IMG/VR virus record: IMGVR_UViG_3300047469_000262
Coordinates: 1-45,197 of that record
From: a virus
Length of the DNA stretch: 45,197 nucleotides
Reading direction: 5' to 3' (one strand)
How positions within the stretch are numbered: position 1 is the first letter of the stretch; each line of letters begins with the position of its first letter. The notes under the pieces were generated by a model. The model was given only the letters and a program-made list of their open reading frames with translations, was not told the DNA's origin and did no database searches. Position numbers and translations under genes: made by a program. Shown piece after piece: positions 1 to 45,197 of the stretch.

Positions 1-101
1 CACAACCCCAAGCCTTTCCGGCCTTGGCCGACTTCCAAATCAACCCCCAACCCCAAACAGCTCAACAGCCACCCCCCAACCCCACCGCTCGCTGCGCTCG
101 C
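1..101. repeat. 101-bp terminal redundancy (left copy)
   Basis: Identical to 45097-45197. An exact repeat limited to the contig ends is typical of a circular molecule opened by an assembler; real terminal repeats are the alternative. Gene order also reads continuously across the join. The segment is C-rich on this strand, so the - strand carries several runs of four to six G. Confidence 0.95.
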
Positions 102-122
102 TTACTTCTCCCGACCCAGGAG
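85..122 (+). repeat. 38-bp imperfect direct repeat, copy 1
   Basis: Matches 42408-42445 at 33 of 38 positions. It begins with a self-complementary CGCTCGCTGCGCTCGC block and ends in GACCCAGGAG. An 18-bp partial copy lies at 45074-45091. Bases 123-198 hold nothing recognisable. Confidence 0.75.
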
Positions 123-198
123 TACTGTCGTCCTGTTCCCAAAATTCCACCCGCGTAAGCCCGTCTCTGTTCCCCGCGAGCGCTCCGCGTCTTCGCCG

Positions 199-729
199 CT
201 AGATTTTGAAAAACGTGAACGCGTAGAACTTTCCCGACGGCGTCAGGCGTGGGTCAGTCGGGTCGACGATGAGCGAATCGGCCTCGGCGAGCAGCATGTC
301 GCGCCAAGCCCATTGCGACCCGTTGTCGAGATACAGGCGCTCGACCGCACCGCCGCTACGCATGTCAACGAGCACGCCAGGCACGTGGTGTTCGTACGTC
401 GATTGAGTTGTGAGCCGCAGACCGTGGCGCGCGAGACCGTCCGCGAGATACGCCGGCAGCTCGCTTCTATCGTCGAGACGCTGCTCGATAATCTGCGCAA
501 CTGTCTTCCCCTTGACCCGCTGATTCCGTAGCGGCTCCGTCATCGTCGAGTTGAGAAAACCCACGGGGTTATCGGGCTTGAACCGGGAAAGCCGGGCTTG
601 CCAGTCCGCATGCTCCGCTCGAATAGAGGCGTATTTGTCGGTGCTGTCCAGGAACGAAAATGCCTTTCCATGCAACTGCTCGAGCACCCGACGAGAGCGG
701 AATGCGTCCAGAATCAGTACCTTATTCAT
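199..729 (-). CDS. Hypothetical protein
   Basis: A 176-residue protein that I do not recognise. It is soluble and mixed alpha/beta in character, with no signal peptide or membrane segment. ATG at 729 is preceded by a GGGGTG ribosome site. It lies 11 bp downstream of the small membrane gene 741-911, and the two probably share a promoter near 940-975. Across the circular join the next - strand genes are those at 44160-45064. No function can be assigned; coding status is well supported by length and ribosome site. Confidence 0.7.
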   Translation of the reverse strand: MNKVLILDAFRSRRVLEQLHGKAFSFLDSTDKYASIRAEHADWQARLSRFKPDNPVGFLNSTMTEPLRNQRVKGKTVAQIIEQRLDDRSELPAYLADGLARHGLRLTTQSTYEHHVPGVLVDMRSGGAVERLYLDNGSQWAWRDMLLAEADSLIVDPTDPRLTPSGKFYAFTFFKI

Positions 730-740
730 TGTTCACCCCG

Positions 741-911
741 TTATTTGTTGTCGCGTTTTCCGGGCCAGAAGACAAATGCTGCGAGCGGGAAAATCACGAG
801 ATACCAGCCATGCCACGCGAGCGGCGGAGCTCCGAACACAACCCACAGGCCCATCTCGCACAGCAGCAGCACGTACAGCACAACAATCACAATTTTCAGC
901 GCCAGTCTCAT
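741..911 (-). CDS. Small two-segment membrane protein
   Basis: A 56-residue protein starting MRLALKIVIVVLYVLLL, with one hydrophobic helix at residues 3-22 and a second at about 30-48, and a short charged C-terminus (PGKRDNK). I chose ATG at 911 because GAGG lies eight bases upstream; the in-frame start at 947 lacks this. A possible promoter lies upstream: TTGACA at 969-974 on the - strand, about 18 bp from a TAGAGT box. Small phage membrane proteins can act in exclusion or lysis, but nothing here shows which. Confidence 0.65.
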   Translation of the reverse strand: MRLALKIVIVVLYVLLLCEMGLWVVFGAPPLAWHGWYLVIFPLAAFVFWPGKRDNK

Positions 912-1047
912 ATTTATCCTCGCCGTCAATGTCGGCACGGTGAGCACTCTACGCCTGCAGAACGGAAACTGTCAAACTACGATTGCTATGCAATTTCACT
1001 AAATAGAATCGGTTCTTTTTATCAAACGACGATTGGAAGTTATCAAT

Positions 1048-1124
1048 GCTCTAGGGGTTCGTGCGACAGCTTCGGTTCGCTACACATCTTGAGCACGTGC
1101 TCAACAACACAACTGGAGATACAA
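1048..1124 (+). promoter_or_regulatory. Leader A: conserved promoter motif plus 5' stem-loop
   Basis: The GCTCTA-type motif at 1048-1067 is followed 14 nt after GTGCGA by a TACACA box (1081-1086), a perfect palindrome TTGAGCACGTGCTCAA (1089-1104), then ACAACACAACTGGAGA and ATG at 1125. The stem-loop would sit at or near the 5' end of the mRNA. Confidence 0.65.
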
Positions 1125-1346
1125 ATGAACATCACAGAACTGATTGAATCCCTCGAACAACTCAAGGCCGAACGAGGCAACTTGGCCGTCCAGCTGGAGG
1201 TGAATGGGATGTTTTTCCCAATCGAAGCTCCAGTGTTCAAGAGCTTGGTTTCCATGACAGATGACGGGTTTGAAGACCTAGAATCGGCCGTTCTCGTCGT
1301 GCCTGCGACATTCATCGGCGGCGGCCTGGATGGAGGTGCGCAATGA
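1125..1346 (+). CDS. Small ITELI-family protein, copy 1
   Basis: A 73-residue acidic protein beginning MNITELIESLEQLKAERGNL. The same N-terminal pattern (M-x-I/V-T/S-E-L-I-x-x-L) recurs in the genes at 1962 and 2255, so the three form a local paralogue family. It is the first gene of a five-gene operon driven by leader A. Its stop overlaps the next start (ATGA), and the last codons (GGAQ) double as the ribosome site GGAGGTGCGCA of the next gene. Function unknown. Confidence 0.8.
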   Translation: MNITELIESLEQLKAERGNLAVQLEVNGMFFPIEAPVFKSLVSMTDDGFEDLESAVLVVPATFIGGGLDGGAQ

Positions 1347-1705
1347 ACGACACGCAAACAGAACAACAGCCGCAAATCATTCGCTCGTACGATTCCGGGA
1401 GCGTCGCCAAAGGCGAGCCGGCCGTATCGACAACGTGGGCGGTGTATCAGGACGGAATCGCGGTACTACTAGACTCCGAATTTGCACCAGCCGGGGAATT
1501 CCCAAACGGGGTTGTGCTGGAGCGGCGACCCAACGGCGACTGGGTAACCCAGCTGCGCAGGGCTGTCCAGCGAAAATGGTTGGAGTGGTTCGACGAAGAA
1601 TTCGCAGACCACGTTGTACTGCTCAACCGCACTGAGGGCGCGCTTACCGGCCACGCTGTCACTGGCATCATCATCGACGACGGCCTGGACGGGGGTGCGC
1701 AATGA
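1343..1705 (+). CDS. Hypothetical protein
   Basis: A 120-residue acidic protein that I do not recognise. It has no signal peptide or membrane helix. It ends in DDGLDGGAQ, almost the same ending as the preceding gene (GGLDGGAQ), because both 3' ends encode the ribosome site for the next start. Four-base ATGA overlaps at both ends indicate translational coupling. The rest of the sequence does not resemble its neighbours, so the shared tail probably reflects a shared junction rather than paralogy. Confidence 0.75.
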   Translation: MNDTQTEQQPQIIRSYDSGSVAKGEPAVSTTWAVYQDGIAVLLDSEFAPAGEFPNGVVLERRPNGDWVTQLRRAVQRKWLEWFDEEFADHVVLLNRTEGALTGHAVTGIIIDDGLDGGAQ

Positions 1706-1965
1706 AGCCTATAACCGATTTGCAGGTGGTGCAGGCTTTCCAGAACGCTGAACGTAGACGCGCTTCGTGGTTGGATGGAACCGGAGGCCCGGGAGGCTTC
1801 TACCCCTATGACTGGCTGGAAGACACTGGCCATACCTTCGATTCGTGCTATGTCGCAATGGAGCGCGCACTGGAAAAAGGCCTTGTCGGGTACGTCCTGT
1901 CGCTTCGCTGCGGCCACCTCACTGAAAAAGGCGAAGCGCTGCTTGCTGCCGGAGGTGCGCAATGA
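1702..1965 (+). CDS. Hypothetical protein
   Basis: An 87-residue protein, not recognised. It carries a glycine/tryptophan/tyrosine-rich stretch at residues 24-38 (DGTGGPGGFYPYDW) and a helical C-terminal half. It ends AAGGAQ, again encoding the GGAGGTGCGCA ribosome site for the next gene. Overlaps of four bases on both sides place it in the leader A operon. Confidence 0.75.
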   Translation: MKPITDLQVVQAFQNAERRRASWLDGTGGPGGFYPYDWLEDTGHTFDSCYVAMERALEKGLVGYVLSLRCGHLTEKGEALLAAGGAQ

Positions 1966-2258
1966 CCATCACCGAATTGATTGCAGCTCTCGAAGCGGTT
2001 CGCAAAGAGCATGGTGATTTACCGGTGGTTCGCTACCAGTGCGGCACTGGCGGGACGTGCAGCGAATCGGGCCACGACCCATACGTCGAGGTAGAGGCCG
2101 CAAATTACGAGCCGTGCGATGACGGCGCCATTTTCCGAATCGACGGCAAATTGGTCGGCATAGACGTGCTGTACCCAGTCGGGTCAAAGGTCGCGGCAAT
2201 CACATGCTGGCCCTGGGACCGCGTGCCGAAGCACGAAGTGAAGGAGGATACAAAATGA
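1962..2258 (+). CDS. Small ITELI-family protein, copy 2
   Basis: A 98-residue protein starting MTITELIAALEAVRKEHGDL, paralogous at the N-terminus to the genes at 1125 and 2255. The remainder is acidic and contains two Cys (CGTGGTC) near residue 28. It couples to its neighbours by ATGA overlaps, and a strong AAGGAGG near its 3' end serves the next gene. Short phage proteins beginning with this helix are common in accessory regions, but I know of no established function. Confidence 0.78.
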   Translation: MTITELIAALEAVRKEHGDLPVVRYQCGTGGTCSESGHDPYVEVEAANYEPCDDGAIFRIDGKLVGIDVLYPVGSKVAAITCWPWDRVPKHEVKEDTK

Positions 2259-2419
2259 GAGTCAGCGAACTGATTGCCGCACTTCAAGAGCTCGACCCAG
2301 AGCTGCCCGTTATGTACCACGTCTACGACGACTCTTGGTATGGCTATGAACTAGACGTTGGCAGAGTATCGGACCAACTCAGCGACGGCAAAGATGCAGC
2401 CGTCATATACCCCGCTTGA
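2255..2419 (+). CDS. Small ITELI-family protein, copy 3
   Basis: A 54-residue protein beginning MRVSELIAALQELDPELPVM. It is the shortest of the three paralogues and keeps the helix followed by a D/E-L-P-V turn. ATG at 2255 follows AAGGAGGATACAAA and overlaps the preceding stop. It is the last gene of the leader A operon; a strong terminator follows at 2426. Function unknown. Confidence 0.78.
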   Translation: MRVSELIAALQELDPELPVMYHVYDDSWYGYELDVGRVSDQLSDGKDAAVIYPA

Positions 2420-2425
2420 CCTAGC

Positions 2426-2448
2426 CCCCGCCTTCGGCGGGGTGTTTT
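2426..2448 (+). terminator. Intrinsic terminator
   Basis: Stem CCCCGCC / GGCGGGG with a TTC loop followed by TGTTTT. It closes the leader A operon. Confidence 0.85.
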
Positions 2449-2482
2449 CATTCTTTGCCCGCAGACCTCCTCTCGCGCTAAC

Positions 2483-2562
2483 GCTCTATGCCTTCGTGCG
2501 ACACGCGTCATTCGCTTCACTGTTTGTGAGCATGGGGCTCACACAACAACTGGAGACGAACA
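2483..2562 (+). promoter_or_regulatory. Leader B: conserved promoter motif plus 5' stem-loop
   Basis: The motif GCTCTATGCCTTCGTGCGAC (2483-2502) is followed at 14 nt spacing by TTCACT (2516-2521), a stem-loop GTGAGC / GCTCAC (2526-2542), ACAACAACTGGAGA and ATG at 2563. The arrangement matches leader A, but the stem sequence differs. Confidence 0.65.
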
Positions 2563-3003
2563 ATGCAACTTAAACAAATTGGCATCGAAGAGTACGACGG
2601 AAAACCCGTGTTCTATGACGCTGACGTTTTCGCCGGCGAAGCGCGCTGGGTCGAAAACCGCTTCCTCGTGCGCGTCGCCAAGCACGAACAGTCCTACGTC
2701 AAATTCAGCGTGTTCGAGGCGGAAAGCAGGTATCGCTTGGACGACGGCAGCGGCTGGGTAATCGGTAGTCAATTCCCCGATGACGTGTACCTCACGGCGA
2801 CCTTCAAATTCGACGGATGTGCCCACTTCGATTTTGGCGACGAAGGCTATCTGCACCTTTGTTCCGGAGGCGCCATTGCAGACCACATCAACGTTGTAAA
2901 GGCCGTCTATGACTGGGCGTTCGAACTGCTTAACCAGCCGTACGACTTTAGTTACATGTGGGAGAAGGAAGCCGTGGACGCCGTGTTCGGAGGTGCCCAA
3001 TGA
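2563..3003 (+). CDS. Hypothetical protein
   Basis: A 146-residue acidic protein rich in aromatic residues, not recognised. It looks like a beta-rich single domain (for example YDGKPVFYDADVFAGEARW near the N-terminus). ATG at 2563 follows leader B. It ends VFGGAQ, and the codons for GGAQ again form the next gene's ribosome site (GGAGGTGCCCA) with an ATGA overlap. It opens a five-gene operon running to 4217. Confidence 0.75.
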   Translation: MQLKQIGIEEYDGKPVFYDADVFAGEARWVENRFLVRVAKHEQSYVKFSVFEAESRYRLDDGSGWVIGSQFPDDVYLTATFKFDGCAHFDFGDEGYLHLCSGGAIADHINVVKAVYDWAFELLNQPYDFSYMWEKEAVDAVFGGAQ

Positions 3004-3455
3004 GCACTCTCAAACTCATCGCCGTAGCCAGCAAAGCCCTCCCACACGCACGCATCGGCCGCCGCTGGCGCGTCACCTCCACCGGCTACGCCTACACCCT
3101 AGGCGGCGCCATCCGCCACGAATACTGGCTGCAAGCTGAAGACGACGACCAAGCAAGAGTTTGGGCCCGTGGAGAGTCACTGGAAAAGACCGGTGTTTAT
3201 CAGCTGGTGAACGCCGGCAAGGAAGCCGGGTTGCTGGCGATGACGTTCGAACCGGTCTCTGAACTTTATCTGCGCGAGTGTGTGAGCTGCGGCTGCTCGT
3301 GGCAATCAAAAGAGCCAGAGGCGAGCGACATGGTGCGCGGCTGGATTGCAGAAGCCCTGGCGTCTGGTGACCAGGAAACCATGGCCGGCGTTGCTGAGTT
3401 TGTGAGCGACTACTCGTGCCCGGCGTGTGCCACAGAGATGGTGGAGGCCCAATGA
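3000..3455 (+). CDS. Hypothetical protein with possible zinc-binding cysteines
   Basis: A 151-residue protein. Residues 1-35 are basic. Two Cys clusters in the C-terminal half, CVSCGC near residue 95 and CPAC near residue 142, could form a zinc-ribbon-like site, but their spacing is wide. ATG at 3000 overlaps the preceding stop and is preceded by GGAGG; an upstream in-frame start at 2958 is not needed. It lies second in the leader B operon. I do not recognise the family. Confidence 0.7.
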   Translation: MSTLKLIAVASKALPHARIGRRWRVTSTGYAYTLGGAIRHEYWLQAEDDDQARVWARGESLEKTGVYQLVNAGKEAGLLAMTFEPVSELYLRECVSCGCSWQSKEPEASDMVRGWIAEALASGDQETMAGVAEFVSDYSCPACATEMVEAQ

Positions 3456-3751
3456 ACTACGGAAACGCCCCTTGGGACTCGGCTTCTCTTGTTCCAGACA
3501 TACTGAGAAACATCGGTCCTCGTGAACTGGCTCAACCAAATTTTGAGGCAGTAAAGGAAGCCCTAAAGCCGCCTGCGGATGGCAGCGCGACCGAAGTTTT
3601 CCAATTAGCCTCTCGCATTGTTGAGCAGCAGCTACTTCTCGAAGCACTCACCGGAGTTAGGCACCACGTGGAAATTCCCATCGACCCGTATGGCAGTGCT
3701 GCGCGCAACGGGCACATCGAAGTTGTGTTTGTTCCGGTGAAGGAGGCGTAA
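3452..3751 (+). CDS. Hypothetical protein
   Basis: A 99-residue mostly helical protein starting MNYGNAPWDSASLVPD, not recognised. ATG at 3452 overlaps the preceding stop and follows GGTGGAGGCCC. Its own last bases (AAGGAGGCGTA) supply the next ribosome site, and its stop shares one base with the next start. Third gene of the leader B operon. Confidence 0.72.
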   Translation: MNYGNAPWDSASLVPDILRNIGPRELAQPNFEAVKEALKPPADGSATEVFQLASRIVEQQLLLEALTGVRHHVEIPIDPYGSAARNGHIEVVFVPVKEA

Positions 3752-3978
3752 TGGGCACAGTCCTATACCAGCTTTATCACATCACGCAGCCGGGGGATGA
3801 AGAATACTCTGGTCGCGTTGTCCAGCTTCCAGATGGCTCACGCAAAATGACCCTGACGGCGCTATGGAGGGAAAGGACCGTCACGAAAGAGGACGTGGAG
3901 GCTCTGATAGCCAGGAAGAAAGCGGCTATCGATGAGTTGCAGGAGGCACTGGCCATGCTGAACGGGGATAGGCAATGA
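3751..3978 (+). CDS. Small protein related to the gene at 6924
   Basis: A 75-residue protein containing VVQLPDGSRK and a C-terminal helix ending LQEALAMLNGD. The same two elements (VVRLPDGS and YRKALAMLKPD) occur in the 122-residue product of 6924-7292, suggesting a shared ancestor or a shared helical module. It is coupled to both neighbours by overlaps. Function unknown. Confidence 0.72.
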   Translation: MGTVLYQLYHITQPGDEEYSGRVVQLPDGSRKMTLTALWRERTVTKEDVEALIARKKAAIDELQEALAMLNGDRQ

Positions 3979-4217
3979 AGCTCGACGGGCATAACACCGC
4001 CCTGATTGCCAGCGGAACCCTGTTGGCCTTCATCCTCACCCTGAACTGGCTTATTGACAGTGGGCCCTTCAAGCGCTGGGCGTGGCCGCACGTCGTTTCC
4101 AACGAACACTGCCACCTGACCGCCGATACTGGCTCCGTCGGAATACGCGTCTATCAATGCGACGATGGGTACCGAGTCGAGGGCGAATTGAAAACAATGT
4201 CTGAGGAAGGCATCTGA
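3975..4217 (+). CDS. Small membrane-anchored protein
   Basis: An 80-residue protein with one hydrophobic helix at residues 9-27 (ALIASGTLLAFILTLNWLI). A cysteine-containing polar C-terminal domain probably lies outside the cytoplasm. It overlaps the preceding gene by four bases and ends the leader B operon, followed by a bidirectional terminator at 4223. It could be a membrane accessory protein; nothing specific is visible. Confidence 0.7.
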   Translation: MKLDGHNTALIASGTLLAFILTLNWLIDSGPFKRWAWPHVVSNEHCHLTADTGSVGIRVYQCDDGYRVEGELKTMSEEGI

Positions 4218-4222
4218 GAACA

Positions 4223-4249
4223 GCCCGCCGCCAGGCGGGCTTACTTCTT
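4223..4249. terminator. Bidirectional terminator between convergent operons
   Basis: Stem GCCCGCC / GGCGGGC followed by a T-rich stretch on the + strand (TTACTTCTT). It lies exactly between the convergent genes 3975-4217 and 4241-4807. Confidence 0.75.
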
Positions 4250-4807
4250 CGTAGCGTCCGCGACGCAGCCAACGTAAATGGCCATATCCGTGCCGATACC
4301 CAGCAGTTGGCCGCCCCACTTGTCAGCCTGGTCCGCGTTCAGCACGTGTGACACACGCTGTCGGTCATACGCCACATACTCGTCAAAGTCGCTCACGGCA
4401 AACGGTGCCTTCGCGGCTACCCAAGCCGCTCTCTTGATTTGATAAACCTCTTTGCTTTCCATTATTGGCGGCAACTCAACGCGGTTTAAGTCATCTGCCA
4501 AGCCATCCAGCGTTTTGCGAAGATTCCAGGCTGCGTAGTAAGGTCGTCGCGCGACAAGGCTCATCCGCGCCTGGTTGTTTGAGTAGAACGCGTCGTGAGT
4601 TTCAGATGCGAGGTACTTTGCCTCGTCCGGCGGTACCTGCTCAATGCTCGCACTAATCGCTGAGACGATGCCCAGTTCCCGGCTGATAGTGTTCGCACGG
4701 GTCTTCTGGCACTCCTCCCTTGCCTGACGCGCGATATTGTCTGTCACGCTGTCCGCTGCTGCGGCCGTACTCACGACCATCAACGCCACCACCAATGCCT
4801 GCCTCAT
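4241..4807 (-). CDS. Secreted protein, tandem paralogue 1
   Basis: A 188-residue protein with a Sec signal peptide (MRQALVVALMVVSTAAAADS, cleavage after AAA). It shares with the next two genes the blocks VPPDEAKYL, ARMSLVARRPYYAAW, PFAVSDFDEYV, VLNADQ and a C-terminal GCVADA. One Cys near the mature N-terminus and one near the C-terminus may form a disulphide in the periplasm. I start at ATG 4807, with GGGGG seven bases upstream, rather than GTG 4810. It is third in a three-gene - strand operon. Family not recognised; a periplasmic role during lysogeny, such as exclusion, is only a guess. Confidence 0.8.
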   Translation of the reverse strand: MRQALVVALMVVSTAAAADSVTDNIARQAREECQKTRANTISRELGIVSAISASIEQVPPDEAKYLASETHDAFYSNNQARMSLVARRPYYAAWNLRKTLDGLADDLNRVELPPIMESKEVYQIKRAAWVAAKAPFAVSDFDEYVAYDRQRVSHVLNADQADKWGGQLLGIGTDMAIYVGCVADATKK

Positions 4808-4834
4808 CACCGCCCCCGATGGTCTTCAGTTTTG

Positions 4835-5374
4835 TTACTTGATTGCGTCGACCGTGCAGTCGATGTACGTCGACAGGATGGGCGACAGACTGCCGAGCTG
4901 CTGGCTGTAGCGGCCCTGCTGGTCGGCGGTCATCACCTGCTGCGAACGCCGGTTGTCGGCCTGCGTGTACTGCATAAAATCGTTAACGGCAAATTCCAGT
5001 CGAACCATTACGACAGCCGCGCGCTTTACCTGATATTTTTCGAGCGATTCGCCATACGCAGGCCCGTTCATGCTGCCCAGGTCGGCCTTCACGCGTTGCA
5101 GCGACCCGTGGAGCGCCCACGCCGTGTAGTAAGGCCGCGCGGAGACCAGGTTGTACCGAGCCAGGTTGTTATCCTTCATCGCCGCTACCCACTCGGTCTG
5201 GATGTAGTTGGCTTCCTCGGGCGGGACCGCCTCAACATGTGCGTCAATTTCGTCGATGACCGCCAGCGACTGTGCGACCGTGTTTTTTCTTGCCGCCGTA
5301 CATTGCTGGTCCTCTGCCATTGCCGACGCCGCTGCGAACGCTAGCAAAGCCGCTATCGCTATCCTGTGCGTCAT
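4835..5374 (-). CDS. Secreted protein, tandem paralogue 2
   Basis: A 179-residue protein with a signal peptide (MTHRIAIAALLAFAAASAMA, cleavage after AMA). It is the middle of three tandem paralogues; conserved blocks include VEAVPPEEANYI, NLVSARPYYTAW, FAVNDFMQY and the two conserved Cys. ATG at 5374 is preceded by CTGGAG and fits the signal peptide; an earlier in-frame start at 5404 does not. Five bases separate it from paralogue 3 and about 27 bp from paralogue 1, so the three are probably one transcript. Confidence 0.8.
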   Translation of the reverse strand: MTHRIAIAALLAFAAASAMAEDQQCTAARKNTVAQSLAVIDEIDAHVEAVPPEEANYIQTEWVAAMKDNNLARYNLVSARPYYTAWALHGSLQRVKADLGSMNGPAYGESLEKYQVKRAAVVMVRLEFAVNDFMQYTQADNRRSQQVMTADQQGRYSQQLGSLSPILSTYIDCTVDAIK

Positions 5375-5379
5375 CTGCG

Positions 5380-5976
5380 TTACTCCAGCGTATCTGCGGT
5401 GCAAGTTATCAACTGAGCTAGGGTGCCGCTGAGTCCGAGCAGTCGACCTTGAATGTTGACGACTTGCTCTTCAGTCAGAACACGAGGCCTTCGTGCCTGG
5501 TCGAATCTCGTGTAATCACCGAACGCGTCGACTGCAAGCGGCACATCTGAAACAGCCAACGCAGCGTGCTTGATAGTACTGACGGGCGGAGTGTCTATTG
5601 TGGCTTGGCCGACCTTCGTCAAATTCCCGCGAATCATGTCAACCGAGTCATGTACCCGCCACGCATGAAAATATGGTCGCTGGTACACCAACGAGAGCCG
5701 CGCAGCGTTTCCGCTCGAACCAGCTTCCCGATATTCCCTGTCCAGATAAGTTACCTCGTCTGGGGGAACAGCCTCAATTTGAGAATCGATGACGGAAAGA
5801 CTGTCCAACGCCCTCTGAATGATGGACGGGGCGAATGACTCGCAAAATTTCCGCTCCTGCACCCCATATTTGTCGCGCGCCGCCTTTGCCGCAACCGGGT
5901 CGAACGTCGAGTCCGCATGCGCCGCGACGCTCATCGCCACCAGCACCCCGCCAACCACTCCCGCAATCAGCTTCAT
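5380..5976 (-). CDS. Secreted protein, tandem paralogue 3
   Basis: A 198-residue protein with a signal peptide (MKLIAGVVGGVLVAMSVAAH, cleavage near AHA). It keeps the family blocks IEAVPPDEVTYL, ARLSLVYQRPYFHAW, LAVDAFGDY, VLTEEQ and CTADTLE, and has an extra 15-20 residues after the signal. It is the first gene of the operon, with its promoter in the divergent gap 5977-6027. Sequence divergence between the three is large, so the duplication is old or selection is diversifying. Confidence 0.8.
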   Translation of the reverse strand: MKLIAGVVGGVLVAMSVAAHADSTFDPVAAKAARDKYGVQERKFCESFAPSIIQRALDSLSVIDSQIEAVPPDEVTYLDREYREAGSSGNAARLSLVYQRPYFHAWRVHDSVDMIRGNLTKVGQATIDTPPVSTIKHAALAVSDVPLAVDAFGDYTRFDQARRPRVLTEEQVVNIQGRLLGLSGTLAQLITCTADTLE

Positions 5977-6027
5977 CCCCGGTCTGCCTGTTAGTTTTTA
6001 ACCCAGCGATTCTAGCGCGCCGCCCTT

Positions 6028-6143
6028 CCGTAATAAACCGTAATCGACGCTCTATGGGTTTTTGCGACGTTTTGCCAGTGTCCTCCCTATACAGACCACA
6101 ACCAGCTCGAAAGCTGGCGCAAACAACAACTGGGGAGACAACA
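6028..6143 (+). promoter_or_regulatory. Leader C: class I motif, -10 box and 5' stem-loop
   Basis: CCGTAATAAACCGTAATC (6028-6045) is followed by a GCTCTATGG...TTTTGCGAC block (6049-6068), a TATACA box (6088-6093), a stem-loop CCAGCT-CGAA-AGCTGG (6102-6117), then AACAACAACTGGGGAGA and ATG at 6144. Leaders D and G share the upstream CCGTAA...GTAATC element and TTTGCGAC in place of CGTGCGAC. Confidence 0.65.
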
Positions 6144-6431
6144 ATGGCAACAAAACAGATTCGATTCGTGCTCGACGCTACTTACGACCAAGCACAAAAA
6201 ATGAAATTCGCGCGTATCTCGTTGAAGAAAAAATACCAGCCGCTGGGCTACGAAGGACCGGTACTTTACAGCCTGCACGTGCAGGGCTACGAATTCAGCG
6301 GCTCGTTCAATGGCGAGATTCCGGAGGGCGAATACGTTGTCCAAGGGTACTTGCGCCACTACCCACGTGGAAAGGCGTACGGCGCCATCTCGAGCACCAG
6401 GAGCACTCTGTTGCTGAAAGTCAGAGCCTGA
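6144..6431 (+). CDS. Hypothetical protein
   Basis: A 95-residue basic protein, not recognised. The N-terminal half is Lys-rich (KMKFARISLKKKYQ); the second half looks beta-rich with many Tyr and Gly. ATG at 6144 follows leader C. It is the only gene between leader C and the terminator at 6455. It could bind nucleic acid given its charge, but no motif proves this. Confidence 0.7.
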   Translation: MATKQIRFVLDATYDQAQKMKFARISLKKKYQPLGYEGPVLYSLHVQGYEFSGSFNGEIPEGEYVVQGYLRHYPRGKAYGAISSTRSTLLLKVRA

Positions 6432-6454
6432 TAGCCAAGTCGCAAAACATGAAG

Positions 6455-6475
6455 CCCGCCTAGTGCGGGGTTTTT
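6455..6475 (+). terminator. Intrinsic terminator
   Basis: Stem CCCGC / GCGGG followed by GTTTTT. It ends the single-gene leader C unit. Confidence 0.8.
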
Positions 6476-6499
6476 GCTTTTTGTGTCACCAGCATGCGT

Positions 6500-6641
6500 C
6501 CGTAACAAACGGTAATCATCGCTATAGGGCTATTTGCGACGAAACCGTCGATTCATTCCCTATACATCATGAGGCCAACAAAAAGCACCGCTGACATGCG
6601 AGGCTGGCTCGAAAACCCTTGAGAACCCTATGGAGCTAAAC
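6500..6641 (+). promoter_or_regulatory. Leader D: class I motif and long 5' leader
   Basis: CCGTAACAAACGGTAATC (6500-6517), CGCTATAGGG...TTTGCGAC (6520-6540) and TATACA (6561-6566) parallel leader C. The region from there to ATG 6642 is longer and ends TATGGAGCTAAAC. It contains an 18-codon open frame at 6569-6622 that could be a leader peptide. Confidence 0.55.
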
Positions 6642-6794
6642 ATGACTGTATTCGAAAACGTAAACTGGTATGACGTGCAAAAAGGCCTTTACGTTGCTGC
6701 ATTTCTCTTCGCGATGTACGCCGGGCCCAACATCCTGCGACGCATCTGCAACGGCGTTGAGTACGCAATTGCTAGAAGAAGAACCCGAGGCTAA
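6642..6794 (+). CDS. Small single-pass membrane protein
   Basis: A 50-residue protein beginning MTVFENVNWYDVQKGLY, with one hydrophobic helix at residues 16-32 and a basic tail (ARRRTRG). This predicts an inner-membrane protein with its C-terminus in the cytoplasm. ATG at 6642 follows TATGGAGCTAAAC. It is alone between leader D and the terminator at 6808. Function unknown. Confidence 0.65.
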   Translation: MTVFENVNWYDVQKGLYVAAFLFAMYAGPNILRRICNGVEYAIARRRTRG

Positions 6795-6807
6795 CCCTGA
6801 TTCACCC

Positions 6808-6835
6808 GCCCCTCCATCGCGAGGGGCTTTATTTT
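6808..6835 (+). terminator. Intrinsic terminator
   Basis: Stem GCCCCTC / GAGGGGC followed by TTTATTTT. It separates the leader D unit from leader E. Confidence 0.85.
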
Positions 6836-6843
6836 GGGCCTGC

Positions 6844-6923
6844 GCTCTAGGGTCCCGTGCGGCAGCCGCCAGTCGCTTCACTGTTTGTAGGCAACGGTGC
6901 CTGCACAACACTGGAGACAGACA
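6844..6923 (+). promoter_or_regulatory. Leader E: conserved promoter motif plus 5' stem-loop
   Basis: The motif GCTCTAGGGTCCCGTGCGGC (6844-6863) is followed at 14 nt spacing by TTCACT (6877-6882), a stem-loop AGGCA / TGCCT (within 6887-6904), ACAACACTGGAGA and ATG at 6924. The text CGCTTCACTGTTTGT is shared exactly with leader B, but the stem differs. Confidence 0.65.
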
Positions 6924-7292
6924 ATGTATTTCATCAACGACAAGGGTGAGAAGAAAATCAAGGTTATGGGATGCGACGAAGAACTGGACGTTCTATATGA
7001 GTTTTGCAGGCTCTCCCGCAGATACGAGGACTGGGAAGACACATTGGCGTACGTAGTGCGGTTACCCGACGGCAGTTGTGCTATTGCCATGGAGGGTTCC
7101 ATTGGGCCGTTCTTCGCGGACGAAGAATACATGGCCTGGTTGGTTGATGAAGCCGAGACAGCACTCGGCAGTTACCGCAAGGCCCTCGCGATGCTCAAGC
7201 CCGACTACCGCCCTACCAAGAGCACCACCATCTCCTCGACCACTGGAAAGAACGGGCTCTCATTTGTCATCAGCATGCCGTGGGGTGCGTAA
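6924..7292 (+). CDS. Hypothetical protein related to the gene at 3751
   Basis: A 122-residue protein. Residues 44-95 carry VVRLPDGS and a helix ending YRKALAMLKPDY, resembling the 75-residue product of 3751-3978. The extra N-terminus is acidic and the C-terminus is Ser/Thr-rich. ATG at 6924 follows leader E. It opens a three-gene operon in which stops and starts overlap (TAATG, then ATGA). Function unknown. Confidence 0.72.
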   Translation: MYFINDKGEKKIKVMGCDEELDVLYEFCRLSRRYEDWEDTLAYVVRLPDGSCAIAMEGSIGPFFADEEYMAWLVDEAETALGSYRKALAMLKPDYRPTKSTTISSTTGKNGLSFVISMPWGA

Positions 7293-7552
7293 TGAGAGCA
7301 ACGGTATATGTCGAAAGCGGGTTCGACCGAACCGACTGCGAGCCCGGGACACTATGGGCGGTTCGAGAGCAGCTCTCCAACGGGTTGGCCAGCTATTACC
7401 AGCTGGAAAGCCTTAATAGGTTACTTTTTGTGGACGCCGTGGTGCCGTACCACCTCGCACCAGAGGCCCGGTACCTATGTAGAGGAGTCTACAAGTTGAC
7501 AGCGATATGCGGGACCATGCACGGAACGCGTTGGGAGCTCGAAAAGCAATGA
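7292..7552 (+). CDS. Hypothetical protein
   Basis: An 86-residue protein beginning MRATVYVESGFDRTDCEPG, not recognised. It has four Cys scattered along the chain and no membrane segment. ATG at 7292 overlaps the preceding TAA by one base, and its own stop overlaps the next start. Second gene of the leader E operon. Confidence 0.7.
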   Translation: MRATVYVESGFDRTDCEPGTLWAVREQLSNGLASYYQLESLNRLLFVDAVVPYHLAPEARYLCRGVYKLTAICGTMHGTRWELEKQ

Positions 7553-7746
7553 CGACCTTCGAGTACACCTTTCACCTTAAGCCTACCGAAGATGGGCGCT
7601 GCATCGTCGTAGAGACCGGCGAATACTGGGAGCCGCTCGTATTAACAGGCTTCCACGTCGCAGAAAACGGAGCTGAATGCTACACCGCCGAGCCAGAGGC
7701 CGCGCTCTCTAACCTGCGACGCCTAGCCGAAAGGATACCGTCTTGA
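7549..7746 (+). CDS. Hypothetical protein
   Basis: A 65-residue acidic protein beginning MTTFEYTFHLKPTEDGR: two or three strands followed by a C-terminal helix. It starts within the preceding stop (ATGA) and is the last gene of the leader E operon. Not recognised. Confidence 0.7.
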   Translation: MTTFEYTFHLKPTEDGRCIVVETGEYWEPLVLTGFHVAENGAECYTAEPEAALSNLRRLAERIPS

Positions 7747-7751
7747 AACAA

Positions 7752-7775
7752 AAGCCCCTCATGGAGGGGCTTTGC
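7752..7775. terminator. Terminator between convergent genes
   Basis: Stem AGCCCCTC / GAGGGGCT with an ATG loop. A-rich on the left and T-rich on the right, so it could serve both the leader E operon and the - strand gene 7777-8241. Confidence 0.75.
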
Positions 7776-7776
7776 G

Positions 7777-8241
7777 TCACTCACCTTCCGACTGGCGTTC
7801 CGCTATGAACCGAGCAAGAGCCTGTCGGTAATAGTCCTCCCCGACGTGACGGTATTTCATGATGCTCTCGCGGTCCTGCGCAGCTACCGCTTCGATATAC
7901 GCAATCTCATCTGCCGGACGGCGCCGCTTCACGATGTTCCACGTGTCGTTATGAATCAGGCACATTTTGGCGCACCCCGCTAACTCGCCGCAGAACGCAT
8001 GCCATAGTACGAACGGCCGCGTGCTGTATTTCTCGTAATCGAACCCGAATGCATCGAAATACGCAATCGATTGATAGTGCGACTCCGGCGTGGCAGCGTA
8101 CAGCTGCCCATTCTCGTCAACAATGTCGGTGTCGGTGTACTCGTAGTCCAGCAACTCTGCGAGGTTATACGACGCGGCCTTGCACGGGTCCGACGATTCA
8201 ACGGGCGCCGGCCGCTTTTTGAATTCAATAACGTTGCTCAT
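7777..8241 (-). CDS. Hypothetical protein
   Basis: A 154-residue acidic protein starting MSNVIEFKKRPAPVE, not recognised. It contains CGELAGCAKMC around residues 84-94, a closely spaced Cys cluster. The C-terminal third is helical. ATG at 8241 has a GAGAG site upstream, and a TATACT box lies at 8275-8280 on the - strand. It is a single-gene unit, convergent with the leader E operon and divergent from 8324. Confidence 0.68.
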   Translation of the reverse strand: MSNVIEFKKRPAPVESSDPCKAASYNLAELLDYEYTDTDIVDENGQLYAATPESHYQSIAYFDAFGFDYEKYSTRPFVLWHAFCGELAGCAKMCLIHNDTWNIVKRRRPADEIAYIEAVAAQDRESIMKYRHVGEDYYRQALARFIAERQSEGE

Positions 8242-8323
8242 GGTCTGCTCTCAGTCAACTCTAGCTATACGGAAAGTATACGGCCGCCCAAGCCTAAACT
8301 TTAGCCCCGGAACACTCGAAATA
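8242..8323. promoter_or_regulatory. Divergent promoter region with facing TATAC boxes
   Basis: On the + strand AGCTATAC ends at 8270. On the - strand TATACT spans 8280-8275. The two -10-like boxes overlap back to back between divergent genes, so they may compete or share an operator. Confidence 0.5.
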
Positions 8324-8557
8324 ATGACAACAATCGTGAGAATCATCTCGGCGCGCAGCATGCCGCAGTTCGTCGTGCGGGCTGAACCGGGGAGCAGCGT
8401 GAGCGTGACTGACCTAAACACGAATCGCGTGCACTACATCAAGCGCGAAGCTGACGGTGAATTCGACTGCGGAGGACTGGTTCCTTCCAGTCAGTTGGCG
8501 AAATTTATGAGGGGGAGCTGGGCCGAGCTCGACGCGGCGACGGCGAGCACTAGCTAA
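8324..8557 (+). CDS. Hypothetical protein
   Basis: A 77-residue protein starting MTTIVRIISARSMPQFV, not recognised. It looks like a small beta-rich domain followed by a helix. The ribosome site before ATG 8324 is weak. Its stop overlaps by four bases the stop of the convergent gene 8554-9405, with no terminator between them, so the transcripts probably overlap. Confidence 0.6.
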   Translation: MTTIVRIISARSMPQFVVRAEPGSSVSVTDLNTNRVHYIKREADGEFDCGGLVPSSQLAKFMRGSWAELDAATASTS

Positions 8558-9405
8558 TCGACTTGCAACGGAGGTTGCCATTGCCTGCGGTCGATACCTG
8601 TCGTTCGAACCAGATTTTCCAGGAGCGTCAGGTCTCGTCCAAACACGAATCCCTGCGCTTGGTTGACGACTGCGAGATTCACACGTCGAAGTTGGTCACG
8701 GGTAAGCGCGCGGCTATCGACTCGGTCGCCGATGCCGGACATTGCCAGCGCTGAAGCTTGCGAAAGAGGCAGCACCGTTATTACGTCGGGTGACAGGATA
8801 CCGGCGCCTTCGTAGATATTAGCCTCGCGTGGTCCGGTCGGAACGAAACTCACGGGATTGTCGGTGGTTACGAACGAGGAGCGCTCCGAGTCTCTGTGCC
8901 AAATTGTCCAGTTCAGTCGCAGAAACACTTCTGCGAACCTCGGCGCGTGGCGCAACATCTCACCCAATGCCGCACCTCTACCCGCTCTGGGGTCAGGTGC
9001 TTCGGGTACCGCACCCTCAAGCTCACGCCGCGCGTCAGCATCCCAGTGCTCTCTGAACGCACCAATCCACGCCGCATAGGCCGGTGTACGCGTGAACTGA
9101 AACGCGACATATGTGGCCAACGTGTGCTTGTCGTCGTCAGTCAGTTGCTCTTCGTCGTCGACCTTCCGGATGACAGCACTGGCAGCTGTCTCAACCTCGC
9201 CCAACCCTTCCTCGATGTTGAACACCAGCTCACCGTTCTCATCTTCGTACGCGTAGTAGTCGCGCCTGTTCGCCAACTGGGCTGGACGTTGCGCACGGTA
9301 TGCGTTTCGCATGCGGTCATAGACTGACAAGGACTCGTCCTCATCAGCACAAAACCCTGCCAGATAGAACCTGGGCACGAAGTGGTGTCGTCGTGGTCTG
9401 TTCAT
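8554..9405 (-). CDS. DUF4238 family protein
   Basis: A 283-residue protein. The N-terminal RRHHFVPRFYLAGFCADED, the following VYDR block, and the ATYVAFQFTRTP helix near residue 105 match the DUF4238 family as I know it. The biochemical role of that family is not established. I start at ATG 9405 with GGGGAG upstream, rather than at 9429. It is a single-gene unit divergent from leader F and surrounded by unrelated small genes, the arrangement of a lysogenic-conversion (moron) gene. A defence role is possible but unproven. Confidence 0.8.
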   Translation of the reverse strand: MNRPRRHHFVPRFYLAGFCADEDESLSVYDRMRNAYRAQRPAQLANRRDYYAYEDENGELVFNIEEGLGEVETAASAVIRKVDDEEQLTDDDKHTLATYVAFQFTRTPAYAAWIGAFREHWDADARRELEGAVPEAPDPRAGRGAALGEMLRHAPRFAEVFLRLNWTIWHRDSERSSFVTTDNPVSFVPTGPREANIYEGAGILSPDVITVLPLSQASALAMSGIGDRVDSRALTRDQLRRVNLAVVNQAQGFVFGRDLTLLENLVRTTGIDRRQWQPPLQVD

Positions 9406-9433
9406 TTGCAGTCTCCCCGTCGTTAGCAACAGA

Positions 9434-9514
9434 CACTCTACGCCTACGTGCGGCTAACTCGATTCGCTAGACGTTGTACGAGCATGTGCTCGCAACAACA
9501 GACTGGAGTTAGAG
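9434..9514 (+). promoter_or_regulatory. Leader F: conserved promoter motif plus 5' stem-loop
   Basis: CACTCTACGCCTACGTGCGGC (9434-9454, first seven bases shared with a lone half-copy near 948) is followed at 14 nt spacing by TAGACG (9468-9473), a stem-loop CGAGCA / TGCTCG (9479-9492), CAACAACAGACTGGAG and ATG at 9515. Confidence 0.62.
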
Positions 9515-9817
9515 ATGGACGCATTGAATTTCAACAACGCAAAGCGTGTCGTGCTGGGCCCGTTCGATAACGGCACCACTTACTACTCGCCGGAGCTGGA
9601 CCGGTACTTAACCGCAGCACAAGCCAAGCAACTCGAAGCGCTGCACCAGCGCGGGCGTGGCGCGGAAGACCTGCCCTTCGAAGGCAATCGCAAACAGCGT
9701 CGCGACCGCATGCGCTCCCTTCGCAAAAGCAATAAGGCAATGAAACACAGCGTTGTCCAAGCTCCATGGTTGCTCGTTGCCCTTTTAGCACGCGCTGAGA
9801 TGTTAGCTCGCAGCTAA
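9515..9817 (+). CDS. Hypothetical basic protein
   Basis: A 100-residue protein. Residues 55-75 are strongly basic (NRKQRRDRMRSLRKSNKAMK) and are followed by a moderately hydrophobic C-terminal helix (WLLVALLARAEML). It could bind nucleic acid or associate with the membrane. ATG at 9515 follows leader F, and a strong terminator follows at 9841. Family not recognised. Confidence 0.68.
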   Translation: MDALNFNNAKRVVLGPFDNGTTYYSPELDRYLTAAQAKQLEALHQRGRGAEDLPFEGNRKQRRDRMRSLRKSNKAMKHSVVQAPWLLVALLARAEMLARS

Positions 9818-9840
9818 GCGCGGCGATGAAGGTCCGCACA

Positions 9841-9862
9841 GCCCGCCTCGGCGGGCTTTTTC
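9841..9862 (+). terminator. Intrinsic terminator
   Basis: Stem GCCCGCC / GGCGGGC with a TC loop and TTTTT tail. It separates the leader F unit from the replication operon. Confidence 0.88.
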
Positions 9863-9866
9863 ACGT

Positions 9867-9993
9867 CCGTAATTTTCTGTAATCAAGCCTCTATGGTCTT
9901 TTGCGACGAAATGAGGCCGTTCAAGCTTTCCGGTGACTACACGTTGTTACCAGCCCTTGAGGAAGGGTTGGAACAACAAAACTGGAGAGAGTA
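9867..9993 (+). promoter_or_regulatory. Leader G: class I motif and 5' stem-loop of the replication operon
   Basis: CCGTAATTTTCTGTAATC (9867-9884) and GCCTCTATGG...TTTTGCGAC (9887-9907) match leaders C and D. A long stem CCAGCCCTT-GAGG-AAGGGTTGG (9950-9971) then precedes AACAACAAAACTGGAGAGAG and ATG at 9994. Control here would set the dose of the replication initiator. Confidence 0.62.
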
Positions 9994-10443
9994 ATGAACA
10001 CCGAAAACATCAGCACTTACGAAGAATTTTGCGCAGCAGCTCACGAAGAGCTCGCGGCTATTGCACGCGCAAATGTTGGCCGCGCACGCGCCGGCTGGTC
10101 GCGCTGGGATGACGTAGCAGACGCATCCGCCACCGGCATCTTGCTGTCCCTCGGCAAAGCGGTGCGCCTGCCGGACGTTGAGGAATGGCCCGGCGTGGCT
10201 CAAATCGACTACGAGCCGATTCCCGACCTGGAAAACCGCATTGGTCGTGACATTCTCGACCGCGACGGCCCGTTTAAATACGAGACAAATCCGGCTGTAG
10301 CGGAATCCCTGCGCAGCACCGACAAGCCCGTCAACTTCCCCATCTCCGCCCAAGGTCGCGCGACAATCCGCGCCAAAATTGCGGAGTACATCAAGCTTGC
10401 GAAGTGGCGTTTCCATAGCGAACAGCAAGTGCTCGCAGCGTAA
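9994..10443 (+). CDS. Hypothetical protein upstream of the replication initiator
   Basis: A 149-residue protein starting MNTENISTYEEFCAAAHEEL. The first 50 residues are helical and Ala-rich; the C-terminus is basic (RATIRAKIAEYIKLAKWRF). It sits 11 bp upstream of the trfA-like gene in the same transcript. In plasmid RK2 the gene upstream of trfA encodes a single-strand binding protein, but this protein does not look like SSB. It may be a replication accessory or copy-control protein; that rests on position only. Confidence 0.7.
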   Translation: MNTENISTYEEFCAAAHEELAAIARANVGRARAGWSRWDDVADASATGILLSLGKAVRLPDVEEWPGVAQIDYEPIPDLENRIGRDILDRDGPFKYETNPAVAESLRSTDKPVNFPISAQGRATIRAKIAEYIKLAKWRFHSEQQVLAA

Positions 10444-10454
10444 GGGGAACGGAC

Positions 10455-11429
10455 ATGCAAAACACGACACTACGCGACGAACGTCACGCACATTTCGAGC
10501 AGCTGAAAGCCGAAGGCTTCGAGCCGCGCGAGGCAGCACGCATCGCTAAGGAGCGAGCACTCAACGCAAGCGCAATCTGGGCGGCAGCGGTAATGGCCGA
10601 GGAACCGGCGCCGAACGTCGATGACGCACCGTATGTTCGCAAGGCATTGACGCCGGGACACTCAAAGGAAACGCGGGTTATCCCGTTTGAGGTTGCACGC
10701 TCGGCGCTGTTCGGTGTGTTCAACCCAAACACCGCGCGTCCGGAAGATGTGGTTGAAGCCGTGTTCCCTGTCTACGGAACTGACGGCGGCACGGTGACGT
10801 ATAAGGGCCCGCAGCTGCGGCAGGATGACCGGCAAGTGCTGCTTGAGGCACTCGAGCTCGAGCGCGAAACGCCGGGAGAGGCCCTCATTAAGCCGAACCA
10901 ATTCCTTGTGGCACTAGGCTGGAGCCGCAGCTCCCAGTCACGTAAAAAACTGCTGGAGTGCTTGAATCGACTGGCCGACGCTCAGGTGGTTGTCCACGTG
11001 AAGGAATTCCAACGCCGAGTCAAAACTCACCTGCTTACGAGCGTTGAAGATGAGCGGCCTGACGGGAATTACCTCGTGACGTTCCACGGCAATATTAGTC
11101 AGCTGTTCAAGGGCTCGTACTACACGCAGCTTGACCGTGAATACGAGCGCAATTTGGAGCGTCGCGCGGAGCTCGCTCGGTGGCTGATGGTGTTCTACTC
11201 GACGTACGAAGACCCGCTTCCGCTCCTGCTCACAACGCTACAAGAAGCTTGTGGCTGCAAATGTGAGTCCGACCGCGACCGGTACGATTTTAAAGACAAG
11301 GTGACCGCCGCAGTGAAGCAGCTCATCGCGGTAGGTTTCCTGAAGGCCGGCGGAATCACGAAGAAGACGGACGGCAAGGCTGGAACGGAGCGCGTATGGG
11401 TGAAGCGAACGATTCGGAAACACGTGTAG
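10455..11429 (+). CDS. trfA: TrfA-like plasmid replication initiator
   Basis: A 324-residue protein that matches the TrfA family by eye. The ALFGV block lies near residue 77 and TYKGPQLRQDD near residue 115. QFLVALGWSRSSQSRKKLLE near residue 150 corresponds to the first winged helix. GNYLVTFHGNISQLF, ARWLMVFYSTYEDPLPL and a KDKVTAAVKQLIAVGFL helix follow in the family order. TrfA binds iterons at oriV, melts the origin and recruits host DnaA/DnaB. The length fits, with a 70-residue N-terminal extension. ATG at 10455 follows GGGGAACGGAC. The operon has leader G and a terminator at 11455; iterons follow directly. No helicase or primase gene accompanies it, in line with reliance on host factors. 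Confidence 0.9.
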   Translation: MQNTTLRDERHAHFEQLKAEGFEPREAARIAKERALNASAIWAAAVMAEEPAPNVDDAPYVRKALTPGHSKETRVIPFEVARSALFGVFNPNTARPEDVVEAVFPVYGTDGGTVTYKGPQLRQDDRQVLLEALELERETPGEALIKPNQFLVALGWSRSSQSRKKLLECLNRLADAQVVVHVKEFQRRVKTHLLTSVEDERPDGNYLVTFHGNISQLFKGSYYTQLDREYERNLERRAELARWLMVFYSTYEDPLPLLLTTLQEACGCKCESDRDRYDFKDKVTAAVKQLIAVGFLKAGGITKKTDGKAGTERVWVKRTIRKHV

Positions 11430-11454
11430 CAGAGCAGGCGAAGCAATGAAGATA

Positions 11455-11480
11455 CGGTCCCTTTCGAGGGACCGTTTTCA
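11455..11480 (+). terminator. Intrinsic terminator of the replication operon
   Basis: Stem CGGTCCCT-TTCG-AGGGACCG followed by TTTTCATTTTT, 25 bases after the trfA-like stop. Confidence 0.88.
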
Positions 11481-11502
11481 TTTTTGAGCGCCGGACAGGG
11501 AC

Positions 11503-11593
11503 GCGCTTTTGACCGGAAAAAAGCGCGCTTTTGACCGGAAAACGCGCGCCTTTGCCCGGAAAACGCCAAACCAAGATGCGCTTTTGACCGGAA
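11503..11593 (+). repeat. oriV: Iteron array of the putative plasmid origin
   Basis: Three exact copies of GCGCTTTTGACCGGAA start at 11503, 11525 and 11578; a variant GCGCCTTTGCCCGGAA starts at 11546. Spacing is 22, 21 and 32 bp, so most lie on one face of the helix. Location just after the trfA-like gene, same orientation and 16-bp length fit initiator-binding iterons. They do not resemble the RK2 iteron, so binding specificity is probably private to this replicon. Confidence 0.85.
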
Positions 11594-12064
11594 CGAATCC
11601 CCGGAAACCTTTGCAAAATAAGGCTTTCCGGGCGCTCATTAAATACTACTTCTGACCGAAAACTTCACCTAGGAGACGGTAGAGCCTTGGCTGCTCGGCT
11701 GTAGCGTCTTTCTGCTGTGGCCGAATAGGAAGAACTTCTCCTATCTAGAGGGTGAAGCCTGTCCGACATTGGCCCGATTGTGAAGCCTCTCCGTTTTCGA
11801 GCGTGAGGCCTTTCTGTTTTGCCCAACCCCCTGACCGAAGAGCCTTACCGTCAAGGACTTGTGTTTGCCAGGGGTGTGCTGCGCCCACCCCCACTTCTCC
11901 TGAGTCAGGCGGCTGACTGAGATTGGGTTGCAATGGCGGCACAGCCGCCCTTTTGGCAACCAATTTTCGGGAGCACTTCGGTCAGGGGTGTTTCAGCTGC
12001 GCAGCAGCTGGCTGGGCAACCGCCTGCGCAGCAGGCCGACCAGCAAGGCTTCACATCAGTAGCT
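11594..12064. other. Non-coding remainder of the origin region
   Basis: No convincing gene. It holds an imperfect inverted repeat (CCCGGAAACCTT ... AAGGCTTTCCGGG, about 11600-11633) and an AT-rich stretch (about 11638-11648). A degenerate iteron TACTTCTGACCGAAAA lies near 11647. Three spaced elements GTGAAGCCT, GTGAAGCCT and GTGAGGCCT lie between 11751 and 11812. A GCAGCAG-rich inverted region lies near 11997-12035. The AT-rich stretch beside the iterons is the natural candidate for origin melting; I saw no clear DnaA box. Confidence 0.6.
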
Positions 12065-12149
12065 GCTCTATGGCTCCGTGCGACACAGTGCGATAGCTAT
12101 ATGAATAGTAAGCGTACTGCTTATAAAACAACAACAAACGGAGACCGGC
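12065..12149 (+). promoter_or_regulatory. Leader H: conserved promoter motif plus 5' stem-loop
   Basis: GCTCTATGGCTCCGTGCGAC (12065-12084) is followed at 14 nt spacing by TATATG (12098-12103), a stem-loop TAAGC-GTACT-GCTTA (12109-12123), ACAACAACAAACGGAGACC and ATG at 12150. The text GTGCGATAGCTATA recurs on the - strand near 28551-28565. Confidence 0.65.
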
Positions 12150-12494
12150 ATGACTATCAAAAACACACCTTCCGCACGCACCCTAGGATTTTTCACAAAC
12201 CGTGCGCAGCCCCTGTTCAACGAAATTGACGCCTTCCTATTCAACGTCGACCGCGCTAAAGAGCGTGACGAATTCACGTACCTGATGACGGAACTGCCCG
12301 ACGTTGTGAACTGGCTGGCAGAGCTCGGCACCCTCGGTCGCAACGCGACGACACTCGCAAATGGCCCGCTTGTTCGTGGTGGCGAAAAGTACGAGCCGGA
12401 AGGCCTCTACCTTGTCTATCGTCGCGCACGCTACTACACGCGCCGCCTCAAGACGCTTATCCGTCAGACCGCTCGTTTCTTCGTCCTTGACTGA
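12150..12494 (+). CDS. Hypothetical helical protein
   Basis: A 114-residue protein, mostly helical and basic in its last third (RRARYYTRRLKTLIRQTARFF). No signal or membrane segment is evident and I do not recognise a family. ATG at 12150 follows leader H, and a strong terminator follows at 12501. As the gene immediately after the origin it could concern plasmid maintenance, but only position suggests that. Confidence 0.7.
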   Translation: MTIKNTPSARTLGFFTNRAQPLFNEIDAFLFNVDRAKERDEFTYLMTELPDVVNWLAELGTLGRNATTLANGPLVRGGEKYEPEGLYLVYRRARYYTRRLKTLIRQTARFFVLD

Positions 12495-12500
12495 ACGCCC

Positions 12501-12526
12501 AGCCCCTCCGCGCGAGGGGCTTTTTT
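12501..12526 (+). terminator. Intrinsic terminator
   Basis: Stem AGCCCCTC / GAGGGGCT followed by TTTTT. Confidence 0.88.
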
Positions 12527-12568
12527 CAAAGCCGTCGGCGCCCCTCTAAATATATAAGCGCGGTCGAC

Positions 12569-12700
12569 TATACGCACATAGAAACGGGTGACGCCGGGCA
12601 CCTCTAGACCCACCGGCACAGGACAACAGTCATTCAGCAACAACTCCAGGCCATTCCCTGTTCGCGCATCAGAGCAAAAGCGCGTGACCTGGAGAAAGCA
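12569..12700 (+). promoter_or_regulatory. Leader L: long 5' leader with sequestered ribosome site
   Basis: A TATACG box (12569-12574) precedes a leader of roughly 120 nt. CTCCAGG (12644-12650) is perfectly complementary to CCTGGAG (12688-12694), which contains the ribosome site of the gene at 12701. An inner stem CGCGC / GCGCG lies between them. In this fold the ribosome site is paired, so translation would be off until the structure opens. Confidence 0.6.
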
Positions 12701-13309
12701 ATGAAACGCGCATTTTTGTCCCTCAACCAACCCCTCGACCTGGCACAGGAGGGCTACATCGGCAGCCTCCCCATCACTGAACAGGACTGGTTCCTGGCAG
12801 AGCATGTGGCCCACGCCCGGATGAGCGCTACCAGCCGACGTGGTCGACAGGTACCCCGCGACCCAGCGGCTCAGTACTGGCTCGAGCTCAAAGGGGCTAT
12901 CGCCGAGGTAACCTTTAACGGGTACATGTACGACCTATTAGACGCAGGGCGATACGTGGAGGACGAGCTCGGCATCTCGCCACTCGTGCACATTAAAAAC
13001 GACGACAGGCCCGACCTGGTCATCGGAGAAGCGCAGTTCGATATTAAAGGCTCTTCAGCGCTCGTTCCCGGCCGCAGCGTTCGAAACGACAGGTACGTCA
13101 CGATTAGCCAGAGCAAGGTCCGGAGCTACACGGCCAACGACTACGCAGGACTGGTCCTTGGCAAATCCTACGCTGATGTGCTCGATGTTTTCCTGTACCG
13201 AATCGCAAGCGTCTACGCCTGGGAGACCGGCAAAGCGGCGAACAGCAGGACCGGCGACTACTACAAAATCACCATCCCCGAATTTGAGCCTGACGCAGTA
13301 GCCGCATAA
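12701..13309 (+). CDS. Possible PD-(D/E)XK-type nuclease
   Basis: A 202-residue protein. Residues 63-72 (LKGAIAEVTF) offer a Glu in a helix, and residues 103-117 (RPDLVIGEAQFDIKG) give a PD followed nine residues later by D-I-K, the spacing of the PD-(D/E)XK nuclease core. A following ISQSKVRSY is compatible with the next core strand and helix. The family is not otherwise recognised, so nuclease activity is inference. It is a single gene with the unusual leader L and a terminator at 13315. A DNA-cutting enzyme under translational lock would make sense as a lytic or anti-competitor function. Confidence 0.5.
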   Translation: MKRAFLSLNQPLDLAQEGYIGSLPITEQDWFLAEHVAHARMSATSRRGRQVPRDPAAQYWLELKGAIAEVTFNGYMYDLLDAGRYVEDELGISPLVHIKNDDRPDLVIGEAQFDIKGSSALVPGRSVRNDRYVTISQSKVRSYTANDYAGLVLGKSYADVLDVFLYRIASVYAWETGKAANSRTGDYYKITIPEFEPDAVAA

Positions 13310-13314
13310 CCAAC

Positions 13315-13337
13315 ACCCCGCCCAGCGCGGGGTTTTT
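13315..13337 (+). terminator. Intrinsic terminator
   Basis: Stem CCCCGC / GCGGGG followed by TTTTT. Confidence 0.85.
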
Positions 13338-13346
13338 CATTGCGGC

Positions 13347-13416
13347 GCTCTACGGCTTCGTGCGTCACCACCCCGGCGCTATACGAAGCACCACCAACCG
13401 CACAATGGAGCCCACA
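13347..13416 (+). promoter_or_regulatory. Leader I: conserved promoter motif without an obvious stem-loop
   Basis: GCTCTACGGCTTCGTGCGTC (13347-13366) is followed at 14 nt spacing by TATACG (13380-13385). The short leader then reads ACCGCACAATGGAGCCCACA before ATG 13417. It keeps the promoter part of the family but has lost the hairpin. Confidence 0.6.
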
Positions 13417-13689
13417 ATGTCTGAATTACCACCGATTGCCACTCACGAATCCGGAAACGCCGCTGTTAAGCTGTACGCTACTGCAGAGGACTATCTCTTT
13501 ACAGTCACCGTCCGTGGCAAGACCGCCTCAGTCGGATATAAGAAAACCGCCACCGCCCGAGTCCGCTATGACGTTTATCAGGGTGACCCCGCGTTCTTCA
13601 GGAAAATGAATTCAACAGATTTTTACGACGTTGAGAAATGCGTGTGGCACTGCATTCGAGAGGCTGAATACAAGGAAAGCCCGTTCTAA
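13417..13689 (+). CDS. Hypothetical protein
   Basis: A 90-residue protein starting MSELPPIATHESGNAAV, apparently beta-rich in the first 55 residues with a short helical C-terminus. I start at ATG 13417; ATG 13405 is part of its ribosome site (ATGGAG). It converges on the integrase, with a shared terminator between them. Family not recognised; small genes here in phages sometimes act as excisionases, but this one has no DNA-binding motif that I can see. Confidence 0.65.
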   Translation: MSELPPIATHESGNAAVKLYATAEDYLFTVTVRGKTASVGYKKTATARVRYDVYQGDPAFFRKMNSTDFYDVEKCVWHCIREAEYKESPF

Positions 13690-13694
13690 TTAAA

Positions 13695-13718
13695 AAGCCC
13701 CTCAAGTCGAGGGGCTTA
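13695..13718. terminator. Bidirectional terminator
   Basis: Stem AAGCCCCTC / GAGGGGCTT between the convergent 13417-13689 gene and the integrase, with A-rich and T-rich flanks. Confidence 0.8.
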
Positions 13719-13722
13719 ATGT

Positions 13723-15396
13723 TCAATCAGATTCAGTTACAACTTCGTCGTCCGCTGGCAATTCCGCATCTGCCTCAAACTCACTCGCATCGTAACCGCG
13801 ACTCGCCAACAGGTCCTTAACCCACTGCTCCATAGGCGTTTCTCCGCAAATCTGGAGCAGCAGTTCCGTTGTCCGGTTTGCGACGTAGCGGAGCGCCCGC
13901 AGTTCTTCAACGTTATAGTTGACGGTAATCGACTCCTCAGTCATCGCCTTACCGTGTTTATCTACGGCCCATTTGTGCCCCATCAGCGCACCGACTAACA
14001 CCAGGTCATTGCATGTCAATTTGGCTGCTGTGCTAAAACCGCGTCGCAAATCGTGCGCGCGATAATAAACGTCGGTTCCCATTTCTTCGCAGCATTTCGA
14101 AATGGAATCCCCCACTCGAGACAGGTACGGGAAGCGAGTACCATGTCGGCGCGGGAAAACCCACTCCAGGTCTGTGCGCGTTTTGAATCGCTCCCGGAGC
14201 ATCTCGACGATGTAGTCACTCAAAGGCATCTCGCCCACGAATCCTTTCCAGCCCACGTCTCCGGCGCGCACGTCGTAGACACCCTTCTCGAGGTCAAGCT
14301 GCTCCCAACGCATCATCCGCGCGGCACTGTTACGCCAGCCTGCAAGCATCATGATAGTGATAGCCTGCTTGCTGGGCTTATATCGGCGCTTTTGCAAAGA
14401 ATCCCAGAATAGAGGCATATTCAGCGTCGGTATGCGCTCTTTACGACCCTGCGGAGCAACTACTCGCCAGCCACGCTTAACCCTCTTAATGGGATTAGCC
14501 ATGATTAGCGTACCTACGTAATCAAGATATGTGTAAACCCCTTGGACTAGGGTTGCCGCCTGAAGGACCGGCGACGATTCCAACGTTCCTTTGAAACGCT
14601 TTTCATTCCCCGTAACGGAAACGAGGTAGGCTTCAACGTCACGCTGTTCCTTATCGCTCAGACACGTCCACCACTCAGCCGTTTTCCAGCCCGGTTGCAA
14701 ACCTCGCTCCAAACGCTTCCTGATTGCCTGTTGCTCATTTTTATTTCGAAGCGGCTTGTTCTTATCGTCTAGCGCACCAATAGATTTAGACAATTCACGC
14801 TTAACTGCTGCTCGAAGAGCTTCAGCTTCGAAAAGCTCCTTCCATTTACCGACTGATGTATCTTTCAATACAAAATTGCCAGCTAGCGGTTCAAGCCATT
14901 TCCATTGCTTTAAATAAGCAGCCTTGGTTTGGTCTCCGAGACTTGTTTTTGTTTTGCTCTTTCTCTTTTCCTCGAGATAGGTCGGCACGGCCTGAGCGAG
15001 CGTCATTGTCTCGCCGTTTTCCGCGTCTAATTCTGCCGGACTCAGGAAGGCGCGGCGCTTCGCCTCTTCAAACTCTTCGCGAGCGCCCTGCAATGTGTAC
15101 TTGCCCCTGGGTACAGGCCACTTGTCTCGGTGCACCCCTTTAGGTGGCATCGGGTAGTACGGCAGTGGACCGTTTGGCATGGCCACCTCCTTGCCGTCGG
15201 GGCCTCGAAACCGCCAAATCCAAACCTGCTTCCCCTTCGGTGACACCCTGAGTCCGAACCCCCGAGTGTTCTCGTCCCAGAATTCCGCGCCGAGAGTTTC
15301 GAGGCACGTGTTCAGAATGCCGGGACTGTCGAAGTTGCGCCGCTCCGCCTCCTTTCGTTTTTTCGCCGGAGCTTCGGGTTGATTGTCAAGGTCCAT
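13723..15396 (-). CDS. int: P4-type tyrosine integrase
   Basis: A 557-residue tyrosine recombinase, longer than the usual 400 or so. Residues 46-70 (GFGLRVSPKGKQVWIWRF) match the DUF4102 N-terminal arm-binding domain of P4-type integrases. An inserted helical, charged core-binding region follows. The catalytic domain shows Arg in AGWRNSAARMM, His and Arg in AHDLRRGFS, His in LMGHKW and the Tyr in TVNYNVEEL. I start at ATG 15396; the GTG at 15462 lies within the arm-type sites and lacks a ribosome site. It would catalyse integration and excision at attP (15577-15597). Its start faces attP. Confidence 0.92.
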   Translation of the reverse strand: MDLDNQPEAPAKKRKEAERRNFDSPGILNTCLETLGAEFWDENTRGFGLRVSPKGKQVWIWRFRGPDGKEVAMPNGPLPYYPMPPKGVHRDKWPVPRGKYTLQGAREEFEEAKRRAFLSPAELDAENGETMTLAQAVPTYLEEKRKSKTKTSLGDQTKAAYLKQWKWLEPLAGNFVLKDTSVGKWKELFEAEALRAAVKRELSKSIGALDDKNKPLRNKNEQQAIRKRLERGLQPGWKTAEWWTCLSDKEQRDVEAYLVSVTGNEKRFKGTLESSPVLQAATLVQGVYTYLDYVGTLIMANPIKRVKRGWRVVAPQGRKERIPTLNMPLFWDSLQKRRYKPSKQAITIMMLAGWRNSAARMMRWEQLDLEKGVYDVRAGDVGWKGFVGEMPLSDYIVEMLRERFKTRTDLEWVFPRRHGTRFPYLSRVGDSISKCCEEMGTDVYYRAHDLRRGFSTAAKLTCNDLVLVGALMGHKWAVDKHGKAMTEESITVNYNVEELRALRYVANRTTELLLQICGETPMEQWVKDLLASRGYDASEFEADAELPADDEVVTESD

Positions 15397-15420
15397 GGGC
15401 GCAGGTCTCGCAGAAAATCG

Positions 15421-15504
15421 TGTGGGAAAGTTCGGAAAAATCCGTTCCCACAATTTTCCCACAGTTTTTATATGAAAAATGGCTTTTCCCTCATTTTCCC
15501 ACAG
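15421..15504 (+). promoter_or_regulatory. Left arm-type integrase sites
   Basis: TTCCCACA occurs at 15445-15452, TTTTCCCACAG at 15454-15464 and 15494-15504, and an inverted TGTGGGAA at 15421-15428. The longer unit TTTTCCCTCATTTTCCCACA (15484-15503) recurs near 15678. Repeats flanking a core beside int are typical of arm-binding sites. They also overlap the likely int promoter, so integrase could repress itself. Confidence 0.65.
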
Positions 15505-15505
15505 T

Positions 15506-15517
15506 CAGACGCAGGGG
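15506..15517 (+). repeat. Partial core repeat CAGACGCAGGGG
   Basis: Exact 12-bp copy of the left part of the putative core at 15577-15588, placed 71 bp upstream of it. A third, degenerate copy (TAGACGTAGG) lies at 15716-15725. Confidence 0.6.
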
Positions 15518-15576
15518 TTAGCGGAGGGAAAAATACTTAAGTCCATGAATTTAAACGACTTATATAGATATTTATA

Positions 15577-15597
15577 CAGACGCAGGGGACTCAAAAT
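15577..15597 (+). other. attP: Putative attP core
   Basis: CAGACGCAGGGG followed by ACTCAAAAT. Against the phage tRNA-Leu at 15782-15801 it matches AGACGC and GGACTCAAAAT in register, with three differences between them (17 of 20). From memory, AGACGCAGGGGACTCAAAAT is a common form of the D-stem to anticodon-loop segment of bacterial tRNA-Leu(CAA). The host gene would then be the attB site. The surrounding arm-type repeats and the adjacent integrase support an attP. Confidence 0.7.
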
Positions 15598-15677
15598 TTC
15601 CAGCATCTACAAACCGACTGTCTCGAAAGCCTTACTGGACAACGGTTTGCGGCTGATGGAAAAACAGGGGAAAAAAG

Positions 15678-15698
15678 TTTTCCCTCATTTTTCCCACA
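15678..15698 (+). promoter_or_regulatory. Right arm-type integrase site
   Basis: TTTTCCCTCA then TTTTTCCCACA repeats the left-arm unit at 15484-15503 with one extra T. It lies on the other side of the core, completing the P-core-P' layout. Confidence 0.62.
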
Positions 15699-15761
15699 AA
15701 TTTTAGATTTTCTGCTAGACGTAGGAAAGTGAATTTCGGGGGTTTTTGCCCTCGACACCGT

Positions 15762-15846
15762 GCCCCGGTGGTGGAATTGGTAGACGCGCCGGACTCAAAA
15801 TCCGGTTCCTCACGGAGTGCCGGTTCGATTCCGGCCCGGGGCACCA
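15762..15846 (+). tRNA. tRNA-Leu(CAA)
   Basis: A complete class II tRNA of 85 nt with encoded CCA. Acceptor stem GCCCCGG / CCGGGGC, discriminator A, and a D-arm with GGAATTGG. The anticodon stem is CCGGA / TCCGG with loop CTCAAAA (anticodon CAA, reading UUG). It has a long variable arm and T-arm GCCGG-TTCGATT-CCGGC. No promoter is obvious immediately upstream; the attP core lies 165 bp upstream in the same orientation. The anticodon stem differs from the GGGGA form implied by the attP core. A terminator follows at 15872. Confidence 0.95.
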
Positions 15847-15871
15847 CAGAATTTTATAGAGTACCGCAGAG

Positions 15872-15895
15872 AGCCCGCTTCGAGCGGGCTTTTTC
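15872..15895 (+). terminator. Intrinsic terminator after tRNA-Leu
   Basis: Stem AGCCCGCT-TCG-AGCGGGCT followed by TTTT. Confidence 0.85.
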
Positions 15896-15916
15896 GCGTT
15901 CCACGCGCGAGGCTCG

Positions 15917-16606
15917 ATGGCAGACGTACAACAACAAGAAGTTGAAGAACCGCAGCCAGCGCCAGTCGTCGACACTGAACGAGACATTGCGTTCTACGCC
16001 GCTGCACTCGACGCGTTCTACACAACATCGCTCGAGTACGACAAAGGGATTTTCACGCTCGCCGCCGGTGGCTTGGGCCTGCTCGTCACCCTGCTGACGA
16101 CCGTTGGCCTAACCTCTCGAATCGAACTGTTCGCGTATCTCATCGGAATCGTCGCGTTCACTGTCACGCTCGCCTTGCTGCTCTGGACTTTTCGGCTCAA
16201 CAAATCACATATCATTGCCGTTGTCGGCGGCGACGATGAACTGAGTACTAGGCAGCTCAGAATCATTGAAGCCGCTTCGATGATAGTTTTCGGCGTCGGC
16301 ATTTTCAGCGCTGCCGTCGTGGGCGTGCTCGCCGCGACTGATTCTTACAATACGAAGGTGAAAGCCATGACTGACAGCAAAAAAGACAGCGGTCCGATTG
16401 TTAGAAACGATAGCGTGCAGGGCATCAAGAACCTGCGGCCGGACGTGTTGCAAAAATCATTCATCGACGCGGATAAGCTACGTCCTCGTGCGAGCACTGG
16501 CGCTTCCGCTCCGGTCACGCAAAATGTTCGTCCTGCTGCATCGAGTCCGCAATCGTCAAGCGCGCCTGCTGTTCCAGCAAGCAACCCGACTGCTAAGGGG
16601 AAGTGA
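15917..16606 (+). CDS. Membrane protein with C-terminal GIKNLRPD motif
   Basis: A 229-residue protein. Hydrophobic helices lie at about residues 48-66, 72-93 and 119-138, preceded by an acidic cytoplasmic N-terminus. The C-terminal 85 residues are polar, Ser/Pro/Ala-rich and probably disordered. They contain NDSVQGIKNLRPDVLQK near residue 170, repeated almost exactly in the next gene. ATG at 15917 follows CGAGG. The pair may interact with a common partner through this motif. Family not recognised. It lies just after the tRNA, a common place for lysogenic cargo. Confidence 0.75.
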   Translation: MADVQQQEVEEPQPAPVVDTERDIAFYAAALDAFYTTSLEYDKGIFTLAAGGLGLLVTLLTTVGLTSRIELFAYLIGIVAFTVTLALLLWTFRLNKSHIIAVVGGDDELSTRQLRIIEAASMIVFGVGIFSAAVVGVLAATDSYNTKVKAMTDSKKDSGPIVRNDSVQGIKNLRPDVLQKSFIDADKLRPRASTGASAPVTQNVRPAASSPQSSSAPAVPASNPTAKGK

Positions 16607-16607
16607 C

Positions 16608-16805
16608 ATGGCCAGCGACAACAAAAAGGGCAAATCTGGTAACTGGGCGTTTGTAGGCGATAGCATGGAGGGCATCAAGAATCTCCGGCCCGACATGCTC
16701 AAACAAAAGACAGAGCAGCCCAAGGCCGTAAACGCGCAAGCCAAGCAGACCGGTACTACCACCGCATCTGCGAGTACCACGGCGGCGCCGAGGAAAACCA
16801 AGTAA
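16608..16805 (+). CDS. Small disordered protein sharing the GIKNLRPD motif
   Basis: A 65-residue protein starting MASDNKKGKSGNWAFVGDS. Residues 19-32 (SMEGIKNLRPDMLK) match the C-terminal motif of the preceding membrane protein; the rest is Lys/Thr/Ala-rich and probably disordered. ATG at 16608 follows AAGGGGAAGTGAC, one base after the preceding stop, so the two are coupled. It may compete with, or add to, the membrane protein for the same binding partner. Terminator at 16811. Confidence 0.7.
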   Translation: MASDNKKGKSGNWAFVGDSMEGIKNLRPDMLKQKTEQPKAVNAQAKQTGTTTASASTTAAPRKTK

Positions 16806-16810
16806 TCGAG

Positions 16811-16834
16811 AGCCCGCTTCGTGCGGGCTTTTTT
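16811..16834 (+). terminator. Intrinsic terminator
   Basis: Stem AGCCCGC / GCGGGCT followed by TTTTT. Leader J begins three bases later. Confidence 0.88.
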
Positions 16835-16836
16835 GC

Positions 16837-16929
16837 GCTCTATGGCCTCGTGCGACAGGGGTCCTCTATCTAAGTAGCTATACATCTTGAGCACTTCTGC
16901 TCCAGGATAACAACAGCTACAGAGGACAC
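16837..16929 (+). promoter_or_regulatory. Leader J: conserved promoter motif plus 5' stem-loop
   Basis: GCTCTATGGCCTCGTGCGAC (16837-16856) is followed, after 23 rather than 14 nt, by TATACA (16879-16884). Then come stem-loop GAGCA-CTTC-TGCTC (16889-16902) and AACAACAGCTACAGAGGACAC before ATG 16930. TATACATCTTGAGCAC is nearly identical to leader A. Confidence 0.62.
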
Positions 16930-17148
16930 ATGTTTTTCAGAGGCCTAATTGCACACGACGCGGTCGTCAGCGAATCGATTTTTTTCGTGGCTGAAAGTTT
17001 TCACCTTGCGCACGCAGGCGCACAAGCGATGTACCCCGATTCGAGAATTGTCTGGCTGTTCCCGGTCGACGACGAGGACGTGCCCACGAACATCCGGGGC
17101 AGTGCTGAACGAGAACTGCTCGAGATAGCGCGCACATCGCGCGACTGA
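16930..17148 (+). CDS. Hypothetical protein
   Basis: A 72-residue protein starting MFFRGLIAHDAVVSES, with a beta-strand/helix pattern and an acidic C-terminal half (FPVDDEDVP). ATG at 16930 follows GAGGACAC and leader J. It is the only gene in its unit; the terminator at 17157 follows. Not recognised. Confidence 0.68.
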   Translation: MFFRGLIAHDAVVSESIFFVAESFHLAHAGAQAMYPDSRIVWLFPVDDEDVPTNIRGSAERELLEIARTSRD

Positions 17149-17156
17149 TTACCAAG

Positions 17157-17187
17157 ACCGTTCCTCTCTGGAGGAGCGGTTTTTTTC
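17157..17187 (+). terminator. Intrinsic terminator
   Basis: Stem ACCG-TTCCTC / GAGGAG-CGGT followed by TTTTTT. Confidence 0.88.
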
Positions 17188-17231
17188 TGTCCGAAGGCTA
17201 AAACTGGCGCCGCATGTAGCTATACGTACTA

Positions 17232-17344
17232 CAACGCTCTTCTCCAGTGCTGTTGCGTGGTTCCGAAAACGCCACGGTTGTTGTCCTCCTGGGCCCACCT
17301 AGCCCTTGCCCCTCGGTTATTGGTTTCCGAGGGGCTTTTCTTTT
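17232..17344 (+). ncRNA. Candidate small RNA with anti-Shine-Dalgarno segment
   Basis: GTAGCTATACG at 17217-17227 matches the -10 box text of leader J, and a strong terminator lies at 17308-17344, with no open frame between. TCTCCAGTG (17241-17249) is exactly complementary to CACTGGAGA in leader E, and eight of its bases pair with ACTGGAGA in leaders A, B and G. A stem CGTGG / CCACG follows at 17256-17276, which would leave the complementary segment unpaired. Transcription is not proven, and the promoter lacks the upstream GCTCTA motif. Confidence 0.42.
17308..17344 (+). terminator. Intrinsic terminator of the candidate small RNA
   Basis: Stem GCCCCTCGG / CCGAGGGGC with a ten-base loop, followed by TTTTCTTTT. 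No protein gene ends nearby on this strand, which is the main reason to suspect a non-coding transcript. Confidence 0.85.
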
Positions 17345-17409
17345 GCGCCCCCTTCATCTTGCGCCGGCTGTGCCGTTAACATAGCGGTCCCACTCCGCAC
17401 GGCATCACC

Positions 17410-17928
17410 ATGGCAAACAAACCGTCAAACGTCATCAGTATCGAGAACCAGATGTTCTGGAAGCAGTTCAAGAACCGGCTGAAACGCGAGCGAAGTGTGA
17501 TTCAGCTTGAGGCCGACATGTGGGACAACGGCACTACACGAATCACTGGTGACGACGAGGTGCTTCGACCAACGGATGCCATCCTGTTCGGCGAAACTGA
17601 GGCAGAGGTACGGGAGTGGTTCGCGAAAGTAGGCTTTCCGATGCCGCAAACTTGGGCGGAATTCCGCGCTGGGCAGTGGTACATCAGCAGACTGGCCGAG
17701 TGTATCGACACCGTGCGTATCGGATACCCGCACATTCCCAAGGACGGGTTTGAATTCGTCGAATACCGGTACAACTACATCTACGAGCCGTTCGTATTAG
17801 CGATTCAAGACGATTGGGAGGGCGTCGCGGCGTGGCACAAAAAACATCGGACGTTCGCGAAAATTGTTCGCGAGTACGACGAGAGCAAAGAGCTGCCGGA
17901 CCCGGACTCTGCGAAATTCAGTAGCTGA
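17410..17928 (+). CDS. Hypothetical protein
   Basis: A 172-residue protein starting MANKPSNVISIENQMFW, rich in Trp and Tyr and mostly helical, without signal or membrane segment. The ribosome site before ATG 17410 is weak and no leader-family motif precedes it. It converges on the tRNA-like element and the late operon. Not recognised. Confidence 0.68.
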   Translation: MANKPSNVISIENQMFWKQFKNRLKRERSVIQLEADMWDNGTTRITGDDEVLRPTDAILFGETEAEVREWFAKVGFPMPQTWAEFRAGQWYISRLAECIDTVRIGYPHIPKDGFEFVEYRYNYIYEPFVLAIQDDWEGVAAWHKKHRTFAKIVREYDESKELPDPDSAKFSS

Positions 17929-17935
17929 AAACACG

Positions 17936-17956
17936 AAGCCCGCATCGAGCGGGCTA
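17936..17956. terminator. Terminator-like hairpin
   Basis: Stem AGCCCGC-ATCGA-GCGGGCT. There is no T-run on the + strand; on the - strand CGTGTTTT follows, so it may chiefly end transcription of the - strand tRNA-like element. Confidence 0.6.
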
Positions 17957-17959
17957 GGT

Positions 17960-18064
17960 GTGCTGTCGGAGGCCCTGTCAGATTCGAACTGACATATAGC
18001 AGCACTACAAGGGGCCCCAGAGTCTGCCGCGTCACCTGGTTACGCTAAGGGCTCCCGACAGCAC
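17960..18064 (-). tRNA. tRNA-like element with enlarged anticodon loop
   Basis: Read on the - strand, a D-arm GCGT-AACCAGGTG-ACGC and a perfect T-arm GTCAG-TTCGAAT-CTGAC are clear. An acceptor helix GGAGCCCT / AGGGC(C)TCC has one bulged C and is extended by nine further pairs (GTGCTGTCG / CGACAGCAC). The anticodon stem GGCAG / CTGCT closes a loop of about 20 nt instead of 7, containing GGGGCCCC. No CCA is encoded. It could be a decayed tRNA, one with an insertion at the intron position, or a structured RNA mimicking tRNA. Identity cannot be assigned. Confidence 0.6.
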
Positions 18065-18084
18065 TAAACGTATAGCGACCGCGA

Positions 18085-18318
18085 CTACCTGTTCCAGTCG
18101 TGCATCATCGGCGGTTCGTAAACCGGCATCGCCGCTGCTGCTGGTGTCGGGTCATACGATGCGGGGCTCGTACCGTAGTGCGTCATGCCCATTGGCTCCC
18201 ATGGCTGGGCAAACATCGGCGGACTCGAGTTGTCGAGCCAGCTATGGTTTGAGGTGCTGTCACAGGGCGCGCCATTGTGAATCGTGCCTACCAGGCAATC
18301 TGTCAAAAAACCAAACAT
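18085..18318 (-). CDS. Small Pro/Met-rich hypothetical protein
   Basis: A 77-residue protein starting MFGFLTDCLVG, then a low-complexity stretch rich in Pro, Met, Ser and Tyr that is probably disordered. ATG at 18318 has AAGGAG upstream; the GTG three bases earlier is not needed. A TATAAA-like -10 lies just upstream (about 18329-18336). It has its own promoter after the HTH genes. Not recognised. Confidence 0.62.
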   Translation of the reverse strand: MFGFLTDCLVGTIHNGAPCDSTSNHSWLDNSSPPMFAQPWEPMGMTHYGTSPASYDPTPAAAAMPVYEPPMMHDWNR

Positions 18319-18374
18319 CACTCTTCTCCTTTTTATACAGCAACTGCAGGGTGTTGCTGCTCTCAGATTCTAGA

Positions 18375-18395
18375 AACCGCCGTTTAGCCGGCGGT
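18375..18395 (-). terminator. Terminator overlapping the end of the HTH gene
   Basis: Inverted repeat ACCGCCG / CGGCGGT containing the stop codon of 18384-18965, followed on the - strand by TTTCTAG. It probably ends the regulator transcript. Confidence 0.65.
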
Positions 18396-18965
18396 CAGGC
18401 TCCGGTGTTCTTCAACCGTGGTGAAAATGCTGGCCAGGTCTACCTCGGCGTTGAGTAGCTTTTTGCTCGTGGCTTGCTGGTAGAGAAGTACGACGAAGGC
18501 CTTGTGCTTGAGGCTCGCGCGTGGCAAGTCTACTGGCATGAACGCTCCAAAAGTTTCGTCCCGGCCAATGAACGTGATGGCGGCATCAAGCTCCGCTGCG
18601 AACTGGTCAGGGCTGTCATAAAAATCCTCGACGCCGACAACGTCAGCGGCAATCATCACTGCGATGCGCGGTACACGGAGGAACGTCGCGCAGGCGGTGA
18701 GGAACTGGCCGCCAGCTCCTTTCACTTGGCGAATTCCGCTGCGCAACTGTCCGATGTATGCGTACGAGACGCCGAGGTTCGTGGCGAGCTCCTGGAGATT
18801 CATGTCACGTTCGTTCGCTGCACGAAGCAGCCATCCGAGGAGCACGGCGCCTGGCCGGCTCATCTCTTCCGGCGTCAGCATCGCCCATGCCTGGCGGTGT
18901 TCGGGCGCTGCTACTTCTCGCTGGTGCCGGGTCTTCCGGCCGTCTTGCAATAAGGCTTCTGTCAT
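18384..18965 (-). CDS. HTH-type transcriptional regulator
   Basis: A 193-residue protein. Residues 49-85 (ANERDMNLQELATNLGVSYAYIGQLRSGIRQV) contain an XRE-like helix-turn-helix, with the turn at LGVSYAYIG. The rest is helical and may dimerise. It starts inside the stop of the upstream regulator (ATGA overlap at 18962-18965), so the two are made together. They are the only recognisable DNA-binding regulators in the genome and so are candidates for the lysogeny switch or copy control. They sit, unusually, at the 3' end of the late operon. Confidence 0.78.
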   Translation of the reverse strand: MTEALLQDGRKTRHQREVAAPEHRQAWAMLTPEEMSRPGAVLLGWLLRAANERDMNLQELATNLGVSYAYIGQLRSGIRQVKGAGGQFLTACATFLRVPRIAVMIAADVVGVEDFYDSPDQFAAELDAAITFIGRDETFGAFMPVDLPRASLKHKAFVVLLYQQATSKKLLNAEVDLASIFTTVEEHRSLTAG

Positions 18966-19486
18966 TTCAGAGTACCGGTTTTTTTCAGTGCTTCGATGTA
19001 CGAATCAACCAACGCCACGAATCTCAGCCACGGTCGCGCTTTTACGGTCCCCTGCCCTGCTTCCCACTGTGACAACGTCGACTGAGGAACTTGGCCAGCA
19101 ACGGTCAGTGCTTTCCGTGTCAGCCCGCGCTTCAGGTATTTTTTGATAGCAGCTGCGGCTTGTGCGCCAGGGATGCTCTGCGGGGTACCGTCAGCTTGGG
19201 CAACGATGGCATCGCATGCTTCAAAAATAGATATTTCCTCTAGACGCGGAGACGCGTTGCTGTTCAGCCACGAGGTGAGGCGGGAGCGTGAGATTGGTGC
19301 TGAGAGTGTGGCCGATAGGGATTCAGCGAACTGCTCTTGCGTCAGGCCAGAACGGTCAATGTAGTCGCGCAGGCGTTCGGCAAAATGCGAACGCCGCTTG
19401 TCCGAAGACAGCGGCGCGGTGGTCACGAGCGGCGGCTCAACCTCGAGGGGTTTACTGCCAAGGAACAGTTCTCTGATGGGTGGCAT
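18962..19486 (-). CDS. Transcriptional regulator with two HTH segments
   Basis: A 174-residue protein. Residues 43-75 (LTQEQFAESLSATLSAPISRSRLTSWL) and 125-148 (LTRKALTVAGQVPQSTLSQWEAG) each look like an HTH; the second is a classic XRE motif. A promoter TTGACG-17 bp-TATTTT lies on the - strand at about 19521-19493, placing the transcription start at or next to ATG 19486. The mRNA would be leaderless, as for lambda cI from PRM. The GTG at 19501 would lie inside the promoter spacer, so I reject it. Confidence 0.75.
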   Translation of the reverse strand: MPPIRELFLGSKPLEVEPPLVTTAPLSSDKRRSHFAERLRDYIDRSGLTQEQFAESLSATLSAPISRSRLTSWLNSNASPRLEEISIFEACDAIVAQADGTPQSIPGAQAAAAIKKYLKRGLTRKALTVAGQVPQSTLSQWEAGQGTVKARPWLRFVALVDSYIEALKKTGTLK

Positions 19487-19492
19487 GCGGCG

Positions 19493-19521
19493 AAAATACA
19501 CCCTGCCCTAAATAACGTCAA
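19493..19521 (-). promoter_or_regulatory. Sigma70-like promoter for the regulator pair
   Basis: TTGACG, 17-bp spacer, TATTTT on the - strand. It fits the consensus well at -35 and moderately at -10. Only six bases separate the -10 box from ATG 19486. Confidence 0.6.
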
Positions 19522-19534
19522 GCGATAGCTTTAG

Positions 19535-19801
19535 TTATTTACCGTTGCTTTTGACAATAAGCGTTTCGAGCTCGCTCGCGTAGCCGGTACATTGGAGCAA
19601 TGAAGCGGTGTACGCCTTGATAACTGTTGGGGCTTCCGCTGTGGAGGACAGGTCCTGGACAGCCAAATGCGGTCGGCCAGGAAGTGGGATTGGGGGAGCT
19701 TTTACGGGAACGTATTGCTCGACTGGCGCAGGAGGCGTAGTCGAAGCGCAGCCCGAAAGCGCAACCGCGAGAGCTATGGCGCATGATGTGATGGTCTTCA
19801 T
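19535..19801 (-). CDS. Rz1-like outer-membrane spanin lipoprotein
   Basis: An 88-residue protein with a lipoprotein signal (MKTITSCAIALAVALSGCAS; lipobox LSGC) and a Pro-rich mature N-terminus (PPAPVEQY, APPIPLPGR), as in Rz1 proteins. ATG at 19801 overlaps the stop of the Rz-like gene. Together they would bridge inner and outer membranes and fuse them in the last lysis step. It is the last gene of the lysis cassette. Confidence 0.82.
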   Translation of the reverse strand: MKTITSCAIALAVALSGCASTTPPAPVEQYVPVKAPPIPLPGRPHLAVQDLSSTAEAPTVIKAYTASLLQCTGYASELETLIVKSNGK

Positions 19802-20193
19802 TATTTGTCCCACCCTGCAAACTGCTGCGCGGTACCCACTGCCAGTTGACGCGCTGCCTCAACGTCAGGCGTCGAAGCAGCCATTACCGCCGCAGCTTTC
19901 TGTGTGGTGGTCACGCGGATAACTTGCGCCTGCGCGACGCCTGTTTGAATGCTCGCAGCCTGGGCAGCACCAATGGCTTGGGCCTGCGTAAATGCGAGCT
20001 TGTCGTTGGCAATCTGTTGGTTAGCCGTGTCGAGTGCTGCGGCGTCCTGGGCGTGCTGCTTCGCGTCGACAGAGGCGGTGTGCCTCCACTGGTAAACCGG
20101 ATAGGCCACGGACCCAACCCAGAGGGCCGCGACAAGGCCCAGCCCTACGAGCTTGGCTTGGGCAACACCGGGGATTAGGTCCGTGAGGCTCAT
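19801..20193 (-). CDS. Rz-like inner-membrane spanin
   Basis: A 130-residue protein. One membrane helix at residues 13-30 (LVGLGLVAALWVGSVAYPVY) is followed by a long Ala/Gln-rich coiled coil in the periplasm. This topology and the adjacent lipoprotein gene identify an i-spanin. It overlaps the upstream membrane protein gene by four bases. Confidence 0.8.
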   Translation of the reverse strand: MSLTDLIPGVAQAKLVGLGLVAALWVGSVAYPVYQWRHTASVDAKQHAQDAAALDTANQQIANDKLAFTQAQAIGAAQAASIQTGVAQAQVIRVTTTQKAAAVMAASTPDVEAARQLAVGTAQQFAGWDK

Positions 20194-20759
20194 TGCGCCG
20201 CCGTTGTAGAGGTTTCAGTTGGCGCCGCAACCGGGGCTGGGCCGTAGTTAATAGCGTCCGCATAAGCCTGTGCCGCAGTCTTGGCGCTTTCCGCAGAAAC
20301 CGTAGCTACCGGAGCCGGTGCGACGTTAGCAATGGCAGTCGTAACCTGGGCGACCAGATTCGCGTGAGCAACGCTCAGCGCATCGAGAACCGGCTGAGCG
20401 CTCACGACCGTCGTAGCAGTCGGGGCAACAGCAGCTTCTTCGGCAACCTTGGCCAGGTGGTCCTGCGCTTCCTTGACGTGACTAGCCGTAGCAAGCCAGC
20501 CAATGATGGACGACCCAATGATGAAATAAAGCACATGGCTTCCGGTCAGTTGGCTCTGAATATCAGAGAAATGCGGCTCGAGCACCGCAGCGATGGATGC
20601 ACCGATTCCAACGGCTGCCTGGAGATGCAGCGCGACGGCACGCTTTACGGCGCGAAAAGTGCGATGGATAACGCCTTCCACCTTGTGTGCGTCGGCAGTT
20701 GCGTCGGCCTTAATTTTCGCCAGGTCGGCGGACAGGGCTTGTTTTGCATTTGCGAACAT
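20190..20759 (-). CDS. Membrane protein in the lysis cassette, holin candidate
   Basis: A 189-residue protein with two hydrophobic segments at about residues 43-61 (VALHLQAAVGIGASIAAVL) and 76-92 (VLYFIIGSSIIGWLATA). A long Ala/Val/Thr-rich tail follows. Two helices between endolysin and spanin genes suit a holin, but the 75-residue tail is unusual. ATG at 20759 follows AAACGGAGATTTGA; CAATAGCTATATAAAG upstream could be an internal promoter. Confidence 0.6.
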   Translation of the reverse strand: MFANAKQALSADLAKIKADATADAHKVEGVIHRTFRAVKRAVALHLQAAVGIGASIAAVLEPHFSDIQSQLTGSHVLYFIIGSSIIGWLATASHVKEAQDHLAKVAEEAAVAPTATTVVSAQPVLDALSVAHANLVAQVTTAIANVAPAPVATVSAESAKTAAQAYADAINYGPAPVAAPTETSTTAAQ

Positions 20760-20790
20760 TCAAATCTCCGTTTCTTTATATAGCTATTGT

Positions 20791-21282
20791 TTAGTTGCTC
20801 GGGTACACGCCGTTTAGGAACATGTTTTGTTCGGCGGTCCTCCGGCGCAGCAGTCCACTCGAAACAACCAACTGACCGGCCGAGTTGTGGTACTTGTCCC
20901 AGTCTAGGAAGTGTTGCGCAGCTCCTGCGTAATCCCCGGCATTCAAGACTCTCAGAAGAGTCGAGCCGTCTAGAGCACCAGCTCCCGCGTTGTATTCAAA
21001 TGAAACGAGAGCGTCAAACTGGCACTGCGTCAAAGGAACCTTCACGTACGCGTTGACGTTCACCACGAACGGAGCAACGTCTTTTGCGAGTAAGTCGCAC
21101 GCCTGCTGTTCAGTCAATCCATTGGGAAATTGAGCCTGAGCCTGGGCAAGTGTCGCGTGGAAAATCGCGTGCCCGTAACCGGTTGTCGGGATACCAGCGG
21201 TATCCAGATAAACGCTAGCGCGAAAGCTTTCCCACGATTTGATGAAAGCCAGGCCGGCAGCTGAGAGAGTGTGGGAGGACAT
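20791..21282 (-). CDS. Endolysin, GH24 muramidase
   Basis: A 163-residue lysozyme of the T4/P21 type. The catalytic triad is visible as Glu in IKSWESFR (residues 14-21), Asp in VYLDTAG and Thr in PTTGYGH. LVSFEYNAGAGAL and GLLRRRTAEQNMFL are conserved further on. There is no signal or SAR segment, so it needs a holin for release. It cleaves peptidoglycan glycan chains. The ribosome site before ATG 21282 is weak, so coupling to the upstream gene is likely. Confidence 0.93.
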   Translation of the reverse strand: MSSHTLSAAGLAFIKSWESFRASVYLDTAGIPTTGYGHAIFHATLAQAQAQFPNGLTEQQACDLLAKDVAPFVVNVNAYVKVPLTQCQFDALVSFEYNAGAGALDGSTLLRVLNAGDYAGAAQHFLDWDKYHNSAGQLVVSSGLLRRRTAEQNMFLNGVYPSN

Positions 21283-21294
21283 TGGTCATGCGCT

Positions 21295-21603
21295 TTATGG
21301 TTTTAGTTTTTGTGCGATAACGACCGCCAGGACCGCGCCCAGTATTGCGGTTAGTGCATGTTTGGCCATGCCCAAAAAACCGTCGGTGGCTAGCGTGTGT
21401 TTGGGCTCGGCTTGCTCGAGCACGCGAACCCTGGAGTCCAAAAGGGACTGGTTCTTTTCAAGCAGGTCAACGCGCATATCTACGCGCGTAAGCAGTTGCA
21501 GGCTCTGGGCGATGCTTTCGAGCGTCTGCTCCATCCGCTCCAGGCGGCTCTCGACGACAGCCAGGCGAGCTACGTCATTTATATTGTTGTTATTTGTAGT
21601 CAT
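21295..21603 (-). CDS. Coiled-coil protein with C-terminal membrane anchor, holin-like
   Basis: A 102-residue protein. Residues 12-65 form a heptad-rich coiled coil and residues 79-98 (AKHALTAILGAVLAVVIAQKL) one membrane helix, resembling XhlA-type lysis proteins. It lies directly upstream of the endolysin. It may be the holin or its partner; 20190-20759 is the other candidate. Confidence 0.65.
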   Translation of the reverse strand: MTTNNNNINDVARLAVVESRLERMEQTLESIAQSLQLLTRVDMRVDLLEKNQSLLDSRVRVLEQAEPKHTLATDGFLGMAKHALTAILGAVLAVVIAQKLKP

Positions 21604-21690
21604 CGTCTGGCTGTTTTTTACAGCATCGTTATAGTTATCGCCCGGCAGCGTCGAGACGGCCGGGTTTTGTTTGTATAGCTACGAGGTGGC
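21604..21690 (-). promoter_or_regulatory. Putative internal promoter and hairpins before the lysis cassette
   Basis: On the - strand GTAGCTATAC (about 21684-21675) repeats the -10 text of leader J. It is followed by an inverted repeat CCCGGC / GCCGGG and a short hairpin CTGT-AAAAA-ACAG just before ATG 21603. This could give lysis genes extra expression. Confidence 0.45.
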
Positions 21691-21912
21691 GCCAGTCGTC
21701 GTTCCAGACGTGCTCGTCGTGGTAGAGGTTGCAGGAGGCGTCAGCGCTGTGATTGCAGCGTTCGCCGCTGTGGTGGCGGCGTCCTGCGTCACGTACGGTG
21801 CCATCCCGGGCTGCGTAAAGTCAAAAGGCTGGCGAATGACGAGTACTCCAGACGCGTCATAAAGCTCATAGCCGAAGGCGTTGCCGAGCTGGATTATTTT
21901 TGAGGTAAGCAT
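21679..21912 (-). CDS. Small hypothetical protein, fibre-associated
   Basis: A 77-residue protein starting MLTSKIIQLGNAFGYEL, with a small beta-rich N-terminal half. The tail is Thr/Ser-rich and low complexity (STTTSTSGTTTGATS). ATG at 21912 follows AAGGTG. Its place between the fibre gene and the lysis genes suggests a tail-fibre accessory or chaperone; no motif confirms it. Confidence 0.65.
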   Translation of the reverse strand: MLTSKIIQLGNAFGYELYDASGVLVIRQPFDFTQPGMAPYVTQDAATTAANAAITALTPPATSTTTSTSGTTTGATS

Positions 21913-21922
21913 TCAGGCACCT

Positions 21923-22966
21923 TTAGCTGTTTTTTGTGGCGTATACATATACCGACAGCGCATTCGGGCTCGGGGCGTAGCGCACCGACTGCGGAAAAGC
22001 GCTGCTTCGCGGGAGGTAGTAGCTGCCGTCTTGCAGCTGGGTGTTGCAGCCAAGCGTGTGCCAATTGGCGGCAGGGATAAACGGCAACTGATGGGCCGAC
22101 GGGGTTACCGCGTCCAACGTCATGTCGTAGACGGCGATGGTTCGAGTACCGGTAATCATCCAGCAACCGTTCTGTGTCGGACCCGCTATGCCATAGTTGA
22201 TTACATTGCCTACGGCTTTCAACGGGCTCCACGTGTTCGATACAGGGTCGTAAATCTGATACGTGGTGGGCGCGGTATTTGCCGGCTGCTGGAATCCGCC
22301 CCCGCAAAATACCTTTCCGTTGCCCAGCACGCACACCGCAGCGTTCTGCAGTGGCTGAGCGAGTGAGGCTGCGACCGTCCAGCCTTCGTTAATGTTCAAA
22401 ATCGCACAGCTAGCCAACGAACCTGTGCCATTTTGGTAGCCGCCGACCAGCATGAAAGTAGTAGGTGTGAGCTGCACCAAGCCGCACATTGAGGTACCAA
22501 AGGGTGCAGTCCAGAGCTGCGTGAAGTACCCGGTCGTGGCTGAGGTGGGAGTGTACGTGTACGTTGCTGCGGAGGTGGCTCCAGATGGCGTCGAGCCGCC
22601 CACGATTAGCACCCGGCCATCTGGAATCACCGTAATCACGGGATTTTCACCGCCGGGGTAGCCCGCTTGCGGCAAGACTCCGAGAGCTGTTTTCGTTTCC
22701 GTCAGTCTGTCGTAACGGGACAGGTAGACCGAGTTGTCGCTGGAATAGCTCTCACAAACATAGACGGAATCACCGAAGGCAGCGCACGAGGAATAGCTAA
22801 CGGCACCGGTGAACAGGGAGTTGTCTACAACAATCCACGGTTGCGGCTCGTTCAAGATAAAAGGTACCTGCCCCGGCGCGACAGTGAATCCCGCTGGAAC
22901 ACGCGATGCGTCAAACTGCAACAGTTGACCCGGATAGACGCCGCTCGGTCCTGTTATAGCGCTCAT
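21923..22966 (-). CDS. Kelch-like tail fibre or receptor-binding protein
   Basis: A 347-residue protein. From residue 110 it carries several Kelch-like units (DGRVLIVGGST, TTFMLVGGYQNG, NGKVFCGGGFQQ then IYDPVSNTWSPL), each with a Gly pair after a hydrophobic strand, predicting a beta-propeller. The N-terminal 35 residues (PGQLLQFDASRVPAGFTV) are the kind of sequence that attaches to the tail. ATG at 22966 follows GTGGAGGTG; the earlier start at 23083 lies inside the upstream gene. It probably contacts the host surface. Confidence 0.72.
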   Translation of the reverse strand: MSAITGPSGVYPGQLLQFDASRVPAGFTVAPGQVPFILNEPQPWIVVDNSLFTGAVSYSSCAAFGDSVYVCESYSSDNSVYLSRYDRLTETKTALGVLPQAGYPGGENPVITVIPDGRVLIVGGSTPSGATSAATYTYTPTSATTGYFTQLWTAPFGTSMCGLVQLTPTTFMLVGGYQNGTGSLASCAILNINEGWTVAASLAQPLQNAAVCVLGNGKVFCGGGFQQPANTAPTTYQIYDPVSNTWSPLKAVGNVINYGIAGPTQNGCWMITGTRTIAVYDMTLDAVTPSAHQLPFIPAANWHTLGCNTQLQDGSYYLPRSSAFPQSVRYAPSPNALSVYVYATKNS

Positions 22967-23259
22967 TTCTGCACCTCCACGGAAGCGGCGCCGCCAATTG
23001 CCGTGACGCGAATCGCTGCGACCTTTGCGTCGAAAACATCTACGGTGAAAACCGAAACAGCACCCTCTGCCCAAGCATGCCAATTGGCCGTACCAGCGCG
23101 AATCGCATCATTCGGCGACAGCGTGTATTCCACTAATGCGGTAGCGCCAGTGGCCGGATAGACGGCGACCGTGGCCGCCACGTCGTTGTGCATGTCGAGC
23201 ACCGCCTGCTGGCCGGCAGCAACAGTCATGCTCTCAATTTCTAGGATTTGAATAGTCAT
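22963..23259 (-). CDS. Small beta-rich tail-associated protein
   Basis: A 98-residue protein, Ala/Val-rich and strand-forming throughout. There is no signal peptide. It starts two bases after the previous stop, and its own stop overlaps the Kelch-like gene. Likely a small structural piece of the tail tip or fibre; I do not recognise the family. Confidence 0.65.
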   Translation of the reverse strand: MTIQILEIESMTVAAGQQAVLDMHNDVAATVAVYPATGATALVEYTLSPNDAIRAGTANWHAWAEGAVSVFTVDVFDAKVAAIRVTAIGGAASVEVQK

Positions 23260-23261
23260 TT

Positions 23262-23645
23262 TTAGACGGTATAAAACGAGGTGCCGTCGGAAACCACGTG
23301 CGTCGCCTGGCCATTAGCCAAGGGGATTGCGGTCCCGGAGCCATTCGCGAGCGTCGCCGTGATGCTGGCGTCCATCTTGTTGATGATGAACCACTCGCGA
23401 TTGCTCAGCGGGAGGGTCAGCGATTGGGTTTTGTTCGCGCTGCTGTTGCCCGTGAGCACGACGTATCGGTGCCCGGGAACGTCGCTTCCAGGCGTCAGGA
23501 CGCCGGGCGTGCTGTCATTGACGACAATGCTGTACAGGCTGCCGAACAGCGTGTCGAGCGCGGTGAACGAGTCGTTCACGGTCTGTTCTTTCTGGGCTTG
23601 CTGGACAGCGAGCAGCTCGAGGTTTAGGTTAGGTGTGGTGCTCAT
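23262..23645 (-). CDS. Tail-fibre-associated protein, DUF2793-like N-terminus
   Basis: A 127-residue protein. The start (TPNLNLELLAVQQAQKEQTVNDSF, residues 4-27) resembles the beginning of DUF2793 phage tail proteins, which read PxLxLPxLxxxQAQKxxxxNxA. A beta-rich Ser/Thr/Asn segment follows. It overlaps the tail tip gene stop by one base. Likely part of the distal tail or fibre network. Confidence 0.65.
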   Translation of the reverse strand: MSTTPNLNLELLAVQQAQKEQTVNDSFTALDTLFGSLYSIVVNDSTPGVLTPGSDVPGHRYVVLTGNSSANKTQSLTLPLSNREWFIINKMDASITATLANGSGTAIPLANGQATHVVSDGTSFYTV

Positions 23646-26629
23646 TAGCTGTTTAGAGTCATTGTTATAGAGCTAGTGAAGCCGGGACCGGTCACTGTGC
23701 TGTTCTGTGCGATTTGCAGCACGCACTGCGTCAGCGTGCCTGACAGGCCCAACTTGGCTAGGTCTGCGGCGGCTTGAGCATGCGTGTACGTGAACGACGG
23801 TGATTGGACTTGGTACGAAGCAACTTGCTGACTAAGCCCAGATACCGTGACGATTACATTAACTGTATAGCTTTCGTTTTGTTCTGAAAGCGGCGCGTCG
23901 ACGTACGGCGGCCAATAGTCCGCCAGGCGGTCGCGGCGAATCCAAGAAACCGTCTGGCCAGACTGCCTCAGATAGACCGGGCTGTAGCAGCGCAGGCCGG
24001 CGTTAGTGTTCGTGAAGTTCGTCGAGTCGGCGTTCGACGTGCCCAGGCCCGGCGCCACAGTTCCGTACGTCGTCGGCACGCCCATTTTTTGGACGGCCAG
24101 CGGGACGCGCACAACATTTGAGTCGAGCAAAACGAACGTGTCGCCGATGGCGTGGGTACCGGTCGACCACTCGGTGCCCTTGCGGCCGCGCAACAGCCCT
24201 GACAGGATGAAACTGACGCCATCCGAAAGTGGCGTCACGTCTGAGAACGCGATAATCTCGCTTCCCAGCAGCGCGAGCCCTGCTCCGGTCGCTATCACGT
24301 CCGACCTGGCATTCGCGAACACTGCACCGCTCCGCAGTTTCACTGTGACACTGTTGGTGTTGTCCCAGATGGCCGGATTACCGCAGCTCGCCAGCGCTGT
24401 CGTTGCGGCTCCCACGGTTGCGGCCGTCGGAATGCTCGCCACTTGGCCATAGTTATTAGACCCGTCTACCTCGTACAGCGCCGCGCCCTTCCACCGCGAC
24501 GACTGGTTGTCGGGGTACACCGCGACATACGCACCCGACGCGTTGTCGTTGTCGCTCAGCAGCGGAATGTCGAGCATCACGAGCTGCGGGTTAGCCACGG
24601 GAGTAATGGGCGCTTGGTTGACCGGAACGATGGTCGGGATGGCGGCCATGTTTCCGTACGGGCCATAGTCGAAGAGCTGCGCCTGGGCAGCAATCACGCC
24701 ATCAACGGAGACCGTCAACTTTGTGACAATCATCCTGCGGATGCCGAGCTCCGTCTCAACGTCGACAACGTCGCCTGGGTCCATGTCCAGGTACTTCATG
24801 CCAACCTGGAACGTGTAAGTGCGCCGGGCGTACCATTGGGCGTCGATGAGCATTTCCGCCACAGCGGATGCCAGCTCGAATGGCATCGCTATCGGGAATG
24901 TATAGCTGGTAATGTTGTTCGACGTGGCAAGCTGATTTTTGGCGTTCGCGATGTTGTTCCCGTACGCGAAGTTCGCGTCTGGAAAATCGGGGTCCGGGAA
25001 ATTCACTTCGACGAGACTCGGCAGGTCTACGTCCTGAATCCGCGTGACGTTCACCGGCTGGAGCACCGAATTGCCGGGCTTTTGCACCCCAAGGTCCTCG
25101 ATGGGAATGGTGCCGTAATAGGGAGCACTGGCTCGAGGGATAAGGCGTAGCACGCCGTCGGTCTCGACCGTGTCGATGGCAAATACTGTAAGGAGATTCT
25201 GGAGAGCATCGCGCGCAGCAGAGCGGGTACTTAGCCAGAATCCTTGGGGAACTGCGGTCGCGAGCGACGTATCCAACTTCGATGCTGGCAGGCCGACCTG
25301 CGCGCTCACGTCCGCGAAAATATCTCCGACGGTGTACGGCGCATAGGTTGTCGGCTCCATTGGAATGCTGCTCGGCAGATAGCGCACAATCTCGTACTCC
25401 AGGTTCGGAATTCGATTGCCGTAGCTCTGGATTGGAAACGAGTCGTACACGACGTAGGCCAGCCCACGGAACGCGGTAGTGTCGGCAACGCCCAGGTGCG
25501 ACTGAATCGTCGAGTTGGGCATCTGGGTCGCAGAGCCGGGGTAAAACCGGATGTTCGAGGTGAGCTGCATCCCGCCGTCACTTCCCAACGCCGGCGCCGC
25601 TACCGGACCGGATGGCGTCATCGCGTAGACGCCGACGTTCTCGGGCTGAATACTGCCGCTCGGGTACTCGAATGCTGCCGACGGCCAATTAGCGTTCCGG
25701 TCGTACGTGTAGCCGGGAGCTGGAGCATACGTGCCGCCGCTGCCGACTGTTACACCGGGCCAGCCCCACATTGCAACAGTCTTCGCGAGATTGCCTTCGT
25801 ATAAACCGTTGAAGAAAGAGCTCTGGCTGACGAATCCGCTGCCGGTACGGACAAACTGCACTGCAACGGTACTCGACTGAAGCTTCGCCGTTACGCCGTT
25901 CTGCTGCAGTGAGTCGAACAAAATGTCGAACTGCGCACCAACATAACCGGGGTTGGGGATGTTCGTCGTTTCGCTACCTGACGGAGCTGCTTCCCAGTTC
26001 CACTGCGAGGGGTACGGGTCGAGGTAAACGTTCTGTATCGAGGAAATGCGCGTCGCCGGGTCCGAATTGTTCCGGTTGTTGTAGTTATCGACCAGAATCG
26101 TCATATTCCGGAAGTAGGTTAACGCGTCGTCGAGCGTCGTAAAGTCCTGCGTGTTCGGATTCGACCGTTGCAGAAACCCTGAGCTGTTCATCTCGTACGC
26201 ATCTACGCGGTACAGTCCAGAATTGTTGTTCGTGGAGAACAACGGGCTGCCGTCATATATGAGAGTACCATCGGCCCAAATGCGAGAGATTCCGGTCGCC
26301 GGCCCTTTGCACAGCGCGGCTGCGAAAGTCGCGTAGTACACGGCTTCCTCCGGACCCTTCCCCCCTTTGCCAATGTCTTGCGTGCCCATGGCCAAGTCGA
26401 CAGCCCAGATAATCTGATGAGCCGCCCGGTAGGTGTTGTAGCACCAGGGAATAGCGTTGCCGTAACTCTGGGACGTGATGCGGGTGTCCGACAATTTCCC
26501 AACGATTTGCCTTGGCGCAAACAGTTGGCCAATGGCGCCCCCGATGAGCGCGCCGACGCCGGGCATGCCAAAAGACGAGCCGATGGACGAGCCGACCATC
26601 TGGCCGACGAGCGGTGCTGCTGATGCCAT
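23645..26629 (-). CDS. Tail tip protein, Phage-tail_3-like (J analogue)
   Basis: A 994-residue protein. The N-terminal 50 residues are a Gly-rich amphipathic stretch often seen in tail hub proteins (GSSIGSSFGMPGVGALIGG). Residues 490-650 match the Phage-tail_3 domain by eye (MDPGDVVDVETELGIRRMIV). The C-terminus is beta-rich. Placed after the NlpC/P60 and DUF2163 genes, it is the central fibre/host-specificity protein. ATG at 26629 follows TTGGAGGACG. Confidence 0.85.
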   Translation of the reverse strand: MASAAPLVGQMVGSSIGSSFGMPGVGALIGGAIGQLFAPRQIVGKLSDTRITSQSYGNAIPWCYNTYRAAHQIIWAVDLAMGTQDIGKGGKGPEEAVYYATFAAALCKGPATGISRIWADGTLIYDGSPLFSTNNNSGLYRVDAYEMNSSGFLQRSNPNTQDFTTLDDALTYFRNMTILVDNYNNRNNSDPATRISSIQNVYLDPYPSQWNWEAAPSGSETTNIPNPGYVGAQFDILFDSLQQNGVTAKLQSSTVAVQFVRTGSGFVSQSSFFNGLYEGNLAKTVAMWGWPGVTVGSGGTYAPAPGYTYDRNANWPSAAFEYPSGSIQPENVGVYAMTPSGPVAAPALGSDGGMQLTSNIRFYPGSATQMPNSTIQSHLGVADTTAFRGLAYVVYDSFPIQSYGNRIPNLEYEIVRYLPSSIPMEPTTYAPYTVGDIFADVSAQVGLPASKLDTSLATAVPQGFWLSTRSAARDALQNLLTVFAIDTVETDGVLRLIPRASAPYYGTIPIEDLGVQKPGNSVLQPVNVTRIQDVDLPSLVEVNFPDPDFPDANFAYGNNIANAKNQLATSNNITSYTFPIAMPFELASAVAEMLIDAQWYARRTYTFQVGMKYLDMDPGDVVDVETELGIRRMIVTKLTVSVDGVIAAQAQLFDYGPYGNMAAIPTIVPVNQAPITPVANPQLVMLDIPLLSDNDNASGAYVAVYPDNQSSRWKGAALYEVDGSNNYGQVASIPTAATVGAATTALASCGNPAIWDNTNSVTVKLRSGAVFANARSDVIATGAGLALLGSEIIAFSDVTPLSDGVSFILSGLLRGRKGTEWSTGTHAIGDTFVLLDSNVVRVPLAVQKMGVPTTYGTVAPGLGTSNADSTNFTNTNAGLRCYSPVYLRQSGQTVSWIRRDRLADYWPPYVDAPLSEQNESYTVNVIVTVSGLSQQVASYQVQSPSFTYTHAQAAADLAKLGLSGTLTQCVLQIAQNSTVTGPGFTSSITMTLNS

Positions 26630-27064
26630 TTACGCGTCCTCCAACAGGGGAATTTTGTAAGCCTCGATGACCATGTCGCGCCACCTGTCATCCAGGCCGT
26701 GCTCGACTACTTTGCGAACAATCGCGTATGAATGAAGGACGCCAACGTCTGTTGCCAGTCCAACGTGGATAGCCTCGCCGTTAAATGCAAAGCGGTACAC
26801 GTCGCCGGGCTTGGCTTCGTCGACAGGAATGGGCGTGAGCATCGCGTTCAGATGCCGTTGAAGCTCGTCCGGGTCCGGGTGTCGGGGATACGCCGTGTAG
26901 TCGTAGTCGGTCAGGCCGAGCGTGTGCGCGGTGTAAAGAAGTAGCCCAACGCAGTCCAGGCCAATCTGCGGAGTGCGTCCTTGGTGGCGAAAGCGCACCC
27001 CGAGGCAGGTGCGGGCCTGCGCGATGAACTGGGCGCGCGTCACCGTTTTTGTAGTTATTGTCAT
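26630..27064 (-). CDS. NlpC/P60 family tail-tip peptidase
   Basis: A 144-residue protein. Catalytic Cys in LDCVGLLLY (residue ~34) and His in EAIHVGLATD (residue ~99), with the preceding CLGVRFRHQGR segment, fit NlpC/P60. Such tail proteins (lambda K-like) cleave cell-wall peptides during DNA entry. ATG at 27064 follows GGAGAG and overlaps the DUF2163 stop. Confidence 0.9.
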   Translation of the reverse strand: MTITTKTVTRAQFIAQARTCLGVRFRHQGRTPQIGLDCVGLLLYTAHTLGLTDYDYTAYPRHPDPDELQRHLNAMLTPIPVDEAKPGDVYRFAFNGEAIHVGLATDVGVLHSYAIVRKVVEHGLDDRWRDMVIEAYKIPLLEDA

Positions 27065-27909
27065 TGCGCTGACTCTCCACCCGGGCGGATGGTTTGCATC
27101 GGGTCAGGTACGTCCGCCTGGCCCTGGAAATTTATATAGTTGCCGAACCCTTGGCACGTGGCTTTCTGCCCGTCGCAGCCGGCGACGACGCTGAATGTGT
27201 CGCCGACTGCCATGGGAAAATCTGGGGGATACACGAAGGTCAAGACACCAGCAGGCTGGCCGAACGAATTGACTTTGATTTTTCTGCCGGCGTTGGCGCC
27301 CGTGGTCCAAGTCAAAATGCCGGCCTTGAACGTGTTCGCGTTGTTCGTGAGGTTCGTGGTTACCTGGATGTTGTTGACGACGGACTCCACGGTGCCGGGG
27401 AACGTAAATTTCGTTACGTCCATCCCGCAGCGGGTAGAGCCGAAACTCACGACGCACACGGCCGAGATGGTTTCGAGGATTTGCTGCGTGTGTCTCTGGT
27501 GCAGCCCGCGAACTTCCATCGTGAAACTGTTGTTCTCGTAGGTGCCTTGGCCCAGGTACCCGCTTCGAAGGGTAATCATGCCGGCCGACGTATCGAACCG
27601 ATTCACCATGTAGACCGTAACCTCGGCGCCGTCGTAGACGCCCGTGTCCAGGTCGCTCTCAGTGATGTACCCTGCATTGAACAGGCCTTGCACCTCGAGA
27701 TTGTCGACGGTCATGTCCGACGAGCTCTGGATAGCCGTCGGGTTATAGCCCGTGATGCGATTGTAGGTCTGGCCGTTGACCGTCAGGTCGGTGTCGTTGT
27801 CTGTGAACCCCATCACCACGCCGTCTGTGCGCGTGACTAGCCAACACGTGCAGAACGTTGTCAGGGAGCCTTGCAGGTACCCTTTCATTGCCGTGGAGAT
27901 GGTCTTCAT
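27061..27909 (-). CDS. DUF2163 family tail protein
   Basis: A 282-residue protein starting MKTISTAMKGYLQGSLTTF. The CTCWLVTRTDGVVMGFTDND segment and the C-terminal Cys pair (AGCDGQKATCQGFGNY) are family features. DUF2163 proteins belong to the siphovirus tail tip complex. I choose ATG 27909 with GTGGAG upstream, overlapping the DUF2460 stop; the reading frame is open further upstream, but that part shadows the neighbour. Confidence 0.9.
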   Translation of the reverse strand: MKTISTAMKGYLQGSLTTFCTCWLVTRTDGVVMGFTDNDTDLTVNGQTYNRITGYNPTAIQSSSDMTVDNLEVQGLFNAGYITESDLDTGVYDGAEVTVYMVNRFDTSAGMITLRSGYLGQGTYENNSFTMEVRGLHQRHTQQILETISAVCVVSFGSTRCGMDVTKFTFPGTVESVVNNIQVTTNLTNNANTFKAGILTWTTGANAGRKIKVNSFGQPAGVLTFVYPPDFPMAVGDTFSVVAGCDGQKATCQGFGNYINFQGQADVPDPMQTIRPGGESAQ

Positions 27910-28529
27910 ATGCGAAGCTCCACGAGAGGCAGGCTGTACAAATAGAAAGCGGCCTGCTGGTCGGGATTGCCGGCTTTGAATCCGATTTTTAGCTTGTCTA
28001 CGTCCAGCCGCACAGGCACATCGAACTGCCCGGACCATGATAGGCCTGATTGAGGCATACAGTTGAGGGTGACAGTGCCGTCGCTATTGACCGTGAATGC
28101 CGTTTGCTGCGCACCGCCGTCATACAATTTCACGGTATTGGCGACGGGCTTGCTAATCGGCCGCAACGCGGTATTGCCGCCAGGCGTCGTGTACTGTTTC
28201 CAGAGGGAGTACTGGTTCGTGGTGCCGGTGATTAGTTGTAGCTGTCCCTGCTGCGGTGTAACCCGATAGTCCGTCCAGTCTTTGAAGCGGAAGCCGACAA
28301 GCTTCCCTTGGAACACCCGTATAAGGGCGTTCAAGGCATCAACTTCGCTCTGCAACAAAGGACGCTCCCCGAGCTCAAACTCGGAGAGCGAGTGGGTCCA
28401 GTTGGCATTCCGTTGCTCGAAACCTGAGCGCCCTTGGCTTACCTGGGTACTGAAGGTCGGGCCACCGGTAGTTCCGGGAATAATCAGGCCATCATTTATG
28501 CGCTCGTCGATGAAAGCAGCGATAGTCAT
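27906..28529 (-). CDS. DUF2460 family distal tail protein
   Basis: A 207-residue protein. The start (FIDERINDGLIIPGTTGGPTF), NANWTHSLSEFELG and the VGFRFKDWTDYRV block are characteristic of DUF2460 distal tail proteins. It forms part of the ring below the tail tube. ATG at 28529 follows ACGGAGCTGTA; an AGCTATAC box upstream suggests an extra promoter. Confidence 0.92.
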   Translation of the reverse strand: MTIAAFIDERINDGLIIPGTTGGPTFSTQVSQGRSGFEQRNANWTHSLSEFELGERPLLQSEVDALNALIRVFQGKLVGFRFKDWTDYRVTPQQGQLQLITGTTNQYSLWKQYTTPGGNTALRPISKPVANTVKLYDGGAQQTAFTVNSDGTVTLNCMPQSGLSWSGQFDVPVRLDVDKLKIGFKAGNPDQQAAFYLYSLPLVELRI

Positions 28530-28565
28530 TACAGCTCCGTTTTTTAAGCTGTATAGCTATCGCAC
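28530..28565 (-). promoter_or_regulatory. Putative internal late promoter
   Basis: On the - strand GTGCGATAGCTATAC (28565-28551) nearly repeats GTGCGATAGCTATAT of leader H. It lies between the tape measure stop and the DUF2460 start. The same GCTATAC text recurs in other late gaps. Confidence 0.5.
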
Positions 28566-28569
28566 TACC

Positions 28570-31500
28570 CTAGTTTCTAAGCCCCGCCATGGATATACGG
28601 GTGCTCATTCCGCTCATAATCTGCGACTGCGAGGCGTTGAACGAGCTCAGGTCTTGCGTCGCCACATTCATATTGAAGGTGTTTCCGCCACTTACTTGCT
28701 GGAGTCCCGCAGCGGCCGGCATCGTGAAGCCGTAGCCGTTTCCGCCCACTGTCGATGACCAGTCGGTGCCTCCGACACCTGTGCTATCCGGCCCAAACAA
28801 CGTGGACGTTGAAGAGCTCCCGCCGCCGAACAGGCTTCCAATACCGCTGAATAGATTGCTGAACAAGCTCCCTATGCCGCCGGATGACGATGAAGAGCTC
28901 GAGCTGGTCACGCTATTCAAAGCCTGCTTGAGGGCGTTTTCCAGGCCGGTCGTGAGCTGGGTGAATAGGTTGCTTGAGCCGTTAGCCTGGTCAAAACCAT
29001 TCTTCAAGCCCGTCACAATCTCGTCTGCCACGCTCTGCGACAACTTGCCTTCAATCTGTTGCGAGAGTGTCAGCAGGAATTGTTTGCCGGCTTGAATAGG
29101 CCGTTCCTTTCCAGTCATCACCTTGTCCAGCGCCTGGCCCAGGTCGTTGGCAATGTCCTTCTCAATCTCCTGCTCCATTTTGGACTCAGCGTTAATCTGA
29201 GCCTTCGCCTCGCGGATTTGCTTATTGATAGCCAACTGGTCCGAGATGGGGCCGTTCAGCGCTTTCGCGTTTTCCAGAATCTGCAAGTCCGCTGCTGCTT
29301 CCTGCTTTTTTATTGCAAGTATTTGGTTCTCGGCGTCCCCTTCGCTCAGGTCCCCTTGGGAAACCTGGTCTTTGATGCCTTGAATCTGGTCATCGTATCC
29401 GGAGTTTTTAACGCCAATATCGTCCTTCTTCGAACCGTAGGCATCGTGCGCCAGGTCAAGGCGCTCGTTCTCCTTGATGGCGTCGTAGGCCTTCTGGTCA
29501 ATGGACCCGTCAGGGTTCTTGTGCTCTTGTACCTGTTTGAGCTGGTCGTCGTATTTGTCGGTAATGTCGGAAGTGTCCGCGCCGACGCCTAGCGTCCCAT
29601 GAGCCTTCTCGACCCGCTTTTCGGCCGCATCAACCATTTTCTGGTAGGCCGTGGCTTCTTTTTTGTGCTCCTCATTGATTTGCTCGAGCGTTTTGCGGCG
29701 CTCCATGTCAATCTTGGCAAGCTCCGTGTCAGCGTTCGTGGCAAGAGTCTGCTCGCGCGTCTGAGCGGCAGCCACTGCACGAGCATTCCCCGCCTTCGCA
29801 GCTCTCGCCTCCTTTTCTTTCTCCGCTGTCATGTCCGCAGCTTGCCGGTCCTCGGCTGCCTTCTTCTCAGTCGCGTAGAGCTTTTCCACTGCCGTTCTAC
29901 GATTGGTGTAGTACTCTTCAAAACCAATCTTGCCATCTCGTAAGAGCTGCTTCTGCTTGTCTTCTTCCAGCTCGTACAGGTCCCGTGCGTGCGTAATCGC
30001 GTTGCTAAAGTCAGCTTGGGCATCCTGCATGTCGGCGCCAAGGTCTGGGCTACCGCCATCACCCTTTTTCTTCTTCGCTTTACCAGGTGCCTCGGAAATG
30101 AGAGGTGTCGCCGCTTTTGCTGTTTTAGCATCGGCCTCGGTCTGGCGGGATTGCAGGCGCTTGTTCTCGTTATCCAGTTCCGATTTGTGCTTCGCCGCGC
30201 CAATGTCGCTTCGGCGCTTCATTTCGGACTCGAGCAAGTCGACCATCTGCTTAATGCTATCCCTCTGGTGGCCTCCCAATATTCCCGAGGTTGACCAGGA
30301 GTTTTCGGCCTTCTGCAACGTTGCCTTGCGGTCCATCAGGTCCGTGAGTTTGGCCGACTGCACTTCTTTCGGGTCATAGCTGTTGATAATATCAAGAGCG
30401 TCTTGCTTTTTATGCATCTCCTTGTTTGCGTCAAGGGCCATGACGCCGACACCGGCAACTGAGGAAATGGCCAGGCCCGCCGCAGCTACGCCGCCGATGC
30501 TAAGCGAGCCAAGCAGCCCTCCAATCATTGCGCTCAGCCGGGCTGCAAGTCCGGAGAAGAATCCGCCGAAGGCCCCGGTCGCCGTGGCCAACAGGTTTGA
30601 CGTGCCGGCGGCGATGGATGTTCCGATTCTCCCGAACGCGGCGGGCAGCCGCGAGTCGAAGCCAGCTAGCAGCGCAATCAATCCGTCGCCGAACAAGGAC
30701 ACAAGGCCGCCAAAGGCCGTTTTCAGCGGGCCAATGACTCCCGAAAGGCCTGCAAAGCCCTCACCAAGGGTTCCGAGCGTGCCGAACAGCGACATTGCGC
30801 TCGACGCTATCGACAGGAAAGGACTTATAAGGAGCTTGAACGCCGCGTTGATAGCCATCGTCCCCGCAACAATCTCTCCGAACGTCTTGACGCCATCCTC
30901 ATGCTGCGCAATGAAGTTTGCCAAGGAGGTAATCATGGGCTTCATAGCCTCGGCCCACTTCTGAACGTTTTCGCCCAGTGAATGCACTGCCGCCACGACG
31001 CCCGGGTCCTTCAGGACGTTCGTCAGCCCGCGCAGCATGTTCACGAACACGTCAATCACACCCGACTTGCCAAGCTCCAGGTTAAGGTCGTGAATGGAAT
31101 TCTTGAAGCGATTGATGGCGGTCTGCGGGCTTTTCTCGCTTGCTTCGTCGGACGCGGCACCATATTTGGTGCCCAAGTATTGAGAAAACTGTTCGAAAAA
31201 CGCCTTCGGGTCAATCTGGTAAACCTTACCGTCAGACCCTGCCTTCCCGGCGAGCGATGCCTTCACGTCCGCTTCATTCTTGAGGCGGCCATCTGAATTG
31301 GCAATCAGGAACTGGGAAATTTCCGGGAACAGGCCTTTAATGTCATTAGAACCCAGTTGGCGATAGGCTTCCTTGGTCTGCAGCCGGCTACCGGACAGCA
31401 TCTCCGAGACAGCGTAGAGAGCGCGCTTCTGGCTGCTGTCGTCGATATGCCGAGCCTGGAACATGGACAACCAGCCGTCCATCCCCTTGTTCAGGTCGTC

Positions 31501-32676
31501 GTTGCTCATGCCTTGCGCGCGACCGGCCGCGTACACACCGGTGAACTGGTCTGCCGTTTTCAGATAGTCGGCCCCACGTCGGTTGGCGATGCTGTACATC
31601 TGCTGCTGCTGGACACGCGCCGCACTCTCGTCGTTGTTGTTTGCCGCCAAAAGGCTGTAATAGATGCCGGCGTCCTTGATGCTGTCGGAAATGAAGGACT
31701 GAGCTCCGACCTGGGCGCCGACGATGCCGAGCAGGCTACCGATGCCCATGCCAGAACCCCCGCCGCCCCCGAGACGGCCGAGGTTTTGGCTTCGGATGGC
31801 TGCCAGGCGATTCGCTGAACGCTCGGCCTCGAGCTCCATGGCGCGGTCAGCGCGGAGCTCTATGGCGGCACGGTTCTCTGCGGCCTTCGTCGCGATAGCT
31901 GTGACATTGGCTGCGCCTCTTTGGGCGTTCAGGGCCATTGTTTGCTCATGCTGCTGCGCAAGTGTCAGCCGGCGAGCGTACTGCTGCCCTTCGACGGTAG
32001 CGACTGCCGCTGAGGCACGCGTAACGGCTAAAGCTTGAGTTTGCTCTGTGGACGCCGAAAGCTTTTCAAGGTCTTGGCGATGTTTCTGTCCGGATACGAG
32101 CTGTGACGCCTGAACGCGTTCCTGCAAGAACGCGACGCGGTCTCGTGAAGCAGCGGACGCCAAGTCACTGCGAGCTTTAAGCTCCGCCATGCGTGCCGCG
32201 TGTTCAACTGCCTGCGCCTCGGCTCGAGCATCGGCTTGCTCCTGGGCGAACGCCGCGCGACGCGCTAGCGACTCTTTTTCAGTTTCCGCTTCGCTTGCAA
32301 TTTCGACCTGTCGACGAGCATGACGTTCGGCGTCGGCCTCGGACCGGGCGTTGATAGTTTCGAGGTTAGCGGCGGTCTCGGCCGCCTTTCGCTGCTCGTA
32401 GCTAGCTGTGGTGTCTGCCAGGCGTTGTGCCAGCTCGGCCGTCTTGGTAGCTTCACGCTGACGGACGCCTTCAGTTTTGAGGGCTTCGCCAGCGCGCTTG
32501 GATTCCAGGTCCTGCGCCGCGCGGCCCATACGGGCATAGCTCGCTTCAGTGGAACTGGCGAGCCGTTCGACGCTCTCTTGGAGCGATTTGAGGGAGGTTA
32601 AAAGGCCGGTGAGTCCGTCCGTGCCATCCATTGCAACATTGACACGAAACTCAGCGGCCTGGAAATTTTCAGACAT
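28570..32676 (-). CDS. Tape measure protein
   Basis: A 1,368-residue protein, the longest in the genome. Residues 30-300 are Ala/Glu/Arg-rich coiled coil, and a hydrophobic region with several potential membrane helices lies at about 600-760. Further coiled coil covers 830-1180, with a Ser/Gly-rich C-terminus (SSSSSSSSGGIG). This organisation, and the position after the G/GT chaperones, identify the tape measure. Its length predicts a tail of about 200 nm. Confidence 0.93.
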   Translation of the reverse strand: MSENFQAAEFRVNVAMDGTDGLTGLLTSLKSLQESVERLASSTEASYARMGRAAQDLESKRAGEALKTEGVRQREATKTAELAQRLADTTASYEQRKAAETAANLETINARSEADAERHARRQVEIASEAETEKESLARRAAFAQEQADARAEAQAVEHAARMAELKARSDLASAASRDRVAFLQERVQASQLVSGQKHRQDLEKLSASTEQTQALAVTRASAAVATVEGQQYARRLTLAQQHEQTMALNAQRGAANVTAIATKAAENRAAIELRADRAMELEAERSANRLAAIRSQNLGRLGGGGGSGMGIGSLLGIVGAQVGAQSFISDSIKDAGIYYSLLAANNNDESAARVQQQQMYSIANRRGADYLKTADQFTGVYAAGRAQGMSNDDLNKGMDGWLSMFQARHIDDSSQKRALYAVSEMLSGSRLQTKEAYRQLGSNDIKGLFPEISQFLIANSDGRLKNEADVKASLAGKAGSDGKVYQIDPKAFFEQFSQYLGTKYGAASDEASEKSPQTAINRFKNSIHDLNLELGKSGVIDVFVNMLRGLTNVLKDPGVVAAVHSLGENVQKWAEAMKPMITSLANFIAQHEDGVKTFGEIVAGTMAINAAFKLLISPFLSIASSAMSLFGTLGTLGEGFAGLSGVIGPLKTAFGGLVSLFGDGLIALLAGFDSRLPAAFGRIGTSIAAGTSNLLATATGAFGGFFSGLAARLSAMIGGLLGSLSIGGVAAAGLAISSVAGVGVMALDANKEMHKKQDALDIINSYDPKEVQSAKLTDLMDRKATLQKAENSWSTSGILGGHQRDSIKQMVDLLESEMKRRSDIGAAKHKSELDNENKRLQSRQTEADAKTAKAATPLISEAPGKAKKKKGDGGSPDLGADMQDAQADFSNAITHARDLYELEEDKQKQLLRDGKIGFEEYYTNRRTAVEKLYATEKKAAEDRQAADMTAEKEKEARAAKAGNARAVAAAQTREQTLATNADTELAKIDMERRKTLEQINEEHKKEATAYQKMVDAAEKRVEKAHGTLGVGADTSDITDKYDDQLKQVQEHKNPDGSIDQKAYDAIKENERLDLAHDAYGSKKDDIGVKNSGYDDQIQGIKDQVSQGDLSEGDAENQILAIKKQEAAADLQILENAKALNGPISDQLAINKQIREAKAQINAESKMEQEIEKDIANDLGQALDKVMTGKERPIQAGKQFLLTLSQQIEGKLSQSVADEIVTGLKNGFDQANGSSNLFTQLTTGLENALKQALNSVTSSSSSSSSGGIGSLFSNLFSGIGSLFGGGSSSTSTLFGPDSTGVGGTDWSSTVGGNGYGFTMPAAAGLQQVSGGNTFNMNVATQDLSSFNASQSQIMSGMSTRISMAGLRN

Positions 32677-33438
32677 TCTTGTGTGCCGTCCGCATTTCTT
32701 TTATTAGTTTTTCTAGCTCGTCGAAGGTCTCTTTCTTCCCTCGGAACCCAGCTACGGCGGCACGAATGGCAGTCAAATGACTGTCCGCGAGCTTTCTATG
32801 GTATAGCCACTTGGCAGCTCGCACGAATCCGTGAAAATTCGTCGGGGACATGTTCCCGATTGACTCGAAGGTGTGGCCGGCGTCGAGCAGCGTCGTGATA
32901 GCCATGTGCTCGTCAACGGCCTCATCGTCCTGAAGTTCCTCATCAGTCAGATGAGGGAGCTCCCCGCGCATCATCGCGGACAGCTCCCAGTCGAGCTCTT
33001 GCTGAGGTGTTAAGCCTTGCGGTTTAACAACTTGGACACTTCCTTGCGAACGCGCTCGATTGTCTTCGGCAGCTCGCCGCCGAGCGCTTTCACGAAAAAA
33101 GGTATGTTGAGCTCCACGACGGTCGCAAAGGCTTTCAGTGTATCGACGGGGTCCGACGAGTCGAAATACTCAACCGGCTGTTTGATGGCCAACCCGACTA
33201 GCTCGAAGGCCGCGTCTCCGCAAGCCTGGAATTTTTCCAGGTCGGTCAGCTCCGTGCCGTCCTTCGCCTTCAACTGGTCGGCCATGTCGTAGACGCTCAT
33301 AATCCCCATGAGCAGTCCCATCACCTGTTTCGTCAGCTGGCGCATTCCAAAGGCACGCACCTGGAAAACATCGGCGCCGATGCGTACCTCGTGTTCCTGC
33401 TCGAATGCCGCAGCGACTTTCTCAGCCTTTACGCTCAT
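32669..33438 (-). CDS. Tail assembly chaperone GT (by -1 frameshift)
   Basis: The G frame (33010-33438) ends with a slippery heptamer GTTAAAC at 33028-33022. A -1 slip continues in the frame that holds the 101-residue segment 32669-32974, and the bridging codons (KPQGLTPQQELDWELSAMM) read as ordinary protein. The GT product would have about 250 residues. Its last codons overlap the tape measure start. GT chaperones bind the tape measure and recruit tail tube subunits. The -1 step is inferred from sequence and from the lambda G/GT precedent. Confidence 0.75.
33010..33438 (-). CDS. Tail assembly chaperone G
   Basis: A 142-residue helical, acidic protein starting MSVKAEKVAAAFEQEHEVRI, located between tail tube and tape measure genes, as for lambda gpG. 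ATG at 33438 follows AAGGGAGGGTTAG. It is the normal termination product; the frameshift version carries the T extension. Confidence 0.8.
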   Translation of the reverse strand: MSVKAEKVAAAFEQEHEVRIGADVFQVRAFGMRQLTKQVMGLLMGIMSVYDMADQLKAKDGTELTDLEKFQACGDAAFELVGLAIKQPVEYFDSSDPVDTLKAFATVVELNIPFFVKALGGELPKTIERVRKEVSKLLNRKA

Positions 33439-33449
33439 CTAACCCTCCC

Positions 33450-34220
33450 TTACGAAACGAGAGTGATGGAGCCGTACCCGGCTAGGACGCCCGAATTGAT
33501 GGCGTCCGCAGACATGAGGACCTTGCCAGACATGTCCCACTTAACCAAGTCCTTCGCGCTGATGAGGTCTGTTTGCTTGCCAGGATTCAGGCGAACGCGC
33601 GGCAGGTCGAGGACCACCGCTTTACCGGTTACGGTATTCAAGCCCTCAAGCCTGATTGCCACGTCTTGAATTTGCTGGTTGAGAATATTCACCGACGTGT
33701 ACGAAGCCACAGTCCCCGACGCCACCAGTGGCAGCGTATAGCTGGCGAGGTTGTTCATCGTCAGCGTACCGTCAGTGTTCACCGTGTAGTCGCTCGCAGC
33801 GACAGTCACCGGCGTAGCCGAGGAGTCCACCAACGAGGTGATGGTCGCGCCCGCCGTGCCGAAAACATAGTCGAGCCCCACCGTCATCTGTGCAGGAAGG
33901 ACTTTACCGGTGAACGTGTTTGCGCCGGTCCCACCGCCTTGCGTGGTCGTGCCGGAAAGCGCCAAAGCAAGGTTAAACCCACTCGGCACCATCAGGTCAA
34001 ACTCAATATCCAGGTCAAACGTATTCGGGATATAGGCGTCAAGCAACTGAAGGCCTGACTGGTTTTCCCTGTGTTCAATCCACGTGACTTTGGGAGTCAA
34101 GGTGCATTTTGAGGTGTCGCCCACGCGGCTGTAACCGAGGAAGTTACCGTTGGCGTCGTAGGTTCCGATTTTGGGCTTCCCCTGGCCACGCAGGTAGATA
34201 GCGTTTGAAACGTTGGACAT
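33450..34220 (-). CDS. Major tail tube protein
   Basis: A 256-residue beta-rich protein starting MSNVSNAIYLRGQGKPKIG. WIEHRENQSG near residue 49 and the DLDIEFDLMVPSGFNLALAL block are typical of tube proteins in phages with this gene order. It overlaps the DUF7210-like stop by one base (TAATG) and precedes the chaperones. No sheath gene is present, in line with a siphovirus. Confidence 0.85.
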   Translation of the reverse strand: MSNVSNAIYLRGQGKPKIGTYDANGNFLGYSRVGDTSKCTLTPKVTWIEHRENQSGLQLLDAYIPNTFDLDIEFDLMVPSGFNLALALSGTTTQGGGTGANTFTGKVLPAQMTVGLDYVFGTAGATITSLVDSSATPVTVAASDYTVNTDGTLTMNNLASYTLPLVASGTVASYTSVNILNQQIQDVAIRLEGLNTVTGKAVVLDLPRVRLNPGKQTDLISAKDLVKWDMSGKVLMSADAINSGVLAGYGSITLVS

Positions 34221-34396
34221 TATGCGTCTCCGTTTTCTTCTTGTAATTGTTGTAGTTGTATAGCGACTGTTTCAGCGTAATCCGCGACGCCAAGGCCCAC
34301 GAGCCATATCGCTACGGATGCAGATACGTCGAGCGTGTCGCCAGGCTGCTGAACGTTTTCTGCGTGTATATGTTGTTTAGAGAGTCGCACCAGCAT
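34220..34396 (-). CDS. DUF7210-like small protein
   Basis: A 58-residue protein starting MLVRLSKQHIHAENVQQPGD, with later ASVAIWLVGLGVAD. The pattern H-x-H-A ... PGD-x-L-x-V ... A-x-W-L-x-x-x-G-V-A is that of the short DUF7210 proteins found beside tail-terminator genes in Mu-like phages. It starts inside the gp37-like gene and ends on the tail tube start codon, leaving no gap. It is probably structural or a connector helper. Easily missed because of its length. Confidence 0.85.
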   Translation of the reverse strand: MLVRLSKQHIHAENVQQPGDTLDVSASVAIWLVGLGVADYAETVAIQLQQLQEENGDA

Positions 34397-34832
34397 TCAG
34401 GTGCACCTCCGTACTAAAAGCTAGCGGGAAATACGCCAGTCCGCCGACATACGCCGCAGGAGGAGCCGTCTCGAGCTTCAGGTTTGTGTGCGCCTCTGAC
34501 GGAATCCAGCCAATAAGCGCATTGATGGTCTGGAGTATCAGCGGACCCGCCTCTTCCCGAGCTCCGGCGCCAGTTGTAAAGTCCTCTTGATTGTCGTCAA
34601 CAATGACAACCTCAATGAGCTGCTCTACTCCCTGAAAGGCGCCAAATGCAGCCTGTTGCCCTTTGATAGGCTTATGCTTATTAAAAAGGACCAATGCTGC
34701 GGGGAACGCGACGTTGCGGGCGAACACCTCTTTCAGGCTTCGCGCACCGCCCACATGGCCAAGGCCAGGAACCTGCTCCTGCAACCGCTGGATAATCAGT
34801 TCCTGCGCCTGGAAGAAGTTGTCAAAAGCCAT
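34377..34832 (-). CDS. Gp37-like (DUF1834-type) tail terminator
   Basis: A 151-residue protein starting MAFDNFFQAQELIIQRLQEQ. It has the layout of Mu gp37-like proteins: helical start, VIVDDNQED block and a beta-rich end (LAYFPLAFSTEVHLN). These proteins cap the tail tube. ATG at 34832 follows GAGG and overlaps the gp36-like gene by 11 bases. Confidence 0.8.
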   Translation of the reverse strand: MAFDNFFQAQELIIQRLQEQVPGLGHVGGARSLKEVFARNVAFPAALVLFNKHKPIKGQQAAFGAFQGVEQLIEVVIVDDNQEDFTTGAGAREEAGPLILQTINALIGWIPSEAHTNLKLETAPPAAYVGGLAYFPLAFSTEVHLNAGATL

Positions 34833-35259
34833 TGAAGAACCTCGGATTGAAGCGCTTCACTGGGACATTGAATAGCGGCAGCGTTGTCGGCTGTGCTACG
34901 GCAACATCTTGGTTCGGTACCCCAAGGGTGAGCTTTCCGTCGCGGATTTGCTTCATGAGCACCACGGCGGCGTCGTAGCGTTGCATTACCGATGGCTCTG
35001 CCTGCGAGCCTGGCTTGCTGTTGTAGATGAACCAACGCGCAATGTCAGCGACGATGCGCTCCACAATCGGTGGCACACTTTGCAGGGGGAGCGCGTAGGC
35101 ACTCCCCACGTACACGTCTACCTCGTCCTCGGCCAGGTTGATGAACGCGTCGAATGCGTCGTCAGCAAGTGGTGTCTGCGACTTGAGCCCGGCAACCCCG
35201 ATAAGGGGATTGCCGAACATCGCCACCAGTTGGGCCGTGGTCAGGTATCGAGTGGCCAT
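34822..35259 (-). CDS. Gp36-like head-tail connector (DUF1320)
   Basis: A 145-residue protein. MATRYLTTAQLVAMFG, the acidic NLAEDEVDVYVGSAYALPL block and the DIARWFIYNSKPG helix match DUF1320 (Mu gp36-like) connectors. It follows the capsid gene, as in Mu-like head modules. The ribosome site is weak, which suggests coupling to the upstream capsid gene. Confidence 0.88.
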   Translation of the reverse strand: MATRYLTTAQLVAMFGNPLIGVAGLKSQTPLADDAFDAFINLAEDEVDVYVGSAYALPLQSVPPIVERIVADIARWFIYNSKPGSQAEPSVMQRYDAAVVLMKQIRDGKLTLGVPNQDVAVAQPTTLPLFNVPVKRFNPRFFNGF

Positions 35260-35268
35260 TGCCGTCTA

Positions 35269-36216
35269 TCAGACCAGGTTCTGGAACAGGAAGCCGCTGT
35301 CTTGCGAAGTGATATACGGCGCACGTTCGAAGAACATGTTGAAAATAAGGCTGTTGACGTTTTCGTCAACGAAACCGTCGCGCACCATCGGCATACCGGC
35401 CAGCTGGTAGGTGTACCCATAAGACGGTTGCGCAATCGTCGTCGACTGTTGCGGGACGTATGCAAGTATGGCGTTAGTACCCCAAACGTCGCCAAGGTCG
35501 TCCGCATCGTCAGTAGCCGTGACAGCGGTTGCCACAACTACTTTCTGCACCTCAAACCAGTTGGCGAGCATATCGGTGGTGATAGACGCAGAGCTGGTGT
35601 ACTTGATTTTGTCGGTCAAGAACGGGTTGGTCTTCAATGCTGCAAAAACCTTGGCGCCGATGACCAGCTTGTTCGGATAGCGCCCGATTTTGCTGCGAAC
35701 GGCTTCGCGCGCTGCCAACACCGACTCAATCGGGTTGCAAGACGGGTCGCTCCACATCGTCGACGCCGCAGCGGCGAGGACGTTATTCGCGTTGTAGTTG
35801 GAAGCGGTCGTGGCCAAAGCGGCCTGCTCGCGCTCAAGTTGCAGAAGCATTACGTTGAATTGCATCTGGACCGCTTGCGCCTGAAGGTCCACATCTGCAA
35901 TCGCTCGCGCTTCGTCGTAAATTTCGAACGGCAGCGGAACGCCCAGCGCTTCTTGGTACAGCTTGTAAGGGATACCGCTGTAACCCATGCTGACGCGCTG
36001 AATGGCTGCACCCGGCGAGCGACGCAGGTTGTATTGGCGGAAAGACTCCTTACCAAACTGGATAATCTGGCCTTCGCGCGTCGGAACGTCGATGCGCGGA
36101 AACAGCTCAGAACCAATTAATTCGCCGTTGGTGTAGCCTTGGGCAACCTTCGACAGAACCGGATTAATGCCCAACCGGGTTTGACTAATATTGGGCAGTG
36201 CAACAGTGGTGGTCAT
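35269..36216 (-). CDS. Major capsid protein
   Basis: A 315-residue protein, assigned from position (after protease/scaffold and decoration genes) and from sequence. It has the N-terminal VAQGYTNGELIGSELFPRI, the ESFRQYNLRRSPGAA loop, a long helix near residues 100-130 and a beta-rich end. ATG at 36216 follows CAAGGAGTC, one of the best ribosome sites in the late region, as fits a highly expressed shell protein. Confidence 0.85.
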   Translation of the reverse strand: MTTTVALPNISQTRLGINPVLSKVAQGYTNGELIGSELFPRIDVPTREGQIIQFGKESFRQYNLRRSPGAAIQRVSMGYSGIPYKLYQEALGVPLPFEIYDEARAIADVDLQAQAVQMQFNVMLLQLEREQAALATTASNYNANNVLAAAASTMWSDPSCNPIESVLAAREAVRSKIGRYPNKLVIGAKVFAALKTNPFLTDKIKYTSSASITTDMLANWFEVQKVVVATAVTATDDADDLGDVWGTNAILAYVPQQSTTIAQPSYGYTYQLAGMPMVRDGFVDENVNSLIFNMFFERAPYITSQDSGFLFQNLV

Positions 36217-36258
36217 TACGATGACTCCTTGTTATTGTTATTTTTGTAAAGCAATCGT

Positions 36259-36606
36259 TTAGTTGCCGGTCGCCAGTTGCACCTTGACATAAGTGCCATC
36301 TGTGTCGACAACCCGACCAGCCGGAATGCCCGTGGACGTTCCAGCGGTGTGCAGGGCAGCAAGACCACCCGCAGCCGCTTCGACTTGGTTACCAATAGCC
36401 AGCGTTTGACCGGCTGCAATCTGGACCAAGGCGTAACCTGCCGTCATGATAGGCACGCCGTACATCTCGTCGCTATCGGTCATTCCGACGCCTTTCACAG
36501 CTGCACCGACTGCCACAGTGTTGTCGTCGTAACCGATGAAAGTCCAAGCAGAGGTAGGCGTCGTAGGAAATGCCGATTCAACTCGGATGGGGGAGTACGT
36601 AAGCAT
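36259..36606 (-). CDS. Head decoration protein
   Basis: A 115-residue beta-rich protein starting MLTYSPIRVESAFPTTPTSA. AVKGVGMTDSDEMYGVPIM and ALVQIAAGQTLAIG resemble small capsid stabilisation (gpD-like) proteins of Mu-like modules. It sits between scaffold and capsid genes. ATG at 36606 follows ACGGAGACTTTGA. Confidence 0.75.
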   Translation of the reverse strand: MLTYSPIRVESAFPTTPTSAWTFIGYDDNTVAVGAAVKGVGMTDSDEMYGVPIMTAGYALVQIAAGQTLAIGNQVEAAAGGLAALHTAGTSTGIPAGRVVDTDGTYVKVQLATGN

Positions 36607-36628
36607 TCAAAGTCTCCGTATCGTTTTT

Positions 36629-37810
36629 TTATTGTTTGAATTGTTTGATAGCGGTGACTAGGTCCACGCCGTTCTTTGCTGCATAGTCTTCATACTGGGC
36701 TAGTTGTGCCAGGCCCCCTGGATTAACTGTATAGCCAGCAGGTGCCTTGAAATTGACGGCCGGCGGAGTCAAATCTTGCGCGGGCGCCACTTCGCCGAAT
36801 TCCACGAGCTTGGGCATGTTCTGCAAGAAGTTTTTGAACACGTCCAGCACTGGCTCCGAACCTTCTGCAAAATCCACCGTGCCAGTAGATGCGGTGAGCG
36901 CATTGAAGATGCCCAGAACGGCCATCTTGTCAGCTACACGCACGCGGCCGTCACGGATGACGCCTTCGCAGAAGTTGTTGGCCTCCTGGGCCCGCAGTGC
37001 TGCTTCACGCGTCGCCAGTTCGGCCTCTTTCGCTGCGATACGAGCAGATTGCTCGGCAAAGTCAGCCGCTGGGGTAGCGGCAGGAGCCGTTGCTGTTGCA
37101 GTTGTAGCGGCGTCAGTGATAGCCGGGGTGGATTCCGGGGTCGCAGGTGCCGTTGATGGGGTCGAGACAGCCGTTGAGGTGTCGGAGGTGCTCGCAGCGG
37201 TTTGTGCAGGCTCAGGAGAGGTTGCGGAAGCATCCGTCGTTGAAGGGGCGGCTTGCACATCGAGGCCAAGCTCTGCCGCCGGGATTGCCGCTTCGGCGGC
37301 TTCATCACCATCCTTGCCTGCGATGTAGTCGCGGAGGCGCGCCCACATGCCCTTCGTCTTGGATTCTTCGGCGAACGTGAACACGCCTTCGTCCGATTCA
37401 TTAAGCGAGACCACGCCGACGCCCTTCACGGCCGGCACTTGGGCGCCGAGGACCGCAACGTGACGCAGGTAGGGCTTGCCAGGAGTGGGATTTGTCGGGC
37501 TGTTGGGCATATAAAGGCTTGCCGACGGATAGCGGAACTTTCCGCTTTCGAGGTTCTGGACCAGGTCGCCGTCTACCACTTCCGTCTCTGCGTAGACCGT
37601 TCCAGTCTCACGCTTGAACACCAGCGACTCAGCCCAGGCACCAGCTGGGTCATTGTCTTTGGGGTGTCCGTAGCAGAACGGCGCGTGGTGAATACTTTTG
37701 TTGTAGCTCTTCACCAGCTCTTCGCAAAACTCAGGCGTGGCGTCCAGCGTCTGGCCGCTCGCCGAGATGTGCTTCCCTGCTTTGAAGATTGCTACCAGTT
37801 TCTTGGTCAT
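36629..37810 (-). CDS. Mu-I-like capsid protease fused to scaffold
   Basis: A 393-residue protein. Residues 1-150 match Mu gpI-type prohead proteases (HHAPFCYGHPKDNDPAGAW; FRYPSASLYM, the Ser of which is the likely nucleophile). Residues 160-250 are an Ala/Thr/Pro-rich linker, and 250-290 a coiled coil (AEQSARIAAKEAELATREAA) typical of an internal scaffold. It would cut itself and capsid N-termini during maturation. ATG at 37810 follows AACGGAGTCATTTCA. A TATAC box lies upstream at 37836-37840 on the - strand. Confidence 0.85.
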   Translation of the reverse strand: MTKKLVAIFKAGKHISASGQTLDATPEFCEELVKSYNKSIHHAPFCYGHPKDNDPAGAWAESLVFKRETGTVYAETEVVDGDLVQNLESGKFRYPSASLYMPNSPTNPTPGKPYLRHVAVLGAQVPAVKGVGVVSLNESDEGVFTFAEESKTKGMWARLRDYIAGKDGDEAAEAAIPAAELGLDVQAAPSTTDASATSPEPAQTAASTSDTSTAVSTPSTAPATPESTPAITDAATTATATAPAATPAADFAEQSARIAAKEAELATREAALRAQEANNFCEGVIRDGRVRVADKMAVLGIFNALTASTGTVDFAEGSEPVLDVFKNFLQNMPKLVEFGEVAPAQDLTPPAVNFKAPAGYTVNPGGLAQLAQYEDYAAKNGVDLVTAIKQFKQ

Positions 37811-37847
37811 TGAAATGACTCCGTTATTATGTTTTGTATAGCAAGCG

Positions 37848-38285
37848 TCAGGCGTCAATTAGATGGTCAATCAACGCCTGCGTTATGACTGACTCGCCAC
37901 CGGTCGGCATACCTAGGAAGGGGCGCGCTGGCATGCGCGTCGGGTACCTGCGGCCAGTCATGTGTTCGGCGCCATAGGGCACGTCGGTACCCACGGCTAC
38001 GTAATCGCTTCCGACTGTGTAGCTAATCGATTCCTCGAGTGCAAGCGTGGCTCTCAAAATGTCGAGCGGCCAATGATTCTCCAACTTGTTCAGTATGGTT
38101 TCGTTCTTCAGCGGAGCCCATGGAATACCCAAGGGGTCCGACTTGTTATCGAACGTAGCACGCGCCGCCGCAAGCAGCACTGAGCCGATTTCATCGAGCG
38201 CCGGCTGAAAATCCTGGGCGCGCGCCGCCATGCCTTCGATTTGGGCCAGCAGCGCATCGCACTCGAAGTTGACCGTTATCTTCAT
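37848..38285 (-). CDS. Mu gpG-like virion morphogenesis / tail completion protein
   Basis: A 145-residue protein starting MKITVNFECDALLAQIEGMA. The LLAAARATFDNKSDPLGIPWAPL block and the C-terminal ARPFLGM are hallmarks of the phage virion morphogenesis (gpG) family. It begins four bases inside the portal stop. A MuF-type minor head gene is usually found between these two genes in Mu; none is present here. Confidence 0.88.
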   Translation of the reverse strand: MKITVNFECDALLAQIEGMAARAQDFQPALDEIGSVLLAAARATFDNKSDPLGIPWAPLKNETILNKLENHWPLDILRATLALEESISYTVGSDYVAVGTDVPYGAEHMTGRRYPTRMPARPFLGMPTGGESVITQALIDHLIDA

Positions 38286-39547
38286 GGCGTCGTCTCATTG
38301 TCGAGCGCGCTCTTATCGCTTCCGGAGACGGCCGTATCGCTGACTGGCTGTCCAGGCTTGGCACCGATGGTTCCGGAGTATTCCTCCCATTCTCCACCGA
38401 ACACTTCCGCCACGTCGCTGAGCTTCGGACGGTACCCAATCGAACCCATGTATTGGTACGTCTGCGCCTTCTTGAACAAATCTGCCTCTGGCGCAATTTC
38501 GCGAACCAGTTTCGGAGGGGTCGCCCCTGGGAAATTCAACTCGCTAATCCACTTTACCAACGTGCGGTTTAGCGTCGCGTTCACCATCTGGGAATCGCTC
38601 GTGATTAGCGCCAGTGTTACGTCCGCATACTCCGCGACAGCTGCACGCGATGCGCGCTCCCCGCTTGAAGTGGTGACGCTTTCGCACAGGATAGCCATCG
38701 AAATTTCTTCGTTAGCGGCCTCTCGCAGGCTCGTGTACACCTCGACGGCGGTGTTGCGGTTTGACTCGAGCAACTTCACTTCCAGGTCGCGAGGGATGGC
38801 AATGCCTGTGTTTCCCCGTATGGAATTTGCGAGTGCAAAGGCCCTCTGCTGCAACTCGGGTGACACACCCCCCTCCGGCATCGTCACGACAGTCGTCGGG
38901 CTGGCGAAGTTCTCCCCGTACTCCATCCACATCTTCCACATTTCGCGCTTGAAATGCAGCATGAACCAGACGGGCTCCCCAAGTCCCCGGCCATAGGGAT
39001 TGTGCGCCCGCTCTCCGAACGTATGCCATATGAACTTCCGTGGCGCATCGACAACCTCTCCAGGGAACATGTTTTCTGGAGTGCGCAGTCGGATGCGATA
39101 CTCGCCGTCAACCAGGAAACGAATTTGGTCCCGGTCAATAACATCCGTTGCAACGTACTTTCCGTCCTGGAGCTCCCACATCACCTCGCTGACGCTGTAT
39201 CCGTACACGAATGCCATCAGCAGATTTTTGCAGACCTTCTCAAAATCAAGGTTCTTCAGCTGGCGGGTCACCTCTTCGGCAGCTTTAATGTCGCGGAGTT
39301 TGTCGCTCGCAGGCTGCACTTCCCAAGGCTTGGCGAGGATGGGAAGCAGCCGCTTCTGGATAGCTCCGAGGGTGTGGCCGTCGCGCAGCAGGTCGTCGTA
39401 AAGGTGAATCCCGTTCGCGCCCGCACGCGCCAGCAGCACAGGGTCCAACTGGCGAAATGCGCCGGCCAGCGCGGGGAACGTTATGTCGTTCTTGACGCCG
39501 GCAATCTCTTGCAGCAGGTTCTGCTCTGTTTTTGTTATTTTTGTCAT
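38282..39547 (-). CDS. DUF935-family portal protein
   Basis: A 421-residue protein. LLPILAKPWEVQPAS, KNLLMAFVYGYSVSEVMWEL, KFIWHTFGERAHNPYGRGL and ISMAILCESVTTSSGERASRA segments match Mu gp29-like portals. It forms the DNA entry ring at one capsid vertex and binds the terminase. It is shorter than Mu gp29 (about 510 residues), ending in a polar Ser/Thr tail. It lies three bases after TerL. Confidence 0.92.
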   Translation of the reverse strand: MTKITKTEQNLLQEIAGVKNDITFPALAGAFRQLDPVLLARAGANGIHLYDDLLRDGHTLGAIQKRLLPILAKPWEVQPASDKLRDIKAAEEVTRQLKNLDFEKVCKNLLMAFVYGYSVSEVMWELQDGKYVATDVIDRDQIRFLVDGEYRIRLRTPENMFPGEVVDAPRKFIWHTFGERAHNPYGRGLGEPVWFMLHFKREMWKMWMEYGENFASPTTVVTMPEGGVSPELQQRAFALANSIRGNTGIAIPRDLEVKLLESNRNTAVEVYTSLREAANEEISMAILCESVTTSSGERASRAAVAEYADVTLALITSDSQMVNATLNRTLVKWISELNFPGATPPKLVREIAPEADLFKKAQTYQYMGSIGYRPKLSDVAEVFGGEWEEYSGTIGAKPGQPVSDTAVSGSDKSALDNETTP

Positions 39548-39550
39548 TGA

Positions 39551-41098
39551 TTAGAATCCAGCCAACAATTGCGAGGTGCGGCGCGGCCCAGCTGCGTGGA
39601 ATGCTCCGTTCCAGCGCATTTCCAGCGAAATGTAGTACTCGAGAAACTGCGTCAGTGCGTCCACCTGGTCGTCATGCCGCCCAGCAGGGAATGCAGCAAC
39701 CTCGGCCACAAAATCGCCGACCCAGCCGCTCTCCCCCTCAGGTATAAACACGCGCCCACCATCCAGCAGGTAGGACACATCCCGGGCGCGCGTCTGTTTG
39801 TCGCGTTTCCCCGGGTCTATCGCCTTCAGCGGAATGGAAGTGGTCTTTCGCAGGTCCTGTATCAGCGCGGTGCCGCTCGACTTATCCTCGACCAGCAACA
39901 TCTTTGCGCCCCAGTCCTTCGCGTGGGTTTCCACAAACTTGCGCAGCTCGAGGTATTCCCAACGTTTAGCTATCGCGTGGACAAGGCGGGGACCTGTTTT
40001 GTAGAGAGCCCAAGTCAGGCAGGCGCTTGGGTCGTTTAGCTCTTTAGCTTTGCTGCCAATATCCCAACTCTGGAATATTTCAGGGCGCTCTCCGCCCAGG
40101 CCCAGTGCGACGCTGCGTGGGTTCTCCCTGTACCGCACCATGCCCTTTACGTTAAGCAGGCCACCGTCTTCAGCATATGGGCGCTGCTGGTAGAGTGCTG
40201 CCCATTCGTATGCGGTGATGCCCGCCTTCTTGCGGAGCAGAAAGTCGACTGGCCAATTTTCCGGCCACAGTGAACCACCTACTCTGAAGCGTTTTCCCGC
40301 TTCCTGCTCTGCTTCGGTGAGGAACCCGTTAAGCAGCGCGGCGGTGTCCTCGTCCTCCAAGATTGCAGGGAATACCACGGTATCCCAGCCTTCGGCCGCG
40401 TGCTCGCGCAGAGTGAAGCCCGACAGGTCGTCCTCGTGCCAGCGCGTATTGATAATAATGACGAAGTTGCCGGGCTTGATGCGACTCATCACTGCGGTGT
40501 TGAACCAGCCGTGCATGCTAGTGCGTTCGGCCTCGGAAAAGGCATCGTCCTTGTCTTTGACGGGGTCGTCGATGATGATGCCGTCAATGGCATACCCGGT
40601 GAGACCGGCGCCACGGCCGATACCGAGGAACGCGAGTGGACCCGTTTTCGTTGCCGTCAAAGCGAACGTAGCGGCAGCGGAGCTACTGTCCGATATAACG
40701 GAGTCTGGGAACAGCATCTTGTGAACCGGCGCATTGATAAGGTCGCGCACCGCACGACCGCGCTGTTCAGCAAACTTGGAGTTATAAGACGCGTAAGCGA
40801 GGGAGCGAGTCGGAAACTTGCCCAGATACCAGGCGATGAACAGTTCCGACGCCGTTCGCGACTTTCCGAACTGCGGAGGCATAAAAATCTGCAAGCGCGT
40901 TATCTTGCCTTCCGCGACCTTCTGCAGTTTGTCGGCGAGCACCCGCAGATGCGTCGCGACCTGGTATTCGGGGTCAATCGCTCTGGCGTAGCTCAGGAAG
41001 CTACCGGCCGCCAAACCCTGAACGGCAGCTGTGTCGAGTGCGGCCTTCGCAGACTTGCGGCGTGTAGCCGGGTTACTGGCGACTTTGGGCATCGACAT
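39551..41098 (-). CDS. terL: Terminase large subunit
   Basis: A 515-residue DNA packaging motor. Walker A-like MPPQFGKSRT near residue 74 and Walker B GIIIDDP near residue 173, followed by the NTRWHEDD coupling motif. The C-terminal nuclease acidic residues are in SWDIGSK, LLVEDKSSG and GRHDDQVDAL. ATG at 41098 follows GGCGGAGCTGT. It would drive ATP-dependent packaging and cut concatemers; host IHF-type assistance cannot be judged here. Confidence 0.95.
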   Translation of the reverse strand: MSMPKVASNPATRRKSAKAALDTAAVQGLAAGSFLSYARAIDPEYQVATHLRVLADKLQKVAEGKITRLQIFMPPQFGKSRTASELFIAWYLGKFPTRSLAYASYNSKFAEQRGRAVRDLINAPVHKMLFPDSVISDSSSAAATFALTATKTGPLAFLGIGRGAGLTGYAIDGIIIDDPVKDKDDAFSEAERTSMHGWFNTAVMSRIKPGNFVIIINTRWHEDDLSGFTLREHAAEGWDTVVFPAILEDEDTAALLNGFLTEAEQEAGKRFRVGGSLWPENWPVDFLLRKKAGITAYEWAALYQQRPYAEDGGLLNVKGMVRYRENPRSVALGLGGERPEIFQSWDIGSKAKELNDPSACLTWALYKTGPRLVHAIAKRWEYLELRKFVETHAKDWGAKMLLVEDKSSGTALIQDLRKTTSIPLKAIDPGKRDKQTRARDVSYLLDGGRVFIPEGESGWVGDFVAEVAAFPAGRHDDQVDALTQFLEYYISLEMRWNGAFHAAGPRRTSQLLAGF

Positions 41099-41507
41099 AC
41101 AGCTCCGCCATAGCCCGCAACTGGTCTTCGGTCAGGTGCTGCTCGACCTTCTGCTTCGTCTCCATCTGCACAGGCTGGTCAAGGCCAGTAAGCTTCGCGA
41201 GTCGCTCGGAGATTTTGAGGCAGGCGGTTACCGCGTTCACGTCACCGTCTATGGCTCGGTCCCACAACCCGTTACGCATGGCGTCTAGTCGCTCAACTTC
41301 GAGCATGCGCAGCGGGCCGCTCCCGGCGGCCGATTGCTTCTCAAGTTTCGTGAACGCGCGCTGCACGAGGTTGTATGCGCTCTTCCCGGAAATTTGGAGA
41401 GCCAATCCAATCTGGCGATACGTCGCTCCCCGTTTGCGCAGCTCAACCGCCTGAACTTCACGCTCCAGCGACGCCAGCCTCTTCGGGCTCATTTTTTGTT
41501 GCGTCAT
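41073..41507 (-). CDS. terS: Terminase small subunit
   Basis: A 144-residue protein starting MTQQKMSPKRLASLEREVQA, with a helix-turn-helix at residues 21-52 (ELRKRGATYRQIGLALQISG, then SAYNLVQRAF). The C-terminus (TEDQLRAMAELYVDAQ) is oligomerisation-prone. I take ATG 41507, which overlaps the upstream stop as ATGA, rather than 41516. It overlaps TerL by 26 bases. It would recognise the packaging site, perhaps in the non-coding region upstream. Confidence 0.85.
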   Translation of the reverse strand: MTQQKMSPKRLASLEREVQAVELRKRGATYRQIGLALQISGKSAYNLVQRAFTKLEKQSAAGSGPLRMLEVERLDAMRNGLWDRAIDGDVNAVTACLKISERLAKLTGLDQPVQMETKQKVEQHLTEDQLRAMAELYVDAQSRQ

Positions 41508-42031
41508 TTTGTACATCCATCGTTGTGATATTTTGTGTAGAGCCAGAATGCAATCAATGCGGCCTCCGCCTTGTCATCTCGGCAAACTTTGGGGAGAGCA
41601 TCGCCGAACAGTTCGCGCGCCCGCGACTTACTGGTGCCTTTGTCGGAGGTGACGCCGAGTTTTCGCTTCCATACCGACGCACTCGGAAATTCCACCCACG
41701 CGCCGAGCGCCGCAGCGACGCCGAAGGCGGCGCCAGACGCGAGGCTTAGTGTGATGAGCGATGCTCCGTTGTCCACTCTGAATGCAAGTGGCCGCTCTAC
41801 CGCGAAGGCGACTGAACCGTGTACTGACTCCTCCCGGATTACCTGCGCGAGCACCTCGGTTGCGAGCGCGTTCTCGCTCTTGGCATCGTGGAGTCGGATG
41901 AGCTGCCCACCGGCATCGAGCACCGCGACGGCCCCACTCCTCCCTGGGTCAACGGCGATGTATCTCTGGAAAACAGGGTTTGCCGGCGCGCGAGCGACGG
42001 CCTTCTTTTTGGTCTTCTTCTTGGCTGGCAT
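41504..42031 (-). CDS. RuvC-like Holliday junction nuclease
   Basis: A 175-residue RNase H-fold protein. YIAVDPGRSGAVAV (first Asp), AFAVERP (Glu), SVWKRKLGVTSDKGTSK and the final DDKAEAALIAFW fit a RuvC-like resolvase. It has a basic N-terminal tail (MPAKKKTKKKAVAR). It could resolve branched DNA before packaging; its place next to terS supports that. ATG at 42031 follows CCCGGAGACCGA. Confidence 0.88.
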   Translation of the reverse strand: MPAKKKTKKKAVARAPANPVFQRYIAVDPGRSGAVAVLDAGGQLIRLHDAKSENALATEVLAQVIREESVHGSVAFAVERPLAFRVDNGASLITLSLASGAAFGVAAALGAWVEFPSASVWKRKLGVTSDKGTSKSRARELFGDALPKVCRDDKAEAALIAFWLYTKYHNDGCTK

Positions 42032-42066
42032 TCGGTCTCCGGGTCGTTGTAACTCGTATAGAAACC
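42032..42066 (-). promoter_or_regulatory. Putative late promoter
   Basis: On the - strand a TATAC box (42060-42056) lies 25 bases before the ribosome site of the RuvC-like gene, at the head of the structural gene series. It is the same -10 text as in the small-gene leaders. Confidence 0.5.
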
Positions 42067-42221
42067 GGGGCCGGAGAGGCTGTAGCCTGTTGGGGTAGGC
42101 TGTTGTCGCGGGGGCTTACAGGGTCCCCTAACAGGGAGTACCGGGTTGCCGCCTTGCTGGCGGCGTGTTTGCCACGGAGGAGATGGTGGGCTTTTGCGGA
42201 TACCCACTTATGCGGAAAACC

Positions 42222-42286
42222 AACCGGCAGAAACTTGCTGGTTAGCAGTCCCAGGCGGAGCTAACAGGCAGAAACTTGCCGGTTAC
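42222..42286. repeat. Twin palindromes with a GAAACT centre
   Basis: Two 24-bp inverted repeats, AACCGGCA-GAAACT-TGCTGGTT (42222-42243) and TAACAGGCA-GAAACT-TGCCGGTTA (42262-42285), lie 40-41 bp apart, centre to centre, with identical loops. Seven or eight arm positions pair in each. Position upstream of the terminase genes suggests a packaging or operator site. Confidence 0.7.
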
Positions 42287-42350
42287 TTAAACCTTGCAGA
42301 ATGAAAGGTTCATTTGAAAAAATTGTGCGACTGGTGCTGGCACCTGCATA

Positions 42351-42406
42351 CGCGCCGACACCCCCCCTTCCCCAAAAAGCACCCCGGGGGGTTTGGGTGG
42401 GGGTGG
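42351..42406. repeat. C-run / G-run tract with G-quadruplex potential
   Basis: A C-rich run followed by GGGGGGTTTGGGTGGGGGTGG on the + strand, giving four or more G-runs of three or longer with short loops. A similar tract on the - strand lies at the circular join (about 42-84). Confidence 0.65.
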
Positions 42407-42407
42407 A

Positions 42408-42445
42408 CCGCTCGCTTCGCTCGCTAACTCCTCCTGACCCAAGAG
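42408..42445 (+). repeat. 38-bp imperfect direct repeat, copy 2
   Basis: 33 of 38 positions match 85-122. In both places it follows a G/C-run tract, so a larger compound element seems to have been duplicated. Confidence 0.75.
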
Positions 42446-42461
42446 CCAAGCCTTAAACCCT

Positions 42462-42867
42462 TTGTTGGCAACCGCGTAGCTTCTTCCTAGAAGAGCCTTC
42501 GCACAGCGCGGTCTTGTCAACAGCCGCAGGCTTTGTACCCAATGAAACCCATTGCCGACAATGAAGAACCATTGTTCTCAAGCCGAGCGCAGCGAGGCTC
42601 ATACTGTCACGCTCATGGCTGGCTATCTGTTAGCAGCGGAGCTCATTGACGACAGTGTGTTGATTGACGACAAGACGTTGAGAACAAAAGCCTTTGCTCA
42701 CAATGTGTTGGTCACAAACACCTATGCTGGCAATGACTGATGCGCTACTGGCTATCAGGGTGTTGGTTGCCAACAAAAGGTGTTGGGAACAAAGGTACTG
42801 TGAACAGCGAAGCCAGGTTGAAAACAAAGAGTTTGCAATCAAGGCCTTTGCCTGCGGCTGTGAACAA
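42462..42867 (+). repeat. Array of TTGNNNNCAA-type sites
   Basis: About 15 short sites of the form TTG-N3-ACAA or close variants, each partly palindromic, lie in 400 non-coding bases. Starts are near 42462, 42514, 42533, 42552, 42572, 42646, 42664, 42678, 42694, 42708, 42767, 42783, 42798, 42818, 42833 and 42858. Spacing is mostly 14-20 bp. The three central bases vary freely while the flanks stay constant, which looks like a multi-site protein-binding region. Packaging site, partition site or second origin are all possible. Confidence 0.7.
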
Positions 42868-42934
42868 AAAGCCAGCCTCGTTGGGCTGGCAGTGTGTAGG
42901 GATGCGGAGTGCGGTGGGGTTGGCAGAGGTACGG
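42868..42934. other. Short non-coding remainder
   Basis: Follows the array up to the convergent end of gene 42935-43411. A hairpin GCCAGCC-TCGTTG-GGCTGGC (about 42871-42890) could end rightward transcription of the array region. Confidence 0.5.
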
Positions 42935-43411
42935 CTAGGCTGGAGAGGCTTCGTGCGTTGCATCGTTCGCTGCATCAGGCAACGAACCGTTACGGAATAG
43001 CGTCAGGTCGATGCATCTGCTCACCAGCTCATCGTGCGTAGCAATGCGCTTCTTCTTTTCCGTCGGACGACGTGCACGACGTGCGTGTTCGCGTTGTTCG
43101 TATGCGTCGCGAATGATAGGTCGCATGTAAGTTTTCAGCGCTTTGATGATTGCCTGGCGCACTTCCAGGCCGTCAAGTTCGGTGATGATGCTGCGTCCTG
43201 CTGTGCTACGAATTAGCCGCATTCCGTGCAGTTTGAACGCGTCCTCCATTGCCCATTCGTCAAAATCCGGCAGATTTGCGGCCTTTTCGAGGAGTTTCAG
43301 GCCGGTGACACGAGCGCGAAACGCAGCTTGCTGTCGCGTGTTGCCCTCGCCGTAGAGGCGTGGTTCCTCGGTGATTCGTGCGGCAATCGCTTTAAAAACG
43401 TCGTTGTGCAT
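42935..43411 (-). CDS. Hypothetical basic helical protein
   Basis: A 158-residue protein starting MHNDVFKAIAARITEEPRLY. It is helical, with a strongly basic stretch at residues 112-129 (REHARRARRPTEKKKRI), suggesting nucleic-acid binding. I start at ATG 43411, which follows GACTGGGAGAGAACA, rather than the upstream in-frame GTG at 43453, which lies in the leader hairpin. It has its own leader (O). Not recognised. It lies next to the TTGNNNNCAA array, so it is a candidate for the protein that binds it. Confidence 0.68.
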   Translation of the reverse strand: MHNDVFKAIAARITEEPRLYGEGNTRQQAAFRARVTGLKLLEKAANLPDFDEWAMEDAFKLHGMRLIRSTAGRSIITELDGLEVRQAIIKALKTYMRPIIRDAYEQREHARRARRPTEKKKRIATHDELVSRCIDLTLFRNGSLPDAANDATHEASPA

Positions 43412-43497
43412 TGTTCTCTCCCAGTCGTTATTTTTGTGCGTGCTCGACGGCACGCTTTGGTGATTTTTTCATTGGGTGTTACCTCACCTACAGTGTA
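43412..43497 (-). promoter_or_regulatory. Leader O: -10 box and 5' stem-loop
   Basis: On the - strand TACACT (43497-43492) precedes a stem-loop GCGTGC-CGTCGA-GCACGC (43455-43438), then ACAAAAATAACGACTGGGAG and ATG 43411. The stem-loop and ACTGG(G)AG parts match the + strand leaders; the upstream GCTCTA motif is not evident. Confidence 0.55.
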
Positions 43498-43504
43498 AAT
43501 GGGG

Positions 43505-43542
43505 CAAAACCCGTTTTCCACGGGAGCGGCTTGTGCCGCTCT
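43505..43542 (-). terminator. Double hairpin terminator
   Basis: On the - strand GAGCGGC-ACAA-GCCGCTC is followed by CCCGT-GGAA-ACGGG and TTTT. It ends the 43553-44011 operon. Confidence 0.75.
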
Positions 43543-43552
43543 CTCTGGCCAA

Positions 43553-43834
43553 TCAGTCTTCCTTGAGCTCGTCGTACCACTCGCGCAAGGTTTCATCGTT
43601 CGGCACCCAACGCACGAGAATTTCTTCATCACCGACTGCGTCGGGGTCGTCGCTGATGTTCGTGACGCGGTCTGCGTCGCTGTTGTAGTGAACGTACGGC
43701 GTGGCCTTCACGTCCGCTTCCACGGTGCTCTTGAACGCCTCGAACGATGCTTTGCTGTCGTCGTCGTCAAACGCGTTGCTGGCGAATTGGCCAATCAGCG
43801 TGTCGCGAACCAGTCCAAGCGATGCTTTTTCCAT
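43553..43834 (-). CDS. Hypothetical acidic protein
   Basis: A 93-residue strongly acidic protein starting MEKASLGLVRDTLIG, with SDADRVTNISDDPDAVGDEE in the middle. Such acidic small phage proteins sometimes mimic DNA, but nothing here proves it. ATG at 43834 follows CTGGAGAGACTGAA. Second gene after leader N; 39 bases follow the preceding stop. Confidence 0.7.
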   Translation of the reverse strand: MEKASLGLVRDTLIGQFASNAFDDDDSKASFEAFKSTVEADVKATPYVHYNSDADRVTNISDDPDAVGDEEILVRWVPNDETLREWYDELKED

Positions 43835-43873
43835 TTCAGTCTCTCCAGGGTAAAGTTTCAGTGAATGTTGTTT

Positions 43874-44011
43874 TCAGAACAGCAGCATTGCTACCAATCC
43901 AGCTATCGCGAGCACTGCGGCGGTCACGAAATAGTCCTGCTTTGTTTGCCTCCGACGTTCGTCGATGAGTGCGATTGCAGAAGCTTGGCGGCGTTCGAAA
44001 GTGGTTTGCAT
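43874..44011 (-). CDS. Small C-terminally anchored membrane protein
   Basis: A 45-residue protein starting MQTTFERRQASAIALIDERR. A charged helix is followed by a membrane segment at residues 28-45 ending in LVAMLLF, so the chain ends inside or just across the membrane. ATG at 44011 follows CCGGAGACAACCA and the clear leader N. Function unknown. Confidence 0.68.
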   Translation of the reverse strand: MQTTFERRQASAIALIDERRRQTKQDYFVTAAVLAIAGLVAMLLF

Positions 44012-44097
44012 TGGTTGTCTCCGGTTGTCGTCGGTCGCGAACCTCTTCGCTTCCTTCTATGTGTAGGTAACGAATTCGACGCACGAAGCCATAGAGC
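44012..44097 (-). promoter_or_regulatory. Leader N: conserved promoter motif plus 5' stem-loop
   Basis: On the - strand GCTCTATGGCTTCGTGCGTC (44097-44078), TACACA (44065-44060, 13 nt after GTGCGT), stem-loop GCGAA-GAGG-TTCGC (44050-44037), ACGACAACCGGAGACAACCA and ATG 44011. This - strand copy shows that the module is mobile with respect to strand. Confidence 0.65.
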
Positions 44098-44159
44098 ACA
44101 AAATCTTCAGATGACTTTGTTATCGTTTATTACACGCACTCAACCGTAGAGCATTAAAG

Positions 44160-44474
44160 CTATTCGAGATACTCGATAGCAGCACGCAGCATCGCGAGTT
44201 TCGCTTTCCAATACAGCCAATCAAACTCCGTGAGCGACGAACCGGCAGCACGAAATGCGTTGGTCGGCAGCCCGACCGCAGTGAACAGCGCCTTGTGTTT
44301 CGACGTAAGAGCCGTCAATGCGTCGCCGTCATGGTGATACAGCGCGCCATTGTCACGAAGCTCATCGAGCAGCATTTCGAGCGTTCCGAGCTCGTCAAAC
44401 GTCGGACGCACGTATTGTTCATGGACTAGCGTGGCCGTCCACTCCAGTGCTTCTTGCATCGGTGTCGTAGTCAT
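44160..44474 (-). CDS. Right-end tandem paralogue 3
   Basis: A 104-residue acidic helical protein. The C-terminal half (ALTALTSKHKALFTAVGLP ... YWKAKLAMLRAAIEYLE) lines up with the genes at 44474 and 44768, notably HxxLF, LP and KLxxMRAAI. ATG at 44474 overlaps the upstream stop. Family and function unknown; the pattern suggests a small helical bundle. Confidence 0.72.
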   Translation of the reverse strand: MTTTPMQEALEWTATLVHEQYVRPTFDELGTLEMLLDELRDNGALYHHDGDALTALTSKHKALFTAVGLPTNAFRAAGSSLTEFDWLYWKAKLAMLRAAIEYLE

Positions 44475-44752
44475 CAGTCAGCCTCTACAATTTCAATTGC
44501 AGCCCTCAGCAGCGTCACGCGCAGCACCAAATATTTCCTGTCTTCGTCGTCACCGTTCGCGAGGGGAACGAGCTCTTCCAGCACCGGATGACGCTCGACG
44601 AGCCGCCGCAACTCATCCTCAAGGATTGGCGAAACGCTCTCCGCCTCAGCACGCAACGCCAGCAGACTGGAGAACCGCGCCAGCTCCGCTTTGGTCAACA
44701 TGTGTTTCGCATCGCGCAATTCCTGCGCTGCTTTTTCCATCAAAACGCCCAT
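44474..44752 (-). CDS. Right-end tandem paralogue 2
   Basis: A 92-residue acidic helical protein starting MGVLMEKAAQELRDAKH. Its C-terminus (LRRLVERHPVLEELV ... YLVLRVTLLRAAIEIVEAD) aligns with its neighbours. ATG at 44752 follows ACGGAGG. It lies between paralogues 1 and 3, about 15 bases and one base away. Confidence 0.72.
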   Translation of the reverse strand: MGVLMEKAAQELRDAKHMLTKAELARFSSLLALRAEAESVSPILEDELRRLVERHPVLEELVPLANGDDEDRKYLVLRVTLLRAAIEIVEAD

Positions 44753-44767
44753 CTACAACCTCCGTGT

Positions 44768-45064
44768 TCAGTCGCCAGCGCGCGCAATGGCAGCACGCAT
44801 CAGCGACAATTTCGTCTGCGTCAGCTCGTACTCATAGCTGCCGAGCTTCATGTCTCCGCGTGGCAAATCAAATTCGCGAAACAGTGTCGTGTGACGCTGC
44901 ACGAGACAATTCAACGCCATCGCGTCGCCGACCGAGAGCACGCCACCGCACGTGAAGAAGCGCTTCAGCAGCATCGCGTACTGCTCAAGCTCGACCGCCG
45001 TCGGCCGTCGCGGCGTCACTTTCAGCAGGTCTACAGCCCACATCACGCTCTGCAAAATCAACAT
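44768..45064 (-). CDS. Right-end tandem paralogue 1
   Basis: A 98-residue protein starting MLILQSVMWAVDLLKVT. The stretch ALNCLVQRHTTLFREFDLP ... TKLSLMRAAIARAGD is shared with the next two genes. I start at ATG 45064, which follows a run of seven G; the frame is open upstream but runs through the CGCTCGC repeat. It is first of the three, transcribed from the direction of the circular join. Confidence 0.7.
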   Translation of the reverse strand: MLILQSVMWAVDLLKVTPRRPTAVELEQYAMLLKRFFTCGGVLSVGDAMALNCLVQRHTTLFREFDLPRGDMKLGSYEYELTQTKLSLMRAAIARAGD

Positions 45065-45073
45065 CGAACCCCC

Positions 45074-45091
45074 CCGCTCGCTTCGCTCGCT
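45074..45091 (+). repeat. 18-bp partial copy of the 38-bp repeat
   Basis: CCGCTCGCTTCGCTCGCT, identical to the first 18 bases of copy 2 (42408). It lies ten bases upstream of the start of gene 44768-45064 and can form a hairpin over its ribosome site region. Confidence 0.65.
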
Positions 45092-45096
45092 CGAAT

Positions 45097-45197
45097 CACA
45101 ACCCCAAGCCTTTCCGGCCTTGGCCGACTTCCAAATCAACCCCCAACCCCAAACAGCTCAACAGCCACCCCCCAACCCCACCGCTCGCTGCGCTCGC
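45097..45197. repeat. 101-bp terminal redundancy (right copy)
   Basis: Exact duplicate of 1-101. Removing one copy gives a circle of 45,096 bp, in which the - strand genes at 199-911 lie upstream of the - strand genes at 44160-45064. Confidence 0.95.

Follow-up and report, generated by a model that had tools for sequence, protein, structure and literature searches.

What happens to a host tRNA gene when a phage attachment site matches only its middle? The window (the whole 45,197-nt stretch that we analyzed) raises this question: beside its integrase gene lie a segment identical to part of a host tRNA-Leu(CAA) and, further on, a complete tRNA-Leu(CAA) (Table 1). We think it quite likely that integration would split the host gene and that the phage's tRNA-Leu(CAA) would replace it, as in tRNA-dependent lysogeny.

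A 101-bp direct terminal repeat (positions 1–101 are identical to 45097–45197) shows that the window is the whole of a circular phage genome, which encodes terminase and tail proteins. Because the terminal repeat marks a complete circular genome, attP is intact. (We also noticed a 51-nt repeat, a possible regulatory or operator element, whose five copies are scattered (1047, 2482, 6843, 9434, and 12064) and have 63–76% identity to the reference copy. Separately, a 1,368-aa open reading frame at 28570–32676 has no PHROG match; the tail region is otherwise recognizable.)

The original prediction placed the attP core at 15577–15597 and had it end in the middle of the tRNA. The match and its abrupt end are real, but position 15577 is C in the window and T in the host, so the exact match begins at 15578 and is 20 bp long. 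All 20 positions are identical to betaproteobacterial-type tRNA-Leu(CAA). The match begins at the D-stem and stops at the first base of the 3' strand of the anticodon stem; directly after it, the window has TTCC where hosts have CCCC. The host sequence given with the prediction was correct. The 20-mer is present in 43 other viral contigs, 40 of which have it as part of an intact tRNA-Leu(CAA), usually with GGTAGACGCAGGGGACTCAAAATCCCCC. By our own estimate, the chance that any host tRNA would match over 20 bp within about 200 bp beside the integrase gene is about 1e-6.

Table 1. Features of the integration module in the window.
Feature	Position	Strand	Basis or remark
Tyrosine integrase P0001 (557 aa, arm-binding type), transcribed away from attP	13723..15396	-	Pfam, PHROG
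Left-arm repeats ending TTTTCCCACA, probable integrase arm-type sites	15436..15505 (15436-15465, 15476-15505)		Repeat family D1
Probable protein-binding site: CAGACGCAGGGG, in a second copy that lies 71 bp to the left of the core	15506..15517	+	Repeat family D6
attP core AGACGCAGGGGACTCAAAAT	15578..15597	+	Same letters as host tRNA-Leu(CAA), from D-stem to anticodon loop
Repeat TTTTTCCCACAAA in the right arm, a probable arm-type site for the integrase	15671..15700		Repeat families D1/D2; TTTCCCCACAAAATTTAGATTTT in Trinickia
Complete tRNA-Leu(CAA) with encoded CCA	15762..15846	+	ARAGORN; Rfam tRNA, 58 bits
Terminator hairpin AGCCCGCT-TCG-AGCGGGCT-TTTT, closing the tRNA unit	15872..15895	+	Inspection
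P0002, the gene nearest to the tRNA on its 3' side; membrane-like protein of 229 aa	15917..16606	+	Homologues
CAAAATTTCCAGC, predicted junction sequence of a window-phage lysogen			

The integrase P0001 matches Phage_integrase (the catalytic domain; 2.5e-12) and Arm-DNA-bind_3 (2.5e-6) in Pfam, and PHROG also assigns it as an integrase. Repeats that end in TTTTCCCACA lie on both sides of the core, which is the usual anatomy of an attP. Thus, the window has one feature of tRNA-dependent lysogeny, a phage tyrosine integrase that adjoins an attP with arm-type sites. Searches of viral contigs for relatives, with P0001, with a two-sequence alignment, with the integrase of the Trinickia element described below, or with P0002, found none. 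Comparing the integrase to 50,697 phage records by tblastn gave no match, and a collection of plasmids gave just a partial match at 24.6% identity. An order-wide search for the integrase found nothing beyond Trinickia.

A search of host genomes for lysogens had been suggested, and it identified an integrant of a related element. We scanned one genome per species (84,980 species) for the 5' half of the host gene plus the core, followed by a base other than C (a C after the core marks an intact gene). There were two matches, one of which was Trinickia mobilis DHG64. (Separately, in a Comamonas metagenome-assembled genome, L046 375–398 on the reverse strand, the 5' half of tRNA-Leu(CAA) is followed by unrelated DNA. 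A different integrase lies just upstream, and that contig has no replacement tRNA-Leu.) Among these 84,980 species, we found no lysogen of the window phage or of a close relative; the nearest integrant is the 17-kb element of T. mobilis, whose integrase is 46–50% identical to P0001 over nearly the full length (50% with E = 1.6e-148; 46% over 554 aa).

In T. mobilis, the left junction (attL) consists of the host promoter, the 5' half GCCCAGGTGGTGAAACAGGTAGACGCAGGGGACTCAAAAT, which ends in ACTCAAAAT, and then foreign DNA. A complete, diverged tRNA-Leu(CAA) lies 165 bp inside attL, followed by a terminator and a homologue of P0002. The genome encodes one P0001-like integrase, and the other junction (attR) adjoins it: there, TATATAGACGCACCAAACTCAAAAT of the element, whose end is AGACGCACCAAACTCAAAAT, is joined to the host's 3' half CCCCCGCCGCAAGGCGTGCCGGTTCGAGTCCGGCCCTGGGCACCA. 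The acceptor-stem halves across the two junctions (GCCCAGG and CCTGGGC) pair with each other, and the distance between the junctions gives an element of 17,432 bp. Two sister Trinickia genomes have the unbroken gene in the same place. They are 86–91% identical to the left flank of T. mobilis, including the core, and on the right the alignment resumes at the 3' half, with 98–100% identity over 54 bp. So, as originally predicted for the window, an integrase related to P0001 has split the orthologous tRNA-Leu(CAA) gene, exactly in the anticodon loop, and neither half is restored. Each sister genome has one match to tRNA-Leu(CAA), and the only complete copy that we found in the draft assembly of T. 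mobilis is the element's.

The window and the T. mobilis element have in common the spacing from core to tRNA (164 or 165 bp), the AGACGYA repeats, the arm motif TTTYCCCACAAA(A)TTTAGATTTT, the tRNA, the terminator, and P0002 (87% identical and in the same position), and attR in Trinickia has the motif TTTTCCCACA in its left arm as well. The two tRNAs differ in sequence. The rest of the element is different: besides the integrase, it encodes a DUF5906 protein, a C5 methyltransferase, and Vsr (L052/L053, 17.4 kb), and it looks like a phage satellite or a defence island. What it shares with the window phage is the module of integrase, attachment site, tRNA, and P0002.

Comparing attL to attR of the Trinickia element places the crossover in ACTCAAAAT (15589–15597 in the window), which covers the anticodon loop plus one pair next to it; for the window phage we infer the same interval. 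The Trinickia attP and attB have only these 9 bp and AGACGCA on their left in common, so the 20-bp "core" of the window exceeds what recombination needs. Part of the 20-bp match may be a recognition sequence for the integrase rather than a remnant of a tRNA, because AGACGCA-NNNN is present twice on the left and both copies vary together (GGGG and GGGG in the window, CCAA and CCAA in Trinickia). Trinickia has AGACGCACCAA and AGACGCACCAA as its equivalent of the CAGACGCAGGGG pair, so the two copies vary together.

The phage's tRNA is as it had been described, complete and in the same orientation as the core, except that the gap is 164 bp and not 165. It is 17/20 identical to the core (repeat family D4), with a changed anticodon stem (CCGGA/TCCGG), and it is identical to the Trinickia host tRNA at 69 of 85 positions. 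The changed stem had been thought to shield the phage's tRNA from the integrase, which we find no support for: the Trinickia attP and attB differ in that stem (CCAAA vs. GGGGA) and recombined nonetheless.

We propose that the window comes from a temperate phage that infects Burkholderiales. Its integrase would recombine attP with the part of the host's probably single tRNA-Leu(CAA) gene that encodes the anticodon loop. This would leave the 5' half at attL, and at attR a 3' half that has no promoter. Neither half would be rebuilt because the identity is too short, running only from within the D-arm into the anticodon stem, and on the wrong side. The diverged but complete tRNA-Leu(CAA), with its own terminator, would then lie 164 bp inside attL and would be charged and take over the decoding of UUG. 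The host would need it, unless UUG is also read through wobble by tRNA-Leu(UAA), which may make the phage's tRNA useful rather than essential.

Phage tRNAs can have other roles, so we also considered that this tRNA might serve lytic growth or counter-defence (by supplying codons or by replacing cleaved host tRNAs), with the match to the isoacceptor arising by coincidence or shared acquisition. Such roles are discussed in PMC11476347 and PMC10865867, and the phage's genes make moderate use of UUG (13.5 per 1000 codons). However, this is the window's one tRNA (ARAGORN and Rfam agree), it is exactly the isoacceptor that integration would disrupt, and it lies inside the integrase-attP module. Furthermore, the cognate tRNA-Leu(CAA), another feature of tRNA-dependent lysogeny, was kept in the integrated 17-kb element, whose other content is different. 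A role in lytic growth or counter-defence seems to us an unlikely explanation.

P0002, the gene beyond the tRNA, has no match in Pfam, PHROG, or PADLOC; it is possibly an exclusion or immunity gene. Homologues adjoin tRNA-Leu(CAA) in the genomes G309 and G368, and the terminator is part of a unit (GTAYCGCAGAG plus the hairpin) that is also found 3' of the tRNA in Trinickia and G309. Across Burkholderiaceae islands, the P0002 family is the first cargo beside tRNA-Leu(CAA) in four of six instances, including the window (L053 12937–13650, L106 from 9577, and L103 and L107 are other members). In G314 and G019 we found P0002 homologues and no tRNA within the loci that were read.

Among 399 Burkholderiaceae genomes, four more have related integrases (G234, G257, G329, and G180). 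G234 and G257, whose integrases have 37–40% identity to P0001 where the sequences match, show canonical integration: the tRNA is whole on the promoter side, and a 3' fragment has been displaced to the other side. In G329, the promoter and 5' half are displaced to one end, and the tRNA is rebuilt at the integrase end from a 5' half that the element carries (L085/L088; G329:C33, about 73147 and 90863). In G180, we saw only a displaced 3' half. Together with the window and Trinickia, these loci show related integrases with three strategies at one site: the element supplies a new 3' half, supplies a new 5' half, or brings a replacement for the whole gene.

Could the window phage itself restore one half of the gene, as these distant relatives of its integrase do? 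The attP sequence contradicts this: its identity to the tRNA spans neither the complete 5' half nor any of the 3' half, so there is no tRNA half to restore with. Also, the Trinickia integrant leaves both halves broken. We consider canonical restoration to be highly improbable.

G309 is a degenerate replacement locus. The host's 5' half breaks off at nucleotide 26, and 191 bp further on is a tRNA-Leu(CAA) whose anticodon loop is interrupted by about 233 nt, followed by the terminator unit and a broken P0002. The insert resembles a group I intron, with an Rfam match to Intron_gpI at E = 0.0011, which is below the gathering score. The interrupted tRNA (L106, G309:C150, 9192–9509) is the only CAA candidate that we found in this draft genome, and the insert also breaks up the integrase's target in the anticodon loop. 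Separately, in another phage family (L013 2230–3231 and L032 around 9385), the integrase has 333 aa and the end of its gene overlaps the attP, which equals a tRNA-Leu 5' half of about 42 nt.

How is the replacement tRNA transcribed? At six loci (T. mobilis, its two sisters, G234, G257, and G329), the host tRNA-Leu(CAA) has the promoter TTGNNN-17-CATAAT (TTGCTC-17-CATAAT in T. mobilis), with matrix scores of p = 0.006–0.08 relative to shuffled sequences. We searched the intervals from core to tRNA (15598–15761 in the window, and the interval in T. mobilis) with a simple scan and a weight-matrix scan. Their scores were at p of about 0.5–0.6 relative to shuffles, and they share no promoter (the best candidates differ). 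A terminator scan from core to tRNA found one weak AT-rich hairpin (15666–15685), at about the rate expected by chance. This geometry, and the lack of a recognizable promoter between core and tRNA, fit with promoter capture, in which a replacement tRNA with no promoter of its own would be transcribed, wholly or partly, from the host's tRNA promoter by way of the severed 5' half. We suggest this tentatively, and we would rate it at somewhat less than an even chance. If it is correct, then the tRNA would be silent in the free phage and would be turned on only upon integration, so that integration would act as a switch, with a built-in coupling to the supply of the lost tRNA.

Alternatively, the gene is split and replaced as we propose, but the phage's tRNA has its own promoter and its position behind attL is incidental. 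The tRNA of phage Fionnbharth does have a strong promoter of its own (PMC10865867), and phage Gaia has a candidate just upstream of its tRNA (TTGCAG-16-TAGTAT, which does not score above shuffles). The host's -10 element in G309 has decayed to CATCAT, even though the replacement tRNA is the sole CAA candidate there. The results of our scans, with no site above chance in either interval and none in common, argue against an own promoter. But this absence is weak evidence, because the weight-matrix scan has low power: the rebuilt tRNA of G329 is necessarily expressed and must use a promoter of the element, and the scan recognizes none above it. The near-constant spacing (164 or 165 bp, at 46–50% identity of the integrases) also argues against an own promoter, but the integrase's arm sites could explain it. 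A point against promoter capture is the predicted disturbance of the element's tRNA: when the read-through RNA was folded in silico, pairing of the acceptor stem of the element's tRNA in T. mobilis was 0.03, versus 0.85 for the tRNA alone; for the window it stays at 1.00. Overall, we give an own promoter close to an even chance.

tRNA-dependent lysogeny was defined in mycobacteriophages, where the phage's tRNA was shown to be required (Guerrero-Bustamante & Hatfull 2024, PMC10865867). Their list includes Gaia with tRNA-Leu(CAA) and a core of 8 bp, and the cores of actinobacteriophages are 8–17 bp (PMC10865867). In the Gaia record, we noticed ATTCAAAA (8 bp) between the integrase gene and the tRNA, in the tRNA's orientation and about 113 bp upstream of it. 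The same sequence lies at the tRNA boundary of attP in Porcelain, a relative of Omega. By our own identification, ATTCAAAA is probably Gaia's core, and the window's layout of core and then tRNA is probably not unique. If promoter capture is correct, Gaia's geometry would make the design recurrent.

Like the actinobacteriophages (Fionnbharth of cluster K4, cluster L, and Gaia), the window phage has a tyrosine integrase with arm sites, a predicted attB in the anticodon region of a host tRNA, a core that cannot rebuild the tRNA (8–17 bp there, 9–20 bp here), and the cognate isotype on the phage. It differs in its probable host group (Burkholderiaceae), in an integrase that has no tblastn match in those phage records, in an integrase gene that diverges from attP, in the lack of a recognizable promoter for the tRNA, and in that the module is also found in a 17-kb satellite-like element. 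The mechanism has been established by experiment in mycobacteriophages. In Sinorhizobium meliloti, Lo5R7ANS-like prophages knock out tRNA-Leu(UAG) and supply a substitute for it (PMC11476347). These, too, are proteobacterial phages that disrupt a host tRNA-Leu in the middle of the gene and bring a diverged replacement isoacceptor, but the isoacceptor is another one, and in phage Lo5R7ANS the tRNA is about 1.4 kb past the integrase gene, behind two genes. Islander-type islands (PMC4383910) share the sub-location of attachment in the anticodon loop, and G234 and G257 have related integrases, but the element's 3' half rebuilds the tRNA. (We dropped the Xanthomonas phages Pfeifenkraut and Langgrundblatt1, which have a similar tRNA, because the stretch that was read around it has no annotated integrase.)

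The concept is already published, and the window is a probable further case, in Burkholderiaceae. Because related integrases show three strategies, the evolutionary order of these strategies, which PMC10865867 left open, becomes testable. Integration vectors that use this att site in these hosts should carry the tRNA. Earlier work had demonstrated tRNA-dependent lysogeny in actinobacteriophages, and a bioinformatic study had reported it in Sinorhizobium; the natural integrant and the empty sites described here extend it to Burkholderiaceae.
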